Shown here piece after piece: positions 1 to 55,265 of a DNA stretch of 55,265 bases. The notes below the pieces were generated by a model. The model was not told where the DNA came from, did no database searches, and saw only the letters and a list, made by a program, of their open reading frames with translations. Position 1 is the first letter of the stretch. Each line of letters starts with the position of its first letter. Location: positions 1-55,265 of the forward strand of contig JAHWKK010000026.1 in assembly GCA_019347945.1 (NCBI GenBank). The letters are read 5' to 3'. Source of the stretch: Acidobacteriota bacterium. Its GTDB lineage: Bacteria; Acidobacteriota; Thermoanaerobaculia; Gp7-AA8; JAHWKK01. Both the position numbers and the translations under genes were made by a program.

Positions 1-139
1 CCGCTCCACGCACACTGGCACACCCGTGACGCGGCCCCTCCCCTCCCCGCGAAGCAGTCGCAACGCAACCTCCGTCCGCAGTAAGGCGTTCAACGAGAGC
101 GCTGCCCAGAAGCCCGCTCTCTCCAGTCACAAGAATCAT
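1..139 (-). CDS. NAD(P)-dependent sugar epimerase/dehydratase, N-terminal fragment
   Basis: The frame opens with ATG at 139 and runs off the left edge of the window, so only about 46 residues are visible. Residues 1-12 form a short beta strand followed by a GxxGxxG dinucleotide-binding loop (G6, G9, G12; T-G-E-S-G-L-L-G), the hallmark of extended short-chain dehydrogenases that act on nucleotide sugars. The start codon overlaps the stop of the ATP-grasp gene by four bases (ATGA), so it is the next gene of the same leftward operon. By context it should modify a sugar nucleotide or related precursor of the surface glycan. The exact substrate cannot be told from this fragment. Confidence 0.75.
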   Translation of the reverse strand, partial: MILVTGESGLLGSALVERLTADGGCVATASRGGEGPRHGCASVRGA

Positions 140-1140
140 ATCGACCCCCGCAGGGATGTACGCCGATAGTTGAACTCCTCCTCGTCCACGAATACGTCCA
201 GATTACGACGGCTCAGAACTACTCCCTCGCGCCAGTCCCCAAACTGCCACGACCCCCGGCCCCAAATCGCCTGGCGCACAAGACCACCGATTTCATCAAT
301 TCCTGCAGCGATCGTCAGAGAGGCTGTGGTGGAAAATCGGGGGTTGATCTCGAAAACCATGGGACTCTTCGTTTTCACGTCGATCTTCAACTGCACGTTG
401 AATGGCCCGTCAGCTCGCAATTCCTTCTGTATCCGGTGGCACAACTCCCTGATACCTTCATGATGGCGAGTGACGGCAAGCTGAGTGATTCCCTTCTTTC
501 TAATGATCTCCTTCGGCACGACCGCCTGAACCTCTCCGTCCCGCCACACCACTACCGAGACGGTGAACTCCGTTCCGTCAATATAGTCCTGCACGAGTAA
601 CTGATCAGGCTCATAGTCACTGGATTCGAGGATTCGGTCGAGCGTACTGGCGTCCTCAGCGGTCGCGATACCTCGACTTCCGCGACCGCGGCGCGGCTTC
701 ACGAACGCCGGGTATTGCACGTCGACGAGCGTATCACTTGCCAGCCGAGTTGCTGGGCAAGGGATCCCTGCGCTGGAAAGACGATGCATCAGCTCGAGTT
801 TATCCAATGCGACCTCTACGAAAGCCGTGTCTGGCATCATTACTTGCAAATTTCCATCGTCAAGTGATCTAGCCGTGATCAGCTCTTCATCCACCAAAGG
901 AATTAGCACGTCCACCTTCTCCCGCTGACATATCTCGAAAACACGAGCACGGAAATCGCTTGCCGTACCGGCGGGAAGAACAAACCCTCGATCCGCGAAG
1001 TAAAGACCGGGTGCCAACTCGTCCATATCTCCTGCGATAACTCGAAACCCCTGCGCTCGTATATGCTCAATCAGCCCCGGAACCGCCACCCCACCAGCTC
1101 CTGTCACGAAAACCGTACCGGAGACTCTCTCGCTACTCAC
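136..1140 (-). CDS. ATP-grasp carboxylate-amine ligase-like enzyme
   Basis: An ATP-grasp family protein of about 334 residues, related to carbamoyl-phosphate-synthase-like ligases that join a carboxylate to an amine or similar nucleophile at the cost of ATP. Visible are an N-terminal Rossmann-like strand and loop (VFVTGAGG), the ATP-binding lysine and glycine-rich loop (FVKPRRGRGSRG), a second strand with acidic residues (VQDYIDGTEF), and the metal-binding end of the fold (FEINPRFS). A GTG at 1140 overlaps the pseI stop by four bases, like the other junctions of this operon, and is preferred here; an ATG at 1155 is the alternative. Such genes recur in nonulosonate and glycan clusters. The substrate is unknown, perhaps an amino-acid or acyl decoration of the sugar. 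Confidence 0.75.
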   Translation of the reverse strand: MSSERVSGTVFVTGAGGVAVPGLIEHIRAQGFRVIAGDMDELAPGLYFADRGFVLPAGTASDFRARVFEICQREKVDVLIPLVDEELITARSLDDGNLQVMMPDTAFVEVALDKLELMHRLSSAGIPCPATRLASDTLVDVQYPAFVKPRRGRGSRGIATAEDASTLDRILESSDYEPDQLLVQDYIDGTEFTVSVVVWRDGEVQAVVPKEIIRKKGITQLAVTRHHEGIRELCHRIQKELRADGPFNVQLKIDVKTKSPMVFEINPRFSTTASLTIAAGIDEIGGLVRQAIWGRGSWQFGDWREGVVLSRRNLDVFVDEEEFNYRRTSLRGSI

Positions 1141-2192
1141 TTTAGGGCGTCCCATCTCACCCAGTGATCAGCCGGAAGATCTTTCTTTAGAGTCAATCCA
1201 ACAATAGAATCGATGAAACGTGGGGCGATGCCATAACCCGGGCGCTTTACGCAGAGTGCATCATGCGTGATGACCTCCCCCGCCCTAAGATCTCGCGTCG
1301 TATGAATACTTCGTCGTCCCTTCTCGAACATTTCCTGTTCTGCCGGGCGCGGCCCATCCTTCATCCCGTCCCCAAATGAGGACTCAACGTCTCTGATGCG
1401 ACGGATCATGAGTTCCAGATCCTGTGGCTCAATTGCAAAAGAGTGATCGGGGCCAACCATTCGTCTGTCGAGCGTAAAGTGCTTCTCGACTATACTGGCG
1501 CCAAGTGCTACAGCCGCCAAGCAAATATGATCTCCCTCGGTATGATCGGAGTAACCCACCGGACCGCCAAAAGCGCGCTTCATAGTGTCCATTGCACGCA
1601 GATTCGATAACTCCGGTGGAGCCGGGTATAGCGAGGTGCACTGCAGAAGAATCACCTGATCGTTACCTTCCTCTGCCGCAGCGCGAACGGCTGATTGGAT
1701 ATCGACGAAATCCGCCAGGCCAGTAGACATGATGATCGGCCTTCCGTACCGAGCTATACTGCGAATCAAACCTAGATCTGGAAGATCGAACGAGGCCACT
1801 TTAAAGGCGGGCATCCCGAGTCCCGCCAACTGATCGACGGCGTCCTTGTCGCAAGGAGAAGAGAGGAAGGTAATTCCCTTCTGCCTGCAGTACTCAACCA
1901 GTTCTGGATGCCATTCCCGATCTATCTCAAGCGATCGAATCAGATCAAAAGTTGTCTGATCAGAGCCCGCCTCCTCGAGATATGTGAAGTTCGGGGTGAA
2001 CTTCGAGTAATGCTGCGATGCCTTGAAAGCCTGAAACTTGATAGCATCAGCTCTGGCCTCTACGGCTCGATCGACCAACTCTTTCGCCGTATCGAGACTT
2101 CCATTGTGATTCGAGCCCGCCTCGGCGATCACGTAACAAGGATTACCAGGACCAATTTGTCGTCCGGCGATTTCCAGCGTTTTCAAAGACAA
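1137..2192 (-). CDS. pseI: Pseudaminic acid synthase (NeuB family)
   Basis: Condenses a 2,4-diamido-2,4,6-trideoxyhexose with phosphoenolpyruvate to make the nine-carbon nonulosonic acid, in the cytoplasm. The 351-residue length and the two-domain plan match the family: a NeuB TIM barrel (AEAGSNHNG near residue 24, then KFQAF, LLQCTSLYPAP, GYSDHTEG and EKHFTLDR) and a C-terminal SAF/antifreeze-like domain that lies over the active site. NeuB, LegI and PseI share these motifs; the Pse assignment rests on the neighbouring pseB, pseC and pseG. The start is a TTG with a strong GGAGGA ribosome-binding site four bases upstream. It follows pseG by about 50 bases and overlaps the ATP-grasp gene. Confidence 0.88.
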   Translation of the reverse strand: MSLKTLEIAGRQIGPGNPCYVIAEAGSNHNGSLDTAKELVDRAVEARADAIKFQAFKASQHYSKFTPNFTYLEEAGSDQTTFDLIRSLEIDREWHPELVEYCRQKGITFLSSPCDKDAVDQLAGLGMPAFKVASFDLPDLGLIRSIARYGRPIIMSTGLADFVDIQSAVRAAAEEGNDQVILLQCTSLYPAPPELSNLRAMDTMKRAFGGPVGYSDHTEGDHICLAAVALGASIVEKHFTLDRRMVGPDHSFAIEPQDLELMIRRIRDVESSFGDGMKDGPRPAEQEMFEKGRRSIHTTRDLRAGEVITHDALCVKRPGYGIAPRFIDSIVGLTLKKDLPADHWVRWDALK

Positions 2193-2196
2193 GATC

Positions 2197-2202
2197 TCCT
2201 CC
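2197..2202 (-). promoter_or_regulatory. Ribosome-binding site deciding the TTG start of pseI
   Basis: GGAGGA read on the minus strand, four bases before the TTG at 2192. It is the best Shine-Dalgarno match in this operon and supports a TTG start. It also makes pseI one of the few genes of the operon with its own strong site rather than one coupled by overlap. Confidence 0.7.
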
Positions 2203-2243
2203 CACCAATATTCATCCCGCCGAACCAGAACTGGCGGGTGAAG

Positions 2244-4304
2244 CTATTCAATCTTGTTGATCCTTAGCGTATATCTGAATCCGTTCAGTTCGAAGAAGGC
2301 CGGATATCGCTCGTTGTCCACCACACGCAGGAGACTAAATTGCTGCTGCAAAGTTTGATCCGCGTGCAACCTGCTGTCCCGTGGGCGACGCCGCGGATAA
2401 AAACTCTCTTCGCCACTTTGTTCGCACGCATTACGAACAATAGAGGGGTAATCATTGAGAAACGTCTTGCACAATTCAAAGGTAGCGGCAGCCTGAACTT
2501 CACGAAGCTCGTGCACAAGCTCATGTCCTTCGAAATCGATCCACCGCTGCGCATATATGACGCCGCTATCGACCTTATCGGCAGCCTCGATCAATGTGAC
2601 GGCGACCTTATCCCTGCCCTCCAGAATACTCCACGTCAGGGGCGACCATCCCTTACCGTGGGGGAGATCACTCTCATGAACGACCAGGGTGTGGGAAAAG
2701 AGATCCCGCACACCGATGGGAACAATCTGGCTAAAGCTCAAACAGAAGCAGACATCTGCACTCCGCACCCTCTGAACATCATGGACCCACAGAACCCGAT
2801 GTCCTTCATCGATCCATGAACGGATCAGGCGTGGCAACATTTTGTTGATCCAACTATTGTTGTCGGAAAGTATGACTATGGAAAACTGCCGCTCAGACTT
2901 CTGGTTCCATACAGAAAGTGACCGCAAAAAGGGCGGAGCCGCCTGAATAAGGCCATCCTTTGTCTCAGGATCCAGAACGATAGGCTGCCGCGCATTGAAG
3001 GCTCGAATCCCTAGCTCCAGCAAGCGATCGGACCAGCTTTGCTCTTGAACCAGCGCATCGATTGCGCAATCTACCTCTACCTCTTCATTCCCGGTCTTTT
3101 GAGTGAACGAAATCTGACCAACTGCGAGATTTCCGGCCTCCAGCTCGAACGTCGAAACGTCGGAGCAAAACAATTGCGTCTTATGCTCCTCCCTTTCCAC
3201 TGCCGGACGTATTCGCAAGTCAACAACCGAACTGGGGAAAAGGGCTTCTGCCATGCGCATCGTTCCCAGGCCGTCCACGAGTAGTCGGGATCGTTCACTC
3301 TGCTTCTCCCGACCCTCAGGATTTCCGCACATCCTCCTGAGACTCTCCGCCAGACTCGTATCAGTCACGCTCTCTGCGGACCCTAGGTACTCGATGAGCC
3401 CGTCGGTTGCTAGCGCTTCACAAGATCGCTCTTGGTTCTCGGCCAGACTGATAACTATAGAAGGCACGCCGAGGCACATCCGCTCCCAAGTCGTGGCTCC
3501 GCCAGCTCCAATCGCAATATCAGCGGTCGCCATTAAATCTGCGAGATGCGGACGTGGCCCATGAAGTCGAACGTTTGGTCTCCGTGCAATGAGTCGCCGA
3601 GTCTGATCGAAAAAGGCATAATTCGCACCTACCACGACATCGACGTCAAGATGCCTGAATTCTTCACTGTCAAGGGCATTCAACGCCATTGCTGTGAAAT
3701 CTGCGATGTCGGACCCTCCGAAATACACAAGTACGCGGCGAACCTCTTCTTGTCGATGCTGAGCCGAAAAGCGGCATGCCGAATACTGTGACTGCAGCAA
3801 GGCGTAGCGAGGCCCCAGAAACAGCCTGCATTCTGAGGAAACGAGATCTGCGTAACGTGCGGAGCCATCCGCTGAATAGTTTTGATCTAAAAGAATGTCG
3901 GATGTGTGCTGCCGGTTAGCCAAATCGTCGATCGCCATGATCCTGTTCGCACTCGACCGTACGGCATTTTCCCATTCGGAATCGATCCCGTAATGGTCCA
4001 CGACCAGCCAATCGAGCTTTTGCCGTCCTATGGCAGCGATAGTCTCTGTCGCGTCCTGCTGCTGCGACACACCAAGCCAATCTGCATAGTCGTCACCCAC
4101 ATCGCTTCGAGAGCTCGGTGGAGGCAGCAACGTCACCGGGATGCCGTCGCGGGCTACGAGTTCCGGAAGCGCTCCCGGGTGTGCACGACAGATGAACTGC
4201 ACCTCGGCACCCCGCCGTCGCAGCTGCTGCGCCAGTGTGCGGCAGCGTACGAGGTGTCCAGTTCCCATCCCGATAGATGCATCGACCCGAAAACCTATCC
4301 TCAC
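2244..4304 (-). CDS. pseG: PseG nucleotide-sugar hydrolase fused to a reduced GNAT-like segment and a formyltransferase domain
   Basis: Residues 1 to about 345 are PseG, a GT-B-fold enzyme that cleaves UDP from UDP-2,4-diacylamido-2,4,6-trideoxy-L-altrose. It opens with the family signature FRVDAS followed by G-T-G-H-L-V-R containing the key histidine, and carries a typical GAGGATTWER nucleotide-binding segment. About residues 350-440 resemble a GNAT acetyltransferase (LRIRPA, then VGQISF) but lack the RxxGxG acetyl-CoA loop. From about 460 to 600 is a 10-formyl-tetrahydrofolate-type transferase domain (HESDLPHGKGWSP, then an aspartate in KVDSGVIY). The GTG at 4304 overlaps the PIG-L stop by four bases and begins right at the PseG fold; an in-frame ATG at 4367 would overlap that gene by 67 bases. 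Bifunctionality is inferred: the sugar may be N-formylated and not acetylated. Confidence 0.85.
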   Translation of the reverse strand: MRIGFRVDASIGMGTGHLVRCRTLAQQLRRRGAEVQFICRAHPGALPELVARDGIPVTLLPPPSSRSDVGDDYADWLGVSQQQDATETIAAIGRQKLDWLVVDHYGIDSEWENAVRSSANRIMAIDDLANRQHTSDILLDQNYSADGSARYADLVSSECRLFLGPRYALLQSQYSACRFSAQHRQEEVRRVLVYFGGSDIADFTAMALNALDSEEFRHLDVDVVVGANYAFFDQTRRLIARRPNVRLHGPRPHLADLMATADIAIGAGGATTWERMCLGVPSIVISLAENQERSCEALATDGLIEYLGSAESVTDTSLAESLRRMCGNPEGREKQSERSRLLVDGLGTMRMAEALFPSSVVDLRIRPAVEREEHKTQLFCSDVSTFELEAGNLAVGQISFTQKTGNEEVEVDCAIDALVQEQSWSDRLLELGIRAFNARQPIVLDPETKDGLIQAAPPFLRSLSVWNQKSERQFSIVILSDNNSWINKMLPRLIRSWIDEGHRVLWVHDVQRVRSADVCFCLSFSQIVPIGVRDLFSHTLVVHESDLPHGKGWSPLTWSILEGRDKVAVTLIEAADKVDSGVIYAQRWIDFEGHELVHELREVQAAATFELCKTFLNDYPSIVRNACEQSGEESFYPRRRPRDSRLHADQTLQQQFSLLRVVDNERYPAFFELNGFRYTLRINKIE

Positions 4305-4993
4305 GCCTTGAGCCTTCCCAGCATCAGAGCTTCCGCCGCCTCTACTCCGACCGTTGCTCCGCGCCATCGGGCGAGCATCTCAACGGCCTGCAATGAGCGG
4401 GGATGGGGCCACTCGCGCAACTCGGCCCCATACTCCTGAAGCGCGCGCAGCTTCCTCTCAAGAGTACTCGAGATATCTTCGAACCAGTTCGGCAGAAAGG
4501 GAGGCGCCGTCCCGGCTGTCTGCCACTCCGTACTCGACGGTACTTCGAAGAAGAGCAGCGTCTTCACCGGATGGTCCGACTGAGGCCTACATGCCGTGAC
4601 TACCGCCTGATGGACGACCCTGTGATCGATATTAAGATCTCCGGCATGGTGGGTCAATACCGTCTCAGGCTCGTGCTCTTTGATCAGCCGCTCAATGATC
4701 TTGGTCACTTGAAGGAGTGGAACTCGATCCAGTTGGTTGTCAGGTAAGTCGCTGAACGTCGGCCGTTCAGTGCCCAGGATGGCGCATGCGGCCTCAGCGG
4801 CCTCGTGCCTGGCCTGTCGCTCGTCCTCCATTAGTACGCCATCGTCAGCCCGCGCGCTGACTCCATCGGCAAGAAAGGAAACTCGGACCTCCATACCGCT
4901 ATCCACGTACTTCGCCATGGCCCCTCCACAACCCAGAATGTCATCGTCGGGATGTGCGGCTACAACTAGCACACTTCCTGCTATCAATCCCAT
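4301..4993 (-). CDS. PIG-L/LmbE family N-deacetylase
   Basis: A zinc-dependent deacetylase of 230 residues. The N-terminal AHPDDD motif (residues 13-18) supplies metal ligands and the catalytic aspartate, and a later H-x-x-x-D-x-N-x-D-H segment (HHAGDLNIDH, near residue 115) supplies the remaining histidines. Family members remove N-acetyl groups from GlcNAc-type sugars or small molecules. It lies between pseC and pseG with a three-base gap on one side and a four-base overlap on the other, so it is almost certainly part of the nonulosonate pathway. A plausible role, inferred, is to strip the N-acetyl group from an intermediate so that the attached formyltransferase can re-acylate it. Confidence 0.85.
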   Translation of the reverse strand: MGLIAGSVLVVAAHPDDDILGCGGAMAKYVDSGMEVRVSFLADGVSARADDGVLMEDERQARHEAAEAACAILGTERPTFSDLPDNQLDRVPLLQVTKIIERLIKEHEPETVLTHHAGDLNIDHRVVHQAVVTACRPQSDHPVKTLLFFEVPSSTEWQTAGTAPPFLPNWFEDISSTLERKLRALQEYGAELREWPHPRSLQAVEMLARWRGATVGVEAAEALMLGRLKA

Positions 4994-4996
4994 GGA

Positions 4997-6196
4997 TCAC
5001 CGAACCTCGATTGAATTGATGCTTCGACCATCTCCTGTTCCGATCGAGCTCTGCGACAGTACGTCTTCGACGGTGTCGATGACCCTTTGGACCTCCTCAT
5101 CTTTCATAGTCGGGAATAGTGGCAAAGTGAGAAGCTTGTGGTACGAGTCTTCTGTGACTGGACAGTAGACCTGCTGATTACAAAGCTTCTCATAGTACGG
5201 ATGCCAATATACAGGAATGTAGTGGACATTTACGCCGAGGCCAGCCTCGCGGAGGCGAGAAAATATTGCAGACCTGTCCACGCTCAGAGTGTCGAGCTGG
5301 AGTTGAACTACGTACAGATGCCAGGCACTCTCACGGTCATGAAGCATTGTCAGAGGCTTTAAATGAGGGCTTTCGCTGAACGCCGACGTATATCTCGCGG
5401 CGATCTCCCGTCGGCGGGTTAGCCATTCCGGCAGCCGTTCCATTTGAGCCAGCCCCAAGGCGCACTGGAAGTCTGTGATCCGGTAATTGAATCCAAGCTC
5501 GATCATTTCATAAAAAAACGAGCCCTGCTCCTCGCGTTGACGGTGATCGGTCGTGATCCCGTGGTTTCGGAACAACCGAAGCTTCGAATCAAGTCGCAGA
5601 TCATTCGTCGTGACCATTCCTCCTTCGCCGGTGGTCATCTGCTTCACTGGATGAAAACTGAAGGTTGTCATATCGGCAATCGAACCGACTGGTCGGCCGC
5701 GATACTCAGCACCAACAGAGTGAGCCGCGTCTTCGACAATTATGAGGTCATACTGCCTCGCGAGACTCAGGATTTCGTCCAAATCCGCTGGCTGCCCAGC
5801 GTAATCCACGACTACGATCGCACGTGTCCGGCCGCTAATCTTCCGGGCAACGTCCTCCACATCAATAGTGAGCGTGTCCGAGCGTACGTCAGCAAATACC
5901 ACGTCTCCACCGACATAGCGTACGCAGTTGGCGCTTGCGACGAAGGTAAGCGCGGGAACAATCACTTCGTCGCCCGCACCCACGCCGGCAGCGAGCATTG
6001 CCAAATGAAGCGCTGCAGTTCCGCTGGAAACAGCCACCGCTTGCCCGGCCCCCGTTGATTGAGCGAACTTCTGCTCGAACTCGCTCACCATAGGGCCGGT
6101 CGTCAGCCAATCTGAACGCAACACCTTCACCACGGCCTCAATATCGCCGTCGCCGATAGTTTGGCGGCCATAGGGTAGCATCTTCGCCGGCGTCAT
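4997..6196 (-). CDS. pseC: UDP-4-keto-6-deoxy-sugar aminotransferase (PseC)
   Basis: A DegT/DnrJ/EryC1-family PLP aminotransferase that puts an amino group on C4 of the PseB product. The 399-residue protein shows the fold's landmarks: SSGTAALHLA near the N-terminus, EDAAHSVGAEYRG, and FSFHPVKQMTTGEGG, in which the lysine forms the PLP Schiff base. The C-terminal half has FRNHG, NYRITDFQCALG and the substrate-side YIPVYWHPYY. An ATG at 6196 overlaps the pseB stop by four bases (ATGA) and starts the conserved MLPYGRQTI region, so it is preferred to an in-frame ATG at 6271 that would add 25 unconserved residues. It is the second gene of the operon. Confidence 0.9.
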   Translation of the reverse strand: MTPAKMLPYGRQTIGDGDIEAVVKVLRSDWLTTGPMVSEFEQKFAQSTGAGQAVAVSSGTAALHLAMLAAGVGAGDEVIVPALTFVASANCVRYVGGDVVFADVRSDTLTIDVEDVARKISGRTRAIVVVDYAGQPADLDEILSLARQYDLIIVEDAAHSVGAEYRGRPVGSIADMTTFSFHPVKQMTTGEGGMVTTNDLRLDSKLRLFRNHGITTDHRQREEQGSFFYEMIELGFNYRITDFQCALGLAQMERLPEWLTRRREIAARYTSAFSESPHLKPLTMLHDRESAWHLYVVQLQLDTLSVDRSAIFSRLREAGLGVNVHYIPVYWHPYYEKLCNQQVYCPVTEDSYHKLLTLPLFPTMKDEEVQRVIDTVEDVLSQSSIGTGDGRSINSIEVR

Positions 6197-7212
6197 GACG
6201 AGAAGCTCTCTACTGAATCGTCCCCTGAATACTCCTCGGCAAGCTTCTGCAGGTCCGAGATTGACAACCATTCAGTATTGGTATCGCTACTGTAGCAGAA
6301 GCCATCGGGACAGGGGCGCCCGCCGTTCTTTTCGCCGTAACCTCTGCTCTCCCACTCCTGGACTACAGGTAGTATCGCGTAGTAGCTGTCGTACTCGTAC
6401 GTATGCCTCGCGTCGTCCTCCGATACCATGACTTCATGAAGCTTCTCTCCTGGCCGAATCCCCACATGCTCATGTCGACATTCCGGAGCGATCGCTTCCG
6501 CAAGATCCATAATATTCATGCTCGGTATCTTCGGTACGAAAATCTCTCCACCTTCCATTCGCTCAAGAGATTCCAGTACGAACGCGACACCCCGTTGAAG
6601 GGTGATCCAGAACCGAGTCATACGCTTGTCTGTGATAGGAAGAACACCAGTCTTGCGCTGCTGGCAGAAGAATGGGATTACGCTGCCGCGGCTTCCGACG
6701 ACGTTGCCGTATCTCACGACGCTGAATCTGGTGTCGTGGTAACCGGAGTAATGATTCGCAGCCACGAATAACTTATCGGAGCATAGCTTCGTAGCTCCAT
6801 AAAGATTCACCGGGTTAGCTGCCTTGTCCGTACTAAGCGCGATGACCTGTTTCACGTTCTTGTCAATGGCAGCGTCGATGGTGTTTGCAGCGCCTATTAC
6901 ATTCGTCTTTACCGCCTCGAGCGGATTGTATTCGGCTGCCGGCACCTGCTTCAACGCCGCGGCATGAACAACCACGTCGACCCCGTCGAATGCGCGATAT
7001 AGACGGTCACGATCCCGCACGTCACCCAGAAAGTACCTAATGCAGGGAAAATCCTTCTCGCTGAAACGCTGACGCATCTCGAACTGCTTCAGCTCATCAC
7101 GACTGAAAATAATAAGCCTATGCGGTGTAAACTGCCTCAAAACTGTTTCAGTCAGTTTCTGGCCGAAGGAACCAGTCCCGCCGGTAATCAGGATCGTTTT
7201 GTCATTTAACAT
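6193..7212 (-). CDS. pseB: UDP-N-acetylglucosamine 4,6-dehydratase (inverting), PseB
   Basis: Starts the pathway by converting UDP-GlcNAc to a UDP-4-keto-6-deoxy-L-arabino sugar. It is an extended SDR of 339 residues: TGGTGSFG (nucleotide loop, residues 10-17), the catalytic segment STDKAANPVNLYGATK, and the C-terminal GIRPGEKLHE stretch that marks the PseB/FlaA1/CapD group. The short cytoplasmic form without membrane segments separates it from CapD-like membrane dehydratases. The ATG at 7212 has GGAG about ten bases upstream; the in-frame ATG at 7278 lacks family similarity. It is the first gene of the leftward operon, so the promoter should lie in the AT-richer DNA to its right. Confidence 0.9.
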   Translation of the reverse strand: MLNDKTILITGGTGSFGQKLTETVLRQFTPHRLIIFSRDELKQFEMRQRFSEKDFPCIRYFLGDVRDRDRLYRAFDGVDVVVHAAALKQVPAAEYNPLEAVKTNVIGAANTIDAAIDKNVKQVIALSTDKAANPVNLYGATKLCSDKLFVAANHYSGYHDTRFSVVRYGNVVGSRGSVIPFFCQQRKTGVLPITDKRMTRFWITLQRGVAFVLESLERMEGGEIFVPKIPSMNIMDLAEAIAPECRHEHVGIRPGEKLHEVMVSEDDARHTYEYDSYYAILPVVQEWESRGYGEKNGGRPCPDGFCYSSDTNTEWLSISDLQKLAEEYSGDDSVESFSS

Positions 7213-7819
7213 AGCTCGTAATCTCCACCGAAGAAGGAACTCGGTCACCTTAACGCCAACAATTTTACGAACTGCCACAAAACACTGCAGTCACAAATTT
7301 TTAAATCAAGAAGCCACCAACATCTTTTGACCGTGATTCCATCGGAAATTCAACCGTTCAGCTGGAACGGCTCAGGCAGAAGTTGTCCGAGAAACATCTC
7401 ACACGACCACCAGCGGGCAGCAGAGAAAATGACCGAGGAAAAGGCCTATTTGACACGTCAGCATCGAACAGTACTGCAGGCTCCGCTATTTCGCGACCAA
7501 TCCTCATTTCGATAAACCAGCGACAGCGCGGAGCTCGTGCTAGACTGTACACGAACGCAGTCGGGGCGAGGCCAATCGTTCCGACTGCAGCAAGCCGTTC
7601 CTGACTTCACAAGTCTCTATGCCCATACCTGGTGAATCACTGCAGTCGGCAGCGGAAAGCCATGCCGCATTTCACCATCCAAATCAATCGTAGTGAGATA
7701 CCTGAGACCGTGAGACGGCATGAGATGACCAGACGGTGGTTCGGGCTGCTGCGAGAGGGCCGCGTTGGGACAGTCGCGAGTAATTCGCCGTCTCCGACAC
7801 AGGCGGCCGGACCGCCACG
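7213..7819. other. Long intergenic region between divergent polysaccharide genes
   Basis: About 600 bases between pseB (leftward) and the SDR gene (rightward). Short open frames exist on both strands, but none shows a domain, signal peptide or good ribosome-binding site. One, at 7632-7823, overlaps the next start by four bases but has no recognisable sequence. The part nearest pseB is AT-rich and may hold its promoter; I cannot pick convincing -35/-10 boxes. The rest may be a decayed gene. Confidence 0.5.
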
Positions 7820-8746
7820 ATGAATGTCGCCGTCACAGGCTATTCCGGTTTCGTCGGACAACATCTGATGAGGGTCCTCACCGCCGCCGGCCATCACACG
7901 CGTGCGATCGGTCGATCGAAGCCTTCGCCGATTGCTGATTGGCATCAGATCGATGATCTGAGGAACGCGCCGTGGGATCGTCATCTCAGAGGCACCGACA
8001 TCCTTTTTCATCTCGCTGCCAAAGCTCACGCGGCTGACACCACCGAATCGGAAGTTCGAAGCATTAACGTAGAGGCTACGGAATTCATCGTTCGTGAAGC
8101 TGTCAGGCAGGGTGTGGAAAAGGTCATCTTCCTGAGCTCTGTGAAGGCGCAGGCCAGGGTCTCACGCGAGAACTGCCTGCGGGAATCCGACACTCCGAAG
8201 CCAGACGGCATCTACGGGAAGGCCAAGAAAGACGCTGAGGAGAGGATAACCAAGCTCTGCAGAGGCAGTTCCACGTCCTACACGATCATTCGTTCTCCAG
8301 TGGTCTACGGCCCCGGGGTAAAAGGGAATCTGCTGAGCTTGTTGAAACTGATCGACAGAGGACTTCCGCTCCCATTCCAGTCCGTAAGCAACCAGCGTAG
8401 CCTGATTTCCGTAGATAATCTCGTAGATGTACTAGTGCGTTGCATTACCGGCGGAGATGATCAAACATATCTGGTTTCGGACGGGGACGACCTTTCTACT
8501 CCAGAATTGATTCGTGAGATGGCCTTTGCCCTCGGGAAAAAGCCGTTGTTACTGCCAATTAACGCCGGCATTCTACGCAATACTCTCAGAATCCTCGGGC
8601 TGCGGTTCCACGCTGATCGCCTCATCGGAAATCTATGCGTCAACATCCAAAAAGTACAAACTGACCTCTCGTGGAGTCCGCGCTTCAACAGACATGATGT
8701 ACTTCAGAGCACCGCACAATGGTACAAAGAGACTACCAGTTCATAG
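7820..8746 (+). CDS. NAD-dependent nucleotide-sugar epimerase/reductase (SDR, WbpV-like)
   Basis: An extended SDR of 308 residues with an N-terminal TGYSGFVG nucleotide loop, a conserved LAAKAH segment, and the catalytic pair SSVKA (serine) and YGKAKKDAE (Tyr-x-x-x-Lys). The overall pattern resembles enzymes annotated as UDP-glucose 4-epimerases or UDP-N-acetyl-quinovosamine dehydrogenases, which usually sit beside a lipid-carrier glycosyltransferase. No such transferase follows here. It is the only plus-strand gene in the polysaccharide region, and its last 14 bases overlap the end of the converging TPR gene. Family is secure, substrate is not. Confidence 0.8.
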   Translation: MNVAVTGYSGFVGQHLMRVLTAAGHHTRAIGRSKPSPIADWHQIDDLRNAPWDRHLRGTDILFHLAAKAHAADTTESEVRSINVEATEFIVREAVRQGVEKVIFLSSVKAQARVSRENCLRESDTPKPDGIYGKAKKDAEERITKLCRGSSTSYTIIRSPVVYGPGVKGNLLSLLKLIDRGLPLPFQSVSNQRSLISVDNLVDVLVRCITGGDDQTYLVSDGDDLSTPELIREMAFALGKKPLLLPINAGILRNTLRILGLRFHADRLIGNLCVNIQKVQTDLSWSPRFNRHDVLQSTAQWYKETTSS

Positions 8747-9263
8747 CCTCCAGAAAGCCCGGTTGCTCTCCCGGCTGGGAAAGCGCCTCTCTTGACCATT
8801 CGGCCGCCCTTTGCTCAGCTCTCTCACGCAGTGGGCCGTAAGGAATCGCTGCGCGAAGACCGTACGAATAAGCAATGGCAATCGCCAGGTGGATCTCGCC
8901 CTCTTCCTGACGGCCTACCTGGAGCTCATATGTTCCCAGTTCCAGAAGTACTTCCATGTCAGGGGCGTAAGCCAGAGACCGACGGTAAGCGGCCACCGCC
9001 GCATCCTCCGCTCCGACAGCTCTCAGATTTCTGGCCAGGTACAGCCTCCGCTTACCCTCAAAGTAAGAATCCCATGGGCCACCGGAGAGTATTTCGATAT
9101 TTCCTCGGGCACGGGACGGCATGAGGGTCTGTGCATCTGTCGATTCCATCGCGACCCTCAGGGCCCGATTCGCCAAAGCAGGCTGTATAACCAGACTGTA
9201 CACGAGGGCAGCGGCGACGAATACTATGGCGATGCTAGCGATGATGTCCAGTAGACGCTTCAT
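8733..9263 (-). CDS. Membrane-anchored TPR-like protein
   Basis: A 176-residue protein with one N-terminal membrane segment (about residues 5-27, rich in I, A, V and L) followed by a soluble part. That part contains two helical hairpins resembling tetratricopeptide repeats: one around A-A-V-A-A-Y-R-R-S-L-A-Y-A-P, the next around L-L-E-L-G-T-Y. It begins 29 bases inside the end of the O-antigen ligase gene, so the two are probably translated together. TPR partners next to Wzy/WaaL-type proteins are common and may help assemble the glycan machinery, but no specific function can be read from this sequence. Confidence 0.7.
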   Translation of the reverse strand: MKRLLDIIASIAIVFVAAALVYSLVIQPALANRALRVAMESTDAQTLMPSRARGNIEILSGGPWDSYFEGKRRLYLARNLRAVGAEDAAVAAYRRSLAYAPDMEVLLELGTYELQVGRQEEGEIHLAIAIAYSYGLRAAIPYGPLRERAEQRAAEWSREALSQPGEQPGFLEAMNW

Positions 9264-10584
9264 GGTCTCCGAGAGCCAAACCAGATGTTATGGCGAGGAT
9301 TCCGTAGGTACCGGCGATCTGCAACGGAAACAGGAGAAGCGCACATATGACCATTGCAGCTAACTGGCTGAGCCCGAGAAGAGATCCTGCTGTGGCACCC
9401 ACAGGTCGAAGGCGACTACAGTAGATGCCAACGAAGAGCAGGCTCGTCAACAGGCCTATCGTTCCCGTTTCTGCGAAAATCTCCAGGAAGTCATTATGTA
9501 CCATGTCGAAGTACAACGGCACTCTCGGCTCAGTTGTTTGCCCCGAGAGTCGTTGTTTCAAGGCGAATTCCAGGTATTCCTCCTCAAAGCGCCCGGGCCC
9601 TACTCCGGTAACAGGATTCTCAGCTCCCATCATGAGGGCAGTAGAAGAAACACCGAGACGGCCTCCCGTCGCTGTGTCCATCTGCCCCGACTGCACAAAC
9701 GAGTGGTAATTCGCCAGCCTCGGCCATGCTGGTATCAGCGCCAGGAAAATGGCCAACACTGTTGCGGCGGCAATCCCCATCAGTCGTTGCTTCGCATTTC
9801 CCCGCACGGGCCGGTAACTCATTAGGAGCCACAGCAGGACTAAAACTCCGGCTGCGATGATTGCCGTGATCGTCGTTGTGAGCAGCAGCCCCACAGCGGC
9901 GGCAGCAACAGTGATCCCGCCCGTTCTTTTTTTCGCCCGAGAGATCAGAAAAAGTCCCGTCGCGAGAGCGAGTACGAAGTACATTCCGAGGTCGTTGCGA
10001 TTTCCCATCAAACCCGCCGCGGACAAAAGACGCTGGTCTACGGGATCCGCCCGCTGCCACGTCTCTTCAGTCAGGACGACGAACCACGTTCCGGTGCGCT
10101 GGCTGACGAGAGCCAGTAGATTCAGAAGCACTGGCACCACCATCCACTGGAGGATTCCTGGAGCGGAGTTAACACGCCCGTACGTTCGAGCCGCAAAAAA
10201 AAGAACCAACCCTGCGTACGCATTTGCCACTGCCCACCTGGCGCCCCAGGGATCGGGAGACGCAAGGGCAGCAACCAGCAGCCAAATGCCCACGAGCAGA
10301 CTGCTCCGGCCAAGGGAGTCCAGCGCCCGCCAGCTGAGATGAAATTGTTCCCTCGAAAATGATGAAATCCAGCAAAGTCCTGCAACACAGACTATCGATA
10401 TCGCTATCGCTCGAACCCACAGGGTCTTAGGAAATCGAAAAGAATCCCACGCTCCAGGATCGACGATGATCGGCAGTACGACTAATGTCAGGCCAAGAAG
10501 AATGCCGAAGCTCTTGTGAGGGCACTTTCCGGCCCGGCCGTCCACCAGCTCCATGATAGCTGGCTGCGGCATTTTGCCTTTCAT
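9235..10584 (-). CDS. O-antigen ligase/polymerase family membrane protein (Wzy_C)
   Basis: A polytopic inner-membrane protein of about 449 residues with some ten or more hydrophobic segments. Between them lies a large periplasmic loop carrying the Wzy_C signature: G-G-R-L-G-V-S-S-T-A, then NPVTGVGPGRFEEEY, then VHNDFLEIFAETG. This family either polymerises O-antigen repeat units or ligates finished glycan to a lipid or protein. The ATG at 10584 is preferred because an AAGGAAAG tract precedes it; an in-frame ATG at 10650 adds a polar stretch. It lies downstream of the antiterminator gene and overlaps the TPR gene. Polymerase or ligase cannot be decided here. Confidence 0.85.
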   Translation of the reverse strand: MKGKMPQPAIMELVDGRAGKCPHKSFGILLGLTLVVLPIIVDPGAWDSFRFPKTLWVRAIAISIVCVAGLCWISSFSREQFHLSWRALDSLGRSSLLVGIWLLVAALASPDPWGARWAVANAYAGLVLFFAARTYGRVNSAPGILQWMVVPVLLNLLALVSQRTGTWFVVLTEETWQRADPVDQRLLSAAGLMGNRNDLGMYFVLALATGLFLISRAKKRTGGITVAAAAVGLLLTTTITAIIAAGVLVLLWLLMSYRPVRGNAKQRLMGIAAATVLAIFLALIPAWPRLANYHSFVQSGQMDTATGGRLGVSSTALMMGAENPVTGVGPGRFEEEYLEFALKQRLSGQTTEPRVPLYFDMVHNDFLEIFAETGTIGLLTSLLFVGIYCSRLRPVGATAGSLLGLSQLAAMVICALLLFPLQIAGTYGILAITSGLALGDHEASTGHHR

Positions 10585-10709
10585 CTTTCCTTCTTCTTGT
10601 CTCACCAACGCCCAACGTCCTGTGTGCGAGCTCGATCTTCTTCCTGTCACTATTACTGAGGATCTGCGGACTTCTCGCTGCCTTCTCGTCGCTGACCGCC
10701 GGGCGGGCT

Positions 10710-10746
10710 CCGCCCCCTTCGGTGCATTCGGGCACCGACGGGGCGG
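10710..10746. other. Strong GC-rich hairpin between nusG-like gene and O-antigen ligase
   Basis: Inner arms of seven bases (TCGGTGC at 10719-10725, GCACCGA at 10732-10738) around a six-base loop, extended by outer seven-base arms (CCGCCCC at 10710-10716, GGGGCGG at 10740-10746) after a small internal bulge. Read on the minus strand it lies in the leader before the membrane-protein gene and has no T-run after it, so it is not an ordinary intrinsic terminator for that direction. It could be a pause site, an mRNA-stabilising stem, or a repeat copy. Confidence 0.55.
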
Positions 10747-10821
10747 GGTCAGTTTTCGGCCTCACGATGGAGGATCGCGCTCAAGCTACGTCAATGAGAA
10801 TGCGACAACGTCGACACTTTT

Positions 10822-11364
10822 TTACTTCTTCGGCCTCACCGCTTCCCGGTCGAGGTCAACCGAAACGGCCTGATTCAGAGCCGTCACCGAGATGATCATT
10901 CGCCGTCCGCCGTTGATCTTTTTCACGACGCCACGGTAACCGGCAAACGCTCCTTCCGATATGGTCACCTCGTCTCCAACGACCGGCTCCGGCCAGGGAC
11001 GTAGGTAGCCCCCCTGCTCCTTGAGGGCGTGCAGCTGACTCAGCTCCTTCTGCAGGCGATCCTGATCCTCGATCGGCAGGAACGCGACGAGAAGATTCGA
11101 CTGCTGCGCGGCGAGCTTCTCCTCGCGATGACCGCGGAAGAATACATAACCAGGAAAGACAGGGAGCCAGGCGGAGCCACGCGCAGAGCGCCGGTTACGG
11201 TTCTCCCACTGCGGAAGGTAGACCGGGGCGCGGCCGCGAAGCAGGCGCGCCAGGTTCTTCTCCTGGCGACTGCGAACGTAGACCACCTGCCACGGCATCT
11301 CCTCGGTGGGCATCTCGAAAATGTTTTCCGGCCAGCAGTCCGGCTCGCGCTCCAGAATCGGCAT
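10822..11364 (-). CDS. NusG/RfaH-like transcription antitermination protein
   Basis: A 180-residue NusG paralogue. The N-terminal NGN domain runs from about residue 23 (PWQVVYVRSRQEKNLA) through VFPGYVFFRG. The C-terminal KOW motif follows (VGDEVTISEGAFAGYRGVVKKI, about residues 125-150). Specialised NusG paralogues bind RNA polymerase and let it read through long polysaccharide operons. Its start shares one base with the stop of the MarR-type gene (TGATG), so the two are co-transcribed, and the surface-glycan genes lie downstream on the same strand. This context makes a locus-specific antiterminator far more likely than housekeeping NusG. The N-terminal 20 residues with one cysteine have no obvious role. 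Confidence 0.88.
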   Translation of the reverse strand: MPILEREPDCWPENIFEMPTEEMPWQVVYVRSRQEKNLARLLRGRAPVYLPQWENRNRRSARGSAWLPVFPGYVFFRGHREEKLAAQQSNLLVAFLPIEDQDRLQKELSQLHALKEQGGYLRPWPEPVVGDEVTISEGAFAGYRGVVKKINGGRRMIISVTALNQAVSVDLDREAVRPKK

Positions 11365-11696
11365 CAGGCTTTCACTTCCTGCGCGGCCAGTCGCGCCTCG
11401 AGACGGTCGATCTCGGCCCGGATCTCGTCGAACTCCGCCGACTTCACTCTCAGGAAAGCGATCGTGACGCGAGTGCGTTCTGCCACGCCCTGCGGCGTCA
11501 GCTTGTAGACGTACTGGCGTTTCCGGCTGCTGTTCTTGAAGTTTTTTGCTTTGACGAAACCCTTCCGGATCAGCGCGGCGAGACAGTAATTGGCCTTTCC
11601 GACGCTCACGCCGAGTCGCGAAGCCAGCTCGCGCTGCGTGATCTCGGGGTCATCTTCGACCGCCTTGAGGATCCGATATCTGATTTCCGCGTTCAT
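11364..11696 (-). CDS. MarR family EPS-associated transcriptional regulator
   Basis: A 110-residue winged-helix protein. The N-terminal part (ILKAVEDDPEITQRELASRLGVSVGKANYCL) is a helix-turn-helix, followed by a wing and a coiled-coil-like C-terminal helix (EFDEIRAEIDRLEARL) likely used for dimerisation. The QRELA..LGVSVGK.NYCL..L..KGFVKA pattern is that of the small MarR-like regulators found with exopolysaccharide loci. It is the first gene of a leftward operon with the NusG-like antiterminator. A near-consensus promoter and a perfect palindrome lie directly before its start codon, so it probably represses itself and the glycan genes downstream. No Shine-Dalgarno sequence precedes the ATG. 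Confidence 0.88.
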   Translation of the reverse strand: MNAEIRYRILKAVEDDPEITQRELASRLGVSVGKANYCLAALIRKGFVKAKNFKNSSRKRQYVYKLTPQGVAERTRVTIAFLRVKSAEFDEIRAEIDRLEARLAAQEVKA

Positions 11697-11697
11697 G

Positions 11698-11743
11698 TGT
11701 TCAAATGTTGAACAAATGATAGCGGAGCCGGCAGATAAGTCAA
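11698..11743 (-). promoter_or_regulatory. Promoter and 17-bp palindromic operator of the marR-nusG operon
   Basis: On the minus strand a -35 box TTGACT (11743-11738) is followed by 16 bases and a -10 box TATCAT (11721-11716). Just downstream is a perfect inverted repeat, TGTTCAA-N3-TTGAACA (11698-11714), one base before the ATG. The expected transcription start falls inside the palindrome, giving a leader of only about 13 bases. A dimeric winged-helix protein bound here would block initiation, so autoregulation by the adjacent MarR protein is the simplest reading. Confidence 0.75.
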
Positions 11744-11789
11744 GGGGTATCGTTCAGAAGACGACAAGTCGAATGATGAGCCTCCCGGC

Positions 11790-12836
11790 TCATCGTTTGA
11801 CGGCGGTGTCCGACAGACTCGCGTACTGTTTCGCATACCACGCCTTGAAGTCGGTGCTCTTCTCCCGGATGGCTCGCCACCAGTTCTGATTCTGCTCGTA
11901 CCATCGCACGGTCGACTCGAGCGCTTCATCGAACGGGGTCCACTGGTCGAATCCGAGCGAGCGGAGCTTGTTGGTGTCGACCGAGTAGCGGCGATCGTGA
12001 CCGATCCTATCCGGCACCTGCCGGATCAGACTCTCCGGCTTACCGAGGAGCTCGAGCACCCGCCCGGTGATCGAGCGGTTCTCCATCTCGTTGCCGCCGC
12101 CGACGTTGTAGACCTCTCCGTTCGAGCCGTGCTCGATCAGAAAGTCGATCGCCGCACAGTGGTCGCGTACATACAACCAGTCCCGAACGTTCTTTCCATC
12201 GCCGTAGAGCGGCAGCGGCTGATCGTCAATCGCGTTCGTCACGAAGAGCGGAATGAGCTTTTCCGGATACTGGTACGGCCCGAAGTTGTTCGAGGCTCGG
12301 GTGATGATCACCGGCATCTCGAAGGTCTCGGCGTAGGCGTGCGCCATCCGGTCGCCGCCCGCCTTCGACGCCGCGTAGGGGTTCCGGGCGTTGAGCAGAT
12401 CATCCTCTGAAAAGGACCCCTCATCGATTGAGCCGTACACTTCATCGGTCGAAATCTGCACGAATCGCTTCAGCCTGCCCCGCCGCTTCGCCTCTTCGAG
12501 AAGCACCAGCACGCCCTTGACGTCGGTGTCGATGAACGACGCCGCATCAACCAGCGAACGGTCGACGTGCGTCTCGGCAGCAAAGTTTACGACCACATCG
12601 ATGCCGGCATCGTCGATTCCACGATACGCCTCGCTGACCGCGCTTCCGTCGGCGATGTCGCCCTCGAGAAAGCGGTAGTTCGCCTCCCCCTCGTAGTCGG
12701 AGAGATTCTCGCGGTTGCCCGCGTAGGTGAGCTTGTCGAGATTCACGACGTTCGTGTCCTCTCCATACTTTTCGAAGAGGTAGCGGATGAAGTTGGATCC
12801 GATGAACCCGGCGCCGCCGGTGACGAGATATTTCAT
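11790..12836 (-). CDS. rmlB: dTDP-glucose 4,6-dehydratase
   Basis: Converts dTDP-glucose to dTDP-4-keto-6-deoxyglucose, the precursor of rhamnose and other deoxysugars. At 348 residues it has the expected length. Seen are TGGAGFIGS (residues 6-14), LDKLTYAGN, AAETHVDRS, the catalytic STDEVYGS with the acidic pair of the dehydratase, YAASKAG (Tyr-x-x-x-Lys), and the substrate-binding RASNNFGPYQ.PEKLIP and GDG.NVRDW stretches that identify RmlB. No rmlA, rmlC or rmlD is adjacent, so the rest of the pathway lies elsewhere. It sits upstream of the marR promoter on the same strand, and a heptamer-repeat element lies on its 5' side. Confidence 0.93.
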   Translation of the reverse strand: MKYLVTGGAGFIGSNFIRYLFEKYGEDTNVVNLDKLTYAGNRENLSDYEGEANYRFLEGDIADGSAVSEAYRGIDDAGIDVVVNFAAETHVDRSLVDAASFIDTDVKGVLVLLEEAKRRGRLKRFVQISTDEVYGSIDEGSFSEDDLLNARNPYAASKAGGDRMAHAYAETFEMPVIITRASNNFGPYQYPEKLIPLFVTNAIDDQPLPLYGDGKNVRDWLYVRDHCAAIDFLIEHGSNGEVYNVGGGNEMENRSITGRVLELLGKPESLIRQVPDRIGHDRRYSVDTNKLRSLGFDQWTPFDEALESTVRWYEQNQNWWRAIREKSTDFKAWYAKQYASLSDTAVKR

Positions 12837-12879
12837 GCTGGGTTGAGGTACGTCATTCGGGGAGAGAATATTTCATGAA

Positions 12880-13124
12880 TGAAGAGTGAAGAGTGAGGAG
12901 TGAAGAGTGAAAGAAAAGCGGTTGCTGGTTGCAGGTGCCGGTTGCAGGTGTGCCGCCGGTGGCCGGTGGACGGTTGACGAAATCGCATTGCGGAGTGCGT
13001 GGGACGGTGATTCACGACCCCCCGGTCGGCGCTTCGCTGGGCCCAGGATGACGAGCGCAGAATGGAGGTGACGATTCACAACGCTGTGTTCTTTCACTCT
13101 TCACTCTTCACTCTTCACTCTTCA
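12880..13124. repeat. Heptamer-bounded intergenic element E1
   Basis: Left array of four TGAAGAG-type units (12880-12907), a core of about 180 bases, and a right array of four perfect CTCTTCA units (13097-13124) in inverted orientation. The right array directly abuts the stop codon of moeB (13125-13127). The core holds a module also found in other elements (cttcgctgggcccaggatga at 13032-13051), and an alternating gccggttgcaggt-like stretch. No protein-coding frame is credible. Confidence 0.85.
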
Positions 13125-14282
13125 TCAATACTTCGGCTGGCTCGGATCGATCTCGTCGGACCAGGCGAGAACGCCCCCTTCGAGGTTGGTCGCGCGGAAT
13201 CCCTGGTTCCGGAGAAAGTTCGCCGCCATCGCGCTCCGTTTGCCGCTTCGGCAATGAACGATGATCTCCTTCGAGCTGTCCAGCTCGCCGACACGGTCGC
13301 GAAGCTCTCCGAGAGGGATTGGGACGGCGTCGGGGATGCGGCTGATCTCCCGCTCGTGCGGCTCGCGGACGTCGACCAGTACGAAGCTCTCGTCCTCCCT
13401 CTCCATCCTCTCTTTCAGCCCGCGTACATCGATAGAATCGGTCATCTTTTCCTCACCTTCGGGAGACGGCTCCCGCTGCGTTCCGCAAAAGGCATCGTAG
13501 TCGATCGGCTCCAGAATCGTGGGAGCGTCGCCACAGAGCGGACAGCCGGGGTCGCGTCGCAGCAGGATCTGCCGGGTCGTCATTGAGCGGCCGTCGACGA
13601 TCAGCAGCCGGCCCGCCAGAGTTTCGCCCAGCTTCAGGATCCACTTGATCGCTTCGAGTGCCTGAATCGTTCCAATCAGCCCAGGAATCACACCGAGAAC
13701 GCCGGCCTCCTCGCAGTCGGGCACCGACCCCGGAGGCGGAGGCTCCAGATGGAGGCATCGGTAGCAGCCGGTTCCGGGAGAATGAAAAACGCTGACCTGC
13801 CCCTCGAACCGATGAATGCTCCCGTAGATATCGGGAATGCCGGTGAGAAAGGCGCAATCGTTGACTAGATAGCGCGCCGGAAAGTTGTCTGTTCCGTCCA
13901 GCACCAGATCGTAGTCCGCGAAGATCTCCATCGCGTTCGCCGATTCGAGAAGGACATCGTGGCGATTGATCACGACGTGGGGATTGAGCTCGGCGAGCCG
14001 CCCGGCCGCGCTCTCCACCTTCGAGGTGCCGATCCCGCCGGTCCCATGGACGATCTGCCGCTGCAGATTGCTCGCGTCGACGCGGTCGAAATCGACGATG
14101 CCGATCGTTCCGACGCCTGCGGCGGCGAGATAAAGCAGCGCCGGTGAACCGAGGCCTCCCGTTCCGACGCAGAGAACACGAGCGTTCTTCAGCTTCCGCT
14201 GCCCCTCGAGTCCGACCTCCGGCAATACGAGATGCCGGGCATACCGGGCGATCTCCTCGTGCGTCAGCCCGGCGTCGTTCAT
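13125..14282 (-). CDS. moeB: MoeB/ThiF-family sulfur-carrier adenylyltransferase with C-terminal rhodanese domain
   Basis: Residues 1 to about 250 are an E1-like adenylyltransferase that activates the C-terminal glycine of a small sulfur carrier such as MoaD or ThiS. Seen are VGTGGLGSPA (ATP loop), IVDFDRVDASNLQRQ, the DGTDNFPARY segment, and zinc-binding pairs CYRC and CPLC. Residues about 285-385 are a rhodanese domain with the active-site cysteine in HCRSGKRS, which would supply sulfur. This MoeB-rhodanese fusion is well known (MoeZ-like). It overlaps the thioesterase gene by four bases. The stop codon lies directly against the heptamer array of E1. A moaA gene at 40979 in the same window supports a molybdopterin role; thiamine or cysteine synthesis is also possible. 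Confidence 0.88.
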   Translation of the reverse strand: MNDAGLTHEEIARYARHLVLPEVGLEGQRKLKNARVLCVGTGGLGSPALLYLAAAGVGTIGIVDFDRVDASNLQRQIVHGTGGIGTSKVESAAGRLAELNPHVVINRHDVLLESANAMEIFADYDLVLDGTDNFPARYLVNDCAFLTGIPDIYGSIHRFEGQVSVFHSPGTGCYRCLHLEPPPPGSVPDCEEAGVLGVIPGLIGTIQALEAIKWILKLGETLAGRLLIVDGRSMTTRQILLRRDPGCPLCGDAPTILEPIDYDAFCGTQREPSPEGEEKMTDSIDVRGLKERMEREDESFVLVDVREPHEREISRIPDAVPIPLGELRDRVGELDSSKEIIVHCRSGKRSAMAANFLRNQGFRATNLEGGVLAWSDEIDPSQPKY

Positions 14283-14713
14283 TCGAGCCCTTCCCCCTCC
14301 TCGACGTACGGCGCGATCTTCTCTCTGACGGCATCGGGCACTGGAGTCGAGGTGAATGCTCCCTGCTTCACCGCGACGAGCACATACTTGCCACGGGCAA
14401 CGACCGTCTTCGGATCCCGCTTTGCGGTCACCTCGAAATCGATGTGAATCGAGCTCTTCCCGACGTGGCCGAACCAGCTGTGGACCACAAGCAGCTCATC
14501 GAGCCGGACCGGGACATAGAACTCGCAGACGACGCGAGCACGGGGGAGCCAGATGCCGATCTCCTCGACGAGCTCCGCGTAGCTCAGGCCGCACGAGCGG
14601 AGCATTTCGGCCTCGGCGAGTCCGAAGAACCGGAGATAAGCCTGATAGTTGATGATTCCGGCGGCGTCGATGTCTTCCCATCGGACGTATTCTTCGATTG
14701 CGTAACGAGCCAT
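14279..14713 (-). CDS. Acyl-CoA thioesterase, hotdog fold (YbgC/FadM-like)
   Basis: A single hotdog-fold protein of 144 residues. The N-terminal R-W-E-D-I-D-A-A-G-I-I-N-Y-Q-A-Y-L-R-F matches the 4-hydroxybenzoyl-CoA thioesterase/YbgC signature, where the aspartate at about position 15 is catalytic. Such enzymes hydrolyse short- or medium-chain acyl-CoA or acyl carrier thioesters. It is translationally coupled to moeB by a four-base overlap, a pairing with no clear functional logic. The ATG at 14713 lacks a strong ribosome-binding site. Confidence 0.85.
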   Translation of the reverse strand: MARYAIEEYVRWEDIDAAGIINYQAYLRFFGLAEAEMLRSCGLSYAELVEEIGIWLPRARVVCEFYVPVRLDELLVVHSWFGHVGKSSIHIDFEVTAKRDPKTVVARGKYVLVAVKQGAFTSTPVPDAVREKIAPYVEEGEGLE

Positions 14714-14761
14714 GAGCAGGATTGTAGCGGAGCGAACCCGGCCACGAGGCCGGGGAAAGGC

Positions 14762-15331
14762 TCACTCCTCAGGGGGTTTCTTCGCTATCTGGCCGAGAAC
14801 GTCGGCGGTTCCGTCCGGGTAGACGATGGCGACCTCGACACTCGACAGATCGTAACGGATGGTGAAGCGGGTTCCGTCGGGATGCCGGACGATCGTCTGG
14901 AAGCGTCCATCCGGAATTCGTCCCTCGCTCACCGGAGTCGCGAGCGATTTCGCCTCTTCGACGGTCCCGTTCGCGGCGGGACAGTGTGGGCCGGTCGTGG
15001 TGATCCGCTCCGACTCCCCGGTCTCAGGAACGGCGGGGGCGGGGCACTTTTTCACGAGTCGCGCGGTGGTCACGTAGTAATACCTGAAGCAATCCTCCTC
15101 CGGCTTTTCGCGCTCGACGCGATGGCGGCCGATCCGCGTTTCGGCGTTCAGCTCCCACGTACAGCCGTCCGAAAGTTCTCCCTCTCCGAAGGTCCGGTTT
15201 TTCGGGTCGGCCTCTCCGAGGATCAGACCCTCGGGGATGAAGCTCTCGCCGGCGACTTTGACGTCGGAGGCACCCAGGGGGATCGCGAGCGTGAGAAGCA
15301 ATGCGAACAAGAGGGGTCGGGATCGCTTCAT
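14762..15331 (-). CDS. Secreted protein of unknown function
   Basis: A 189-residue protein with a clear signal peptide (M-K-R-S-R-P-L then a hydrophobic run L-L-F-A-L-L-L-T-L-A-I-P-L-G-A, cleavage near A-S-D), so it is probably periplasmic. The mature part has at least four cysteines, suggesting disulfides, and a C-terminal beta-rich stretch (TRFTIRYDLSSVEVAIVYPDG). I do not recognise a family. An in-frame ATG at 15427 would begin inside the adjacent repeat element, so the ATG at 15331 is preferred. It lies about 50 bases before the thioesterase gene. Confidence 0.7.
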   Translation of the reverse strand: MKRSRPLLFALLLTLAIPLGASDVKVAGESFIPEGLILGEADPKNRTFGEGELSDGCTWELNAETRIGRHRVEREKPEEDCFRYYYVTTARLVKKCPAPAVPETGESERITTTGPHCPAANGTVEEAKSLATPVSEGRIPDGRFQTIVRHPDGTRFTIRYDLSSVEVAIVYPDGTADVLGQIAKKPPEE

Positions 15332-15390
15332 GACGGAGTCAACGAGGGGGCGGGAGCGGTCATTCTCGGAGATGCGGGGTCTTTCGATTC

Positions 15391-15965
15391 TGTCGCCCGC
15401 TGAAGCGGGCTTCACACAGAGGAGCACCCGCGTTTCTGTCCCCCGGCTGAAGCCGGGGGCTAATCTCTGACGCCGCCTTTGGCGGCTTTTTCAGTTGGGT
15501 TCGCCGAAGGGTGGGAGGGCGAATCTGTCGCCCCTCCGGGGCTCGAATCTGTTACGTCTTTGGACCCGGGGTTTCGCGGCTTCGCCGCTCCACCCCGCGC
15601 TACTTTCTGTCGCGCCTCCGGCGCTGGATACGCGCTCGCGATCCTGTCTGCTCAATACAAAAGGATCGATCTGCCCCGGCAGGCGCGACATAAGATCGAT
15701 CCGCCCCGGCAGGGGCGGTCAGAGAGTAGCGCGGGGCAAGGCCGGCGCCGCAGGCGACGGGCCGCAGCCCCGGGACTGACGTCATGCGCACATCGAGCCC
15801 CGGAGGGGCGACAGAGCGCCGAATATTCGAAGAAGCGCTAAGGCTCGCGTGATATCCAGCTCCGGTACAGCCCGCGCCAGCGGGCGAAAGATCTTAGCCC
15901 CCGGCTTCAGCCGGGGGACAGGGGCGTGCTCCAAAATGGTGTCGAGCCCGCTTCAGCGGGCGACA
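15391..15965. repeat. Terminal-inverted-repeat element, copy A
   Basis: A gene-free stretch of about 575 bases bounded by inverted ends. The left end has TGTCGCCCGCTGAAGCGGGC (15391-15410) and a CCCCCGGCTGAAGCCGGGGG palindrome (from 15440). The right end has the same two modules inverted (15894-15917 and 15945-15965). Inside are further small palindromes (gccgcctttggcggc at 15472, gcccctccggggc at 15530). Segments 15525-15628 and 15692-15813 recur in reverse orientation in copy B. Open frames here are translated repeat, and no transposase is present. Confidence 0.85.
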
Positions 15966-15977
15966 CCCCCGGTTACA

Positions 15978-16481
15978 TCACCACTCGGTCGCTACGGGCT
16001 CCGAGGACATGATGATGAGATACCAGCCGAGCATCACGAGAAGCGGGGTCTGTCCGTGGGTCGCGGCGTCATTGACGATCTCGACCGAGCCCTCGCGCTT
16101 TTCCTCCACATCGAAGCTGCGCCGGAACCGGATCGCGTCGTTCTCACCGACGTCGAGCCATCCCCACTCCGCTCTCCACGAATTGCTGTACCAGCGGAAA
16201 TGCCGGCCGATGATGAGCGTCAGCACACCACCAGTCCCGCCAGCCGGGTCGAATCGCGCCACCTGTTTCCCCTCTCCATCCCGGACCACGACGTGCGGAT
16301 CGAGAAACCCGAACCTTTGGAAGAGGAACGTCTCCTCCCCGTATGCACCCCGGGCTCTCGACCCCTCCTCCCCCCACTCGAGAAGTCCCGCAGGCTCGCC
16401 GGCGACCCGTAATTCGTAACGCCGAACCGTGGTCTCCGGATGAACCCACTGCATCGCGGCGCCTTCAACCGATCTGTTCAC
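15978..16481 (-). CDS. Conserved-looking protein of unknown function
   Basis: A protein of about 167 residues with many alternating hydrophobic/charged strands ([31 protein letters not shown]) suggesting a beta-rich fold, and a hydrophobic C-terminal helix ([12 protein letters not shown]) that may contact the membrane. A tubby-like or LURP-like barrel is conceivable but is only a guess. The GTG at 16481 is chosen because it overlaps the uxs stop by four bases (GTGA) and has a GGGAGGA site five bases upstream. In-frame ATGs at 16529 and 16454 lack such support. It ends beside repeat element A and is the last gene of the ugd-uxs operon. Confidence 0.65.
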
Positions 16482-17443
16482 TCTGATCCTCCCTCGTTTC
16501 CGTTGCCCGAAACCTTTTCCCGGAACCATACGAGGGTCCGCGCCAGACCATCTTCGAGCGTGACTTTCGGCTCCCAGCCGAGGATCCGAGTCGCCTTCGT
16601 GATGTCCGGCCGCCGTATCTTCGGGTCGTCGACGGGAAGCGGCTTGTAGACGATCTCGGAGCTCGAGCCGGTGAGCTCGATGATCTTCCTGGCAAAGTCC
16701 TCCACGGTGAGCTCGGCAGGATTCCCGATGTTCACCGGATCGGTTTCGTCCGAGAACAGAAGGCGGACGATCCCTTCGATGAGGTCGCTCACGTAGCAGA
16801 AGGAGCGGGTCTGCGAGCCGTCCCCGAACACCGTCAGCGGTTCGCCCCGCAGCGCCTGAGAGGCGAACGCCGGAACGACCCGGCCGTCGCGCATCCTCAT
16901 CCGCTCGCCATAGGTGTTGAAGATCCGGACGATCCGCGTCTCCACCCCATGGAACCGGTAGTAGGCCATCGTCATCGACTCGGCGAACCGCTTCGCTTCG
17001 TCATAGACACCGCGGGGGCCGATCGGATTGACGTTGCCCCAGTAGGTTTCCTTCTGCGGATGCTCGAGAGGATCGCCATAGACCTCCGAGGTCGATGCCA
17101 GAAGAAATCGTGCGTTCTTCTCCTTCGCTAGACCCACCGCTTTGTGCGTCCCGAGCGAACCCACCTTCAGCGTCTGGATCGGCATCTCCAGATAGTCGAT
17201 CGGGCTCGCGGGCGAGGCGAAATGGAGCACGTATTCGACCGCCCCTTCGACGTCGATGTAATTGGTGACGTCGTGATGAACGAACTGGAACGCCGGGTTC
17301 GCTCGAAACGGGGCGATGTTGTCGAGCGAACCGGTGATGAGGTTGTCGAGACAGAGGACTTCGAAGCCATCGGCGAGGAACCGCTCGCAGAGATGCGAGC
17401 CCAGAAATCCGGCGCCTCCGGTGATGACGATCCGGCGCGCCAT
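16478..17443 (-). CDS. uxs: UDP-glucuronate decarboxylase (UDP-xylose synthase)
   Basis: An extended SDR of 321 residues that oxidises and decarboxylates UDP-glucuronate to UDP-xylose. Seen are [11 protein letters not shown] (nucleotide loop, residues 8-18), the family-typical [10 protein letters not shown], the catalytic [10 protein letters not shown] and YDEAKRFAE (Tyr-x-x-x-Lys), [10 protein letters not shown], and [12 protein letters not shown]. The ASPASP and [16 protein letters not shown] segments separate UXS from epimerases and from RmlB. It starts one base inside the stop of ugd, so UDP-glucose is oxidised by Ugd and passed straight to this enzyme. UDP-xylose would be used in the surface glycan. 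The operon lies between two repeat elements. Confidence 0.93.
16487..16493 (-). promoter_or_regulatory. Ribosome-binding site deciding the GTG start at 16481
   Basis: GGGAGGA on the minus strand, five bases before the GTG at 16481 and inside the last codons of uxs, whose C-terminal G-G-S-E it encodes. It makes the four-base overlap the most likely start and implies reinitiation by ribosomes leaving uxs. Confidence 0.65.
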
Positions 17444-18765
17444 CAGCTTCGCCTCCGGCGAAACGTCCCCGCTCTCCCGACCGAGTGATACTCGATTCCC
17501 GCCTGCTTCATCCGCTCAGGATCATAAATGTTCCGGAGATCCACGAGAACCGGTGCTTTCAGAAGACGCGCGATCCGGGCGAGGTCGAGAGCTCGGAACT
17601 CGTTCCACTCGGTCGCGATCACGAGGGCCTCGGCTCCATCGGCAGCGTTGTAGGGGTCGTCGACGAACTCCACGTCATCGAGCAGAGACCGGGCGGCCTC
17701 GATCGCCTCCGGGTCGTATGCCCGGATTCGGGCTCCCCTCTTCTGCAGACCCTGGATCAGCGGGATCGCCGGACTCTCGCGCATGTCGTCGGTCTCCGGC
17801 TTGAATGCGAGCCCAAGGATGGCGATCGTCTTCCCTTTGACGTCGCCGACCGATTCCATGACCTTCTCCACCATCCGCTCCTTGACGGCCTGGTTTACTT
17901 CGACCACCGCTTCCAGGATTCGGAGCGGTGCGGATCGCTCCCTTGCGATCTGCACGATCGCTGAAACGTCCTTCGGGAAACAGGAGCCGCCGAACCCTGG
18001 CCCCGCTTGGAGAAACTTCGAGCCGATCCGGGTGTCGAGCCCCATCCCCCGGGCAACGTCCTGAACGTCGGCACCCGACTTCTCGCAGAGCGCCGCGATC
18101 TCGTTGATGAACGAGATCTTGGTCGCGAGGAAGCCGTTCGATGCGTACTTGATCATCTCGGCGGACTCGACGTTTGTGACCACGAAGGGGAATTCCAGCG
18201 AGTGGAGCGGGGCATAGATCTGCTTCATGAGTGCGATCGCCTCCTCGTCGGAAGCTCCGATCACCACGCGATCCGGCTTCATGAAGTCATCGATCGCCGA
18301 TCCTTCGCGGAGAAACTCCGGGTTCGACAGGACCGAGATCTGATCGCTGACGCCCCGCTCGGCGAAAATCTCCTCGAGGATCCTGCCCGTCCCGATCGGT
18401 ACCGTCGATTTCGTGATCACGAGGGTCGGTCCGTCGACATGCTCGGCGATCGATTCGGCGACCTGCCTCACATACCGGAGATCGGCGGAACCGTCTTCTC
18501 CCGGCGGCGTTCCGACGGCGATGAAGATCGCGCGGCTCTCCCTAACGGTCGGCTCGATCTCGGTCGTGAATTTCAGCCGTCCCTCCGAGGCGTTCCGCTC
18601 GACGAGATGATCGAGACCAGGCTCGTAGATGGGTATGACCCCCTTGCGAAGGCCCTCGATCTTCGCCTCGTCGACGTCGACGCAGACGACCTCGTTGCCG
18701 AAATCCGCGAGGCAAGCGCCCGTGACGAGACCGACGTAGCCAGTACCAACGACACCGATTTTCAT
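17443..18765 (-). CDS. ugd: UDP-glucose 6-dehydrogenase
   Basis: Makes UDP-glucuronate from UDP-glucose with two NAD+. The 440-residue protein has the three expected parts: an N-terminal Rossmann domain ([18 protein letters not shown], residues 7-24), a central helical domain with the catalytic cysteine in [12 protein letters not shown] and with N-E-I-A-A-L-C upstream, and a C-terminal nucleotide-binding domain ([17 protein letters not shown]). These are diagnostic for bacterial UDP-sugar dehydrogenases. It is the first gene of the ugd-uxs pair, and its promoter must lie in or near repeat element B, which begins about 50 bases upstream. Confidence 0.95.
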
Positions 18766-18815
18766 CGGCAGGTCTCAATCGGGTTGAAGGTGCTCAGCAT
18801 TCCCGCGTTTGATCC

Positions 18816-19457
18816 TGTCGCCCGCTGAAGCGGGCTTAACACAGAGAGGCGCCGCGTTTCTTTCCCCCGGCTGAAGCCGGGGGCTAATCCCTGACGCCGC
18901 CTTTGGCGGCTCTGTCGGCTTCATCCATCGATCGAACCTGGGGAGATCAATCAGTCGCATTCGATTCTGTCGCCCCTCCGGGGCTCGATGTTTGCGCTGA
19001 CGTCAGTCCCCGGGGCTGCGGCCGTCGCCTGCGGCGCCGGCCTTGCCCCGCGCTACTGTCTGACCGCCCCTGCCGGGGCGGATCGATCTCTATGACCTCT
19101 GCCCGGGCTATCCGATCTCATGTCGCCCTCCCGAGGCGGGTCGATCTCTGTTCATTGAGAGACGTTTCGCCTTCTCGACGGATGTGCGGCGCTGTGGGAA
19201 GGGGCACGTTCCAGCGCCGGAGGCGCGACATAAAGTAGCGCGGGGTGGAGCGGCGAAGCCGCGGAACCCCGGGTCCAAAGACGTACCAAAATCGAGCCCC
19301 GAAGGGGCGACAGAATGCTGGCATTCCGGGATTGCGGCGCTCGCCAAAACGTCCGCCGCCGCTCAGCCCGCACCGCGGGCGACAGATCTTAGCCCCCGGG
19401 TTCAGCCGGGGGCTAGGGTAATCCACAAGAATGTCGAGCCCGCTTCAGCGGGCGACA
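18816..19457. repeat. Terminal-inverted-repeat element, copy B
   Basis: About 640 bases with the same inverted ends as copy A (left modules at 18816 and 18865, right modules at 19389-19412 and 19437-19457). The end modules have the same orientation as in A, but the core segments 18963-19090 and 19210-19316 are the reverse complements of A 15692-15813 and 15525-15628. The core is thus flipped relative to A. No gene is present. Confidence 0.85.
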
Positions 19458-19856
19458 GAATCAAACGCGACGAACGCATCGACCTCAGCTTCGAACGTGG
19501 TCGCTGTTCTGTCGCCCGCTGAAGCGGGCTCACACGTTTCGAAACGAGGCATCTGTCCCCCGGCTGAAGCCGGGGGCTGAGAACTGTCGCCGCCTTCGGC
19601 GGCTTTGCCGGTTGCGTTAGTTTGAGCGCGCCTGCAACGATCAACGCATTTGGCCTGGGTTCTTTCGCCTGCGCTTCGCCGGGCTCAGAATGACCAGTGT
19701 CGGTTTTGCGCGAGAGCGGGCCAAGACAGAATGGCTTTCAGGTAACATTTCGGTGGAACGCAACGGGGCGGCTCAGCAGGAGCTTCGCCCTCCCGGTGAT
19801 GCTGGACATCACGCAAGCTCGTCACGGTGCCGGTAACCGGCAACCGGTAACCGTCT
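19458..19856. repeat. Mosaic of further repeat modules upstream of mlaD's end
   Basis: A half-copy of the element end occurs at 19510-19603 (TGTCGCCCGCTGAAGCGGGC, the CCCCCGGCTGAAGCCGGGGG palindrome, gccgccttcggcggc). It is followed by a cgcttcgccgggctcagaat module (19671-19690) and a module ggcggctcagcaggagcttc with its flanks (about 19720-19840) related to the core of heptamer element E2. I see no gene in this stretch. Confidence 0.75.
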
Positions 19857-21038
19857 TCACTGTTCCGGCGGTGTTTCTTCCATCGACTCGAGTGCTTCGT
19901 CGTAGCGCTTCTCGATTCCGGCTTCCTGCCGGTTCCGGATCAGCCATCGAAGGACTCTCGACTCGTTGATGCCGATGAGGATGTCGTTGATCGCCTCGTA
20001 CGCGGAGGGATCCGCGATGAGACGGCCGGCGGTCCCCTCCCCTTCCTGGAGCATGCGTGCGGTCTCGGCGAGGCGCGTGAGCAGCAGGTTCAGCTGTTCG
20101 AGCGTATCGTCGCCATAGGCCTTGTCGTCGAGGAGTCTCGGGACGATCCCCTCCCCCTCGCTGAGCGTCACGCTGAAGGCGGAGAGGTTCGCCGAGGCCG
20201 TTTCGAGGTTCGCCAGGAGAGTGTCGACGCGCTCGCGGGAGGCCGGATCATTCAGCAGGGCAGGGATTGCGCCCTCTCCGGTCTCGAACGAGGAACGGAC
20301 GCTGTTCGCGACGCCCGTCAGAGCCGATGCTGCCGTCTGCACCGAGTCGGCCAGCTCATCGCCGAACTCCTCGTCGTAGATCACCTTGCCCGCGAGACCC
20401 TCACCGCTCTGGATCTGAAGAAGAACCTGGTCCGCGCGGTCGAGTGTGCGGACGACAGTATCGGTGACTCGCACTTTGTTGTCGGGCGAGGTCGTCAACT
20501 CCCCGATCAGCCCTTCGCCGGCATCGACGCGCTGGAGAACGTTCTTGAGCGAATAGGAGATCTGGACGAAGTTGTCGACCAGATCTTCACCGGATGCGAT
20601 CAGGGCATCGACGTCGGTCGGCTTCGATGAAGGGATGACCGACCCGGGAGGAAGAACCGGCTGGTCCGGGCTGCCGGGAGTGATGTCGATGTAGCTGTCG
20701 GCAGCAATCAGCCCGAGCTTTCGGACTCTCGCTCGCGAGTCCATCCGGATGCGGTTCGCGAATTTCCGGTCGACACTGATCTCGATCTCGACCAGATCAC
20801 TCGCAGGGTCGCGAGGGAGCCAGATGTCGCGGACCGAACCGATGGTGACACCCGAAAGCTGAACGGGGTTCCCCTGGGCAAGTCCGGTGACGGATTCGAG
20901 CTGGATCTCGTAAGTCGCTTTCCGGGCGAATATCCGCCTTTCGGAGCCGATGAAGAAGATGAAGGCCATCAGCGCGCCCAGCGCCAGCGCTACGACAAAT
21001 CCCACCCTCATCGTCCGACTCGTCTGCTCGTTGCTCAT
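19857..21038 (-). CDS. mlaD: MlaD-family (MCE) lipid-transport protein with repeated C-terminal motif
   Basis: The periplasmic substrate-binding part of a Mla-type phospholipid transporter. One membrane segment (about residues 11-30) anchors it, followed by the MCE domain (about 40-120: YEIQLESVTGLAQGNPVQLSGVTIGSV, then a strand ending SYIDITPG). The remaining 270 residues are helical and carry five copies of a GEG-centred motif at about residues 174, 212, 254, 295 and 333, each followed by a hydrophobic L-L-x-D-type stretch, at 38-42 residue intervals. E. coli MlaD is about half this length. It follows mlaF by 27 bases in the mlaE-mlaF-mlaD order. Confidence 0.9.
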   Translation of the reverse strand: MSNEQTSRTMRVGFVVALALGALMAFIFFIGSERRIFARKATYEIQLESVTGLAQGNPVQLSGVTIGSVRDIWLPRDPASDLVEIEISVDRKFANRIRMDSRARVRKLGLIAADSYIDITPGSPDQPVLPPGSVIPSSKPTDVDALIASGEDLVDNFVQISYSLKNVLQRVDAGEGLIGELTTSPDNKVRVTDTVVRTLDRADQVLLQIQSGEGLAGKVIYDEEFGDELADSVQTAASALTGVANSVRSSFETGEGAIPALLNDPASRERVDTLLANLETASANLSAFSVTLSEGEGIVPRLLDDKAYGDDTLEQLNLLLTRLAETARMLQEGEGTAGRLIADPSAYEAINDILIGINESRVLRWLIRNRQEAGIEKRYDEALESMEETPPEQ

Positions 21039-21065
21039 CCGGATTCTGAACCTCCTGGCCGGTTC

Positions 21066-21872
21066 CTAAATTGCCACCGGCTTCGCACTCGCAATGTTGG
21101 CACTCTCGAGAAATTCACGCAGCTTCGGGTGATCCGCGCGGGGCGCATCCCGGACGCTTCCGACCCATTCGAAGGTACCGTCCGAGAGAAAGGCAATTCG
21201 ATCGCCGACGTGGAACGCCGAATTGATGTCGTGGGTCACCACGATCGACGTCACTTTTAGTTTCTGCTGCAGGCTCACGATCAGCTGGTTGATCGTGTCG
21301 CAGGTGATCGGATCGAGTCCCGTCGTCGGTTCATCGTAGAGAATGATCTGCGGGTCGAGCACGATCGAACGCGCGAGACTGACGCGCTTCCTCATGCCCC
21401 CCGACAGGTCAACCGGCATGACCTCCTGAGTCCCCGGCAGATCGACGAGATCCAGCTTTTCGGCGACCAGTTTCGCAATCTCATCGTCCGTCATCTCGGT
21501 ATGTTCCCGGAGCGGAAACGCGACGTTCTCGCCGACGTTCATCGAGTCGAAGAGCGCACCGCTTTGAAAAAGCATTCCGAACTTCTTGCGGACGGGATAG
21601 AAATCCTCTTCGGCGAGATCGGTGACATCTTCCCCGTCGACGAAAACCCTCCCCTCGTCAGGCCGAATCAACCCGAGGATGTGCTTCAGCGTGACGGACT
21701 TACCCGACCCGGATCCTCCCAGGATGACGAGAACTTCCCCGCGAATGATCGACAGATCGATCCCTTTGAGAATGTGCTTTTCGCCGAAGGACTTCTCCAC
21801 GCCCTCGAACCTCACGATCTCGTCGCGAGGATGACCCCGTCTGTCGCCACCCTGATAGTCGTGAACGGACAT
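21066..21872 (-). CDS. mlaF: Mla-type ABC transporter ATP-binding protein
   Basis: The ATPase of the lipid transporter, 268 residues from the ATG at 21872, which shares one base with the mlaE stop (TAATG). An in-frame ATG at 22007 would overlap mlaE deeply and adds unrelated residues. Seen are Walker A (GGSGSGKS), the Q-loop (MLFQSGALFDS, the Mla-typical version), the signature LSGGMRKRVSLAR, Walker B (IILYDEPTTGLDP) and the switch histidine in VVTHDI. The ALFDS and GGMRKR segments are characteristic of MlaF/TTG2A rather than of other ABC ATPases. Confidence 0.93.
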   Translation of the reverse strand: MSVHDYQGGDRRGHPRDEIVRFEGVEKSFGEKHILKGIDLSIIRGEVLVILGGSGSGKSVTLKHILGLIRPDEGRVFVDGEDVTDLAEEDFYPVRKKFGMLFQSGALFDSMNVGENVAFPLREHTEMTDDEIAKLVAEKLDLVDLPGTQEVMPVDLSGGMRKRVSLARSIVLDPQIILYDEPTTGLDPITCDTINQLIVSLQQKLKVTSIVVTHDINSAFHVGDRIAFLSDGTFEWVGSVRDAPRADHPKLREFLESANIASAKPVAI

Positions 21873-22648
21873 TAGAAGAAGAGCAGAAAGAGCTTCGTCA
21901 GGAAGAAATCGAGAATGAGAACGGAGATCGATGCCGTGACCACAGTCGCCGTGGTTGCCCGCCCGACCCCGTCCGCTCCCCCCTCCGTAGTCAGGCCGTT
22001 GTAGCACGCGATCAGCGCAATCGCGGCCCCGAAGAAGAAGGTCTTCCCGATGCCGGACGCGAGATCACCGTAGCTGAGCGTGGTGATGACGCTGCGAAAA
22101 TAAAAGTTGGCGCTGAGGTTGAGCGTGAAGATGGCGATGATCGCCCCGCCGATGATCCCGACCGCACAGGCGATCGTCGTCAGCAACGGGAGCATCAGCG
22201 TCGTCGCGAGAACCTTCGGGACGACGAGCTTTCTGACGGGATTGGTCGCAAACGCGCGCAGAGCATCGATCTGCTCGGTGACCTGCATCGTCCCGATCTC
22301 GGCCGTCATACCCGCCCCGACGCGGCCACCGACCATCAGGGCCATCAGAACCGGCGCAAGCTCACGCACGAGCGAAAGACTCACGACCTTGCCGATGAAC
22401 AGCTTCCCGCCGAATTCCTGGAGCGAATACGCCGTCTGGAGCGCGAGGACCATTCCGATGAACAGCGCCGTCACGATGACGATCGACATCGACCGAACGC
22501 CCACCTGGTCGAACTGGATCATCAGCGCCCGCTTCTCGAGCGGACCGCGCACCGCCTGCACCGCGGTCTGCCACGTCAGCTGCGACAACCCGCCCACGTA
22601 CTCGAAGAACCCGTCGAGGCGAATCCGAGTCCTCTCCACGATCTCCAT
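21872..22648 (-). CDS. mlaE: Mla-type ABC transporter permease
   Basis: An integral membrane permease of 258 residues with about five or six hydrophobic segments. The MlaE/DUF140 pattern is plain: an amphipathic N-terminus, LVRELAPVLMALMVGGRVGAGMTAEIGTM, then EQIDALRAFATNPVRKLVVPKVLA, and G-A-A-I-A-L-I-A-C-Y-N-G with T-E-G-G-A-D-G-V-G near the end. It works with MlaF and MlaD to move phospholipids between the inner membrane and the periplasm and so keeps the outer membrane asymmetric. It is the first gene of the operon and lies 38 bases after the penicillin-binding protein gene. Confidence 0.93.
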   Translation of the reverse strand: MEIVERTRIRLDGFFEYVGGLSQLTWQTAVQAVRGPLEKRALMIQFDQVGVRSMSIVIVTALFIGMVLALQTAYSLQEFGGKLFIGKVVSLSLVRELAPVLMALMVGGRVGAGMTAEIGTMQVTEQIDALRAFATNPVRKLVVPKVLATTLMLPLLTTIACAVGIIGGAIIAIFTLNLSANFYFRSVITTLSYGDLASGIGKTFFFGAAIALIACYNGLTTEGGADGVGRATTATVVTASISVLILDFFLTKLFLLFF

Positions 22649-22686
22649 CGCGCGACATTAGCCCAGCCCGTCAGTTCTGCACAAGA

Positions 22687-25065
22687 TCAGAAGATCTCGC
22701 GCAGAAGCCGGCGCAGCGGGTTGTCCTCCATCTCCTCGCGGCGGCGTCGCCAGTCCTCGTCCTCCCGCCACACATCCCAGCTGTCGTAGCTGTGCGCCGG
22801 GCAGACCTCGACCGGCTGTGTACCCGCCACGAAGTACTCTTCGCGGCTCTCCGGACACCACGACGTATAGAGAAAGCCCGTCGAAGGATCGACCTCCCGG
22901 CTCACGACGTTGTCCGGCCTCGAGAAATCCTCGTCCGCCACGAGATCTCCGACGACCTTCATGTACCGACCCCAGACCGGAGCGGCCGCCGTTCCCCCCG
23001 AAAGGCCCATTCCCCGGCCATCGTCGTAACCCACCCAGACCAGCGAGAGGATTCTCGGCGTATAGCCGACGAACCATGCGTCGCGATAGTCGTTCGTCGT
23101 GCCGGTCTTGCCGGCGTAAGGGCCTCGGATTCCCATCCGGCGTACCCGGGCTCCCGTCCCTTCATCGATCACATCCTGGAGGATGCCGTTCATGATCCAG
23201 GTCACTCCCGCATCCGCGACTCGCTCCATCTCGACCACCCGGTTTTCGAGCACTTCCCCCTCCCGGCTGACGACCGAAAGGATCGTGACCGGTTTCGCCC
23301 TGACGCCCTGGTTGGCGAAGACCGAGTAGGCGTAGGCGAGCTCGAGAGGAGTCACCTCGAACGAGCCGAGCGAGATCGAGGGATAAGGCTCGAGCCGGCT
23401 CTCGACGCCGATGCGCTCGGCGAGCTTCACCACGTTCCCAACACCGGCGTCGATCGCGGCACGAACCGCCGGAATGTTGTACGACTTCACCAGCGCCTCC
23501 CGAACCGACACCGAGCCATGAAACTCGTTGTCGTAGTTCTGCGGCTTCCACTCCGAGGTGCCGGTGCGAACCGTAATCGCCGAGTCCTGGAGGATCGTGG
23601 CTGCGGTGAGTGCTTCGCGTCCGCGCGCCGGATCCATCGCGGCGGTGTAGACGAAGGGCTTGAACAGCGAGCCCGGCTGACGCCGAGCCTGGACCGCCCG
23701 GTTGAACTCGCTCGCCGAGCTCTCGCGACCCCCGACCAGCGCCTTCACGTATCCCGTGCCCGGCTGGATCGTCACCAGCGCACCTTCCGGCGGCTCGCCG
23801 TAGTTTCGGATCCGCGGATAATCCTTTTCGAGCTGATCCAGTCCTTTTTTGAGAGCAGCTTCCGCTTCCCGCTGCATCGCCGCGTCGAGAGTCGTGAAGA
23901 TCCGGAAGCCCTCGGACGTCAGCTGTGTCCGCGGATAGGTCTCGCGCAACTCCGAAAGCACGAGTCCGACGAATGCCGGGGCCGTCCGTACGCTGCGAGG
24001 ATAGGGATTGACGACCAGCTCTGCCTTCTTTGCTCGCGCAAGCTGAACCTCGTCGATCTTTCCCACCGCGTACATTCCGTCGAGGATGACGTTTCGGCGC
24101 TCGACCGCCCTCTCGGGATGCTTGAGAGGGTTGTAGTAATTCGGCGATCTGATGACACCGGCGATCGTCGCAGCCTCGGGCAGAGTGAGATTGATCGCTC
24201 GCTTTCCAAAGAAGGTCTGGCTGGCCTGTTCGACTCCGACCACCTGAACCGCGCCATGCTGACCGAGATAGATCTCGTTCACATACGCCTCGAGAATCTG
24301 GGGTTTGGTGTAGCGGGCGTCGAGGATGATCGCCATCACCGCTTCCCACGCCTTCCTCCGGAATGTCCGTTCCGGCGTGAGATAGAGGTTCTTGATCAGC
24401 TGCTGCGTGAGGGTCGATCCGCCCGACGCGAGGTTTCTGTTGCGGATATCCGCCCAGGCGGCCCGCGCGATCCCGCGCAGCGAGATCCCCTCATGATCAA
24501 AAAACGTACGGTCTTCCGTCGCGACGATGGCGTCGATCAGATGCTGTGGAACCCGCTCGAGAGGAATCGGGATCCGGTCTTCCATCACCTCGTCGAAGAT
24601 CGACGTGATGAGCTCCGGCTCGAGACGAATCCCCCTGACCTCGCTGTCGGTGTCGGTACGTCGAATCGTCCGGACCGTGTCCCCGGACATTGAAATGCGA
24701 ACCGGCATCCCGTGGAACTCGACGTCCGGGTAACGGAAATCCTGCAGGAAGATCTCGAGATCGGAGCCGTCGTAACGATATTCGCCCGAGCGATCGACCT
24801 CACCGTCGGCGTCGTAGTAACCCAGCGTTCTGAGCTTCCGCTCGAGAAGACTCTTCGGGTATCGCTGGCCTGTCACGATCGGCGTCGAATCCGAGTAGAT
24901 CCGACTCGGAAGATCCCACATCCGGGCCGAATCGAACTTCGAGGTGACCACGTGATACGTGTAGGCGAAAAATCCGACGACACCCACGAACAGGACAGCG
25001 ACCATGATCGCAATCGCCGTCGCGTGTTTCCAGAGGAAGCCGGGTATTTTCGATTTCGCCATCAT
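22687..25065 (-). CDS. mrcB: Class A penicillin-binding protein, PBP1B-like (UB2H domain)
   Basis: A bifunctional peptidoglycan synthase of 792 residues. One membrane segment (about 17-38) is followed by a UB2H-type domain (about 55-150: S-R-I-Y-S-D-S-T-P, L-L-E-R-K-L-R-T-L-G-Y), the transglycosylase (catalytic Glu184 in ATEDRTFF; GGSTLTQQLIKN; RK..E...A), and the transpeptidase with Ser466 and Lys469 (GSLFKPF), S528-Y-N530 and K653-T-G. All catalytic residues are present. The UB2H domain marks PBP1B rather than PBP1A, and in E. coli it binds the activator LpoB; no such lipoprotein is adjacent. The mla operon follows at once on the same strand. Confidence 0.93.
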   Translation of the reverse strand: MMAKSKIPGFLWKHATAIAIMVAVLFVGVVGFFAYTYHVVTSKFDSARMWDLPSRIYSDSTPIVTGQRYPKSLLERKLRTLGYYDADGEVDRSGEYRYDGSDLEIFLQDFRYPDVEFHGMPVRISMSGDTVRTIRRTDTDSEVRGIRLEPELITSIFDEVMEDRIPIPLERVPQHLIDAIVATEDRTFFDHEGISLRGIARAAWADIRNRNLASGGSTLTQQLIKNLYLTPERTFRRKAWEAVMAIILDARYTKPQILEAYVNEIYLGQHGAVQVVGVEQASQTFFGKRAINLTLPEAATIAGVIRSPNYYNPLKHPERAVERRNVILDGMYAVGKIDEVQLARAKKAELVVNPYPRSVRTAPAFVGLVLSELRETYPRTQLTSEGFRIFTTLDAAMQREAEAALKKGLDQLEKDYPRIRNYGEPPEGALVTIQPGTGYVKALVGGRESSASEFNRAVQARRQPGSLFKPFVYTAAMDPARGREALTAATILQDSAITVRTGTSEWKPQNYDNEFHGSVSVREALVKSYNIPAVRAAIDAGVGNVVKLAERIGVESRLEPYPSISLGSFEVTPLELAYAYSVFANQGVRAKPVTILSVVSREGEVLENRVVEMERVADAGVTWIMNGILQDVIDEGTGARVRRMGIRGPYAGKTGTTNDYRDAWFVGYTPRILSLVWVGYDDGRGMGLSGGTAAAPVWGRYMKVVGDLVADEDFSRPDNVVSREVDPSTGFLYTSWCPESREEYFVAGTQPVEVCPAHSYDSWDVWREDEDWRRRREEMEDNPLRRLLREIF

Positions 25066-25153
25066 TCTTTCAACAGGCCCTCAGGATGAAAGGTTCCTGC
25101 CTATCTGACGCCATTCTCGCGGTCAGGTGTCGGAGAATGGTGACCATCGAGCC

Positions 25154-26395
25154 TCAATCCGCCAACCGGACGGCACTCAGCGCCAGGGCCGACATCGCCC
25201 GGACTCCGAGCTCGAGCCCCGATTCATCGACGAAAAACTTCGGCGAGTGATTGGAAGCTTCGGCGTCCTCGTCCGTTCCGGGAGGCCTCACACCGAGATA
25301 GAAGAACACTCCCGGGACCTTCTGCTGATAAAAGGCGAAATCCTCCGCGCCGAGAACGGGTGAAGGGGAGACGATGCTCTGTTCGCCTGCCACCCGGGCC
25401 AGCACTTCGCCGGCCATGATCGCCAGCGCTTGATCATTCGACGTCACCGGATAGCCCCGTTCGATCTCGACCTCGGCCTCGGCTCCGGACGCTTCGGCGA
25501 TCCGCTCGGCGGTCCTCTTCACCCTCCTGTGGAGCTCGGTCCTGTTCTTCGCGTCGAGGGAACGGAGCGTCCCCCACAGCTCGACCTCCGATGGAATGAT
25601 GTTGTTCCGAATGCCTCCACGAATTCTTCCGATGGTGACCACCGTCGGAGCAGCCAGCGAGTCCAGCTGCCGGGAGGGGATCGTCTGGAGGGCGAGGATG
25701 ATCTGCGCCGACACCGTGATCGGATCGACACCCTTCCACGGATATGCTCCGTGCGTCTGCTTTCCCTTCACCCGGATTCTGAGAGCATCGTTTGCCGCGA
25801 GCATGGGGCCCGGTTTGACCGCGATCGTCCCGGTCTCGAATCGGGAAGTCACATGCAGACCGAAGATCGCGTCGACGTCGGGGTTCTCGAGAACACCTTC
25901 GCGGATCATCAGCTCGGCTCCCCCTTCCTCCCCACGAGGCGCCCCTTCCTCGGCAGGCTGAAAGACGAACTTGACGGTACCGGCGAGCTGATCTCTCATT
26001 CCGGAGAGAACCGAAGCGACGCCCATCAGGATCGCGGTGTGCGCGTCGTGCCCGCACGCATGCATCACCCCGACCCGCTCCCCCTCGTACTCGGTCACCA
26101 CCCGTGACGCGAAAGGAAGATCGACTTCCTCGGTGACCGGCAGCGCGTCCATGTCCGCGCGGAGCGCCACGACCTTCCCCGGCCGCGTGCCGGTGAGAGT
26201 ACCGACCACGCCGGTGTGAGCGATTCCTTCCTTCGTCTCGATGCCGAGACCCCGCAGGTGCTCCGCAACGATCGCCGCCGTTCGCACTTCCCTGTTCGAA
26301 AGCTCGGGGTTCTGATGAATGTCGCGCCGCCAGTCGATGACCGAGCTCGCCACGCGTGCGGCTTCCGATGCAATCGTCTCGAGATTCAACTCCAC
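25154..26395 (-). CDS. M20-family amidohydrolase (aminoacylase/hippurate hydrolase-like)
   Basis: A metal-dependent hydrolase of about 413 residues that cleaves N-acyl amino acids or related amides. Landmarks: RRDIHQNPELS near the N-terminus, ALRADMDALPV, M-H-A-C-G-H-D-A-H-T-A (metal ligands), FQPAEEGAPRGEEGG (catalytic glutamate and metal ligand), G-L-H-V, and a lid domain with KGKQTHGAYP. The GTG at 26395 is chosen because an AGGAGG site lies six bases upstream; ATGs at 26419 and 26416 are in frame but too close to repeat element E2. Members include IAA-amino acid hydrolases and aminoacylases; the substrate is not readable. Confidence 0.88.
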   Translation of the reverse strand: MELNLETIASEAARVASSVIDWRRDIHQNPELSNREVRTAAIVAEHLRGLGIETKEGIAHTGVVGTLTGTRPGKVVALRADMDALPVTEEVDLPFASRVVTEYEGERVGVMHACGHDAHTAILMGVASVLSGMRDQLAGTVKFVFQPAEEGAPRGEEGGAELMIREGVLENPDVDAIFGLHVTSRFETGTIAVKPGPMLAANDALRIRVKGKQTHGAYPWKGVDPITVSAQIILALQTIPSRQLDSLAAPTVVTIGRIRGGIRNNIIPSEVELWGTLRSLDAKNRTELHRRVKRTAERIAEASGAEAEVEIERGYPVTSNDQALAIMAGEVLARVAGEQSIVSPSPVLGAEDFAFYQQKVPGVFFYLGVRPPGTDEDAEASNHSPKFFVDESGLELGVRAMSALALSAVRLAD

Positions 26396-26401
26396 GGTTC
26401 T

Positions 26402-26407
26402 CCTCCT
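26402..26407 (-). promoter_or_regulatory. Ribosome-binding site deciding the GTG start at 26395
   Basis: AGGAGG on the minus strand, six bases before GTG at 26395. An ATG further upstream (26419) has no such site. Confidence 0.7.
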
Positions 26408-26426
26408 GGCCGTCATCATCCTAATA

Positions 26427-26781
26427 GAGAAGAGTGAAGAGTGAAGAGTGAAGAGTGAAACAGAGGCAGGCCCGTGAAAAAGTGACAGGGCGCAGAATCA
26501 AACCTCCCTGACCGGGAGGGCGAGGCTCCTGCCGAGCCGCCCTGTTGCATTCCACCGAAATGTCACCTGAAACCATTCTGTCTCGGCCAGCCCTCGATTT
26601 TCGCCTGAACGAACTTTCTGCCATTTCGTGTGGGGGCGGCTCGGCAGGAGCCTCGCCCTCCCAGTGATGGGGGGAATCGCGCAAGCTCGTGACGGGGCGC
26701 GGGCGCCTCGCTCTCTGGCTGGATGAATGCTTCTCTTCACTCTTCACTCTTCACTCTTCACTCTTCACTCTTCACTCTTCG
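26427..26781. repeat. Heptamer-bounded intergenic element E2
   Basis: Left array with three perfect TGAAGAG units (26435-26455) and a right array of six perfect CTCTTCA units plus one variant (26733-26781), inverted. The core of about 270 bases holds a perfect 28-base inverted repeat (26514-26541 and 26635-26662) around a 93-base loop. The element lies between two divergent genes, and the right array ends directly at the TATACT before cysS. Open frames in it are translated repeat. Confidence 0.88.
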
Positions 26782-26787
26782 TATACT
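26782..26787 (+). promoter_or_regulatory. Candidate -10 box of cysS
   Basis: TATACT lies six bases before the ATG at 26794, at the exact end of the heptamer array. If used, transcription would start at or next to the ATG, giving a leaderless mRNA. I see no good -35 box at 16-18 bases; a TTCACT inside the array lies 19 bases upstream. Confidence 0.4.
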
Positions 26788-26793
26788 TTGCCG

Positions 26794-28188
26794 ATGGCAC
26801 CGCTCCGGTTTTTCAATACGCTGACCCGTACCACCGAAGACTTCGTCCCGCTCCGGGAAGGAAAGGTCGGGATCTACAGCTGCGGCCCGACCGTCTACAG
26901 CGAGGTTCACATCGGTAACCTCCGTACCTTTCTCTGGAACGATCTTCTGCGACGGTACCTCGTGTGGAAGGGCTTCGATGTGACGTTCGTCATGAACATC
27001 ACCGACATCGACGACAAGATCATCCGCGATTCCGCCGCCGCCGGCGAGTCGCTCGAGACATTCACCGAGCGCTACACCGAAGGCTTTTTCCGCAACCTCG
27101 ACGCTCTCAGAATCCGTCGAGCCGACATTCATCCGAAGGCTACGGATCACATCGATGAGATGGTTGGAATCATCACCAGGCTCGGAGAGAACGGTCATAC
27201 GTATCAGTCCGAGGGCTCGACCTATTTCGAGATCGCGACATGGAAGGAGTACGGCAGGCTGTCCCGTCTCGACCTCGGGAACGCTTCCTCGCAATCGCGC
27301 CTCGACAGCGACGAGTACGACAAGGACGACGCGCGGGATTTCGCACTGTGGAAGGCGAAGAAAGCAGGAGAGCCATCATGGGAGACGCCAATTGGCGCGG
27401 GCAGGCCGGGATGGCATATCGAGTGCTCGGCGATGGCGATGAAGTACCTCGGCAGTACGTTCGACATCCATACCGGCGCGGTCGACCTGATCTTTCCGCA
27501 CCATGAGAACGAGATCGCGCAGAGTGAGGGGGCGACGGGTGTGCCGTTCGTCCGCTACTGGCTCCACGGCGAGCACCTGATCATGCAGGATCAGAAGATG
27601 TCGAAATCGCTCGGAAACGTCTACCGACTCTCGGAGCTGCTCGACGAAGGCTACACCCCGCTCCAGGTTCGTCATGCCCTCCTCAGCGTTCCCTACCGGA
27701 CGCGGCTGAACTTCACGACCAAGTCTCTCGAGGATTCCGCTCAGGCTCTCGAACGGCTCGAGCTCTTCCTGTTGCGCATGGACGAGATCGCCGACGGAAG
27801 CTCGGGGGATGACGGGAACGACGATCTCGCCAGACGGCTCCGCGCAGGCTTCGAGGACGCGATGGACGACGACCTCAACACCGCCGCTGCCCTCGGTGCG
27901 ATCTTCACCATCCTTCGGGAAGTGAACAGTCTCGCGGATCAGGGAAGGCTCGCCGCTTCGGATGCCCGCAGCATTGCCGGGATGCTCCGCTCGATCGACG
28001 AGGTTCTCGACCTTCTCCCTCGCCGGGAGGCCCTCGACGACGAGATTCAGGCGCTCGTCGACGCACGGGACCAGGCACGACGAAGCCGGAACTTCGCGGA
28101 GTCGGACCGCCTTCGCGACGAGCTCGCTTCACGGGGCATCATTCTCGAAGATACGCCCTCCGGGACGCGGTGGCGGCGCAAGAGCTGA
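26794..28188 (+). CDS. cysS: Cysteinyl-tRNA synthetase
   Basis: Charges tRNA-Cys with cysteine in the cytoplasm. The 464-residue length is normal. Seen are the class I signatures HIGN (residues 39-42) and KMSKS (in QDQKMSKSLGN), and the zinc ligands: Cys30 in YSCGPTVY, the cysteine in HIECSAMA, and His/Glu in HHENEIAQSE. The C-terminal DALR-type domain ends with D-R-L-R-D-E-L-A-S-R-G-I. An in-frame ATG at 26689 would run through the repeat array, so the ATG at 26794 is preferred; no Shine-Dalgarno sequence precedes it. A lipoprotein gene follows 45 bases later. Confidence 0.96.
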   Translation: MAPLRFFNTLTRTTEDFVPLREGKVGIYSCGPTVYSEVHIGNLRTFLWNDLLRRYLVWKGFDVTFVMNITDIDDKIIRDSAAAGESLETFTERYTEGFFRNLDALRIRRADIHPKATDHIDEMVGIITRLGENGHTYQSEGSTYFEIATWKEYGRLSRLDLGNASSQSRLDSDEYDKDDARDFALWKAKKAGEPSWETPIGAGRPGWHIECSAMAMKYLGSTFDIHTGAVDLIFPHHENEIAQSEGATGVPFVRYWLHGEHLIMQDQKMSKSLGNVYRLSELLDEGYTPLQVRHALLSVPYRTRLNFTTKSLEDSAQALERLELFLLRMDEIADGSSGDDGNDDLARRLRAGFEDAMDDDLNTAAALGAIFTILREVNSLADQGRLAASDARSIAGMLRSIDEVLDLLPRREALDDEIQALVDARDQARRSRNFAESDRLRDELASRGIILEDTPSGTRWRRKS

Positions 28189-28233
28189 GTCCGGCAAAGG
28201 AAGCTGGCGCCCGTCCGAAACGTTGAAGCGAGC

Positions 28234-28824
28234 ATGCGTCGACTTCTCCAACCAGTCGTTCTTTTGATCCTCGCCTCGAGCTGCGCCACGCCGGACGCCG
28301 TCGACAAGACGGAACTGGCGCGCCTGGTCGGGCGCGAAGGCGACGTCCGAATCGACGCCCAGATTCTCGGATCGAATCTCAACCTCGGCTCGAACATCGG
28401 CATCGTCTGGGAAGTCGAGAATCTCCGACCCGACCCGATCGCCATCGCCGACATCGTCCCCGAAGCTTCCTACGACCCGGACACCGGAGTCGTCTCGATC
28501 CTCCTCGGTTCGGAGGTCCCGGGCAACCAGCTACTGCCCAGGCTCGACCAGATTCTCTCCGGGGAAACCAGGACCTTCACCACTTCGGCAAGACTCGGCG
28601 TTCGACCGGCCCGGATGGGAGCGGCCGGTTATGTTCGCATCCGGCTCGCCTACCTCGCCAACACCGAGCCGTTCGCCGAGCTGATCGCCCTCGAACAGAA
28701 GGCGCTCCGCAACCCCGAGCTCGCCGAGCAGTTCTTCATGCCGTGGGTCGAGAGCATCCGGTTCGTCACGACCAACGAGGTTCCACTTCAGTGGAGCCGT
28801 CGTGAAGCGCTTCGCCACAACTGA
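28234..28824 (+). CDS. Predicted lipoprotein, unknown function
   Basis: A 196-residue protein with a short N-terminal signal (M-R-R-L-L-Q-P-V-V-L-L-I-L-A-S-S-C) ending in a lipobox-like A-S-S-C at Cys17, so probably an envelope lipoprotein. The mature part looks like one beta-sandwich domain comparing with LEA14-like proteins (N-I-G-I-V-W-E-V-E-N-L-R-P-D-P-I-A-I-A-D-I), but I am not sure of a family. It lies downstream of cysS on the same strand and ends 32 bases from the end of the opposite-strand STAS gene. Confidence 0.7.
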   Translation: MRRLLQPVVLLILASSCATPDAVDKTELARLVGREGDVRIDAQILGSNLNLGSNIGIVWEVENLRPDPIAIADIVPEASYDPDTGVVSILLGSEVPGNQLLPRLDQILSGETRTFTTSARLGVRPARMGAAGYVRIRLAYLANTEPFAELIALEQKALRNPELAEQFFMPWVESIRFVTTNEVPLQWSRREALRHN

Positions 28825-28856
28825 TGCGCGTCCCCGCCCACGACGACCCTGAGACA

Positions 28857-29192
28857 TCAGAAAGAAGCGATCGCTTCCTCTTCGGTGTCGTAGACCTCGA
28901 ATACCGTGATGAGCTGGGTGACCTGCAGAAGGTCCGAGATCTTGGATGGCAGATGAAGCAGCTTCAGCTTGCCACCTCGATTCGTGACCGAGTGATAGGC
29001 GCCGACCAGCTCGCCGATCCCGGACGAATCGAGCGTGGTGACCTTCCCCATATCCAGCAGAATCTTGTTGCTCCCGCTCTCGAGTGCTTCGACGATCGAG
29101 CTCTTGAGCTGGGTATCGCCTGAACCGATCGTGATCTTTCCTTCCGGCGCAATCACGTAAACGCCGTCCCGCTCCCTCGTGGCAACCTTCAT
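28857..29192 (-). CDS. Anti-sigma factor antagonist (STAS domain)
   Basis: A single STAS domain of 111 residues, like SpoIIAA/RsbV. The phosphorylatable serine motif is present (T-L-D-S-S-G-I-G-E-L at residues 53-62), preceded by the strand K-I-L-L-D-M. In the partner-switch model it binds and inactivates an anti-sigma kinase unless phosphorylated. It overlaps the kinase gene upstream by four bases (ATGA), so the pair is made together. Near its 3' end there is a perfect 14-base palindrome, GAAGCGATCGCTTC (28864-28877), inside coding DNA. No sigma factor or PP2C phosphatase is adjacent. Confidence 0.9.
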   Translation of the reverse strand: MKVATRERDGVYVIAPEGKITIGSGDTQLKSSIVEALESGSNKILLDMGKVTTLDSSGIGELVGAYHSVTNRGGKLKLLHLPSKISDLLQVTQLITVFEVYDTEEEAIASF

Positions 29193-29716
29193 TGTTCGAA
29201 ACTCCTTTCGTTCCCGGAACCGCCCGCTTCCGCGGCCTCCAGATCGAGAACCTTCGACATCTCGATCGTCGTGCCACCGGATTCGGCGAACAGGTATCTT
29301 ACTTCGTCCATGAACGTGTTCATATAGAAGAGACCGCGCCCGCTGGTTTTCAGCAGATTCGCGGGGTCGAGTGGATCCGCGACCTCATCGGGAATGAAGC
29401 CCTCCCCCTGATCGGTGATCGTCACCCGGAGCCGTCCGCCGACCATCTCGAAGGTGGCATCCACTCGTTTTGCGAGGTCGAGCCGGTTGCCATGCTTGAT
29501 GGCGTTCGCCACAGCCTCCCGCACCGCCATACCGATCCAGTGGGCGCCGTCCTCCGTGGCGCCACCGAGCGAGCACATCTGTTCGGCGACCACCTGCACG
29601 AGCTCGATGTTCTCGTAGCGGCTGCTGACACTGACTTCGACTCGTTCGACTCCACTCATTGGCGATCGTTTGCGCGCAGATTCTACCGGGGCTTTCGGCC
29701 CGAGAGCAATCGACAT
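29189..29716 (-). CDS. Anti-sigma regulatory factor, HATPase kinase (RsbW/SpoIIAB-like)
   Basis: A GHKL-type serine kinase of up to 175 residues. The N-box R-E-A-V-A-N-A-I-K-H-G-N (about residue 70), the G1 box T-D-Q-G-E-G-F and the G2 region S-G-R-G-L-F-Y-M identify the RsbW/SpoIIAB family. Such kinases hold a sigma factor and phosphorylate the STAS antagonist. The start is uncertain: ATG 29716 lies five bases after the stop of the transglutaminase gene with GAGGAG touching it, and ATG 29659 is the alternative. It appears to be part of the moxR-DUF58-transglutaminase operon. Confidence 0.88.
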   Translation of the reverse strand: MSIALGPKAPVESARKRSPMSGVERVEVSVSSRYENIELVQVVAEQMCSLGGATEDGAHWIGMAVREAVANAIKHGNRLDLAKRVDATFEMVGGRLRVTITDQGEGFIPDEVADPLDPANLLKTSGRGLFYMNTFMDEVRYLFAESGGTTIEMSKVLDLEAAEAGGSGNERSFEQ

Positions 29717-29720
29717 CTCC

Positions 29721-31700
29721 TCAGCTCACCGTACTCAGACGCCGCAACTGTGCCAGAGCCCGGCGCGCTGAAGCGGCCGCCTCCGCGTCCGCCGCCCGGC
29801 CGGAATAGCGGTCAATCTGCTGGAACCTGACGATGGACCGAAGCATGGGAGAGAGTCCCGAAGCGGAACCTTCCACAAGGGCGAGCACCTCTCCTTCCGT
29901 AGCCGAATCCTCGACGTCGACTCCCATCCGGTCCAGCTCGACGAGAGTCTGCTCCCACAGGCTTCCCCGCCGCCGTCGCGACAGCATCAGACCGATCAGA
30001 ATGGCGACACCGAGTCCCACGACCAGGAACGGAATCCAGCTCCTGATCAGCGCACCGGGGAAGTCCTGCCGGATCGAGCTCAGCCATCCGCGAGCGGTCT
30101 CGGCCACGAGCTCGGCGAGGCTCAACTGATCGGAAGCTCCATAGGTCAGGATCCAGCGATCCCAGAAGTACGAGAACGATTCCGCGGCCATCGCCACCAG
30201 CGCAAACAGGCTGTTTTGGCCGGCGTTGCCGGGCCGAAGATCCGCCGGTGTCGGATCGAAAGTATTCCATCGTCCGTCCGCTTCGACCTCCACCCAGGCG
30301 TGGGCGTTCCTGACCCTGATGATCCAGTACCCGCTCAGCCGGTTCAGATCCCCGCCGTAAAAGCCTCCGACGATCCGGGATGGGATTCCGATACTCTCGA
30401 GCAGAACCACCATTCCGGCCGCGAAGTACTCGCAGTGACCTTTCCTCACACGCAACAGAAAGTCGTCGACCGTCATGGTGCCGATCTCGGGCGACGAGGC
30501 AGAAAGGTAGGTGAAGGTGTTTGCAAGGTGTCTCTCGATGAGCCGGCTTGCCCGGATCGGGTCTCGCTCGGTGCCGACGATCTCCTCCGCGAGCGCGCGG
30601 ATGGCCGGAGACTGCGGATAACCGGGATAACCGCTCATGACACCGGCAAGGGGCTGCGTTCGCTCGCTGAGCTCGGCCGTGAATGTCAGGGGGCCTCGAT
30701 CGAGATCGACGCTCACCGGGACGCCGTCGAACTTCGAGAAGATCACCTCGTCGAGGCCCGAAACCGCCCATGTTCCCGCGGGGAGAAAAATACGACGGTC
30801 ATTCGATCGCCGCTGCTGCACCTCGATCGACCCCGTTCTTCCCCCGGGGGCGGCCAGAACGTAGCTCCCACGCCGGGCGCGGATCTGATAGGTGTGATTC
30901 TTCGAGCTGATCCACCGTCCGTCGAGCCACGTGTCGTAGACGGCCGCTCTCAGACGAATCGGGAGAAACAGAGCATCTTCGCTGCCGGCCCAGACCCGTG
31001 CCACCACCTCGGGATCTTCCGAACCGACGCTTCCGTCCTCGAAATCGATGACGTCGCTGATGCCGGTCGACCGTGCCGCGGAAAGGCTCGGAACCCCCCG
31101 GACGAACGGATCGCGCAGGCGTGGAAGGAAGGGAAACATCGCCAGGGCGACGAGCATCGTCACGATCGTGAGAATGAGCGCGAGTCGTGTCCGCGGCAAC
31201 GGGACGATCTCCTCCTCGAGGCTTCCTCTGACCAGCTCGTGGGTCGTTTCACGACTCAGACGCATGAGCTCGCGATAAGTCAGGATCAGGAATCCGATCA
31301 TGTAGATCATGATGGTGGAGTGGGTCGAGGTCGCCGATACGGTGACGAAGATCAGAAAGGTCACGAACAGCCGCTGTCCCCCGTTCGATCTCCATTCGGA
31401 TTCGATCGCCTGATAAAGAGCGATGAAAAACAGCAGATGGCTCGACGGCGCAATCAATCCCCGCGAAAACACCAGAACGTCGAACGGAAAAAAGAGCAGA
31501 TAGAGGACCCCGCTCGCAGCGAGAACCGGAGCGGGTATCCGCACAGGCCTTCCCATCAGAGTGGCGGCCGCCAGGAACAGGAGGGCCAGGTGAAAGCCGG
31601 CCACGGAAGCCATCGACACGACATAGGAAAAATAGAACGGCAACGCCGCGAGCGCGGCGAGCGCAAGCTGCTCCAGTCGTGCCGAGTCAGTTCGTTTCAT
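29721..31700 (-). CDS. Transglutaminase-like membrane protein (TgpA family)
   Basis: A membrane protein of about 659 residues. Five to six hydrophobic segments fill the first 200 residues (DUF3488-like), then a long periplasmic region holds a transglutaminase-type cysteine protease core: cysteine in KGHCEYFAAGMVVLLE, histidine in N-A-H-A-W-V-E-V, aspartate in F-D-P-T-P. A last membrane segment (about 550-570) precedes a cytoplasmic DUF4129-like tail. In Pseudomonas the homologue TgpA is an essential periplasmic enzyme of unclear substrate. The ATG at 31700 gives a 14-base overlap with the DUF58 gene; an ATG at 31814 would overlap far more. Confidence 0.88.
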   Translation of the reverse strand: MKRTDSARLEQLALAALAALPFYFSYVVSMASVAGFHLALLFLAAATLMGRPVRIPAPVLAASGVLYLLFFPFDVLVFSRGLIAPSSHLLFFIALYQAIESEWRSNGGQRLFVTFLIFVTVSATSTHSTIMIYMIGFLILTYRELMRLSRETTHELVRGSLEEEIVPLPRTRLALILTIVTMLVALAMFPFLPRLRDPFVRGVPSLSAARSTGISDVIDFEDGSVGSEDPEVVARVWAGSEDALFLPIRLRAAVYDTWLDGRWISSKNHTYQIRARRGSYVLAAPGGRTGSIEVQQRRSNDRRIFLPAGTWAVSGLDEVIFSKFDGVPVSVDLDRGPLTFTAELSERTQPLAGVMSGYPGYPQSPAIRALAEEIVGTERDPIRASRLIERHLANTFTYLSASSPEIGTMTVDDFLLRVRKGHCEYFAAGMVVLLESIGIPSRIVGGFYGGDLNRLSGYWIIRVRNAHAWVEVEADGRWNTFDPTPADLRPGNAGQNSLFALVAMAAESFSYFWDRWILTYGASDQLSLAELVAETARGWLSSIRQDFPGALIRSWIPFLVVGLGVAILIGLMLSRRRRGSLWEQTLVELDRMGVDVEDSATEGEVLALVEGSASGLSPMLRSIVRFQQIDRYSGRAADAEAAASARRALAQLRRLSTVS

Positions 31701-32658
31701 GACGAAGAGAAAACACAGCCGAGCCCGTCGGTCCGGGTGGCAGAGCCCCCTCGGTGCGCCGTTCCACGAGCGCGAGCGCAGTGAAAATGCCGGCCAGGCC
31801 GGTATCCGAGGCAAACGTCTGATTTCCGATGTGCAGAACGACGCCCTGTCCCCCCTCGACCGCCTCGGCGATGTAGCCGGTTGCTCCGCTGACGAGGTCC
31901 TCGAACTCCGAATCCGAGGCTGCCGTGGTCACCGCATCGAAGATCACATGCAGCCGGTCGCTCGACTCCGCCGAGCCCTGCCACACGACCCATCTTCCGG
32001 AACCGGCGGAACGCTTCCAGTGAATGTGGCGGATCGACTCTCCCTCGCGATAGTCGCGCATCGCGAACAGATCCTGTCCTTCCCCGGCACGGCTGGCCAC
32101 CCTTGTGTCCCCCGTATCGGGCGCCCATCTCCGTGAACGCGAGGATGAGCGCCGGTTCGGGTACACGATCCCGCGCGTATCGATGCGCACCTGTCGTTTC
32201 TTCGTGAAAAATCCGAACGGAAACATCGTGTAGATATCGAGCTGCCTGAGCTCCACGCGTCCTCGCCTGCGAAAGATGAAGCGGACGACGACGTCTTCCG
32301 TATGGCGCGGAGGCAGCCGATCGATGATCGCAGTTCCATCGAGATCAGGGGACCGGACCACCAGATCGCGGACCTCGATCCATCGCGAGCCGTTTCTCAC
32401 TCGGACGATCGCGTGCGCCGGCTCCTCCGCCCAGACGTCGCCGAGCTCCTCCACCTCGGGAGAAATCGCCTTGAGTCCGAATCGGGAGACGATCCCCGAA
32501 AAAATCAGACAGGAGAGCATCATCGCGAAGACCACGTAGAGAGAATTGTTGCCGGTGTTGAGCGCCGCGAAACCGATGCAGAAAGCAAAAAGGAGGAATC
32601 CCGCACCCGCGCGGGTGAGACGGACGACACCGTCGAACTGGAGGGCCCGAGCGCTCAC
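31687..32658 (-). CDS. DUF58 domain protein
   Basis: A 323-residue protein with two N-terminal membrane segments (about residues 15-58) and the C-terminal DUF58 motif: L-F-A-M-R-D-Y-R-E-G-E-S-I-R-H-I-H-W-K-R-S-A (about 200-220), followed by a von Willebrand-A-like fold. DUF58 proteins are almost always encoded with a MoxR ATPase and a transglutaminase protein, as here. The GTG start at 32658 overlaps the moxR stop by four bases. The molecular role is not established in any family member known to me; assembly or maturation of an envelope complex is usually proposed. Confidence 0.9.
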   Translation of the reverse strand: MSARALQFDGVVRLTRAGAGFLLFAFCIGFAALNTGNNSLYVVFAMMLSCLIFSGIVSRFGLKAISPEVEELGDVWAEEPAHAIVRVRNGSRWIEVRDLVVRSPDLDGTAIIDRLPPRHTEDVVVRFIFRRRGRVELRQLDIYTMFPFGFFTKKRQVRIDTRGIVYPNRRSSSRSRRWAPDTGDTRVASRAGEGQDLFAMRDYREGESIRHIHWKRSAGSGRWVVWQGSAESSDRLHVIFDAVTTAASDSEFEDLVSGATGYIAEAVEGGQGVVLHIGNQTFASDTGLAGIFTALALVERRTEGALPPGPTGSAVFSLRHETN

Positions 32659-33620
32659 CGCGGTGCAGCGACCGTGGTCAGGATCGTTCGAATCATCCGG
32701 TCGGCTTCGCCGTCTCTCGGAGAAAGCACGCTTTCCCCGCGGAGCACGATCCGGTGCGCCAGAACTGGCACCGCCATTTCCTTCACGTCGTCGGGCACAA
32801 CGTAGTCCCTCTCGCGAACCAGGGCGAGCGCCTGGACCGCGCGATGAAGCGTCAGAGTCCCTCGGGTCGACACACCCAGCCGGACATCCGGATGATGACG
32901 AGTTGCCTCGACGATCGAGAGCATGTAGTCCACCACGCCCTCGCTCACGTGAATCCTCGCGGCGTGCTCCTGAAGCTCCCGCAGATCGTTCGAGGACATG
33001 ACAGGTTCCAGCCTCGCCAGAGCGCGTTGCCCCCCGCCGGAACGAAGGATGTTCTTCTCATCCTCTCGCGAGGGATACCCGATCGTCAGCCGCATCATGA
33101 AACGGTCACGCTGAGACTCCGGCAGCGGGTAGGTTCCACTGTGCTCGACCGGGTTCTGCGTGGCGATGACGAGAAACGGATGCGGCAGCTCGATCCTCTC
33201 CTGCTCGATCGACACCGTCCCCTCGCTCATCGCTTCGAGCAGGGCGGACTGCGTCTTGGGCGTGGCCCGATTGATCTCGTCTGCCAGGAGAACATTGGTG
33301 AAGAGCGGACCCTTCACAAACTCGAATTCCTGCCTGTCCTGGCTGAAGATCGTCACGCCGATGATGTCGGACGGCATCAGATCGGAGGTGAACTGGACCC
33401 TCTGGAACTCCGAATCGATCGAACGCGCCAGAGCATGCGCCAGAGTCGTCTTTCCGACTCCGGGTACGTCCTCGAGCAGCAAATGTCCCCTTGCCAGAAG
33501 CGCCGCGATCGAAAGCTCGACGACTTCGGGTTTCCCCTGCAGCACCTGCTCGACATTCTCGCGCAGAGCTTCGACCCTTTCGATCGACGAGCGCGGTATG
33601 GGTATTGGTTCGCTGGCCAT
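32655..33620 (-). CDS. MoxR-family AAA+ ATPase
   Basis: A AAA+ ATPase of about 321 residues. Walker A is G-V-G-K-T-T in LLEDVPGVGKTTLAHALA, the MoxR-specific stretch Q-F-T-S-D-L-M-P-S-D-I-I-G follows, then Walker B L-L-A-D-E-I-N-R-A-T-P-K-T-Q-S-A-L-L-E-A-M and the sensor I-A-T-Q-N-P-V-E. Members act as chaperone-like ATPases for partner proteins with vWA/DUF58 domains. It heads the leftward operon moxR-DUF58-tgpA-anti-sigma-STAS. ATG 33620 is preferred to an in-frame TTG at 33632. Confidence 0.92.
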   Translation of the reverse strand: MASEPIPIPRSSIERVEALRENVEQVLQGKPEVVELSIAALLARGHLLLEDVPGVGKTTLAHALARSIDSEFQRVQFTSDLMPSDIIGVTIFSQDRQEFEFVKGPLFTNVLLADEINRATPKTQSALLEAMSEGTVSIEQERIELPHPFLVIATQNPVEHSGTYPLPESQRDRFMMRLTIGYPSREDEKNILRSGGGQRALARLEPVMSSNDLRELQEHAARIHVSEGVVDYMLSIVEATRHHPDVRLGVSTRGTLTLHRAVQALALVRERDYVVPDDVKEMAVPVLAHRIVLRGESVLSPRDGEADRMIRTILTTVAAPR

Positions 33621-33666
33621 CGCTTTACTCAACGGTCCGGACTCCCGGATGGTTTCGCGGCGAGCA

Positions 33667-35361
33667 TCAGGCCTTCTCGTAGTCCGGACCTCCGCCTCCT
33701 TCAGGCGGCACCCACGTGATGACCTGATACGGATCCATGATGTCGCAGGTCTTGCAGTGGTAACAATTGGTGAAGTTCAAGAAAGGTACCTTGCCGCGGC
33801 CATCAGCCGTCTCTTTCGGTTCGTAGACGTTCGCCGGACAAAAGTTGAGGCATGGATTTCCATATTCCTCGGTGCACCGCGTGATGCAGACTTCAGTATC
33901 CGCGATCAGGAGGTGCGCGGGCTGGTTCTCCTCGTGCTTGACACCACCGTGATACACGTTCGTAACCTTGTCGAATGTGTATTCGTTGTCGTATGGGATT
34001 CGGGAGGACGGTCCCGAACCCTCCGGATCGTGATCCCGGATCTTCTTCATCCGGCGATGGCCCGCCTCTCCCTCCAGGCGATTCTTCACGCCGAAGCCGC
34101 GGCCTCCGGTCAGGAGCGACAGACCGGCGTTCAGAAGTCCCGCGAGGCGGCCGTGCTCGAAACCCTGATGGAAGTTCCGCTGCTTGTAGAGCTCTTCGTG
34201 AGCCCACGATTTTCGAAACAGCGTTTCATAATGTGAGAGCTTCTTCTCGGAGTGGTCACCCGAAAGGATCGCCTCGAAGGCTGCCTCGGCCGCCAGAATC
34301 CCCGACTTGATCGCCAGATGAATTCCCTTCAGACGCGCTCCGTTGAGAAACCCCGCCGAGTCGCCCGTGATCAGAAATCCGTCGCCGTACATTCTCGGCA
34401 TCGAGAAAAAGCCTCCCTCGGGAATCGCCTTGGCTCCGGCCTCGATCATCTTCCCTCCCTCGAGCAGTCGCTTCACCGAGGGATGAAGCTTGAATCGCTG
34501 AAATTCATTGTGCGGATCGAGGGAAGGATCGAAGTAGTCCAGGCCGACGACGAAACCGACGTCGATGACGTCGCCCTTCATCCCGTAAATGAATCCGCCG
34601 CCGAATGTGCGGGAATCGAGCGGCCAGCCGAGCGTATGGATGACGTCGCCCGGCGCCATCCTTCCTTCGGGAACTTTCCACAGCTCCTTCAAGCCGAGGG
34701 CGAACACGGGTGGGTTCTTTTCCGAATAGAGGTCCTTTTCGATCGCCAACTGTTTGGTCAGGGTTCCGCGTGGTCCTTCCGCGATGATCGTGACCTTCGC
34801 CCTGATGTCGACGCCCGGCTCGAAATTGCCCTTCGGCTGGCCGAGCTTGTCGACGCCCTTGTCCGCGGTTCTCACTCCCACGACTCGTCCGTCCTCGAGG
34901 AGCACCTGCGCCGCAGGGAACTCGGGGAAGATCTCGACCCCGGCGCCGGAGGCCTGCGCCGCCATCCAACGGGTGAAGGCGGCGAGAGAGATCACGTACT
35001 TTCCCTCATTCCTGAGCGGAGGCGGGAGGATCGGCGCTTTGAACGATCTCTTCTCCGTCAGGTACAGGAACTCGTCATCCGCGACCTCGGCTTCGACCGG
35101 CGCGCCCCGTTCCATCCAGTCGGGGATCAGCTCGGTGATTCCACGCGGATCCATGACGGCGCCCGAGATCCCGTGCGAGCCTACCTCGCGCCCCTTCTCG
35201 AGCACGGCAATCATCGTTTCCCCGAGATCACCGCCGCCGTCCCCATGGTCACGAATCAGCTTCGCCAGGTGGATCGCGGCAGCCAGCCCCGCGGGCCCGC
35301 CCCCTACGATGACGACGTCGACCTCGAGGTCTTCCCTTTCGATGTTCTGAAGCACGACCAT
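33667..35361 (-). CDS. Electron transfer flavoprotein-ubiquinone oxidoreductase
   Basis: Passes electrons from ETF to the quinone pool, linking acyl-CoA oxidation to respiration. The protein of about 564 residues has an N-terminal FAD domain (V-D-V-V-I-V-G-G-G-P-A-G-L-A-A-A near residue 15), the ETF-QO-typical G-A-V-M-D-P-R-G and G-D-S-A-G-F-L-N segments, and a C-terminal [4Fe-4S] region with CLNFCPANVYE and C-Y-H-C-K-T-C-D-I-M-D-P. The C-terminus W-V-P-P-E-G-G-G-G-P-D-Y is typical. ATG 35361 is chosen; a GGAGAGGAG tract lies 11 bases upstream, and an ATG at 35460 is the alternative. The fadJ-fadD pair at 50-53 kb fits the same metabolism. Confidence 0.93.
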   Translation of the reverse strand: MVVLQNIEREDLEVDVVIVGGGPAGLAAAIHLAKLIRDHGDGGGDLGETMIAVLEKGREVGSHGISGAVMDPRGITELIPDWMERGAPVEAEVADDEFLYLTEKRSFKAPILPPPLRNEGKYVISLAAFTRWMAAQASGAGVEIFPEFPAAQVLLEDGRVVGVRTADKGVDKLGQPKGNFEPGVDIRAKVTIIAEGPRGTLTKQLAIEKDLYSEKNPPVFALGLKELWKVPEGRMAPGDVIHTLGWPLDSRTFGGGFIYGMKGDVIDVGFVVGLDYFDPSLDPHNEFQRFKLHPSVKRLLEGGKMIEAGAKAIPEGGFFSMPRMYGDGFLITGDSAGFLNGARLKGIHLAIKSGILAAEAAFEAILSGDHSEKKLSHYETLFRKSWAHEELYKQRNFHQGFEHGRLAGLLNAGLSLLTGGRGFGVKNRLEGEAGHRRMKKIRDHDPEGSGPSSRIPYDNEYTFDKVTNVYHGGVKHEENQPAHLLIADTEVCITRCTEEYGNPCLNFCPANVYEPKETADGRGKVPFLNFTNCYHCKTCDIMDPYQVITWVPPEGGGGPDYEKA

Positions 35362-35569
35362 CAACCCGGACTCTCCTCTCCCCGCGCGGGACGGGGATTC
35401 TATCGCACCCTTCATTTCACATACCGTCCGTCCGACTTTCGAACGAGCGTATGCTTCCACTACGCCTGGGCGACGGGCCCTGTCGGCCTAACCCCGGGCG
35501 CCGTTGAGTGTTATCGTGTGCACAGCCAGGGCAGCCGAATTGCTCTTGAATGGACCGGAACATCACCGA

Positions 35570-36703
35570 ATGCAAACTCTCCTCATCGTCGAAGACAACC
35601 CTGTCGTTGCAGAAGGCCTGTCGCTGCTGCTTTCGCAGACCTCCCGGCGCGTGATCGCGGCGCCCGACATCGCTTCGGCCGGACTGCTCCTCGACCACAT
35701 GCACGTCGATGCGGTCCTCAGCGACATCCGGCTGAGCAGCGACTTCCGGTTCGAAGGCCTCGAATTCATCGATGAGATCCGGAAAAAGGCGCCGAACGCC
35801 CGGATCGTCCTGATGACGGGCTCCCACATCAACGCGCTCGAGGAAGCCGCAATCACCCGCGGAGCTCACGGGCTGCTTCGAAAGCCTTTCAGTCTGGACG
35901 CGGTTCTCGCCCTCCTCGAGGATCCCGGGCCGATCACCGCGAATGTCGCGGCGATGATTCTCCCGACGATCGACGACATGATCTCCCGCAAGTCGATCCG
36001 GATGGCGTTTCAGCCGATCGTCCGATTCGAGGATCATTCGGTCATCGGTTATGAAGCCCTGGCCCGGCCGAACGTGGAGATCCTCTACGACCGTCCCGAC
36101 GTGACGTTCCGCTATGCGTCGCTGATCAACCGGACGTCCGATCTGGAGATTCACTGCATCGAAGCCGCGATCGATCACTGGAGCAGAACGACCGGCGCGC
36201 CGAGTCTCTTCATGAACGTCCATCCGTCTTCACTCGCCTCTGCCGGTTTCTCTCGTCGCGTTCTGAGGCTCGTGGAACGAGCCGCTGTCGATCCAGGCAA
36301 CCTCACCCTCGAGATCACCGAACAGGGCCCCCTCGACTTCAAGGCCTCGCTCGCGAACATCGAGGATTTCCGAGCTGCCGGGATCCTGCTCGCGCTCGAC
36401 GACGTCGGAGTCGCTTTCTCGCACCTCCCTTATCTCGAGCAGATCCGCCCCGCCTGGATGAAGATCAGTCAGGTGTTCGGTTCCAACTTCGAACAAAGCG
36501 ACACGCGGCGCCAGATCGTCCGCAACATCTCGGCTCTCGCGGACGGAATCGGCTGCGATCTGATTCTCGAGGGGATCGAAACCACCGAAACGCTCGACGC
36601 CGCCCGCGAAGAGAACATTCGATACGGCCAGGGTTATCTTCTGGGCCGGCCCCTCCTGGCCGAGACGATCGTGCCCAATGTGCTGGCACGTGATTCTCAT
36701 TGA
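35570..36703 (+). CDS. Response regulator with EAL (c-di-GMP phosphodiesterase-type) output
   Basis: A receiver-EAL protein of about 377 residues. The receiver (1-120) has acidic residues E8-D9, phospho-acceptor Asp52 in L-S-D-I-R and Lys105 in R-K-P-F. The EAL domain (from about 143) shows Y-E-A-L-A-R (162-164), N in F-M-N-V-H-P, L-E-I-T-E, L-D-D-V-G, M-K-I-S, L-E-G-I-E-T and Y-G-Q-G-Y-L-L-G-R-P. Most catalytic positions are kept, but the usual D-D-F-G-x-G loop reads D-D-V-G-V-A and K-I-D reads K-I-S, so activity may be altered. ATG 35570 starts the receiver fold exactly. The receiver gene downstream overlaps by four bases. Confidence 0.9.
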   Translation: MQTLLIVEDNPVVAEGLSLLLSQTSRRVIAAPDIASAGLLLDHMHVDAVLSDIRLSSDFRFEGLEFIDEIRKKAPNARIVLMTGSHINALEEAAITRGAHGLLRKPFSLDAVLALLEDPGPITANVAAMILPTIDDMISRKSIRMAFQPIVRFEDHSVIGYEALARPNVEILYDRPDVTFRYASLINRTSDLEIHCIEAAIDHWSRTTGAPSLFMNVHPSSLASAGFSRRVLRLVERAAVDPGNLTLEITEQGPLDFKASLANIEDFRAAGILLALDDVGVAFSHLPYLEQIRPAWMKISQVFGSNFEQSDTRRQIVRNISALADGIGCDLILEGIETTETLDAAREENIRYGQGYLLGRPLLAETIVPNVLARDSH

Positions 36704-37146
36704 GTTATTTGGCTATGCGGGAGAAGTGTACCCAGGCGGGACCCGTCCTCGTAGTCGACGACGATCCTCACATCCGGCAATTGATCGCGGTGGTTCTCCG
36801 CCGGGCGGGAATCGAAGCCGAAACCGCTCCTGACGGCGCCGAGGCCCTCGAGCGGCTTCGCCACAAGGATTACTCGGTCATTCTGCTCGATCTGATGATG
36901 CCCCTGGTCGACGGGTTCGAGGTCATCGATCAGATCGCTTCCTGGGACGAAGATACGTACAGGCCGATGGTTCTGGTGATGTCCGCAAACATCGAAGGTT
37001 CCGCAGCAAGAATGAATCACCGCGTCGTTTCAGGCTTCGTCGAAAAGCCGTTCGACATTACATTCCTCACTTCGGTCGTTCGCAATGCAATCGAGCGGCT
37101 GGTCGGCGGATCCGGCCCGGCGCGCATCCTTCCATTCCCCGCCTGA
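36700..37146 (+). CDS. Single-domain response regulator
   Basis: A CheY-like receiver of about 148 residues with the acidic cluster V-V-D-D-D-P, phospho-acceptor Asp64 in L-L-D-L-M-M-P and the conserved lysine in V-E-K-P-F-D. No output domain follows; about 15 residues trail the fold. A TTG at 36700 overlaps the stop of the EAL gene by four bases and is taken as start; ATG 36715 is equally possible. The pair probably forms a small phosphorelay acting on c-di-GMP, with the histidine kinase encoded elsewhere. Its end lies three bases from the end of the opposite-strand CoA-binding gene. Confidence 0.85.
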   Translation: MSYLAMREKCTQAGPVLVVDDDPHIRQLIAVVLRRAGIEAETAPDGAEALERLRHKDYSVILLDLMMPLVDGFEVIDQIASWDEDTYRPMVLVMSANIEGSAARMNHRVVSGFVEKPFDITFLTSVVRNAIERLVGGSGPARILPFPA

Positions 37147-37149
37147 CGA

Positions 37150-37587
37150 TCAGACGTGCCGGTGCTCCACCATGATGCACCGGTCCTGCACGACCTTGAT
37201 TCCCGCCTCGGCCAGCGCCTTCGCCGCTCCGTCATTCCGAATCCCAAGCTGAAACCAGACGTATTTCGGCTTCACGCGAATGATGTCGTCGACATGCTGC
37301 GGGATGTCCTCCGACTTGCGGAAAACATTGACCATGTCGATCGGACCATCGATCGACGGCAGCGACCGATGGACCGGCTTACCGAGTATTTCCTCGACCT
37401 CCGGGTAGTAAACCGGTACGGGGATCACATCGTAGCCGACACTCGCCATGTACTTCGGTACGTAATGAGCCGGCTGGTTTGATTTGCTGGAGGGCTTGAT
37501 TCCGAGAACTGCGATCGTTTTCGTATCTCGGAGCATTTCGGCAATGGACTCGTCGTCATCGATCAGGTTCGAGCTCGCGTCGGTCAT
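37150..37587 (-). CDS. CoA-binding domain protein
   Basis: A single Rossmann-like CoA-binding domain of 145 residues (YccU type). Seen are I-A-V-L-G-I-K-P-S-S-K-S near residue 25, the N-Q-P-A-H-Y-V-P-K-Y-M segment, V-I-P-V-P-V-Y-Y-P, D-M-V-N-V-F-R and W-F-Q-L-G-I-R-N, with a cysteine near the end (V-Q-D-R-C-I-M-V-E-H). Proteins like this bind CoA or related nucleotides; no reaction is assigned. The ATG at 37587 is chosen because any upstream start would read through the heptamer array of element E3. Confidence 0.88.
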   Translation of the reverse strand: MTDASSNLIDDDESIAEMLRDTKTIAVLGIKPSSKSNQPAHYVPKYMASVGYDVIPVPVYYPEVEEILGKPVHRSLPSIDGPIDMVNVFRKSEDIPQHVDDIIRVKPKYVWFQLGIRNDGAAKALAEAGIKVVQDRCIMVEHRHV

Positions 37588-37620
37588 GGACCGGTCCCTT
37601 TGCGAACGGCAGACCAGGAG

Positions 37621-38035
37621 GAAGAGTGAGGAGTGAGGAGTGAAGAGTGAAGAGTGAAGAGTGAAGAGTGAAGAGTGAAAGAGAAGAGTGAAGAGTGAAA
37701 GAAGGGCCGGGGCGGGTCGTGAATTGACGTGATGCCCTTTCCGCGTCAAATCAGTCACGAGCCCCCAACCAGATCCTTCGCCGTCCTTCGGCGGCTCAGG
37801 ATGACGAGGAGGTGGGTTTCGCGAGAGCAAACATTCGTTCATGACCGTCGCTTCGCGCGAACAGAGCATTCGTCATTCTGAGCCCGGCGCAGCGCTGGCG
37901 AAGAATCCGGGCGGTGGCTCGTGGTCAAGGGTGAGAGTTTGGAGATGTTACCTTCGCGGCGTCTCTTCTTCACTCTTCACTCTTCACTCTTCACTCTTCT
38001 CTTTCACTCTTCACCCTTCACTCTTCACTCTTCTT
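37621..38035. repeat. Heptamer-bounded intergenic element E3
   Basis: Left array of TGAAGAG-type units (37621-37702, about ten, some TGAGGAG), a core of about 260 bases, and an inverted CTCTTCA array (about 37963-38035). The right array runs into the stop codon of ald (38036-38038). The core holds ccttcggcggctcaggatga (37784-37803) and a related inverted module (37869-37910), and ends with a GTTACCTTCGCGGCGTCTC boundary. The core is close to the reverse complement of the core of element E4. No gene. Confidence 0.87.
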
Positions 38036-39148
38036 TCAGCTCATCGCTGTTGCCAGGGGAACGAACTCCTTCTTCTGGCTGTCGGCGACTGCCTTGTAGG
38101 TCAGCTTGCCGTTCCACGTATTCACCCCGTCGGCGAGACCGGTGTGCTGCCGCACCGCGTCCTCCACACCTTCGGCGAGCATTCTGAGATATGGAAGCGT
38201 GGCGTTCGTGAGGGCGATGGTGGAAGTCCGCGGAACCGCACCCGGCATGTTCGCGACGCAGTAGTGGACCACTCCGTCCACGTCGTAGGTCGGTTTCGAA
38301 TGTGTCGTCGCTTTGGTCGTTTCGAAGCATCCGCCCTGATCGACCGCGACGTCGACGGCGACTGCCCCTTTTTTCATTCGGGAGATCATCTCTCGGGTCA
38401 CGAGCTTCGGCGCCGATGCCCCGGGGATCAGGACAGCACCCACGAGCAGGTCAGCGTGCTCGCAGGCGCGCTCGATATGGAGCGTATTCGAAGCCAGAGT
38501 CATGATCTGACCGTGAAAGACATCGTCGAGATAACGGAGCCGGTCGATGTTCGTGTCGAGGATCGTCACTCGCGCACCCAGACCGAGCGCCATCTTCGCC
38601 GCGTTGATCCCGACGATCCCTCCACCGATGATCACCACGTCCCCCGGGAGGACTCCCGGCACACCACCGAGGAGTACTCCGCGGCCGCCGTTCGGCTTCT
38701 GGAGGTAGTACGCCCCGACCTGAACCGACATCCGGCCGGCAACCTCGGACATCGGAGCCAGCAGCGGGAGCGAGCCCCCGCGTCCGGTGATCGTTTCGTA
38801 TGCGATCCCGGCGATCTTCCGCTCGAGTAGTACGTCGGTCAGCTCCGGGATCGGTGCGAGATGGAGATAGGTAAAGAGATACTGACCGGGCCGCATCCGT
38901 GGATACTCTTCCGCGATCGGCTCCTTGACCTTGACCACGAGATCGGCAGCGCCCCACACCGCATCGGCATCGGGCAGCATCTCGGCGCCGGCCGCGACGT
39001 ACTCCTCGTCGGCGAAACCGCTCGAATCCCCTCCACCCTTCTCGACATAAACCGTGTGGCCCGCGTCGACCACCTCCCGCACTCCGGAGGGGACCATGCC
39101 AATCCGCGACTCGTTGTCCTTGACTTCCTTCGGCACACCGATCTTCAT
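38036..39148 (-). CDS. ald: Alanine dehydrogenase
   Basis: Interconverts L-alanine and pyruvate plus ammonium with NAD. The 370-residue length is typical. Landmarks: [15 protein letters not shown] at the N-terminus, the substrate lysine in V-V-K-V-K-E-P, Y-L-H-L-A, and the NAD site [10 protein letters not shown] (about 170-185) after G-V-P-G-V-L-P. The C-terminal segment [19 protein letters not shown] is diagnostic of Ald as opposed to transhydrogenase. The stop codon falls within the last degenerate unit of repeat element E3. Confidence 0.95.
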
Positions 39149-39221
39149 TTCAATCTCTCCTGAACGGATGACTAACGATCCGAACCGAGATTGTATGCCT
39201 CAGCGGCGAAGGTTTTGCGAA

Positions 39222-40871
39222 TCAGCCTCGATGGGAGGTCGAGCGGCGACGCGATGGTGGCGCGGCCCCGTCCGGTTCTCCGGTACCTTCGAAGAGCTCG
39301 GGGGCGAGCTCCTGCAGCGATCGGAAGCCATCGACCGCTCCGGCTCCGAACACCGCGTCGGGTCCCGGATCGCCCAGATCATCGGCGGCCGCGCGAACGA
39401 TCCCGACCAGAGTTTCGGCGTCGACCCACGGCTTGATCCCCTTCATGAGAGCAAAGACTCCGGCTACGTGGGGCGTCGCCATCGACGTCCCCTGCAGCGC
39501 GGCGTATCCGACGACGTTGGTTTCCTTCATCGTCACCGGGCCCAGACCGTGCCGCAGCATGCTCTCACCAGACTCGCGGGAGATCCCGATCGTCGGAATC
39601 CAGTTCCCCGGCTGTCCCAGGGTTCCGATGATCACTCCTCCATTTTCCTGCCCGGCCACCGTGTGATTGAAGATCAGCGCCCCGATCGCGCCGGCAGCCT
39701 GCGCATTCGCGGACTTCTCCGCAAATGTGCTTCCTCCACGCCGGATCAGCGCGATGTTCCCTTTCACCGTTGCGGGAAACTCTCCCCTGTTCCCCAGCCC
39801 GCAATCGACGAGAGAGCCCACAACGGGAGTTCTGGGAGAGAACGCCATCCAGTGGCCGAAGTGGCCCGCTCCGGAAGCTTCGGTGATCAGAAGGCGAGTT
39901 TCCGAGTACGACGAATCGACGCCCACACCCGGGGCGGAAAGATCGAGATCCGCCGCACGCTGCGAGAATCCGGCGAGCGAGTCCTCTCGAGTCAGCGCCG
40001 CAACGCTCACGACCGACCGGTACGCCGCCGGATAGTCCAGCGTCGTATGAAGCGGCCAGGCATTCCCCGCCGCAGCGACAGCCACGACTCCCGACCGTCG
40101 GGCTTTCTCGAAGACCTCGTTCTCGAATTTAGAATGTTCTCCGCCTCCGAGTGAGAGGTTGATCACATCCAGATCGTTATCGACCGCCCACTCGACCGCG
40201 CGGATGATGTTGAGCGAGCTTCCCGAGCCGGACGAATCGAGAACCTTCAGCCCATAGAGCTCGGCTTCGGGCGCGACGCCGACTACACCGGCGAGGTCGT
40301 CCGCCGCTCCGATCGTCCCCGCCACATGAGTACCGTGGCCCCGGTCATCCATCGGGTCGTCGTCCCCGTTCACGAAATCCTTGCCACCGCGATATGCGTG
40401 AGCCAGATCCGGGTGCGTGTAGTCGATCCCCGTATCGATGACTCCGACCCGTACCCGTTTCCCCCGGCCGTAGTGCCAGACCTCGGGGGCGCGAACGCGG
40501 AGAATTCCCCATGGCGTCTCCTGCGATCCGGCGAGAGTCGAGGGGGGCGCGCTGTCGAGCTCGAGAGCTCGGCGCTCGTAGACCGGCTCGACGTAGCGGA
40601 CCAGCGAGCTCTTCCGGAGCTCGCTCGCCTCGCTCTCGGTCAGCTCTGCAGCGAATCCATCGACGACCTCGATGCGGGCGATGACGCGATCTCTGATTCC
40701 CTCGAGCTCGGGAGCTCTGCGATCCGGATCGATCAGCGTGATCGCCGGAGGAGCGAACAGCTCCGCCGCCGGAACCGTCGTTGCGACCAGCCACTGCCTG
40801 CGCTGCGGTTCATCGGCGAACAGCGTGACGCCGGTACCGAGCACCAGCGCGAGGGCGAGCATACGCTTCAT
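39222..40871 (-). CDS. Secreted subtilisin-like serine protease (S8) with PA insert
   Basis: A 549-residue secreted protease. Signal peptide at residues 1-18 (M-K-R-M-L-A-L-A-L-V-L-G-T-G-V), an inhibitor-like propeptide to about 115, and a subtilase domain with Asp146 (VIDTG), His179 (HGTHVAG), oxyanion Asn270 and Ser463 (GTSMATPHVAG). Between Asn270 and Ser463 is a PA (protease-associated) insert (about 350-440; V-D-C-G-L-G, A-L-I-R-R-G, A-G-A-I-G-A-L-I-F-N-H). The C-terminus is a short basic tail after the catalytic domain. ATG 40871 has GGGAGG six bases upstream; an ATG at 40982 is not preferred. It probably scavenges extracellular protein. Confidence 0.93.
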   Translation of the reverse strand: MKRMLALALVLGTGVTLFADEPQRRQWLVATTVPAAELFAPPAITLIDPDRRAPELEGIRDRVIARIEVVDGFAAELTESEASELRKSSLVRYVEPVYERRALELDSAPPSTLAGSQETPWGILRVRAPEVWHYGRGKRVRVGVIDTGIDYTHPDLAHAYRGGKDFVNGDDDPMDDRGHGTHVAGTIGAADDLAGVVGVAPEAELYGLKVLDSSGSGSSLNIIRAVEWAVDNDLDVINLSLGGGEHSKFENEVFEKARRSGVVAVAAAGNAWPLHTTLDYPAAYRSVVSVAALTREDSLAGFSQRAADLDLSAPGVGVDSSYSETRLLITEASGAGHFGHWMAFSPRTPVVGSLVDCGLGNRGEFPATVKGNIALIRRGGSTFAEKSANAQAAGAIGALIFNHTVAGQENGGVIIGTLGQPGNWIPTIGISRESGESMLRHGLGPVTMKETNVVGYAALQGTSMATPHVAGVFALMKGIKPWVDAETLVGIVRAAADDLGDPGPDAVFGAGAVDGFRSLQELAPELFEGTGEPDGAAPPSRRRSTSHRG

Positions 40872-40978
40872 GAATGGCCTCCCGATTTCAACTTGGGTGA
40901 TCTTCGACTCTGGACATTCCGAAAAAGGATGGTCAGGCCGCTCGAAATTCCAATCCGGACATCCCCGCGATTTCCGGG

Positions 40979-41977
40979 TCATCCGCCGATCCGGGACATT
41001 TCGATCCGATCGGCGCCCCCCGTAGCCTCGCCGCGGAGCTCCGAGTAGCGGTCGCTCCTCACGGTCCAGATCGCGCCGATCCGCTCCGAGATCCCGGCGT
41101 CATCGAGCCCGCTTCTCACGAGCGTGCGAAGGTCGTGACCTTCCGAGGCGAAGAGGCAGGTGTAGAGCCTGCCATCCGCCGAGATCCTCGCTCGAACACA
41201 GTCGCTGCAGAACGGTTTCGAGACGGAAGAGACGAAGCCGATCGTTCCTCCGCCATCACGAAATTTCCAGCTCCTCGCCACTCCATCCGAGTCGGCGACC
41301 GGCTCGATCGGAAACGCTGCATTGATCATCCGGACGAGCTCCGCGGTCGGGACGACCTCCTCGAGACGCCACCGGTTGGTGGTCCCGACGTCCATGTACT
41401 CGATGAAGCGGAGAACGACGCCATTCTCCCTGGCGAACCGGACGAGGTCCATGATCTCGCCGTCGTTGATCCCACGCCGGATGACCGAGTTGATCTTGAT
41501 CGGTCCCAGTCCGGCATTCCGCGCCGCACCGATCCCTTCGAGAACGCGTTCAATCGACGTCGACGAATCGGTGAGTTTACGGAAGGTGTGCGGGTCGAGC
41601 GAGTCGAGGCTCACCGTGACCCTCTTCAATCCGGCGCGGGCGAGCGGCGGAGCGAGCTCGGCGAGCCGTGTCCCATTCGTGGTGAGGCTCAGGTCTTCGA
41701 CTCCACGAATCGCCGCGAGCATCTCCACGAGCACCGGAAGGTCCTTCCGGAGGAGCGGCTCGCCGCCGGTCAACCGAAGCTTCCGGACGCCGAGGCGGAC
41801 GAAGATGCGAGCGAGTCGCGCGATCTCTTCGAAATCGAGGATCTCGGAACGTTTCAGGTACTCGAAATTCTCGAAGGCCTCCCTCGGCATGCAGTAGCTG
41901 CATCGAAAATTGCAACGGTCCGTGACCGAGATCCTGAGATCACGGACTGGACGACCCAGGCGGTCCTCGGTTCGCAT
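40979..41977 (-). CDS. moaA: GTP 3',8-cyclase (molybdenum cofactor biosynthesis protein A)
   Basis: A radical-SAM enzyme that starts molybdopterin synthesis from GTP. The 332-residue protein has the N-terminal SAM cluster motif C-N-F-R-C-S-Y-C (near residue 20), the R-L-T-G-G-E-P-L-L-R segment, a C-terminal [4Fe-4S] motif C-S-D-C followed 13 residues later by the third cysteine (L-Y-T-C-L-F), and the C-terminal Gly-Gly that all active MoaA proteins need. An ATG at 41977 begins the fold; ATG 42070 would add an unconserved stretch. The moeB-rhodanese gene is 27 kb away. Confidence 0.94.
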   Translation of the reverse strand: MRTEDRLGRPVRDLRISVTDRCNFRCSYCMPREAFENFEYLKRSEILDFEEIARLARIFVRLGVRKLRLTGGEPLLRKDLPVLVEMLAAIRGVEDLSLTTNGTRLAELAPPLARAGLKRVTVSLDSLDPHTFRKLTDSSTSIERVLEGIGAARNAGLGPIKINSVIRRGINDGEIMDLVRFARENGVVLRFIEYMDVGTTNRWRLEEVVPTAELVRMINAAFPIEPVADSDGVARSWKFRDGGGTIGFVSSVSKPFCSDCVRARISADGRLYTCLFASEGHDLRTLVRSGLDDAGISERIGAIWTVRSDRYSELRGEATGGADRIEMSRIGG

Positions 41978-42085
41978 CAAGGTTCTGAACGAGCGGGGTG
42001 GACCCAAAGTTCCCCGAGCGTGAGGACTCACCGCGAGCATGATGGAATCGCCATTCCGTGAGGAGCGCAAATACGGAGGAACCCC

Positions 42086-44014
42086 ATGACTCGAACCATC
42101 AAACCTTCCATTCTCATCCTGGCGATCACGATGCTGGCGGGATGCGGCTCACTCATTCGCTCGGACGACGCCACGCTCTACGAGGCCACTCGCTCCGAGG
42201 CGACTCGCGACTGGAGAGTCGTGAATCTCGTGAGTCCGGGCGCCGATCCTCATTCCTTCTCGCGACCCGATCAGGTCTCCGTGGATCATCTGACGCTCGA
42301 ACTCGACGTCGACTTTGCGCGGGAGGTCCTCAGCGGCACGGCTACGCTGTCGATTGCGAACCACACCGGAGCAGATCGTCTCATTCTCGACACCCGCGAT
42401 CTGACGATCCGTGACGTCACCTGGGGCGATGGCCGCGACGCTCGCTGGTTCCTCACCCAGCCGACCGAATTGCTCGGGCGAGCGCTCGTGATCGAGCTGG
42501 TCCCCGGCGTCGAGAAAGTCGTGATCGATTACGAGACGTCCCCCAAGGCCGCTGCGGTGCAGTGGCTCGGCCCCGAACAGACCGCGAGCGGCAAGCCGTT
42601 TCTCTTCACACAGAGCCAGGCGATTCTCGCCAGGACCTGGGTCCCCATTCAGGACACTCCGGGTGTGCGGTTCACCTACGATGCGACTGTCCGCGTCCCG
42701 CAGGGGATGCTGGCGCTGATGAGCGCGGAGAATCCGACCTCGATCAACGGCACGGGGGTGTACAGCTTCCGGATGCCGCAGCCGATCCCGTCCTATCTTC
42801 TGGCTCTGGCAGCCGGTGATCTCCGGTTCCGTTCGCTCGGCCCGCGCTCGGGCGTATATGCGGAGCCGAGCGTGGTCGAAGCAGCAGCCTCCGAGTTTTC
42901 CGACACCCCGAAGATGATCACGGCCGCCGAGGAGATGTACGGACCGTACCGGTGGGGTCGGTACGACATTCTCGTCCTCCCCGCCAGCTTCCCCTTCGGA
43001 GGGATGGAGAATCCGCGCCTGACGTTCGCGACGCCCACGATCATCGCGGGAGACCGCTCGCTGGTATCGCTGGTCGCTCACGAGCTCGCCCATTCCTGGT
43101 CCGGCAATCTCGTCACCAACGCGACATGGAACGACTTCTGGCTCAACGAAGGCTTCACCAACTATTTCACCGAACGGATCATGGAGGAGCTTTACGGACG
43201 CGACTATTCGGAGATGCTCGCCGTCCTCGATCTTCAGGATCTCCGCGAGGAGATCGACGATCTCGGGCCGACCTCCGCCGACACACACCTCTATCTCGAT
43301 CTGGCAGGCCGCGATCCGGACGAAGGAATGACGAACGTTGCATACGTCAAGGGACATTTCTTCCTTCGGTGGCTCGAGCAGCAGTTCGGCAGGGAGAGGT
43401 TCGACCGCTTCCTCCGCGAGTGGTTCGACGAGAACGCGTTCGAGTCGAGAACGACCGCCGAGTTCGTCGAGTTTCTCGACGATCGACTTCTGTCTGGTTC
43501 GGAGATCGATGTGACGGACGTCCAGCGATGGATCTACAGTCCTGCTCTGCCGTCGTCGCTCCGCGAGCCGCAATCCGACCGTTTCTCGGAAGTCGAAAGG
43601 GAGATCGATCGGTTCATGACCGGCACGCCGGCAACGCAGCTCGAAGTCGATGGCTGGTCGACACATGAATGGCTGCATTTCATCCGAAATCTCCCGACGC
43701 TCGATGAATCGCAGATGGCGCGGCTCGACGCGGCCTTCAATCTCTCGGAGACCGGGAACAGCGAGATCAAGTTCGCCTGGCTGACCGCGGCAATCCGGGC
43801 GGATTACGACCCGGCCTACCCGGTCCTCGAACAATTCCTCACCGAGATGGGACGGCGCAAGTTCGTCCTTCCTCTGTTCGAGGATCTCGCAAAAACCGAG
43901 AAGGGGATGATCATCGCCCGGAGGATCTACTCGAAGACCCGCCCGATGTACCACACGATCACCCGCGATTCCGTCGACGAGGCGCTGGGCTGGAACGAGT
44001 GGAGAGAAGAGTGA
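42086..44014 (+). CDS. M1-family metallopeptidase, lipoprotein
   Basis: A 642-residue zinc aminopeptidase related to leukotriene-A4 hydrolase. Residues 1-20 are a lipoprotein signal ending in L-A-G-C (Cys20). The peptidase domain has the exopeptidase motif G-G-M-E-N (305-309) and the zinc site H332-E333-x-x-H336 with Glu355 18 residues on, in N-E-G-F-T-N-Y-F. The C-terminal helical domain (W-I-Y-S-P-A-L-P) matches the LTA4-hydrolase type. GGAGG lies before the ATG. The stop codon TGA (44012-44014) is the TGA of the first TGAAGAG unit of element E4, so the last residues (R-E-E) come from the repeat. Confidence 0.94.
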   Translation: MTRTIKPSILILAITMLAGCGSLIRSDDATLYEATRSEATRDWRVVNLVSPGADPHSFSRPDQVSVDHLTLELDVDFAREVLSGTATLSIANHTGADRLILDTRDLTIRDVTWGDGRDARWFLTQPTELLGRALVIELVPGVEKVVIDYETSPKAAAVQWLGPEQTASGKPFLFTQSQAILARTWVPIQDTPGVRFTYDATVRVPQGMLALMSAENPTSINGTGVYSFRMPQPIPSYLLALAAGDLRFRSLGPRSGVYAEPSVVEAAASEFSDTPKMITAAEEMYGPYRWGRYDILVLPASFPFGGMENPRLTFATPTIIAGDRSLVSLVAHELAHSWSGNLVTNATWNDFWLNEGFTNYFTERIMEELYGRDYSEMLAVLDLQDLREEIDDLGPTSADTHLYLDLAGRDPDEGMTNVAYVKGHFFLRWLEQQFGRERFDRFLREWFDENAFESRTTAEFVEFLDDRLLSGSEIDVTDVQRWIYSPALPSSLREPQSDRFSEVEREIDRFMTGTPATQLEVDGWSTHEWLHFIRNLPTLDESQMARLDAAFNLSETGNSEIKFAWLTAAIRADYDPAYPVLEQFLTEMGRRKFVLPLFEDLAKTEKGMIIARRIYSKTRPMYHTITRDSVDEALGWNEWREE

Positions 44015-44488
44015 AGAGTGAAAAGTGAAGAGTGAAGAGTGAAGAGTGAAAGGAGAGACGCCGCGAAGGTAACCTCTCCTATCTCACCCTAGAGTCACAA
44101 GCCTGCCCCAGATCCTTCGCCCGCGCTGCGCCAGGCTCAGAATGACGAATGTTGCGTTTGCGCGAAGCGACGATCATGGACGAATGTTTGCTCTCGCGAA
44201 CCCCCGGTTCGTTATCCTGAGCCGCCGAAGGACGGCGTGAATCCGCATTGAGAGGTCAGGACAAGTGATCACGCGCCCGCCTCTCCTTTCACTCTTCACT
44301 CTTCACTCTTCACTCTTCACTCTTCACTCTTCACTCTTCACTCTTCACTCTTCACTCTTCTTCTTGAGGTTACCCTTCGCGCCGCCTCTTCTTTCACTCT
44401 TCACTCTTCACTCTTCACTCTTCTTCTTGAGGTTACCCTTCGCGCCGCCTCTTCTTTCACTCTTCACTCTTCACTCTTCACTCTTCTT
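44005..44488. repeat. Heptamer-bounded intergenic element E4
   Basis: Left array (44005-44052) starts inside the last codons of the M1 gene. It is followed by a core with agacgccgcgaaggtaacct (44055-44074) at its edge, and by three CTCTTCA arrays on the right (44284-44360, 44393-44423, 44454-44488). The right arrays are separated by two copies of a 63-base unit beginning ttcttgaggttacccttcgc (44361 and 44424). The core matches E3 in reverse orientation. The element ends about 50 bases before the patatin gene. No gene. Confidence 0.88.
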
Positions 44489-44535
44489 CTGTATCCCCGG
44501 ACACATGGTACGGGCACCCAGCGTACAATCCCCGC

Positions 44536-45708
44536 ATGGGTAGCGACATCGCGGTGGTGCTCGGAGGAGGCGGCGCGCGTGCGGCCTATCAGGTCGGCGT
44601 CCTGCGTGCGATCGCGCGAGAGCGTCCGGAGTTCCGCTTTCCGATCATCACGGGCGTCTCGGCGGGCGGCATCAACGCCGCGTTTCTCGGGGCCGTCGGC
44701 GCCGATTGCTCTCTTCACCCCGTCGATCAGCTCACCGAGCTCTGGATGACGCTCCGGATGAAGGACGTCTTCGAGACGGACTCGCTCACCGCGAGTCGAA
44801 TCGCGATGAGCTGGCTCAAGCGTCTCGCTTCGGGTGGCCGGGGGGCGCGAAACGCGAGCCCCGCCCTTCTCGACACGAGCCCGCTCCGGGAGTTTCTCGG
44901 GAAGGCGTTCAATGCCCGGGCGGACGGGTCCATTCCAGGCGTGGAGGAAAATATCCAGCATGGCGCGCTCGACGCGCTCGCGCTCACGACGCTCAACTAC
45001 ACGACTGGGCAGACGATCACCTGGGTGCAGGGGCGCGAGATCGAGACGTGGGAGCGCCCGAACCGTCGCAGCATCCAGACTCCGATCACCATCGAGCACG
45101 TCATGGCTTCAGCCGCCCTCCCGATACTCTTTCCTGCTGTGCAGATCGGCGCCTCCTGGTACGGTGACGGCGGCGTCCGTCTCTCGGCGCCGCTCTCGCC
45201 GGCCCTCCATCTCGGCGCACGCCGCATGCTCGTGATCTCGACCCGTTACAATCGCAGCTTCGAGGAAGCGGATATCGCCGAAACTCCCGGGTATCCCCCG
45301 CCGGCCCAGATTCTCGGCCAGCTCGTGAAGGCGATCTTTCTCGACGTCATCGATCAGGACGTCCTTCGCGTCGAATTGATCAATTCTCTTCTCGAGAACC
45401 TCGAGCCGGATGCGCGCCTCGGTCTTTCTCCGATTCGACTTGTCGTCGTCCGCCCCTCCGAGGATCTCGGTGTCCTCGCGGCTGGCTACGAAAAAACCCT
45501 CCCTCCCGCTTTCCGCTACATGACACGGGGCCTCGGTTCACGCGAAACGAGGAGCGCCGATTTCCTCAGCATGCTGATGTTCGAGCCGGAGTTCATGATG
45601 AAGCTCATCGATCTCGGCGAGAACGATGCGGACGCTCAGATGGAGGAGATCCTCGGCGTTCTGGATGAAGAGCGACCGGCGGAACAATCGCGAATGACGG
45701 GTGGTTGA
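44536..45708 (+). CDS. Patatin-like phospholipase/acylhydrolase
   Basis: A 390-residue serine hydrolase of the patatin family. The oxyanion loop G-G-G-G-A-R-A-A-Y, the nucleophile elbow G-V-S-A-G-G (Ser42) and the catalytic aspartate in D-G-G-V-R (about 215) are all present. Like RssA-type and bacterial patatins it probably hydrolyses acyl chains from lipids; no signal peptide is seen, so it is likely cytoplasmic. The C-terminal 100 residues continue past the patatin core (L-S-M-L-M-F-E-P-E-F) as in the DUF3336-free subfamily. tRNA-Gln lies 13 bases after its stop codon. Confidence 0.9.
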   Translation: MGSDIAVVLGGGGARAAYQVGVLRAIARERPEFRFPIITGVSAGGINAAFLGAVGADCSLHPVDQLTELWMTLRMKDVFETDSLTASRIAMSWLKRLASGGRGARNASPALLDTSPLREFLGKAFNARADGSIPGVEENIQHGALDALALTTLNYTTGQTITWVQGREIETWERPNRRSIQTPITIEHVMASAALPILFPAVQIGASWYGDGGVRLSAPLSPALHLGARRMLVISTRYNRSFEEADIAETPGYPPPAQILGQLVKAIFLDVIDQDVLRVELINSLLENLEPDARLGLSPIRLVVVRPSEDLGVLAAGYEKTLPPAFRYMTRGLGSRETRSADFLSMLMFEPEFMMKLIDLGENDADAQMEEILGVLDEERPAEQSRMTGG

Positions 45709-45718
45709 CCCGATTCGG

Positions 45719-45796
<78 letters not shown>

Positions 45797-45935
45797 GTTG
45801 CCTCCTCTGAAGCAGTCTCCACGTTTGCCACCCGGACACGGACTCCCGCCAAGTCCGAACGTCATCCAGACTCTTAGCTCATCCCGCCGGCCGATTCGCC
45901 TCCCTGCGTAGAGACTCCATGCTACGCTCTTCTCG

Positions 45936-46130
45936 ATGCGAGGCGTGTCCAAACGAGCACCCGGCGAGAACGCCCTCCGCGACGCGGCAATCATGCAGCG
46001 TACGATGAACCGCCTGCGTGGCGAAGCTCTCGTCCCGCGTGGCGTCTATCGCTTCGCTACCCACGAGGAGGCAGACGAGTGGATGATGAGGATGATGGCC
46101 GCTACTCAACAATCACGGCGAACGAAGTGA
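45936..46130 (+). CDS. Small conserved-looking protein, possibly a solitary antitoxin-like protein
   Basis: A 64-residue protein. The central stretch L-V-P-R-G-V-Y-R-F-x-T-H-E-E-A-D-E-W-M-M-R-M-M-A looks like a conserved block, and I have an impression of similar small proteins next to AbiEii-type nucleotidyltransferase toxins; this is memory and not a search. No partner gene follows here: the next gene runs the other way. It lies between tRNA-Gln and the large membrane protein. It could be a remnant of a toxin-antitoxin pair or a free-standing gene. The frame has an ATG but no strong ribosome-binding site. Confidence 0.55.
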   Translation: MRGVSKRAPGENALRDAAIMQRTMNRLRGEALVPRGVYRFATHEEADEWMMRMMAATQQSRRTK

Positions 46131-46156
46131 GCCCTCCTTCCCTCGCCCTTCGCCCC

Positions 46157-48853
46157 TCACTCCGAGTAGCGTGTCCGAAACTCCTCGGAGGCGAGCATCG
46201 TGCGGAGGATCACTTCCCGGCTGGCCCCCGCTCTGAGCCTTTCCTCGTAGAGCTGAAGCCCCGGCGGATCCGGCTCGCGAAGAAGAAGGACGCGATAGAG
46301 CGTCTCCACGAGCTCCCGATCGCTCTGTTCCTCGAGCCCCTCGAGCCGCGCGATCGCGAGATCCTCGATCGTCCTCTCGTCTGCGATGACCTCCTCCGCA
46401 ATTGCCGGCGGGTAGCCCATCCTGGCGAGCAGCCCTTCGAGCGCAGCGACGTCCCACTCGAAGACCTCCATCACGGCTCCCGCCCCGAGGCGGTGCCAAC
46501 GGAAAAATCGCTGCCGCAGTCGAGATCTTTCCCCCTTCCCGTCGACGATCTCCACGATGAGGTCGGTATTCAACCGGATGCCCTTCGGACGGTCCTCGAA
46601 CAGGGCGACGAAGCGGGGCTTCTCGAACCCGTAATCCGGATGTGCGACGGCGACCATCGGATCCGGCTCGAGTCTGGCGGGAAGACGAACCGCTTCGTTC
46701 TGGAAGAGAAGATCGACCGAGGAAATCCCGCGCGGCGAGAGAGCCCATCCTTCGACGGTGAGCCTGCCGTGAACCTCCCCCTGCTCGCGCGGACGATAGA
46801 GATGACCGAAGGTCGCATCGATCCAGGTGATCCCGTTCCTGTCGAGAAACACCTCGAGGTTCTCGCGCTCGCTTCGCCCGGCCGGGTCGACTCCATCGAG
46901 CGCTGCCATCTCTCCGGCTCGTGGCTCATTGGAAACGACCGCAAAGACGTAGTCGTGACCCGAGACGTGAGGAAATCGGCGGAGATAGCGAAGCCTCCCG
47001 CCGGCGAGCTGGTCCTCGAGCCAGCTCCGAATCGCTGGTGGCGCGTCGCGCCGGTCGTTGTGAACGATCACGAGCGATGCATCGTTCGACTCGAGCTTCG
47101 CCATCGCCCCCGGACGCACCGGGTCGGCTCCGAAGACGTCCCGGAGCTCGTCATGAAGCGGCGTCATGAAACCGGACGTCCCGTTCATGATCGGCTTGTT
47201 GTGGATCGTCGACGCGAAGACATACCGATATTCATGATCTCCTCCGATCGGCAGCTCGAGCGTTCCACCCGACACCGGCGCATCGCGCAACCACTCGTAG
47301 ACCGCTGCACGCTCGGTTGAAACGACCCACCAGTGAATCGGCGCCGACCAGAGCTCAGCGAGCATCAGGAGCGGAACCGTCACCGCGATCAGGATCCGCC
47401 GCCACCCCTTCGTCCACCGGAGAAGGACGCCGAAGCCGGCTGCTGCCAACACCGACAGGCCGCAGTAAGCGATCATCGCCCATCGCGCCGGCACTCTGAG
47501 GCTTCGGAAGGGCTCGAGTGCTGTGAACAGTGCCGTGTGGAAGGCGGCATTCAGCCCGAGCGACCCGAAGAATCCGATGACGACGAGCGCGAGTCCGATC
47601 CAGATGACATCGTTTCGATCCGCCCTCGCGATCGTTTCCCCGAGGCTGCCTCGGTCTGCCATCCATCGCGGATAGCGGAACCAGAGCCGGACGATGGCGA
47701 TGCAGATGAAGGCGAGCAACGGAATGGAATCGAGAAGGCCTGCAACCCTGGAGAATGAATCACTCGTGTGAAGGAGGCCCGCAATCACCCCGACCGCGGC
47801 GATGAGAAGAGCCAGATCGAGCCGACGGACCAGCGACGAAGCCGCAGATTCCCCATCCTTCCGGACTTCCGCTTTCCTGACGCTTCCGCTGCGGCCGAGC
47901 AGGGCAACGCCGGTAAGGAGCAGCACGAACGCTCCGGGAAAGAGTGTCCTCTCGGATCTCCGGATCTCACGTCCGAGCTTGCCCCAGGTCCGGCTCGACT
48001 CCGCGCCGACCGTCCAGTCCGCCACGGTTGCCGAATAGAACGAGGCCTCCCCCGAATCACGCACCATTCCGTACTCCTCCGACGCAATCCGGTAGGGAAC
48101 GAGGATCGGTACGAGCAACAGATTGGCGATCACGAAAGCCGTCGCGAAGAAACCCCACGTGCGAATGTTCCCGACTTCTCCTTCGAGTGCGAGCACAACG
48201 AGGGCGAGCAATGGGATGGTGACTGCTGCAAAGAGGAGCCAGTGAATGTTCGACAGGCCGTTGAAGACGTAGGCGACGATGAAAACGAGGGCCGCCATCC
48301 GCCCGGGCCGTCGCATGAGGGAAACGAGCGCCGCGAAGCTCAGCGGAAGCCACACGGCCCAGACATGCTGCAGATGCGCGAAGTGCTCGAACCGGTACGG
48401 GAGGAGCGCGAAATAGATCCCGGCGACGAGCGAGACCAGCTCGACCCACCATCCCGTGACCAGATCCGACAGCAGCGTCCGAGCGAGGACGTGCGCGCCG
48501 TAACCGGAGAGCGCGATCCCGGCGATCATCGCCACGTTGTATGCCGTCAGCGGCGAAGCGCCCGCGAAGCGGAGCGGAAACGTGAAGATCGCAATGCCGT
48601 AGAGGTTCTCGCTGAACGCGAGACTCCACGGATCGGGATGAAAAATGTTCGCATGGAAAAGCGGCCGGCTCGAGAACGTCGCAAGCCAGTCCCAGTGGAG
48701 TATCCACGCATTCAGCAGCGGGTCGCCGGGATCGTTGACGGCGCGATCGAGGAGCCGGGCCAGCGGCCAGCTCGCGCCGATCGCGAGCAGTGAGTAGGCG
48801 GCGAGCCAGCCGATCTCTCGAACCACCAGTCGCGCTCTCGGAATGCGGCTCAT
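46157..48853 (-). CDS. Large polytopic membrane protein with C-terminal GWA-type and DUF4214 domains
   Basis: A protein of about 898 residues. The first 560 residues hold a dozen or so hydrophobic segments. The first periplasmic loop carries D-P-G-D-P-L-L-N-A-W-I-L-H-W-D-W, the pattern of YfhO/GT39-like membrane proteins of glycan or lipid modification. After a soluble region comes a beta-sandwich module (V-E-G-W-A-L-S-P-R-G-I-S-S-V-D, about residues 720-800) and, at the end, a DUF4214 domain (L-Y-R-V-L-L-L-R-E-P-D-P-P-G-L-Q-L-Y, about 850-895). ATG 48853 is chosen; an ATG at 49030 would add an unlikely hydrophilic extension. No glycosyltransferase catalytic residues can be assigned, so the function is unknown. 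Confidence 0.8.
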   Translation of the reverse strand: MSRIPRARLVVREIGWLAAYSLLAIGASWPLARLLDRAVNDPGDPLLNAWILHWDWLATFSSRPLFHANIFHPDPWSLAFSENLYGIAIFTFPLRFAGASPLTAYNVAMIAGIALSGYGAHVLARTLLSDLVTGWWVELVSLVAGIYFALLPYRFEHFAHLQHVWAVWLPLSFAALVSLMRRPGRMAALVFIVAYVFNGLSNIHWLLFAAVTIPLLALVVLALEGEVGNIRTWGFFATAFVIANLLLVPILVPYRIASEEYGMVRDSGEASFYSATVADWTVGAESSRTWGKLGREIRRSERTLFPGAFVLLLTGVALLGRSGSVRKAEVRKDGESAASSLVRRLDLALLIAAVGVIAGLLHTSDSFSRVAGLLDSIPLLAFICIAIVRLWFRYPRWMADRGSLGETIARADRNDVIWIGLALVVIGFFGSLGLNAAFHTALFTALEPFRSLRVPARWAMIAYCGLSVLAAAGFGVLLRWTKGWRRILIAVTVPLLMLAELWSAPIHWWVVSTERAAVYEWLRDAPVSGGTLELPIGGDHEYRYVFASTIHNKPIMNGTSGFMTPLHDELRDVFGADPVRPGAMAKLESNDASLVIVHNDRRDAPPAIRSWLEDQLAGGRLRYLRRFPHVSGHDYVFAVVSNEPRAGEMAALDGVDPAGRSERENLEVFLDRNGITWIDATFGHLYRPREQGEVHGRLTVEGWALSPRGISSVDLLFQNEAVRLPARLEPDPMVAVAHPDYGFEKPRFVALFEDRPKGIRLNTDLIVEIVDGKGERSRLRQRFFRWHRLGAGAVMEVFEWDVAALEGLLARMGYPPAIAEEVIADERTIEDLAIARLEGLEEQSDRELVETLYRVLLLREPDPPGLQLYEERLRAGASREVILRTMLASEEFRTRYSE

Positions 48854-49043
48854 CGGCGAGATCCTATCCGGGAAGTGGGGCTGGGAGGAATTCGGGCCTG
48901 GCTCGTCGAAACGACCCTGGGCATTCTCGCACGCTACGCACGCCTCCCGAGGCCGGGTCCCCCCGGTTGCCACTCCGTTTCGAGGACAGCTGGATCGAGA
49001 GGGGAGGCGGGAATATCGCCTGACTAACATGGTTGGCTAAGCC
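48854..49043. promoter_or_regulatory. Short intergenic region with a possible toxin-antitoxin operator
   Basis: About 190 bases between a leftward and a rightward gene, so it should hold two promoters. An inverted repeat TGGCT-A-AGCCA (49034-49044) overlaps the ATG of the antitoxin gene and lies within a wider imperfect repeat beginning at ATGG (49029). Autoregulation by the antitoxin through such a site is common. I cannot name -35/-10 boxes with confidence. Confidence 0.4.
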
Positions 49044-49265
49044 ATGATCGAGGTCAACATTCACGAAGCCAAGACTCATCTTTCCAGACTTCTGGCAAAG
49101 GTAGGAGAAGGCGAAGAAGTGATCATCGCCCGCGCGGGCGAGCCGGTGGCGAAAATCGTTCCCTTTGCGCGGTTGTCTCGCAAGCGGATCGCAGGAACCG
49201 AGAAGGGTCGCATTACGATCGACCGGGATTTCGACGCCCCTGCCGATCCCCTCACCTTCGCATGA
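49044..49265 (+). CDS. Phd/YefM-family antitoxin
   Basis: A 73-residue protein with the Phd/YefM N-terminal DNA-binding fold: I-E-V-N-I-H-E-A-K-T-H-L-S-R-L-L and G-E-E-V-I-I-A-R-A-G-E-P-V-A-K-I-V-P. The C-terminal 25 residues are polar and would wrap around the toxin. It ends four bases before the PIN toxin gene, the usual antitoxin-first order. It probably represses its own promoter, with the palindrome at its start as the candidate site. Confidence 0.92.
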   Translation: MIEVNIHEAKTHLSRLLAKVGEGEEVIIARAGEPVAKIVPFARLSRKRIAGTEKGRITIDRDFDAPADPLTFA

Positions 49266-49269
49266 ATCG

Positions 49270-49677
49270 ATGAGAGTTCTGTTGGACACACACGTTCTCT
49301 TGTGGTGGCTCGCTGAGCCAGAGCGTCTGAACAAGAGAACGCGCGGGATTCTCCAGTCTCAGGACAACGAGGTTCTTCTCTCTTCGATCAGTGTGCTGGA
49401 GATCGTGATCAAGAGCGACCTCGGAAAACTGCAACTTTCCGAGCCTCCGGAGCAGTTGATCAAAAGAGTGATCGTCGAGCAGGCTCTCGTACCGCTGTCG
49501 GTGAAGCACGATCATGCGCTGGCGGTGGCCTCGCTCCCGAGGGTTCACGCCGACCCATTCGATCGCGTGCTGATCGCTCAGAGCATCACCGAGTCCATAC
49601 CTCTGCTGACTGCAGATGCTACCTTTCGCTCCTACGAGGGCCTCGACGTCATATGGGCGGGCGGCCGGCAGCAGTGA
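49270..49677 (+). CDS. vapC: PIN-domain toxin (VapC-like ribonuclease)
   Basis: A 135-residue PIN-domain RNase. The acidic residues that hold the metal are present: Asp6 in M-R-V-L-L-D-T-H-V-L-L-W-W, Glu45 in S-V-L-E-I-V-I-K, and an aspartate in D-P-F-D-R-V-L-I-A-Q, with T-A-D near the end. The L-L-D-T-H-x-L-L-W-W opening is typical of PIN toxins that pair with Phd-type antitoxins. ATG 49270 lies four bases after the antitoxin stop and starts the fold; an ATG at 49165 would overlap the antitoxin. Targets of such toxins are usually tRNA or rRNA; which one is not visible. Confidence 0.92.
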   Translation: MRVLLDTHVLLWWLAEPERLNKRTRGILQSQDNEVLLSSISVLEIVIKSDLGKLQLSEPPEQLIKRVIVEQALVPLSVKHDHALAVASLPRVHADPFDRVLIAQSITESIPLLTADATFRSYEGLDVIWAGGRQQ

Positions 49678-49680
49678 CCT

Positions 49681-49738
49681 AGAGAAGAGTGAAGAGGCTG
49701 TTACTCAAAGCCCTTCACTCTTCACTCTTCACTCTTCG
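49681..49738. repeat. Minimal heptamer-bounded element E5
   Basis: The shortest example: agagaagagtgaagag (49681-49696), a 14-16 base core, and inverted units CCCTTCA-CTCTTCA-CTCTTCA-CTCTTCG (49711-49738). It lies between two converging genes. The stop codon of fadJ (49715-49717) is inside the first inverted unit, and the preceding units encode the last residues of FadJ. The arms could fold into a compact hairpin serving both genes. Confidence 0.8.
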
Positions 49739-51865
49739 TTCACTCCACTCCTGATAGAAGGTGCCGCCCTTCTCCGCGACGCGGCGAATCGCCTGCGAGG
49801 GCTCGAACCGTTTGCCGTGCTCCTTCGCCAGCGCTTCGAGTCGTGCAAGAACGCGGTTGGAACCGAGAGTATCCCCGTACCGGAGGAGCCCGCCGCGGAA
49901 TGGCGGAAAACCGGTTCCCATGATCATTGCGAGGTCGACGTCTGCTGCACTCGCCGCGATTCCTTCGTCGAGAATCCTCGTCGCTTCATTGATCATCGCC
50001 AGGATCATCCGCTCGGACATCGCCTTCCGGTCGCCGGCCACGGGATCGTCGACTTCGAGAAGCCGGTAGACGTCCTCGTCGGGCTCGTCCCTCTTCCCGT
50101 TGTCCCATACGTAGATGCCACGGCCGTTCTTCTTTCCATAGCGCTCGTCCGCGACCAGCGTCTCGACCAGAGGCGAAGCCTCCATCCGGTCCCCGAACGC
50201 CTCCATCATGATCTGCCCCGACTTTGCTGCGATGTCGATCCCGACCTCGTCGAGAAGTGCGAGGGGTCCGAGCGGCATCCCGAAATCGGTCATCGCTCCG
50301 TCGATCGACCCGATTGAATTTTCCTCGATCAGGAGGAAACCCGCCTCGTTGATGTAGGGAGCGAGGATCCGGTTGACGATGAACCCCGGGCCGTCCTTGC
50401 AGATGACCACGGTCTTCCCCATCCGCTTGCCGAGCTGATGGATCGTCGAGACCGTCTCGGGGGAGGTCTTCTCGCCGACGATCACCTCGACGAGCGGCAT
50501 CTTGTCCACCGGACTGAAAAAGTGCATGCCGATCACATTTTCGGGATGGCTCGCAGCCTCGGCGATCCGCGTGATCGGAATGGTCGATGTGTTGGTGGCA
50601 AAGATGACGCCGGGCTTGCCGACCGATTCGACTTCGCGAAGGACTGACTGTTTGATCTCGAGCTTTTCGACGACGGCCTCGATGACGACGTCGACGGAGC
50701 GGAAGCCGGTCCAGTCGGTCGTCATCGTGATCTTCGCGAGACTCGCCTGCATCTCCCGGCGGCTCAGCCTTCGCTTTTCCACCTTCTTCTTCCAGATCTT
50801 CGACGCGGCGCGCATTCCGCCGGCGAGCGCATCCCACGAGATGTCGCGGACTCGGACCGGAAGATTCGCCTTCTCGACCAGCGTCTGAGCGATGCCGCCG
50901 CCCATCAGGCCCGCCCCGAGAACGCCGACCGAGTCGACCTTTGCGGGATCAGGCCCTTCGTGGCGCTTCGCCGCCTCCATCATGAAGAAGAGCCGCACGA
51001 GATGCGGTGCGACGTCACCCGTGATCAGCTCGGACGCCGCCCGCGCCTCCGCTTCGAGTCCCGCTTCGTAATCATCCTCGAAGCCCTTCTTCATCACCTC
51101 GATGGCTCTCAACGGCGCCGGATAGTTTCCGAGCGTCTGCTTCATCACACCCGACCGCGCCTTGTCGAAGATCACTTTTCGCGAGAGCGGATTGCCTTCG
51201 ACATAGATGCGTGACTTGTCCGCCTCCTTCTTCGAGGACTGCCGCCTGGCGAACGTCCGGGCTGCATCCATCCGGATCGACGCGGGGATCACATCGTCGA
51301 CGAGTCCGATCCCCTTTGCTTTCTTCGCCCGGATGTTCTTCCCGGTCAGGATCATGTCGAGCGCGGCGGGAAGTCCGACGATCCTCGGAAGCCTCGTCGT
51401 GCCGGTCCAGGCGGGGATGATGCCGAGCTTCACCTCCGGAAGGGCGATCATCGACTTTTCCCAGTCGGTGATCAGCCGGTAGTCGCAGTTGAGCGCCATC
51501 TCGGTGCCGCCCCCCATGCAGACCCCATGAATCACGGCGAAGGTCATCTGGGGAAGGCGGGACAGCTTCGTGAAGACGCTCTGTCCGTACCGGACGAACT
51601 CCGCCGCTTCGCTGGCATTCGGCACGTCCTGAAATCGGGAGATGTCGGCGCCCGCGATGAATCCGCTTTCCTTGCCCGATGCGATCAGGACCCGGGTGAT
51701 CGAGCTGCGCGCCGCGATCTCGCCGAGGATGCGGTCGAGCTCCTCGACGCTTTCGGGAGTGAACTTGTTGAGCTTCTCATCGGGGAGATCGAACCAGAGG
51801 ATACCGATGTCGTCCTCTTCGTCCAGCCTCCAGGCGTGGCGAACCACGGGTTCGGCAACCGTCAT
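49715..51865 (-). CDS. fadJ: Fatty-acid oxidation complex, enoyl-CoA hydratase/3-hydroxyacyl-CoA dehydrogenase
   Basis: A bifunctional beta-oxidation enzyme of about 716 residues. The N-terminal crotonase domain (1-190) has G-A-D-I-S-R-F (oxyanion region), V-C-M-G-G-G-T-E-M-A-L and L-P-E-V-K-L-G-I-I-P, in which the Glu is catalytic. From about 310 is the dehydrogenase: G-V-L-G-A-G-L-M-G-G-G-I-A (NAD loop), T-N-T-S-T-I-P-I, H-F-F-S-P-V and K-D-G-P-G-F-I-V-N-R. FadB and FadJ are alike; FadJ is used because there is no thiolase next door. Start ATG 51865 follows AAGGAG by ten bases; TTG 51874 is the alternative. The last seven residues (R-R-V-K-S-E-E) come from repeat element E5. Confidence 0.92.
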   Translation of the reverse strand: MTVAEPVVRHAWRLDEEDDIGILWFDLPDEKLNKFTPESVEELDRILGEIAARSSITRVLIASGKESGFIAGADISRFQDVPNASEAAEFVRYGQSVFTKLSRLPQMTFAVIHGVCMGGGTEMALNCDYRLITDWEKSMIALPEVKLGIIPAWTGTTRLPRIVGLPAALDMILTGKNIRAKKAKGIGLVDDVIPASIRMDAARTFARRQSSKKEADKSRIYVEGNPLSRKVIFDKARSGVMKQTLGNYPAPLRAIEVMKKGFEDDYEAGLEAEARAASELITGDVAPHLVRLFFMMEAAKRHEGPDPAKVDSVGVLGAGLMGGGIAQTLVEKANLPVRVRDISWDALAGGMRAASKIWKKKVEKRRLSRREMQASLAKITMTTDWTGFRSVDVVIEAVVEKLEIKQSVLREVESVGKPGVIFATNTSTIPITRIAEAASHPENVIGMHFFSPVDKMPLVEVIVGEKTSPETVSTIHQLGKRMGKTVVICKDGPGFIVNRILAPYINEAGFLLIEENSIGSIDGAMTDFGMPLGPLALLDEVGIDIAAKSGQIMMEAFGDRMEASPLVETLVADERYGKKNGRGIYVWDNGKRDEPDEDVYRLLEVDDPVAGDRKAMSERMILAMINEATRILDEGIAASAADVDLAMIMGTGFPPFRGGLLRYGDTLGSNRVLARLEALAKEHGKRFEPSQAIRRVAEKGGTFYQEWSERRVKSEE

Positions 51866-51879
51866 CTCAGACAATCTCC

Positions 51880-53682
51880 TTATCGGCTGTCGGCGAGGTC
51901 TTCCTCGGCGTAGAGATCATCGATCAGAGAAGCGTACTTTTTCTCGACGACGCGCCGTTTCACCTTCATCGACGGGGTGATCTCCCCATCCTCGATCGAA
52001 AAATCGCGAGGAAGAAGAGTGTATTTTCGGATCTGTTCCTGCCGGTCGATTCCGGCGTTGTAGCGTGCGATCTCCTCGTCGAAGATTTTCCGCACCCAGT
52101 CCTTCTGGATGAGCTCTTCGAATTCGGTGCCGGACTCCCCTCGCTTCTCCCGCTCCTTGTCGAGCCGCTCGAAGTTCGGGACGATCAAAGCGACGAGAAA
52201 CCTTCGTCGATCACCGATGATTACCGGGGTCGCGATCCAGGGAGAGGTCTTGAGCTGATTCTCGAGCGGCTGCGGGGCGATGTTCTTGCCGTACGCGTTG
52301 ACGATGATGTCCTTCTTGCGATCCGTGATGACCAGGAATCCGTCCGAATCGATCTTCCCGATGTCCCCGGTGTGGAACCATCCCTGCGGGTCGATCGCCT
52401 GGGCCGTCGCCTCCGGCTTCTCCCAGTAACCCTTCATGACGTGCGGTCCTCGGGTCAGGATCTCTCCATCTTCGGCGATCCTCACTTCGATCCCTTCGAT
52501 CGGCTTCCCGACGGTCCCGAGCTTTCTCGCCTCGGGCGTATTGACCGAGATCACGGGGGAGGTCTCGGTCAGTCCGTAGCCTTCGTAAATCTCGAGTCCG
52601 GCACCGATGAAAAACGCCGCGAGATCCGCCGAGAGCGGCGCACCTCCCGACATGGTGAATCGGACGTTGCCGCCGAGCCGCCCGAGAATTTTCCTGAAGA
52701 CGATGGCATGAGCAACCGCGGCCTTGATTTTCATTCCGAGCGGCATCGGCTTTCCTTCGACCGCGTAGGGAAGCTTTTCCTGCGCGACGCCGAGCGCCCA
52801 GTTGAACAGCTTGAGCGAGATCCCCCCCTTCGCCGTGACGGTGTCGAGAATCTTCGCCTGCATCTTCTCGAAAAGCCGCGGGACGGAGGCGAAGAGATTC
52901 GGCTTGATCACCTGAAGGTTCTCGCCGGTTCGGGTCAGATCGTCGTTGTAGGCGATCACCACACCTCTGGCGAGGAGAACGAAGTCGAACATCCTCTCCA
53001 GAATGTGGGTCAGCGGAAGAATGCAGAGTGCGACGTCTCCCGGTTTGACCGGAATGAGATCGAGCGACGCCTTAACGTTGCTGGCGATATTTCCGTGCGT
53101 GAGCACCGCACCTTTCGGCTCTCCGGTGGTGCCGGAAGTGTAGACGATCGTCGCGATGTCCTCGGGCGTTACACGCCTGACGGATTGGTCGAACGCCGCG
53201 CGACCCTTCTCCGCTTCGGTGCTTCGGCCACGCTCCACGATCGATTGAAAGGTGTAGTCGCCCTGATCGGCGGCGCCGTCACAGAGGATCACATGCCTCA
53301 GCGAAGGAAGGCCGCCTCGTATGGAGCGGATCTTTTCCATCTGCTCCGCGTCGGAGACGATCACGGCGACCGAACCGGAATCGCGCATGATGTACTCGAT
53401 CTGGCGATCGATCAGCGTGGCGTAGACCGGCACCGAGATCGCTCCGGCGGTCAGAATCGCGAGATCCGACATCGTCCATTCCGGCCGGTTCTCCGACAGG
53501 ATCGCCACCCGATCACCGCGGCGGACTCCGAGCTCGGTGAGTCCCATCGAAAAATGACGAACCGTGTCGCCAAACTCCGTCAGCCCGATGTCCTTCCACT
53601 CCTCGCCGTCCTTGTACTTCATCGCAACGGCGCGATCGATCTCGAGGGTTCGGAGATAGATTTGCGTGAGTGTCTCAATCAT
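51880..53682 (-). CDS. fadD: Long-chain acyl-CoA synthetase (AMP-forming)
   Basis: Activates fatty acids to acyl-CoA with ATP, 600 residues. Seen are the AMP-binding loop Y-T-S-G-T-T-G-E-P-K-G-A-V-L-T-H (about 180), G-Y-G-L-T-E-T-S-P (about 365), the hinge W-F-H-T-G-D-I-G-K-I-D and the D-R-K-K-D-I-I-V-N-A-Y-G-K-N-I-A-P linker, with the C-terminal T-P-S-M-K-V-K-R-R. The overall pattern is the FAA1/FadD15 type with a long C-terminal domain and no signal peptide. It ends 14 bases before fadJ on the same strand, so activation and beta-oxidation are encoded together; ETF-QO in the same window closes the route to the quinone pool. Confidence 0.93.
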   Translation of the reverse strand: MIETLTQIYLRTLEIDRAVAMKYKDGEEWKDIGLTEFGDTVRHFSMGLTELGVRRGDRVAILSENRPEWTMSDLAILTAGAISVPVYATLIDRQIEYIMRDSGSVAVIVSDAEQMEKIRSIRGGLPSLRHVILCDGAADQGDYTFQSIVERGRSTEAEKGRAAFDQSVRRVTPEDIATIVYTSGTTGEPKGAVLTHGNIASNVKASLDLIPVKPGDVALCILPLTHILERMFDFVLLARGVVIAYNDDLTRTGENLQVIKPNLFASVPRLFEKMQAKILDTVTAKGGISLKLFNWALGVAQEKLPYAVEGKPMPLGMKIKAAVAHAIVFRKILGRLGGNVRFTMSGGAPLSADLAAFFIGAGLEIYEGYGLTETSPVISVNTPEARKLGTVGKPIEGIEVRIAEDGEILTRGPHVMKGYWEKPEATAQAIDPQGWFHTGDIGKIDSDGFLVITDRKKDIIVNAYGKNIAPQPLENQLKTSPWIATPVIIGDRRRFLVALIVPNFERLDKEREKRGESGTEFEELIQKDWVRKIFDEEIARYNAGIDRQEQIRKYTLLPRDFSIEDGEITPSMKVKRRVVEKKYASLIDDLYAEEDLADSR

Positions 53683-53756
53683 CGTCGCGCTCCTGCCGTC
53701 TGATTCAGGGACAAGGCCATCATATTCGATGATTTCAGGTCAAACGGGAGGGAAGC

Positions 53757-53984
53757 GGAAGAGTGAAGAGTGAAGAGTGAAGAGTGAAAGGAATGCTTGA
53801 CTGGGAGGGCGAGCCTCCGGTGAGCCGCGATCCTGGAAACCGAACCTGAAACCCGCAACGATCTGGGCGGTGTTTGGCGCCCGCTATCCAATCCCGCCAG
53901 ATCGCGGCTCGCCAGAGGCTCGCCCTCCCGCTGGTACGTGGCGAAAGGCTGTTCTTTCTTTCACTCTTCACTCTTCACTCTTCT
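53757..53984. repeat. Heptamer-bounded intergenic element E6
   Basis: Left array with three perfect TGAAGAG units (53764-53784), a core of about 170 bases, and inverted CTCTTCA units at 53964-53977 with degenerate copies after. The core has an imperfect 30-base inverted repeat (53802-53831 and 53901-53930) of the same sequence family as the 28-base repeat of E2. The stop codon of the thioredoxin-like gene (53975-53977) is inside a repeat unit. No gene. Confidence 0.87.
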
Positions 53985-54571
53985 TTTCTCTCTTCTTTCT
54001 CTTTCATGTCGAGGACGTCGGCGCTCGTCGCCCAGCGGGAACCGTGGTGGCGGACTGCGAGCTCTTTCCAGATTTTCGACAGCGCATCGAAGCCTTCGCG
54101 TTTGTAAGCCACCGCCCCCTGCCAGTACATCACCTCAGCGTGAACCTCGTCGATGCTCGTGAGGCTCGCGGCGATGTCGAGCGCGGCGGCCGCCGCGTCC
54201 GGCTCGTTCCCCACGAGCCGATCGAGGGCGAGTGCCATGTGAAGCCGGGCGCGAAACTCTTCAGGCGGAAGCCAGCCGGTCCACCGCGCCACCTCCGAGC
54301 CTCGGCCATTCAGAACGACGAACATCGGTGCCCAGATCGGTTTCGCCGAGCGGAAGAGATGACGAAGCTCGGGTTGGGGCTCGCGAATGTTCACCTGAAC
54401 GCTGATGAAACGCGCGGCGAGGAGCTCCTGGACAGCGGCGTCGGGGTACGTCACGGCACCCATCTTCCGGCATCCGAGTCAGCCGGGGGACCACATTTCC
54501 AGCAGGATCGGACGACCCGTTTCAGCGCTCAGCGCGGACGCTTCAGCCCACGGAATCCACTCGACCGCCAT
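53975..54571 (-). CDS. Thioredoxin-like selenoprotein (in-frame TGA read as selenocysteine)
   Basis: Reading from ATG 54571 the frame meets TGA at 54481-54479 and continues open to a second TGA at 53977-53975, 198 residues in all. The first TGA falls inside a thioredoxin active site: W27-S-P-G-U31-L-G-C34-R-K-M, which aligns residue for residue with the F-W-A-x-W-C-G-P-C-R-M-I of thioredoxins, U31 at the position of the first redox cysteine. A cis-proline segment follows (A-P-M-F-V-V-L-N-G-R-G). Upstream (P-I-L-L-E-M-W) and downstream halves make a thioredoxin domain only when joined. A hairpin with SECIS features starts 17 bases after the TGA. The C-terminal half is helical and ends in charged residues (K-E-K-E-E-R-K-E-E) coded by repeat element E6. 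Cysteine and not Sec, or a decayed gene, are the alternatives. Confidence 0.8.
54444..54461 (-). promoter_or_regulatory. Candidate bacterial SECIS element
   Basis: Read on the mRNA, 17 bases after the UGA, GGGUGC pairs with GUACCC (six pairs, one G-U) around the loop CGUGAC. The loop begins 24 bases after the UGA and has G as its second base. A small stem with a guanine among the first two loop bases, roughly 15-40 bases from the UGA, is the known pattern of bacterial SECIS elements recognised by SelB. Judged by eye only, without an energy calculation. Confidence 0.6.
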
Positions 54572-54612
54572 CGTGTGATCGTAGCAAAAACGACCGCGCG
54601 ACGACCTGATGG

Positions 54613-55173
54613 TCAGTTCGGCTTCTCGGAGCCGGGAACCCACGCGACGGATCGCGCCTGGCTCCGTTCGGTCGCGGTGGCCCACAACTCCTTCGGGTCG
54701 GAGAAGAGAAGGTCTTCATGAGGGGGCATGACGGTCCAGACCTCGTTCGCGATCTCGCTCGCGAGCTGTCCGGGCCCCCAGCCGGCATACCCGAGGATCA
54801 GCCGCAGCTCCTCTGGCGGATTTGCGGAGATCCGCCCGAGGACGTCGAGTGAGAGGGTCATGCGAAGGTCGTCCATCTCGAAGATCGATTCTCCGATCGG
54901 CTCGGCGGAACGGTAGAGGATCAACCCGGAGGTCGGTTCGACCGGGCCACCGAACCAGGCCGTCGCATCCGGCCGGCCGGCCCATTCGATGTCGAAGCGC
55001 TCGAGGACCCGCGCCAGCGGGATCTCGGTTGGGCGATTGAGGATCACTCCCGCGCTGTACTCCTCCTCGTGACCAGTCAGCAGAATCACGCTCTCGAAAA
55101 AAAAGGGATCGAGCACGTGGCCGGTGGCCACGAGCAGACATGGAGCTCTCAGAAACTGGATCGTCTCCCCCAC
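54613..55173 (-). CDS. yqgE: YqgE/AlgH family protein (UPF0301)
   Basis: A 186-residue protein with the YqgE signature: F-L-R-A-P-C-L-L-V-A-T near the N-terminus (usually L-L-I-A-x-P), a D-P-F-F-F-E-S-V-I-L-L-T-G-H-E segment, G-V-I-L-N-R-P-T, the F-G-G-P-V pair, and L-I-L-G-Y-A-G-W-G-P-G-Q-L-A-S-E-I. The family is widespread and probably cytoplasmic; its function is not settled. It lies 41 bases upstream of the selenoprotein gene on the same strand and may share a transcript with it. Confidence 0.93.
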   Translation of the reverse strand: MGETIQFLRAPCLLVATGHVLDPFFFESVILLTGHEEEYSAGVILNRPTEIPLARVLERFDIEWAGRPDATAWFGGPVEPTSGLILYRSAEPIGESIFEMDDLRMTLSLDVLGRISANPPEELRLILGYAGWGPGQLASEIANEVWTVMPPHEDLLFSDPKELWATATERSQARSVAWVPGSEKPN

Positions 55174-55265
55174 GGATCCGATTGTACCTTCCCGAGACGG
55201 GGTCGGGTCTGAACATGGAACTTAACCGGTGAAGCCACGGCAGATTTGTCCGTTCTCGAGGTTAA
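55174..55265. other. Right edge of window, no feature seen
   Basis: The last 92 bases hold no gene start on either strand that I can support and none of the repeat modules. The promoter of yqgE probably lies here. Confidence 0.5.

Follow-up and report, generated by a model that had tools for sequence, protein, structure and literature searches.

Eukaryotic foldback (FB) elements carry inverted terminal repeats built from short tandem units, have variable centres and make target-site duplications. For the bacterial repeats described here, close published parallels exist in three studies. Rehm et al. (2015; PMC4692102) described arrays of the heptamers GGGAATC and GGGGA(C/T)T in Xanthomonas and Nostoc, with 70–75 convergent inverted pairs per Xanthomonas genome; the G-rich strand of these arrays is sense where a stop codon lies within 50 bp, some stops being overlapped, and antisense upstream of genes. 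The TAACTGA repeats of Beggiatoaceae, Cyanobacteria and Bacteroidetes have stops in all three frames, and 13 sets overlap the stop codon of the upstream gene, the author noting that ORFs must end there (MacGregor, 2015; PMC4679880). For the GTAG/CGTC REPs and REPINs, Di Nocera et al. (2013; PMC3733652) reported conv-REPs at < 20 bp from the 3′ ends on either side, and stop codons that are often provided by the REP termini. Here we describe intergenic elements of an Acidobacteriota genome that are bounded by arrays of the heptamer TGAAGAG and lie in and around the stop codons of their neighbours.

Arrays at gene ends in the window

The window, i.e. the whole stretch of 55,265 nt that was analysed, is contig C26 of a 3.72 Mb genome in 49 contigs; its elements and the genes that they touch are listed in Table 1. 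A first-pass annotation of the same DNA had placed the stop codons of the M1 peptidase, fadJ and 162-aa genes inside repeat units. We re-checked all three coordinates and they hold: each TGA lies within a (TGAAGAG)n array, and the encoded C-termini read WREE, RRVKSEE and RKEE, respectively. Equally sound were its observations that the moeB stop abuts an array and that the ald stop sits in a degenerate unit (TGAAAGAAGAG), which we find 2 bp outside the array. As profile matches run to the very end of both proteins (390/390 positions for MoeB and 368/370 for Ald), these two stops look native. The label 'thioredoxin-like', previously attached to the 162-aa gene, found no backing in either Pfam or NCBIfam.

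Table 1. Repeat elements of the window and the genes whose ends they contain or adjoin
Feature	Position	Strand	Remarks
Element 1	12880–13124		Arrays 12880–12907 (+) and 13097–13124 (−); abuts the moeB stop, 13125–13127
moeB gene	13125–14282	−	Native stop, array adjoining
Element 2	26425–26781		Arrays 26428–26455 (+) and 26733–26781 (−); distances of 30 and 13 bp to the starts of two divergent genes
Element 3	37620–38034		Abuts the ald stop, 38036–38038; arrays 37620–37699 (+) and 37966–38034 (−) enclose two REP-like hairpins (37795, 37873) as well as inverted modules
Alanine dehydrogenase gene (ald)	38036–39148	−	Native stop, array 2 bp beyond
M1/leukotriene-A4-hydrolase-like aminopeptidase gene	42086–44014	+	Native end GWNE, then array-encoded WREE and stop
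Element 4, left-end (TGAAGAG)n array	44002–44050	+	Holds the M1 peptidase stop TGA, 44012–44014; encodes the C-terminal EE
Element 4, inner inverted-repeat module TGAAAGGAGAGACGCCGCGAAGGTAACCTCTCCTATCTCACCC	44044–44098	+	Common to 24/113 array inner ends genome-wide
Element 4, REP-like hairpin CCAGATCCTTCGCCCGCGCTGCGCCAGGCTCAGAATGACGA	44107–44150	+	
Element 4, second REP-like hairpin, inverted (TTATCCTGAGCCGCCGAAGGACGGCGTGAATCC)	44207–44250	−	
Element 4, right end	44288–44487	−	(CTCTTCA)n array, then perfect 63-bp tandem copies (array plus inner module)
Element 5 (small)	49683–49738		Left array 49683–49696 (+), right array 49711–49738 (−); holds the FadJ stop, 49715–49717
fadJ-like gene	49715–51865	−	FYQEWSE, then RRVKSEE and stop from the array
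Element 6	53757–53984		Left array 53757–53788 (+), right array 53960–53984 (−); holds the stop of the 162-aa gene, 53975–53977
162-aa gene	53975–54463	−	Ends RKEE and stop; no Pfam or NCBIfam match

All three proteins with repeat-encoded stops end in E-E, as had been noted earlier, but their endings R-E-E, K-S-E-E and K-E-E are not separate facts; they are the frames of a repeat of period 7. Read in frames 0, 1 and 2, repeated GAAGAGT (GAAGAGTGAAGAG...) yields EE, KSEE and RVKSEE, each followed by a stop. The E-E ending is thus mechanical, because 7 mod 3 = 1 and any frame that enters (GAAGAGT)n meets GAA-GAG-TGA within 21 bases.

Towards the right end of element 4, at positions 44330–44490, a 63-bp block that combines heptamer array and inner inverted-repeat module stands in 2.6 tandem copies, 100 % identical, which suggests that a composite unit has expanded recently. 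Just downstream of the same element lies a gene for a patatin-like phospholipase (44536–45708), with weak similarity to CBASS lipases.

Gene ends across the genome and in orthologues

The 17-mer TGAAGAGTGAAGAGTGA has 383 matches in the genome. We sampled 54 stretches chosen around arrays, together with the window, and found 121 arrays in them; 346 genes were called with our own codon-usage gene caller, for which start positions are rough. Of 110 outer array edges that were placed, 78 faced a gene 3′ end and 32 a 5′ end. The stop codon overlapped the array at 41 of the 78 3′-facing edges (three of these stops straddling the array edge), and ∼21 further stops lay 0–10 bp before the array. At edges 17–46 bp from the stop, the interval was mostly occupied by another heptamer (CAGGATT, GGAGGTT or GGGATTA), itself starting at the stop. 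The smallest distance between an array and a start codon was 13 bp across the 110 edges. Where genes flanked both sides, 39 of 101 stops fell inside an array, compared with 8.3 ± 2.6 expected from random placement in the same spacers. The stop-hugging arrangement is confirmed genome-wide.

Of 33 proteins whose reading frame runs two or more codons into an array, 30 ended in E-E, as opposed to 3 of 247 array-free proteins. Translation used the first, second and third TGA in the ratio 18 : 10 : 10, so that no frame preference for GAA-GAG-TGA was found and the counts are compatible with random entry (p = 0.19). Arrays of the stop-less heptamer CAGGATT are read through, with tails of 12–23 residues (loci L169, L190 and L194). 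A GGGATYA heptamer gives a neighbouring gene a TAG stop (gatTAGGGATCAGGG) at positions 1930–1986 of locus L173 and 3251–3281 of L152, so that a different motif and a different stop codon give the same effect. The stop of a gene for a Ku-like end-joining protein (L202, 7930–8072) is likewise supplied by an array. Two short contigs, C35 (L199) and C45 (L202), are rich in arrays, and contigs C10, C11, C15, C16, C18, C29, C30 and C40 have arrays at their ends; as several contigs end in this way, the arrays probably interrupt the assembly.

For eleven affected genes, orthologues were taken from other genera, the nearest genomes belonging to other families of the same order (∼60 % protein identity). 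In these comparisons the array junction lay within ∼9 codons of the conserved C-terminus, and the residues replaced by the array numbered 2–12. With a slash at the junction, FadJ reads FYQEWSE/RRVKSEE where orthologues end FYQTYSRS and FYDAFAR; the M1 peptidase GWNE/WREE (orthologues KWR, GWSAE and KWGN); an enoyl-CoA hydratase YLDRTIVK/KKSEE (orthologue YLAKTVRK); and an FtsX-like protein SWAAVS/KREE (orthologue SWLSVRERSE). Relative to orthologues, a FabF-like synthase has lost ∼3–9 residues, and a MoaC-like protein has gained ∼5 before the array. Junctions so close to the conserved end mean that the C-terminus was swapped without meaningful truncation: of the two outcomes that the first-pass annotation had offered for such an alignment, replacement was seen and truncation was not. 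E-E ends in homologues lacking the repeat, which would have spoken against its reading, were absent from the orthologues examined. These cases illustrate how a repeat can change the stop codon and the last residues of dozens of genes and yet leave the genes intact. In annotation, protein ends in E-E or K-S-E-E beside TGAAGAG are repeat-encoded tails. A synteny search for empty sites returned one conserved gene pair, and the spacers of relatives measured ∼0–154 bp. Relatives also have heptamers of their own directly after orthologue stops, (GATTTTG)n at L208 in genome G012 and (GCAGACC)n at L254 in genome G001.

Element architecture and proposed insertion into short spacers

The arrays form inward-facing inverted pairs, 14–450 bp apart, at 29–31 spacers; no outward-facing pair across a spacer was seen in the sampled stretches. 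Aligned with one another from array to array, these spacers match along most of the unit with 70–90 % identity, and an alignment of 16 copies has nested symmetry, running from (TGAAGAG)n through TGAAAGAAGAGACGCCGCGAAGGTAACCTC, hairpin CCAGATCCTTCGCCGTCCTTCGGCGGCTCAGGATGACGA and the centre to the inverted hairpin, the inverted module and (CTCTTCA)n. Terminal inverted repeats are present, as in a MITE, but a comparison of the flanks gave no sign of the target-site duplication of a MITE (the longest shared flank was 3.03, against 3.12 after shuffling). Many arrays are unpaired. Some spacers have a different heptamer family at each end, both with the G-rich strand away from the gene, and these speak against a single element with matching ends, because such an element does not predict them without later recombination. 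Judged from these alignments, the arrays are the outer ends of dispersed, non-autonomous, palindromic intergenic elements of REPIN-like or foldback-like type. As to their mobilization, a RAYT was considered and rejected: Y1 transposases exist in the genome, but none of the eight Y1_Tnp loci has arrays or REPs nearby. RNA-templated (telomerase-like) addition was also set aside, no domain of RVT_1, the one Pfam family tested, being present in this 99.65 % complete genome.

Repeat-free convergent spacers have a median length of ∼15 bp and many are ≤ 0, and replacement of long native spacers is accordingly an unneeded assumption. Around convergent elements, a median of 2 bp of native DNA remains, with no significant difference from the repeat-free spacers (p = 0.14, a comparison of small samples with low power). 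As native spacers are so tiny, an insertion necessarily lands at a stop codon, and random insertion plus purifying selection suffices. We put the probability that element insertion into near-zero spacers, together with selection, explains the stop-hugging at about 0.68. Under this reading, element copies would have entered the very short spacers of the genome and come down nearly always on the stop codon or a few bases beyond. A copy landing in the last codons would bring a TGA that closes any frame within 21 bases, so that the gene would survive with a tail of 2–12 residues ending in E-E. Insertions elsewhere would be cleared by purifying selection, with arrays kept ≥ 13 bp from start codons. 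Whereas the architecture, the dispersal of the units as wholes, their positions, the random entry frames, the swapped C-termini and the compact spacers are shown by the data, we infer that the units are moved by some enzyme and that their position is set by selection and not by a choice of target. The earlier suggestion that the element was selected because it restores a stop codon at once stands as a reason why insertions are tolerated, since a TGA unit closes any frame within seven codons.

The first-pass annotation had also proposed that the element targets gene ends, and active targeting of 3′ ends, for instance of purine-rich ...GAGTGA stops by microhomology, or of terminators, is a live rival in which position reflects insertion specificity and not only selection. 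The excess of stops inside arrays over random placement in the present spacers speaks for it, and so does the recurrence of hugging in other genera and other phyla. At all 14 of 14 tandem-gene elements the array lies ≤ 2 bp from the stop and all of the native spacer is left with the downstream gene; promoter protection may explain this pattern, and a 3′-end preference would too. On the other hand, entry frames look random, abutting genes that have retained a native stop end in TAG and TAA as well as TGA, and such short native spacers offer little else to hit; with target-site duplications absent as well, targeting appears rather unlikely. It is a more doubtful proposal that the arrays are kept for a function at transcript 3′ ends, the long hairpin of inverted arrays terminating transcription, insulating neighbours or stabilizing mRNA, as proposed for REPs (PMC3733652). 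The element 4 transcript is predicted to fold at −211 kcal/mol (z = −11.6), although any inverted array pair would fold so, and elements are enriched in convergent spacers (28/58 vs 42/233 others) yet found between divergent genes too. Left and right array lengths show no covariation (rho = 0.02), which also disposes of co-evolution between the two arrays of an element; many arrays have no partner, and the signature of an intrinsic terminator was not found.

Growth in situ, by 7-nt polymerase slippage from the sequence of each gene end, would account for the dominance of period 7 among intergenic tandem repeats in all sampled genomes, and slippage of this length was proposed by Mrazek (2007), as cited in PMC4679880. 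It is nevertheless very improbable as the source of these arrays: dozens of unrelated genes share the motif and its inner modules, the copies can be aligned from array to array, array-free orthologues lack EE ends, and slippage alone gives no inverted pairs. Insertion into compact spacers, with selection, thus remains our preferred reading.

Array polarity and comparison with known systems

The orientation of the arrays follows a rule that extends beyond TGAAGAG. At the loci of this genome, 152 arrays of period 7 were found vs one of period 8, and period 7 dominates intergenic tandem repeats here as it does in three related genera (arrays played no part in the choice of the G001 sample). Besides TGAAGAG, the genome has at least six degenerate heptamer families, namely CAGGATT, GGAGGTT, GGGATCA, GACGAGT, GCCGGTT and GGGACGC, often nested in the same spacers with the same polarity (L155, L159, L172, L175, L181, L185, L189, L194, L199, L200 and L202). 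In this genome, 88/89 TGAAGAG arrays have their G-rich strand pointing away from the closest gene, as do 25/25 arrays of other heptamers within 60 bp of a gene, and the same polarity is seen in the three related genera (17/20, 18/20 and 8/8). Unpartnered TGAAGAG arrays, judged by the distances of outer and inner genes, follow it in 39 of 42 cases. At distant loci, which were chosen by TGAAGAG and come from Bacteroidota, Verrucomicrobiota, Planctomycetota and others, polarity near 3′ ends is kept by 35/39 TGAAGAG arrays and 11/11 of other heptamers; near 5′ ends, where start calls are unreliable, the figures are weak (3/7 and 7/9, respectively).

One candidate explanation for this shared polarity is a motif-independent directional process that lays 7-nt repeats inward from gene edges in many bacterial phyla, with the G-rich strand away from the gene, an idea that we consider unlikely. 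If true, a single mechanism for TGAAGAG, GGAGGTT, CAGGATT, TAGCGGG and GGGAATC would shape bacterial intergenic DNA in a way not described so far; it might be a mobile system specific for heptamers, or a process of repair or priming that acts on one strand. That the rule holds for several motifs in several phyla, including a motif unable to form G-quadruplexes, argues against G-quadruplex formation as its reason.

With the arrays of Rehm et al. (2015), those described here share a tandem 7-nt unit dispersed in intergenic DNA, convergent inverted pairs and strand polarity. The motif is another one, however: TGAAGAG has no GGG or G-tract and cannot form the G-quadruplex that those authors stressed, whilst its unit supplies the stop codon and the dispersed copies show a palindromic core that bears REP-like hairpins. 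The TAACTGA repeats (MacGregor, 2015) differ in lying mostly just upstream of starts, in being read as translational regulators and in having no paired inverted architecture. Likeness to the elements of Di Nocera et al. (2013) resides in the palindromic hairpins, which stand in inverted pairs between genes in the 16-element alignment; CGTC is found ahead of an AT-starting stem and precedes ATCCTGAG, although neither the length of the stem nor the tail is that of the published CGTC families, the outer ends are heptamer arrays and no RAYT was found adjoining. FB elements are similar in their inverted short-tandem ends, but belong to another domain of life and differ in their target-site duplications, of which none was seen here. 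What is new, when set against these systems, is a motif that cannot form a G-quadruplex, a palindromic core that contains REP-like hairpins, the extent to which stops are captured, the evidence from orthologues and a polarity rule that spans motifs and phyla. A rule of position and polarity published for G-quadruplex heptamers in two genera is widened to TGAAGAG; it now covers several motifs within a single genome, and more than one phylum follows it.

Follow-up and report, generated by a model that had tools for sequence, protein, structure and literature searches.

Two short open reading frames on the minus strand of a 55,265-nucleotide stretch of acidobacterial DNA (the window), at 54479..54685 and 53975..54463, lie in one frame, separated by a TGA (54481-54479) and the five codons CTC GGA TGC CGG AAG. 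Does this TGA end a gene, or does it encode selenocysteine (Sec) within a longer one? A preliminary description of the locus favored Sec, joining the two frames into a single thioredoxin-like protein of the host. Here we describe the joined gene, its homologues, the RNA hairpin that follows the TGA, the Sec machinery of the host genome and the probable function of the product.

The joined gene and its product

The gene (53975..54571, minus strand) starts with the ATG at 54571, comprises 198 codons and ends at the stop TGA 53977-53975. No obvious Shine-Dalgarno sequence accompanies the start codon. With the internal TGA read as Sec, translation of 54571-53978 gives 198 residues including ...MWSPGULGCRKMGAVTYP..., in which U occupies position 31 (54479..54481) and the TGC at 54470..54472 encodes Cys34, the resolving cysteine of the UxxC motif. 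The joined protein contains a thioredoxin domain, as had been proposed, with matches to Thioredoxin_7 (6e-9), Thioredoxin_2 (1.7e-8) and Thioredox_DsbH (2.2e-8), all above the Pfam cut-offs. The match to PF13098 scores 35.2 bits (cut-off 27), and the redox motif reads U-L-G-C. Judged from sequence, the TGA at codon 31 is almost certainly read as selenocysteine.

The homologue family and codon 31

Homologues were collected from a phylum sample of 396 genomes (the phylum of the host) and from a Desulfobacterota sample of 395 genomes (the phylum of Desulfatitalea; profile search). In the former, nearly all of the best full-length matches contain exactly one stop, a TGA; a further ten homologues, obtained by searching the proteins of named genomes, are in records from Armatimonadota, Nitrospirae, Deltaproteobacteria and Chloroflexi. 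The preliminary description had treated the protein as a one-off, which proved wrong: it belongs to a large selenoprotein family spanning several phyla. In an alignment of 36 full-length sequences, the column of U31 holds a TGA in 34, whereas the other two, L023 and L044 (the latter probably a more distant relative), have Cys there. The Cys at +3 is invariant (36/36). Bacterial selenoproteins are recognized by an in-frame UGA that aligns with Cys or Sec of homologues, which is the pattern found here. The earlier argument that chance would hardly place a TGA at this residue, with the second redox cysteine retained, is thus upheld by the alignment. There and among further Cys forms, homologues carry Sec or Cys at position 31; their lack of both had been named as a refuting condition.

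A single stop codon in a lone assembly may stem from an error, and the TGA might accordingly be a nonsense mutation or sequencing error in a pseudogene or artefact. We regard this as extremely improbable for the window gene, since the TGA column is common to 34 of the 36 homologues from several phyla, the frame is otherwise intact, and a SECIS hairpin and complete Sec machinery (both described below) are present. For the family as a whole, conservation refutes it.

Alternatively, the UGA could act as a stop, with the working product a shorter protein of 162 amino acids initiated at the ATG at 54463, six codons past the TGA, from which the frame is open to 53975. Such a product would have no redox site, because strand 1, residue 31 and Cys34 would all be missing. 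Moreover, the family conserves residues 1-30 but not M37, the putative initiator of the short product, which is Leu or Thr in other members. A short product is therefore very improbable.

The family is common in Desulfobacterota, where it is mostly in the Sec form: matches at E 1e-30 or better occur in 84/395 genomes, and 80 of the 91 matches contain one TGA. The Cys forms of this phylum have CxxC or CxxS at the redox site, and CxxS replaces CxxC in several Cys-form homologues (L098, L101-L104, L106). The second cysteine is thus not always retained once Sec is absent. Among plasmid records there was one match, which is partial and covers the thioredoxin domain only.

Within the family, the window protein is divergent and lies on a long branch, with L020-L022 as its nearest relatives (identity up to 36%). 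Two genomes of the same order as the host (G029 and G278) carry copies belonging to another clade (L033 and L042). Lateral transfer or old paralogy may lie behind the placement of the window copy apart from these.

The SECIS hairpin

The published model of the bacterial SECIS element (PMC13188914) specifies a stem of 4-16 bp, a loop of 3-9 nt with a G within its first two positions, a spacing of 16-37 nt and an energy of at most -7.5 kcal/mol. The hairpin GGGUGC-CGUGAC-GUACCC (54444..54461, minus strand) lies within all of these limits, with a 6-bp stem, a 6-nt loop with G in second position, a loop placed 23 nt after the UGA and an energy of -8.0 kcal/mol. A SECIS element, which the preliminary description proposed to look for after the TGA, is thus present, and its pairing covaries across phyla.

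In 18 homologues, all 108 of 108 stem cells are paired, and none of 500 shuffles reaches this level of pairing or of covariation. When the partner is shifted by 1 to 3 columns, the pairing falls to 28-65%. Columns 23/36 form G-C in 11 sequences and A-U in the other seven, with no mispair. At the protein level, this couples Gly or Asp at +7 (GGT or GAT) to the codon for Tyr at +11, through its silent third base (TAC or TAT). Other wobble positions of the stem are fixed even among proteins less than 50% identical; for example, the only codons for Thr or Ser at +10 are ACG and TCG. This first hairpin type occurs with 6/6 pairs in 44 of 61 Sec genes; 5.5% of random synonymous recodings keep the stem.

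A second hairpin geometry is found in 16 of the 61 Sec genes, with the loop nearer the TGA (16 nt after the UGA). Its sequence is CUCGGC-UGGAA-GCCGAG or, in L073 and L077, AACAGC-UGGCA-GCUGUU, the pairs using different bases at three positions. All covariation in this type comes from L073 and L077; RNAalifold applied to the first 15 sequences of the type returned only four pairs and no covariation. The remaining gene (L029) has neither geometry but its own, slightly shifted hairpin, while L025 is able to form both and is counted as type 1 by geometry and type 2 on the tree.

A quickly built tree implies at least two switches of hairpin type, and on it the key pair goes from G-C to A-U or back about six times, each side changing six times. 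When only well supported branches are considered, there are three independent covarying pairs, all or nearly all in one direction, a number with which a sign test cannot reach significance. L073 and L077 group with carriers of the first class, yet their hairpin, located in the 50 bases that follow the TGA, has second-class geometry and different bases, which suggests replacement of the SECIS element at a fixed UGA. With compensatory pairs across phyla and two geometries at one UGA, the family offers a natural data set on the upkeep of a SECIS hairpin inside coding sequence.

Selenocysteine machinery of the host

The host genome (3.72 Mb in 49 contigs, 99.65% complete) contains all four of the components that Sec insertion would demand of it according to the preliminary description: SelA (453 bits, cut-off 267.9), SelB (355 bits, cut-off 242), SelD (352.8 bits, cut-off 125) and tRNA-Sec (68.9 bits, gathering score 47; called by ARAGORN as tRNA-SeC with anticodon TCA). 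The selD gene (L016, G000:C24, frame from 337) itself has one in-frame TGA, at SGGU27ACK (SGGUACKLG), a context corresponding to the UxxK motif of selenophosphate synthetase catalogued in PMC13188914. Because of this TGA, the host appears, on the same kind of evidence, to insert Sec at UGA in one further gene at least.

UGA reassignment is known from other lineages, and decoding of this UGA as Trp, or as Cys by a suppressor tRNA, would require no Sec system. We consider this possibility negligible, as the homologue column has Cys but never Trp, many family genes (the window gene included) end in TGA, and there is a covarying SECIS together with tRNA-Sec, SelA and SelB.

TGA-bearing genes are nearly confined to genomes with SelA, which half of the Cys-form genomes lack. 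In the phylum sample, SelA is present in 24/24 genomes with a TGA homologue compared with 253/396 overall (hypergeometric p 1.4e-5, a value that assumes independent genomes although some are related). It is also present in 10/10 of the homologue genomes from the separate database search (the ten named). In Desulfobacterota, 66/70 Sec-form genomes have SelA, as against 5/10 Cys-form genomes (Fisher p 0.001), the latter comprising nine from the Desulfobacterota sample and G321, which lacks SelA. Four of the 70 Sec-form Desulfobacterota genomes (G410, G446, G482 and G556) carry the homologue in its TGA form yet gave no match to SelA, for which incomplete assembly or recent loss may be responsible.

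Genomic neighborhood

The reported neighbor yqgE is present at 54613-55173 and ends 41 bases upstream of the gene; its identity is based on size, position and the identification made by the earlier reader. Among the homologue loci examined, no YqgE-like protein flanks the gene, and the neighborhood therefore carries little information. Apart from those of close relatives, these loci have few adjacent open reading frames in common.

Directly past the stop codon lie two nested inverted repeats (53758-53983). The outer arms (53765-53793 and 53955-53983) form a GAAGAGT heptamer array, and the inner arms are at 53803-53832 and 53900-53929. Partial copies of the repeat are found at about 150 sites across the genome, the identity reaching 88% over some 143 bases. 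The stop codon and the unconserved tail of the gene sit at the edge of this element, and the last residues (KEKEERKEE) extend beyond the conserved end of the family. Elsewhere in the window, there are three matches to the Acido-Lenti-1 RNA above the gathering score (15440-15487, 18864-18911 and 19557-19604), which point to a host among the acidobacteria.

Domain architecture and proposed mechanism

An AlphaFold2 model computed with 35 family members (pLDDT 94.9, pTM 0.90) places the thioredoxin domain at about residues 1-112 (54236..54571, minus strand), in accordance with the Pfam matches and with fold matches, the best of the latter including the thioredoxin 2lst and DsbD-gamma. Residues 113-198 (53978..54235, minus strand) form a TPR-like helical domain, with predicted helices at 103-120, 124-137, 141-159, 161-174, 179-184 and 187-197 spanning the end of the thioredoxin domain and the tail. 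The helical C-terminal extension noted earlier is thus seen in the model, in structure matches of the helical part to TPR domains, in the alignment, and in TPR Pfam models that match up to 18/35 family members. Many helical repeats score alike, and we therefore claim only a general TPR-like arrangement. No signal peptide is apparent, and the N-termini in the family begin directly in the thioredoxin domain, which suggests a cytosolic location.

It is highly probable that the gene encodes a cytosolic, Sec-dependent thiol-disulfide oxidoreductase, similar to DsbD-gamma and carrying a TPR adaptor, whose UGA is decoded through SelB and the hairpin. This explanation builds on the frame, the conserved UGA, the hairpin with its covariation, the Sec machinery and the fold prediction, from which we infer the actual insertion of Sec, the redox direction, the cytosolic location and the role of the TPR part. 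In the proposed mechanism, the hairpin at 54461-54444, just downstream of the UGA, would recruit SelB, which would deliver tRNA-Sec for the insertion of Sec at codon 31. The product would consist of a cytosolic DsbD-gamma-like thioredoxin domain with the redox site U-L-G-C, fused to the TPR-like helical domain. The selenolate of Sec31 would act as the nucleophile on a substrate disulfide (or another oxidized thiol), and Cys34 would resolve the mixed selenylsulfide, roles that follow established thioredoxin chemistry. The probable role of the TPR part is to dock partners or clients of the enzyme.

With Sec retained, the protein could instead serve mainly as a chaperedoxin-like holdase or adaptor, a small analog of CnoX/YbbN, rather than as a plain disulfide reductase. 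The combination of a thioredoxin domain with TPR helices, the match of the C-terminal part to TPR domains and the occurrence of YbbN chains (3qou and 3qdn, E 2.2e-5 to 2.6e-5) among the Foldseek matches are in favor of such a role. However, the YbbN alignment is poor over the full length (TM about 0.38, rmsd 11-12), the thioredoxin part is closer to DsbD-gamma and 2lst, and Sec points to a catalytic redox role. A primarily holdase function is therefore unlikely, although its probability is appreciable, and the oxidoreductase is the preferred assignment.

Comparison with known systems

The thioredoxin domain of the window protein shares its fold and about 24-26% identity with DsbD-gamma (1uc7, 2fwf). 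The protein differs from DsbD in lacking the membrane and N-terminal domains, in having Sec in place of the first Cys, and in the addition of the TPR tail; against the model of the three-domain membrane protein (NF001419) it scores 31.8 bits (cut-off 330), over model residues 473-571 only. The best match of the thioredoxin domain, both by sequence and by Foldseek, is the Thermus thermophilus thioredoxin 2lst, which has Cys where the window protein has Sec, is 130 residues long and has no TPR domain. CnoX/YbbN chaperedoxin (3qou, 3qdn) has the same order of a thioredoxin domain followed by TPR helices but is longer, and superposes poorly over the full length. CnoX/YbbN is not known to contain Sec.

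Other thioredoxin-fold selenoproteins, namely the VPGUxxT, TsoB and Trx7/PDZ proteins (NF041383, NF045694 and NF041199), give weak matches and differ from the window family in motif and architecture. The window protein is far below the cut-offs for TsoB (29.2/805 bits) and VPGUxxT type 2 (23/275), and has no listed match to Trx7/PDZ. No NCBIfam model matches it above cut-off, and automatic annotation may therefore cut many such genes at the UGA.

The closest likeness is to selenoproteins of the PF13098/UxxC type, which have been in catalogues since the 2000s. A 2026 review (PMC13188914) distinguishes 119 families or subfamilies of prokaryotic selenoproteins, one of them "Thiol:disulfide interchange protein, PF13098, UxxC", with WP_011366075.1 as the reference (tables of PMC13188914 and PMC9312934); an ocean survey (PMC2398784) has the entry "Trx-like 2 (thiol disulfide interchange protein), cd02953, UxxC"; and a 2006 survey (PMC1794560) assigns three proteins of this kind to Syntrophus aciditrophicus, Geobacter metallireducens and G. 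uraniumreducens. The first two entries are probably the same. The window family shares with them PF13098 (matched by 35/35 members), UxxC, the thiol-disulfide oxidoreductase fold and carriers among Deltaproteobacteria.

That the family is instead distinct and uncatalogued, a widespread group of Sec-thioredoxin/TPR proteins acting as seleno-chaperedoxins, with two SECIS hairpins replacing one another at the same UGA, is a tentative proposal that we consider rather doubtful. The accessible parts of the catalogue accounts describe neither a TPR architecture nor the present hairpin, and we did not find the TPR fusion, the family size or the two hairpin geometries described there. In our assessment, the window protein is a selenoprotein of an already known kind. 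Since all members match PF13098 and Desulfobacterota commonly carry the family, it may be identical to the catalogued thiol:disulfide interchange protein family.
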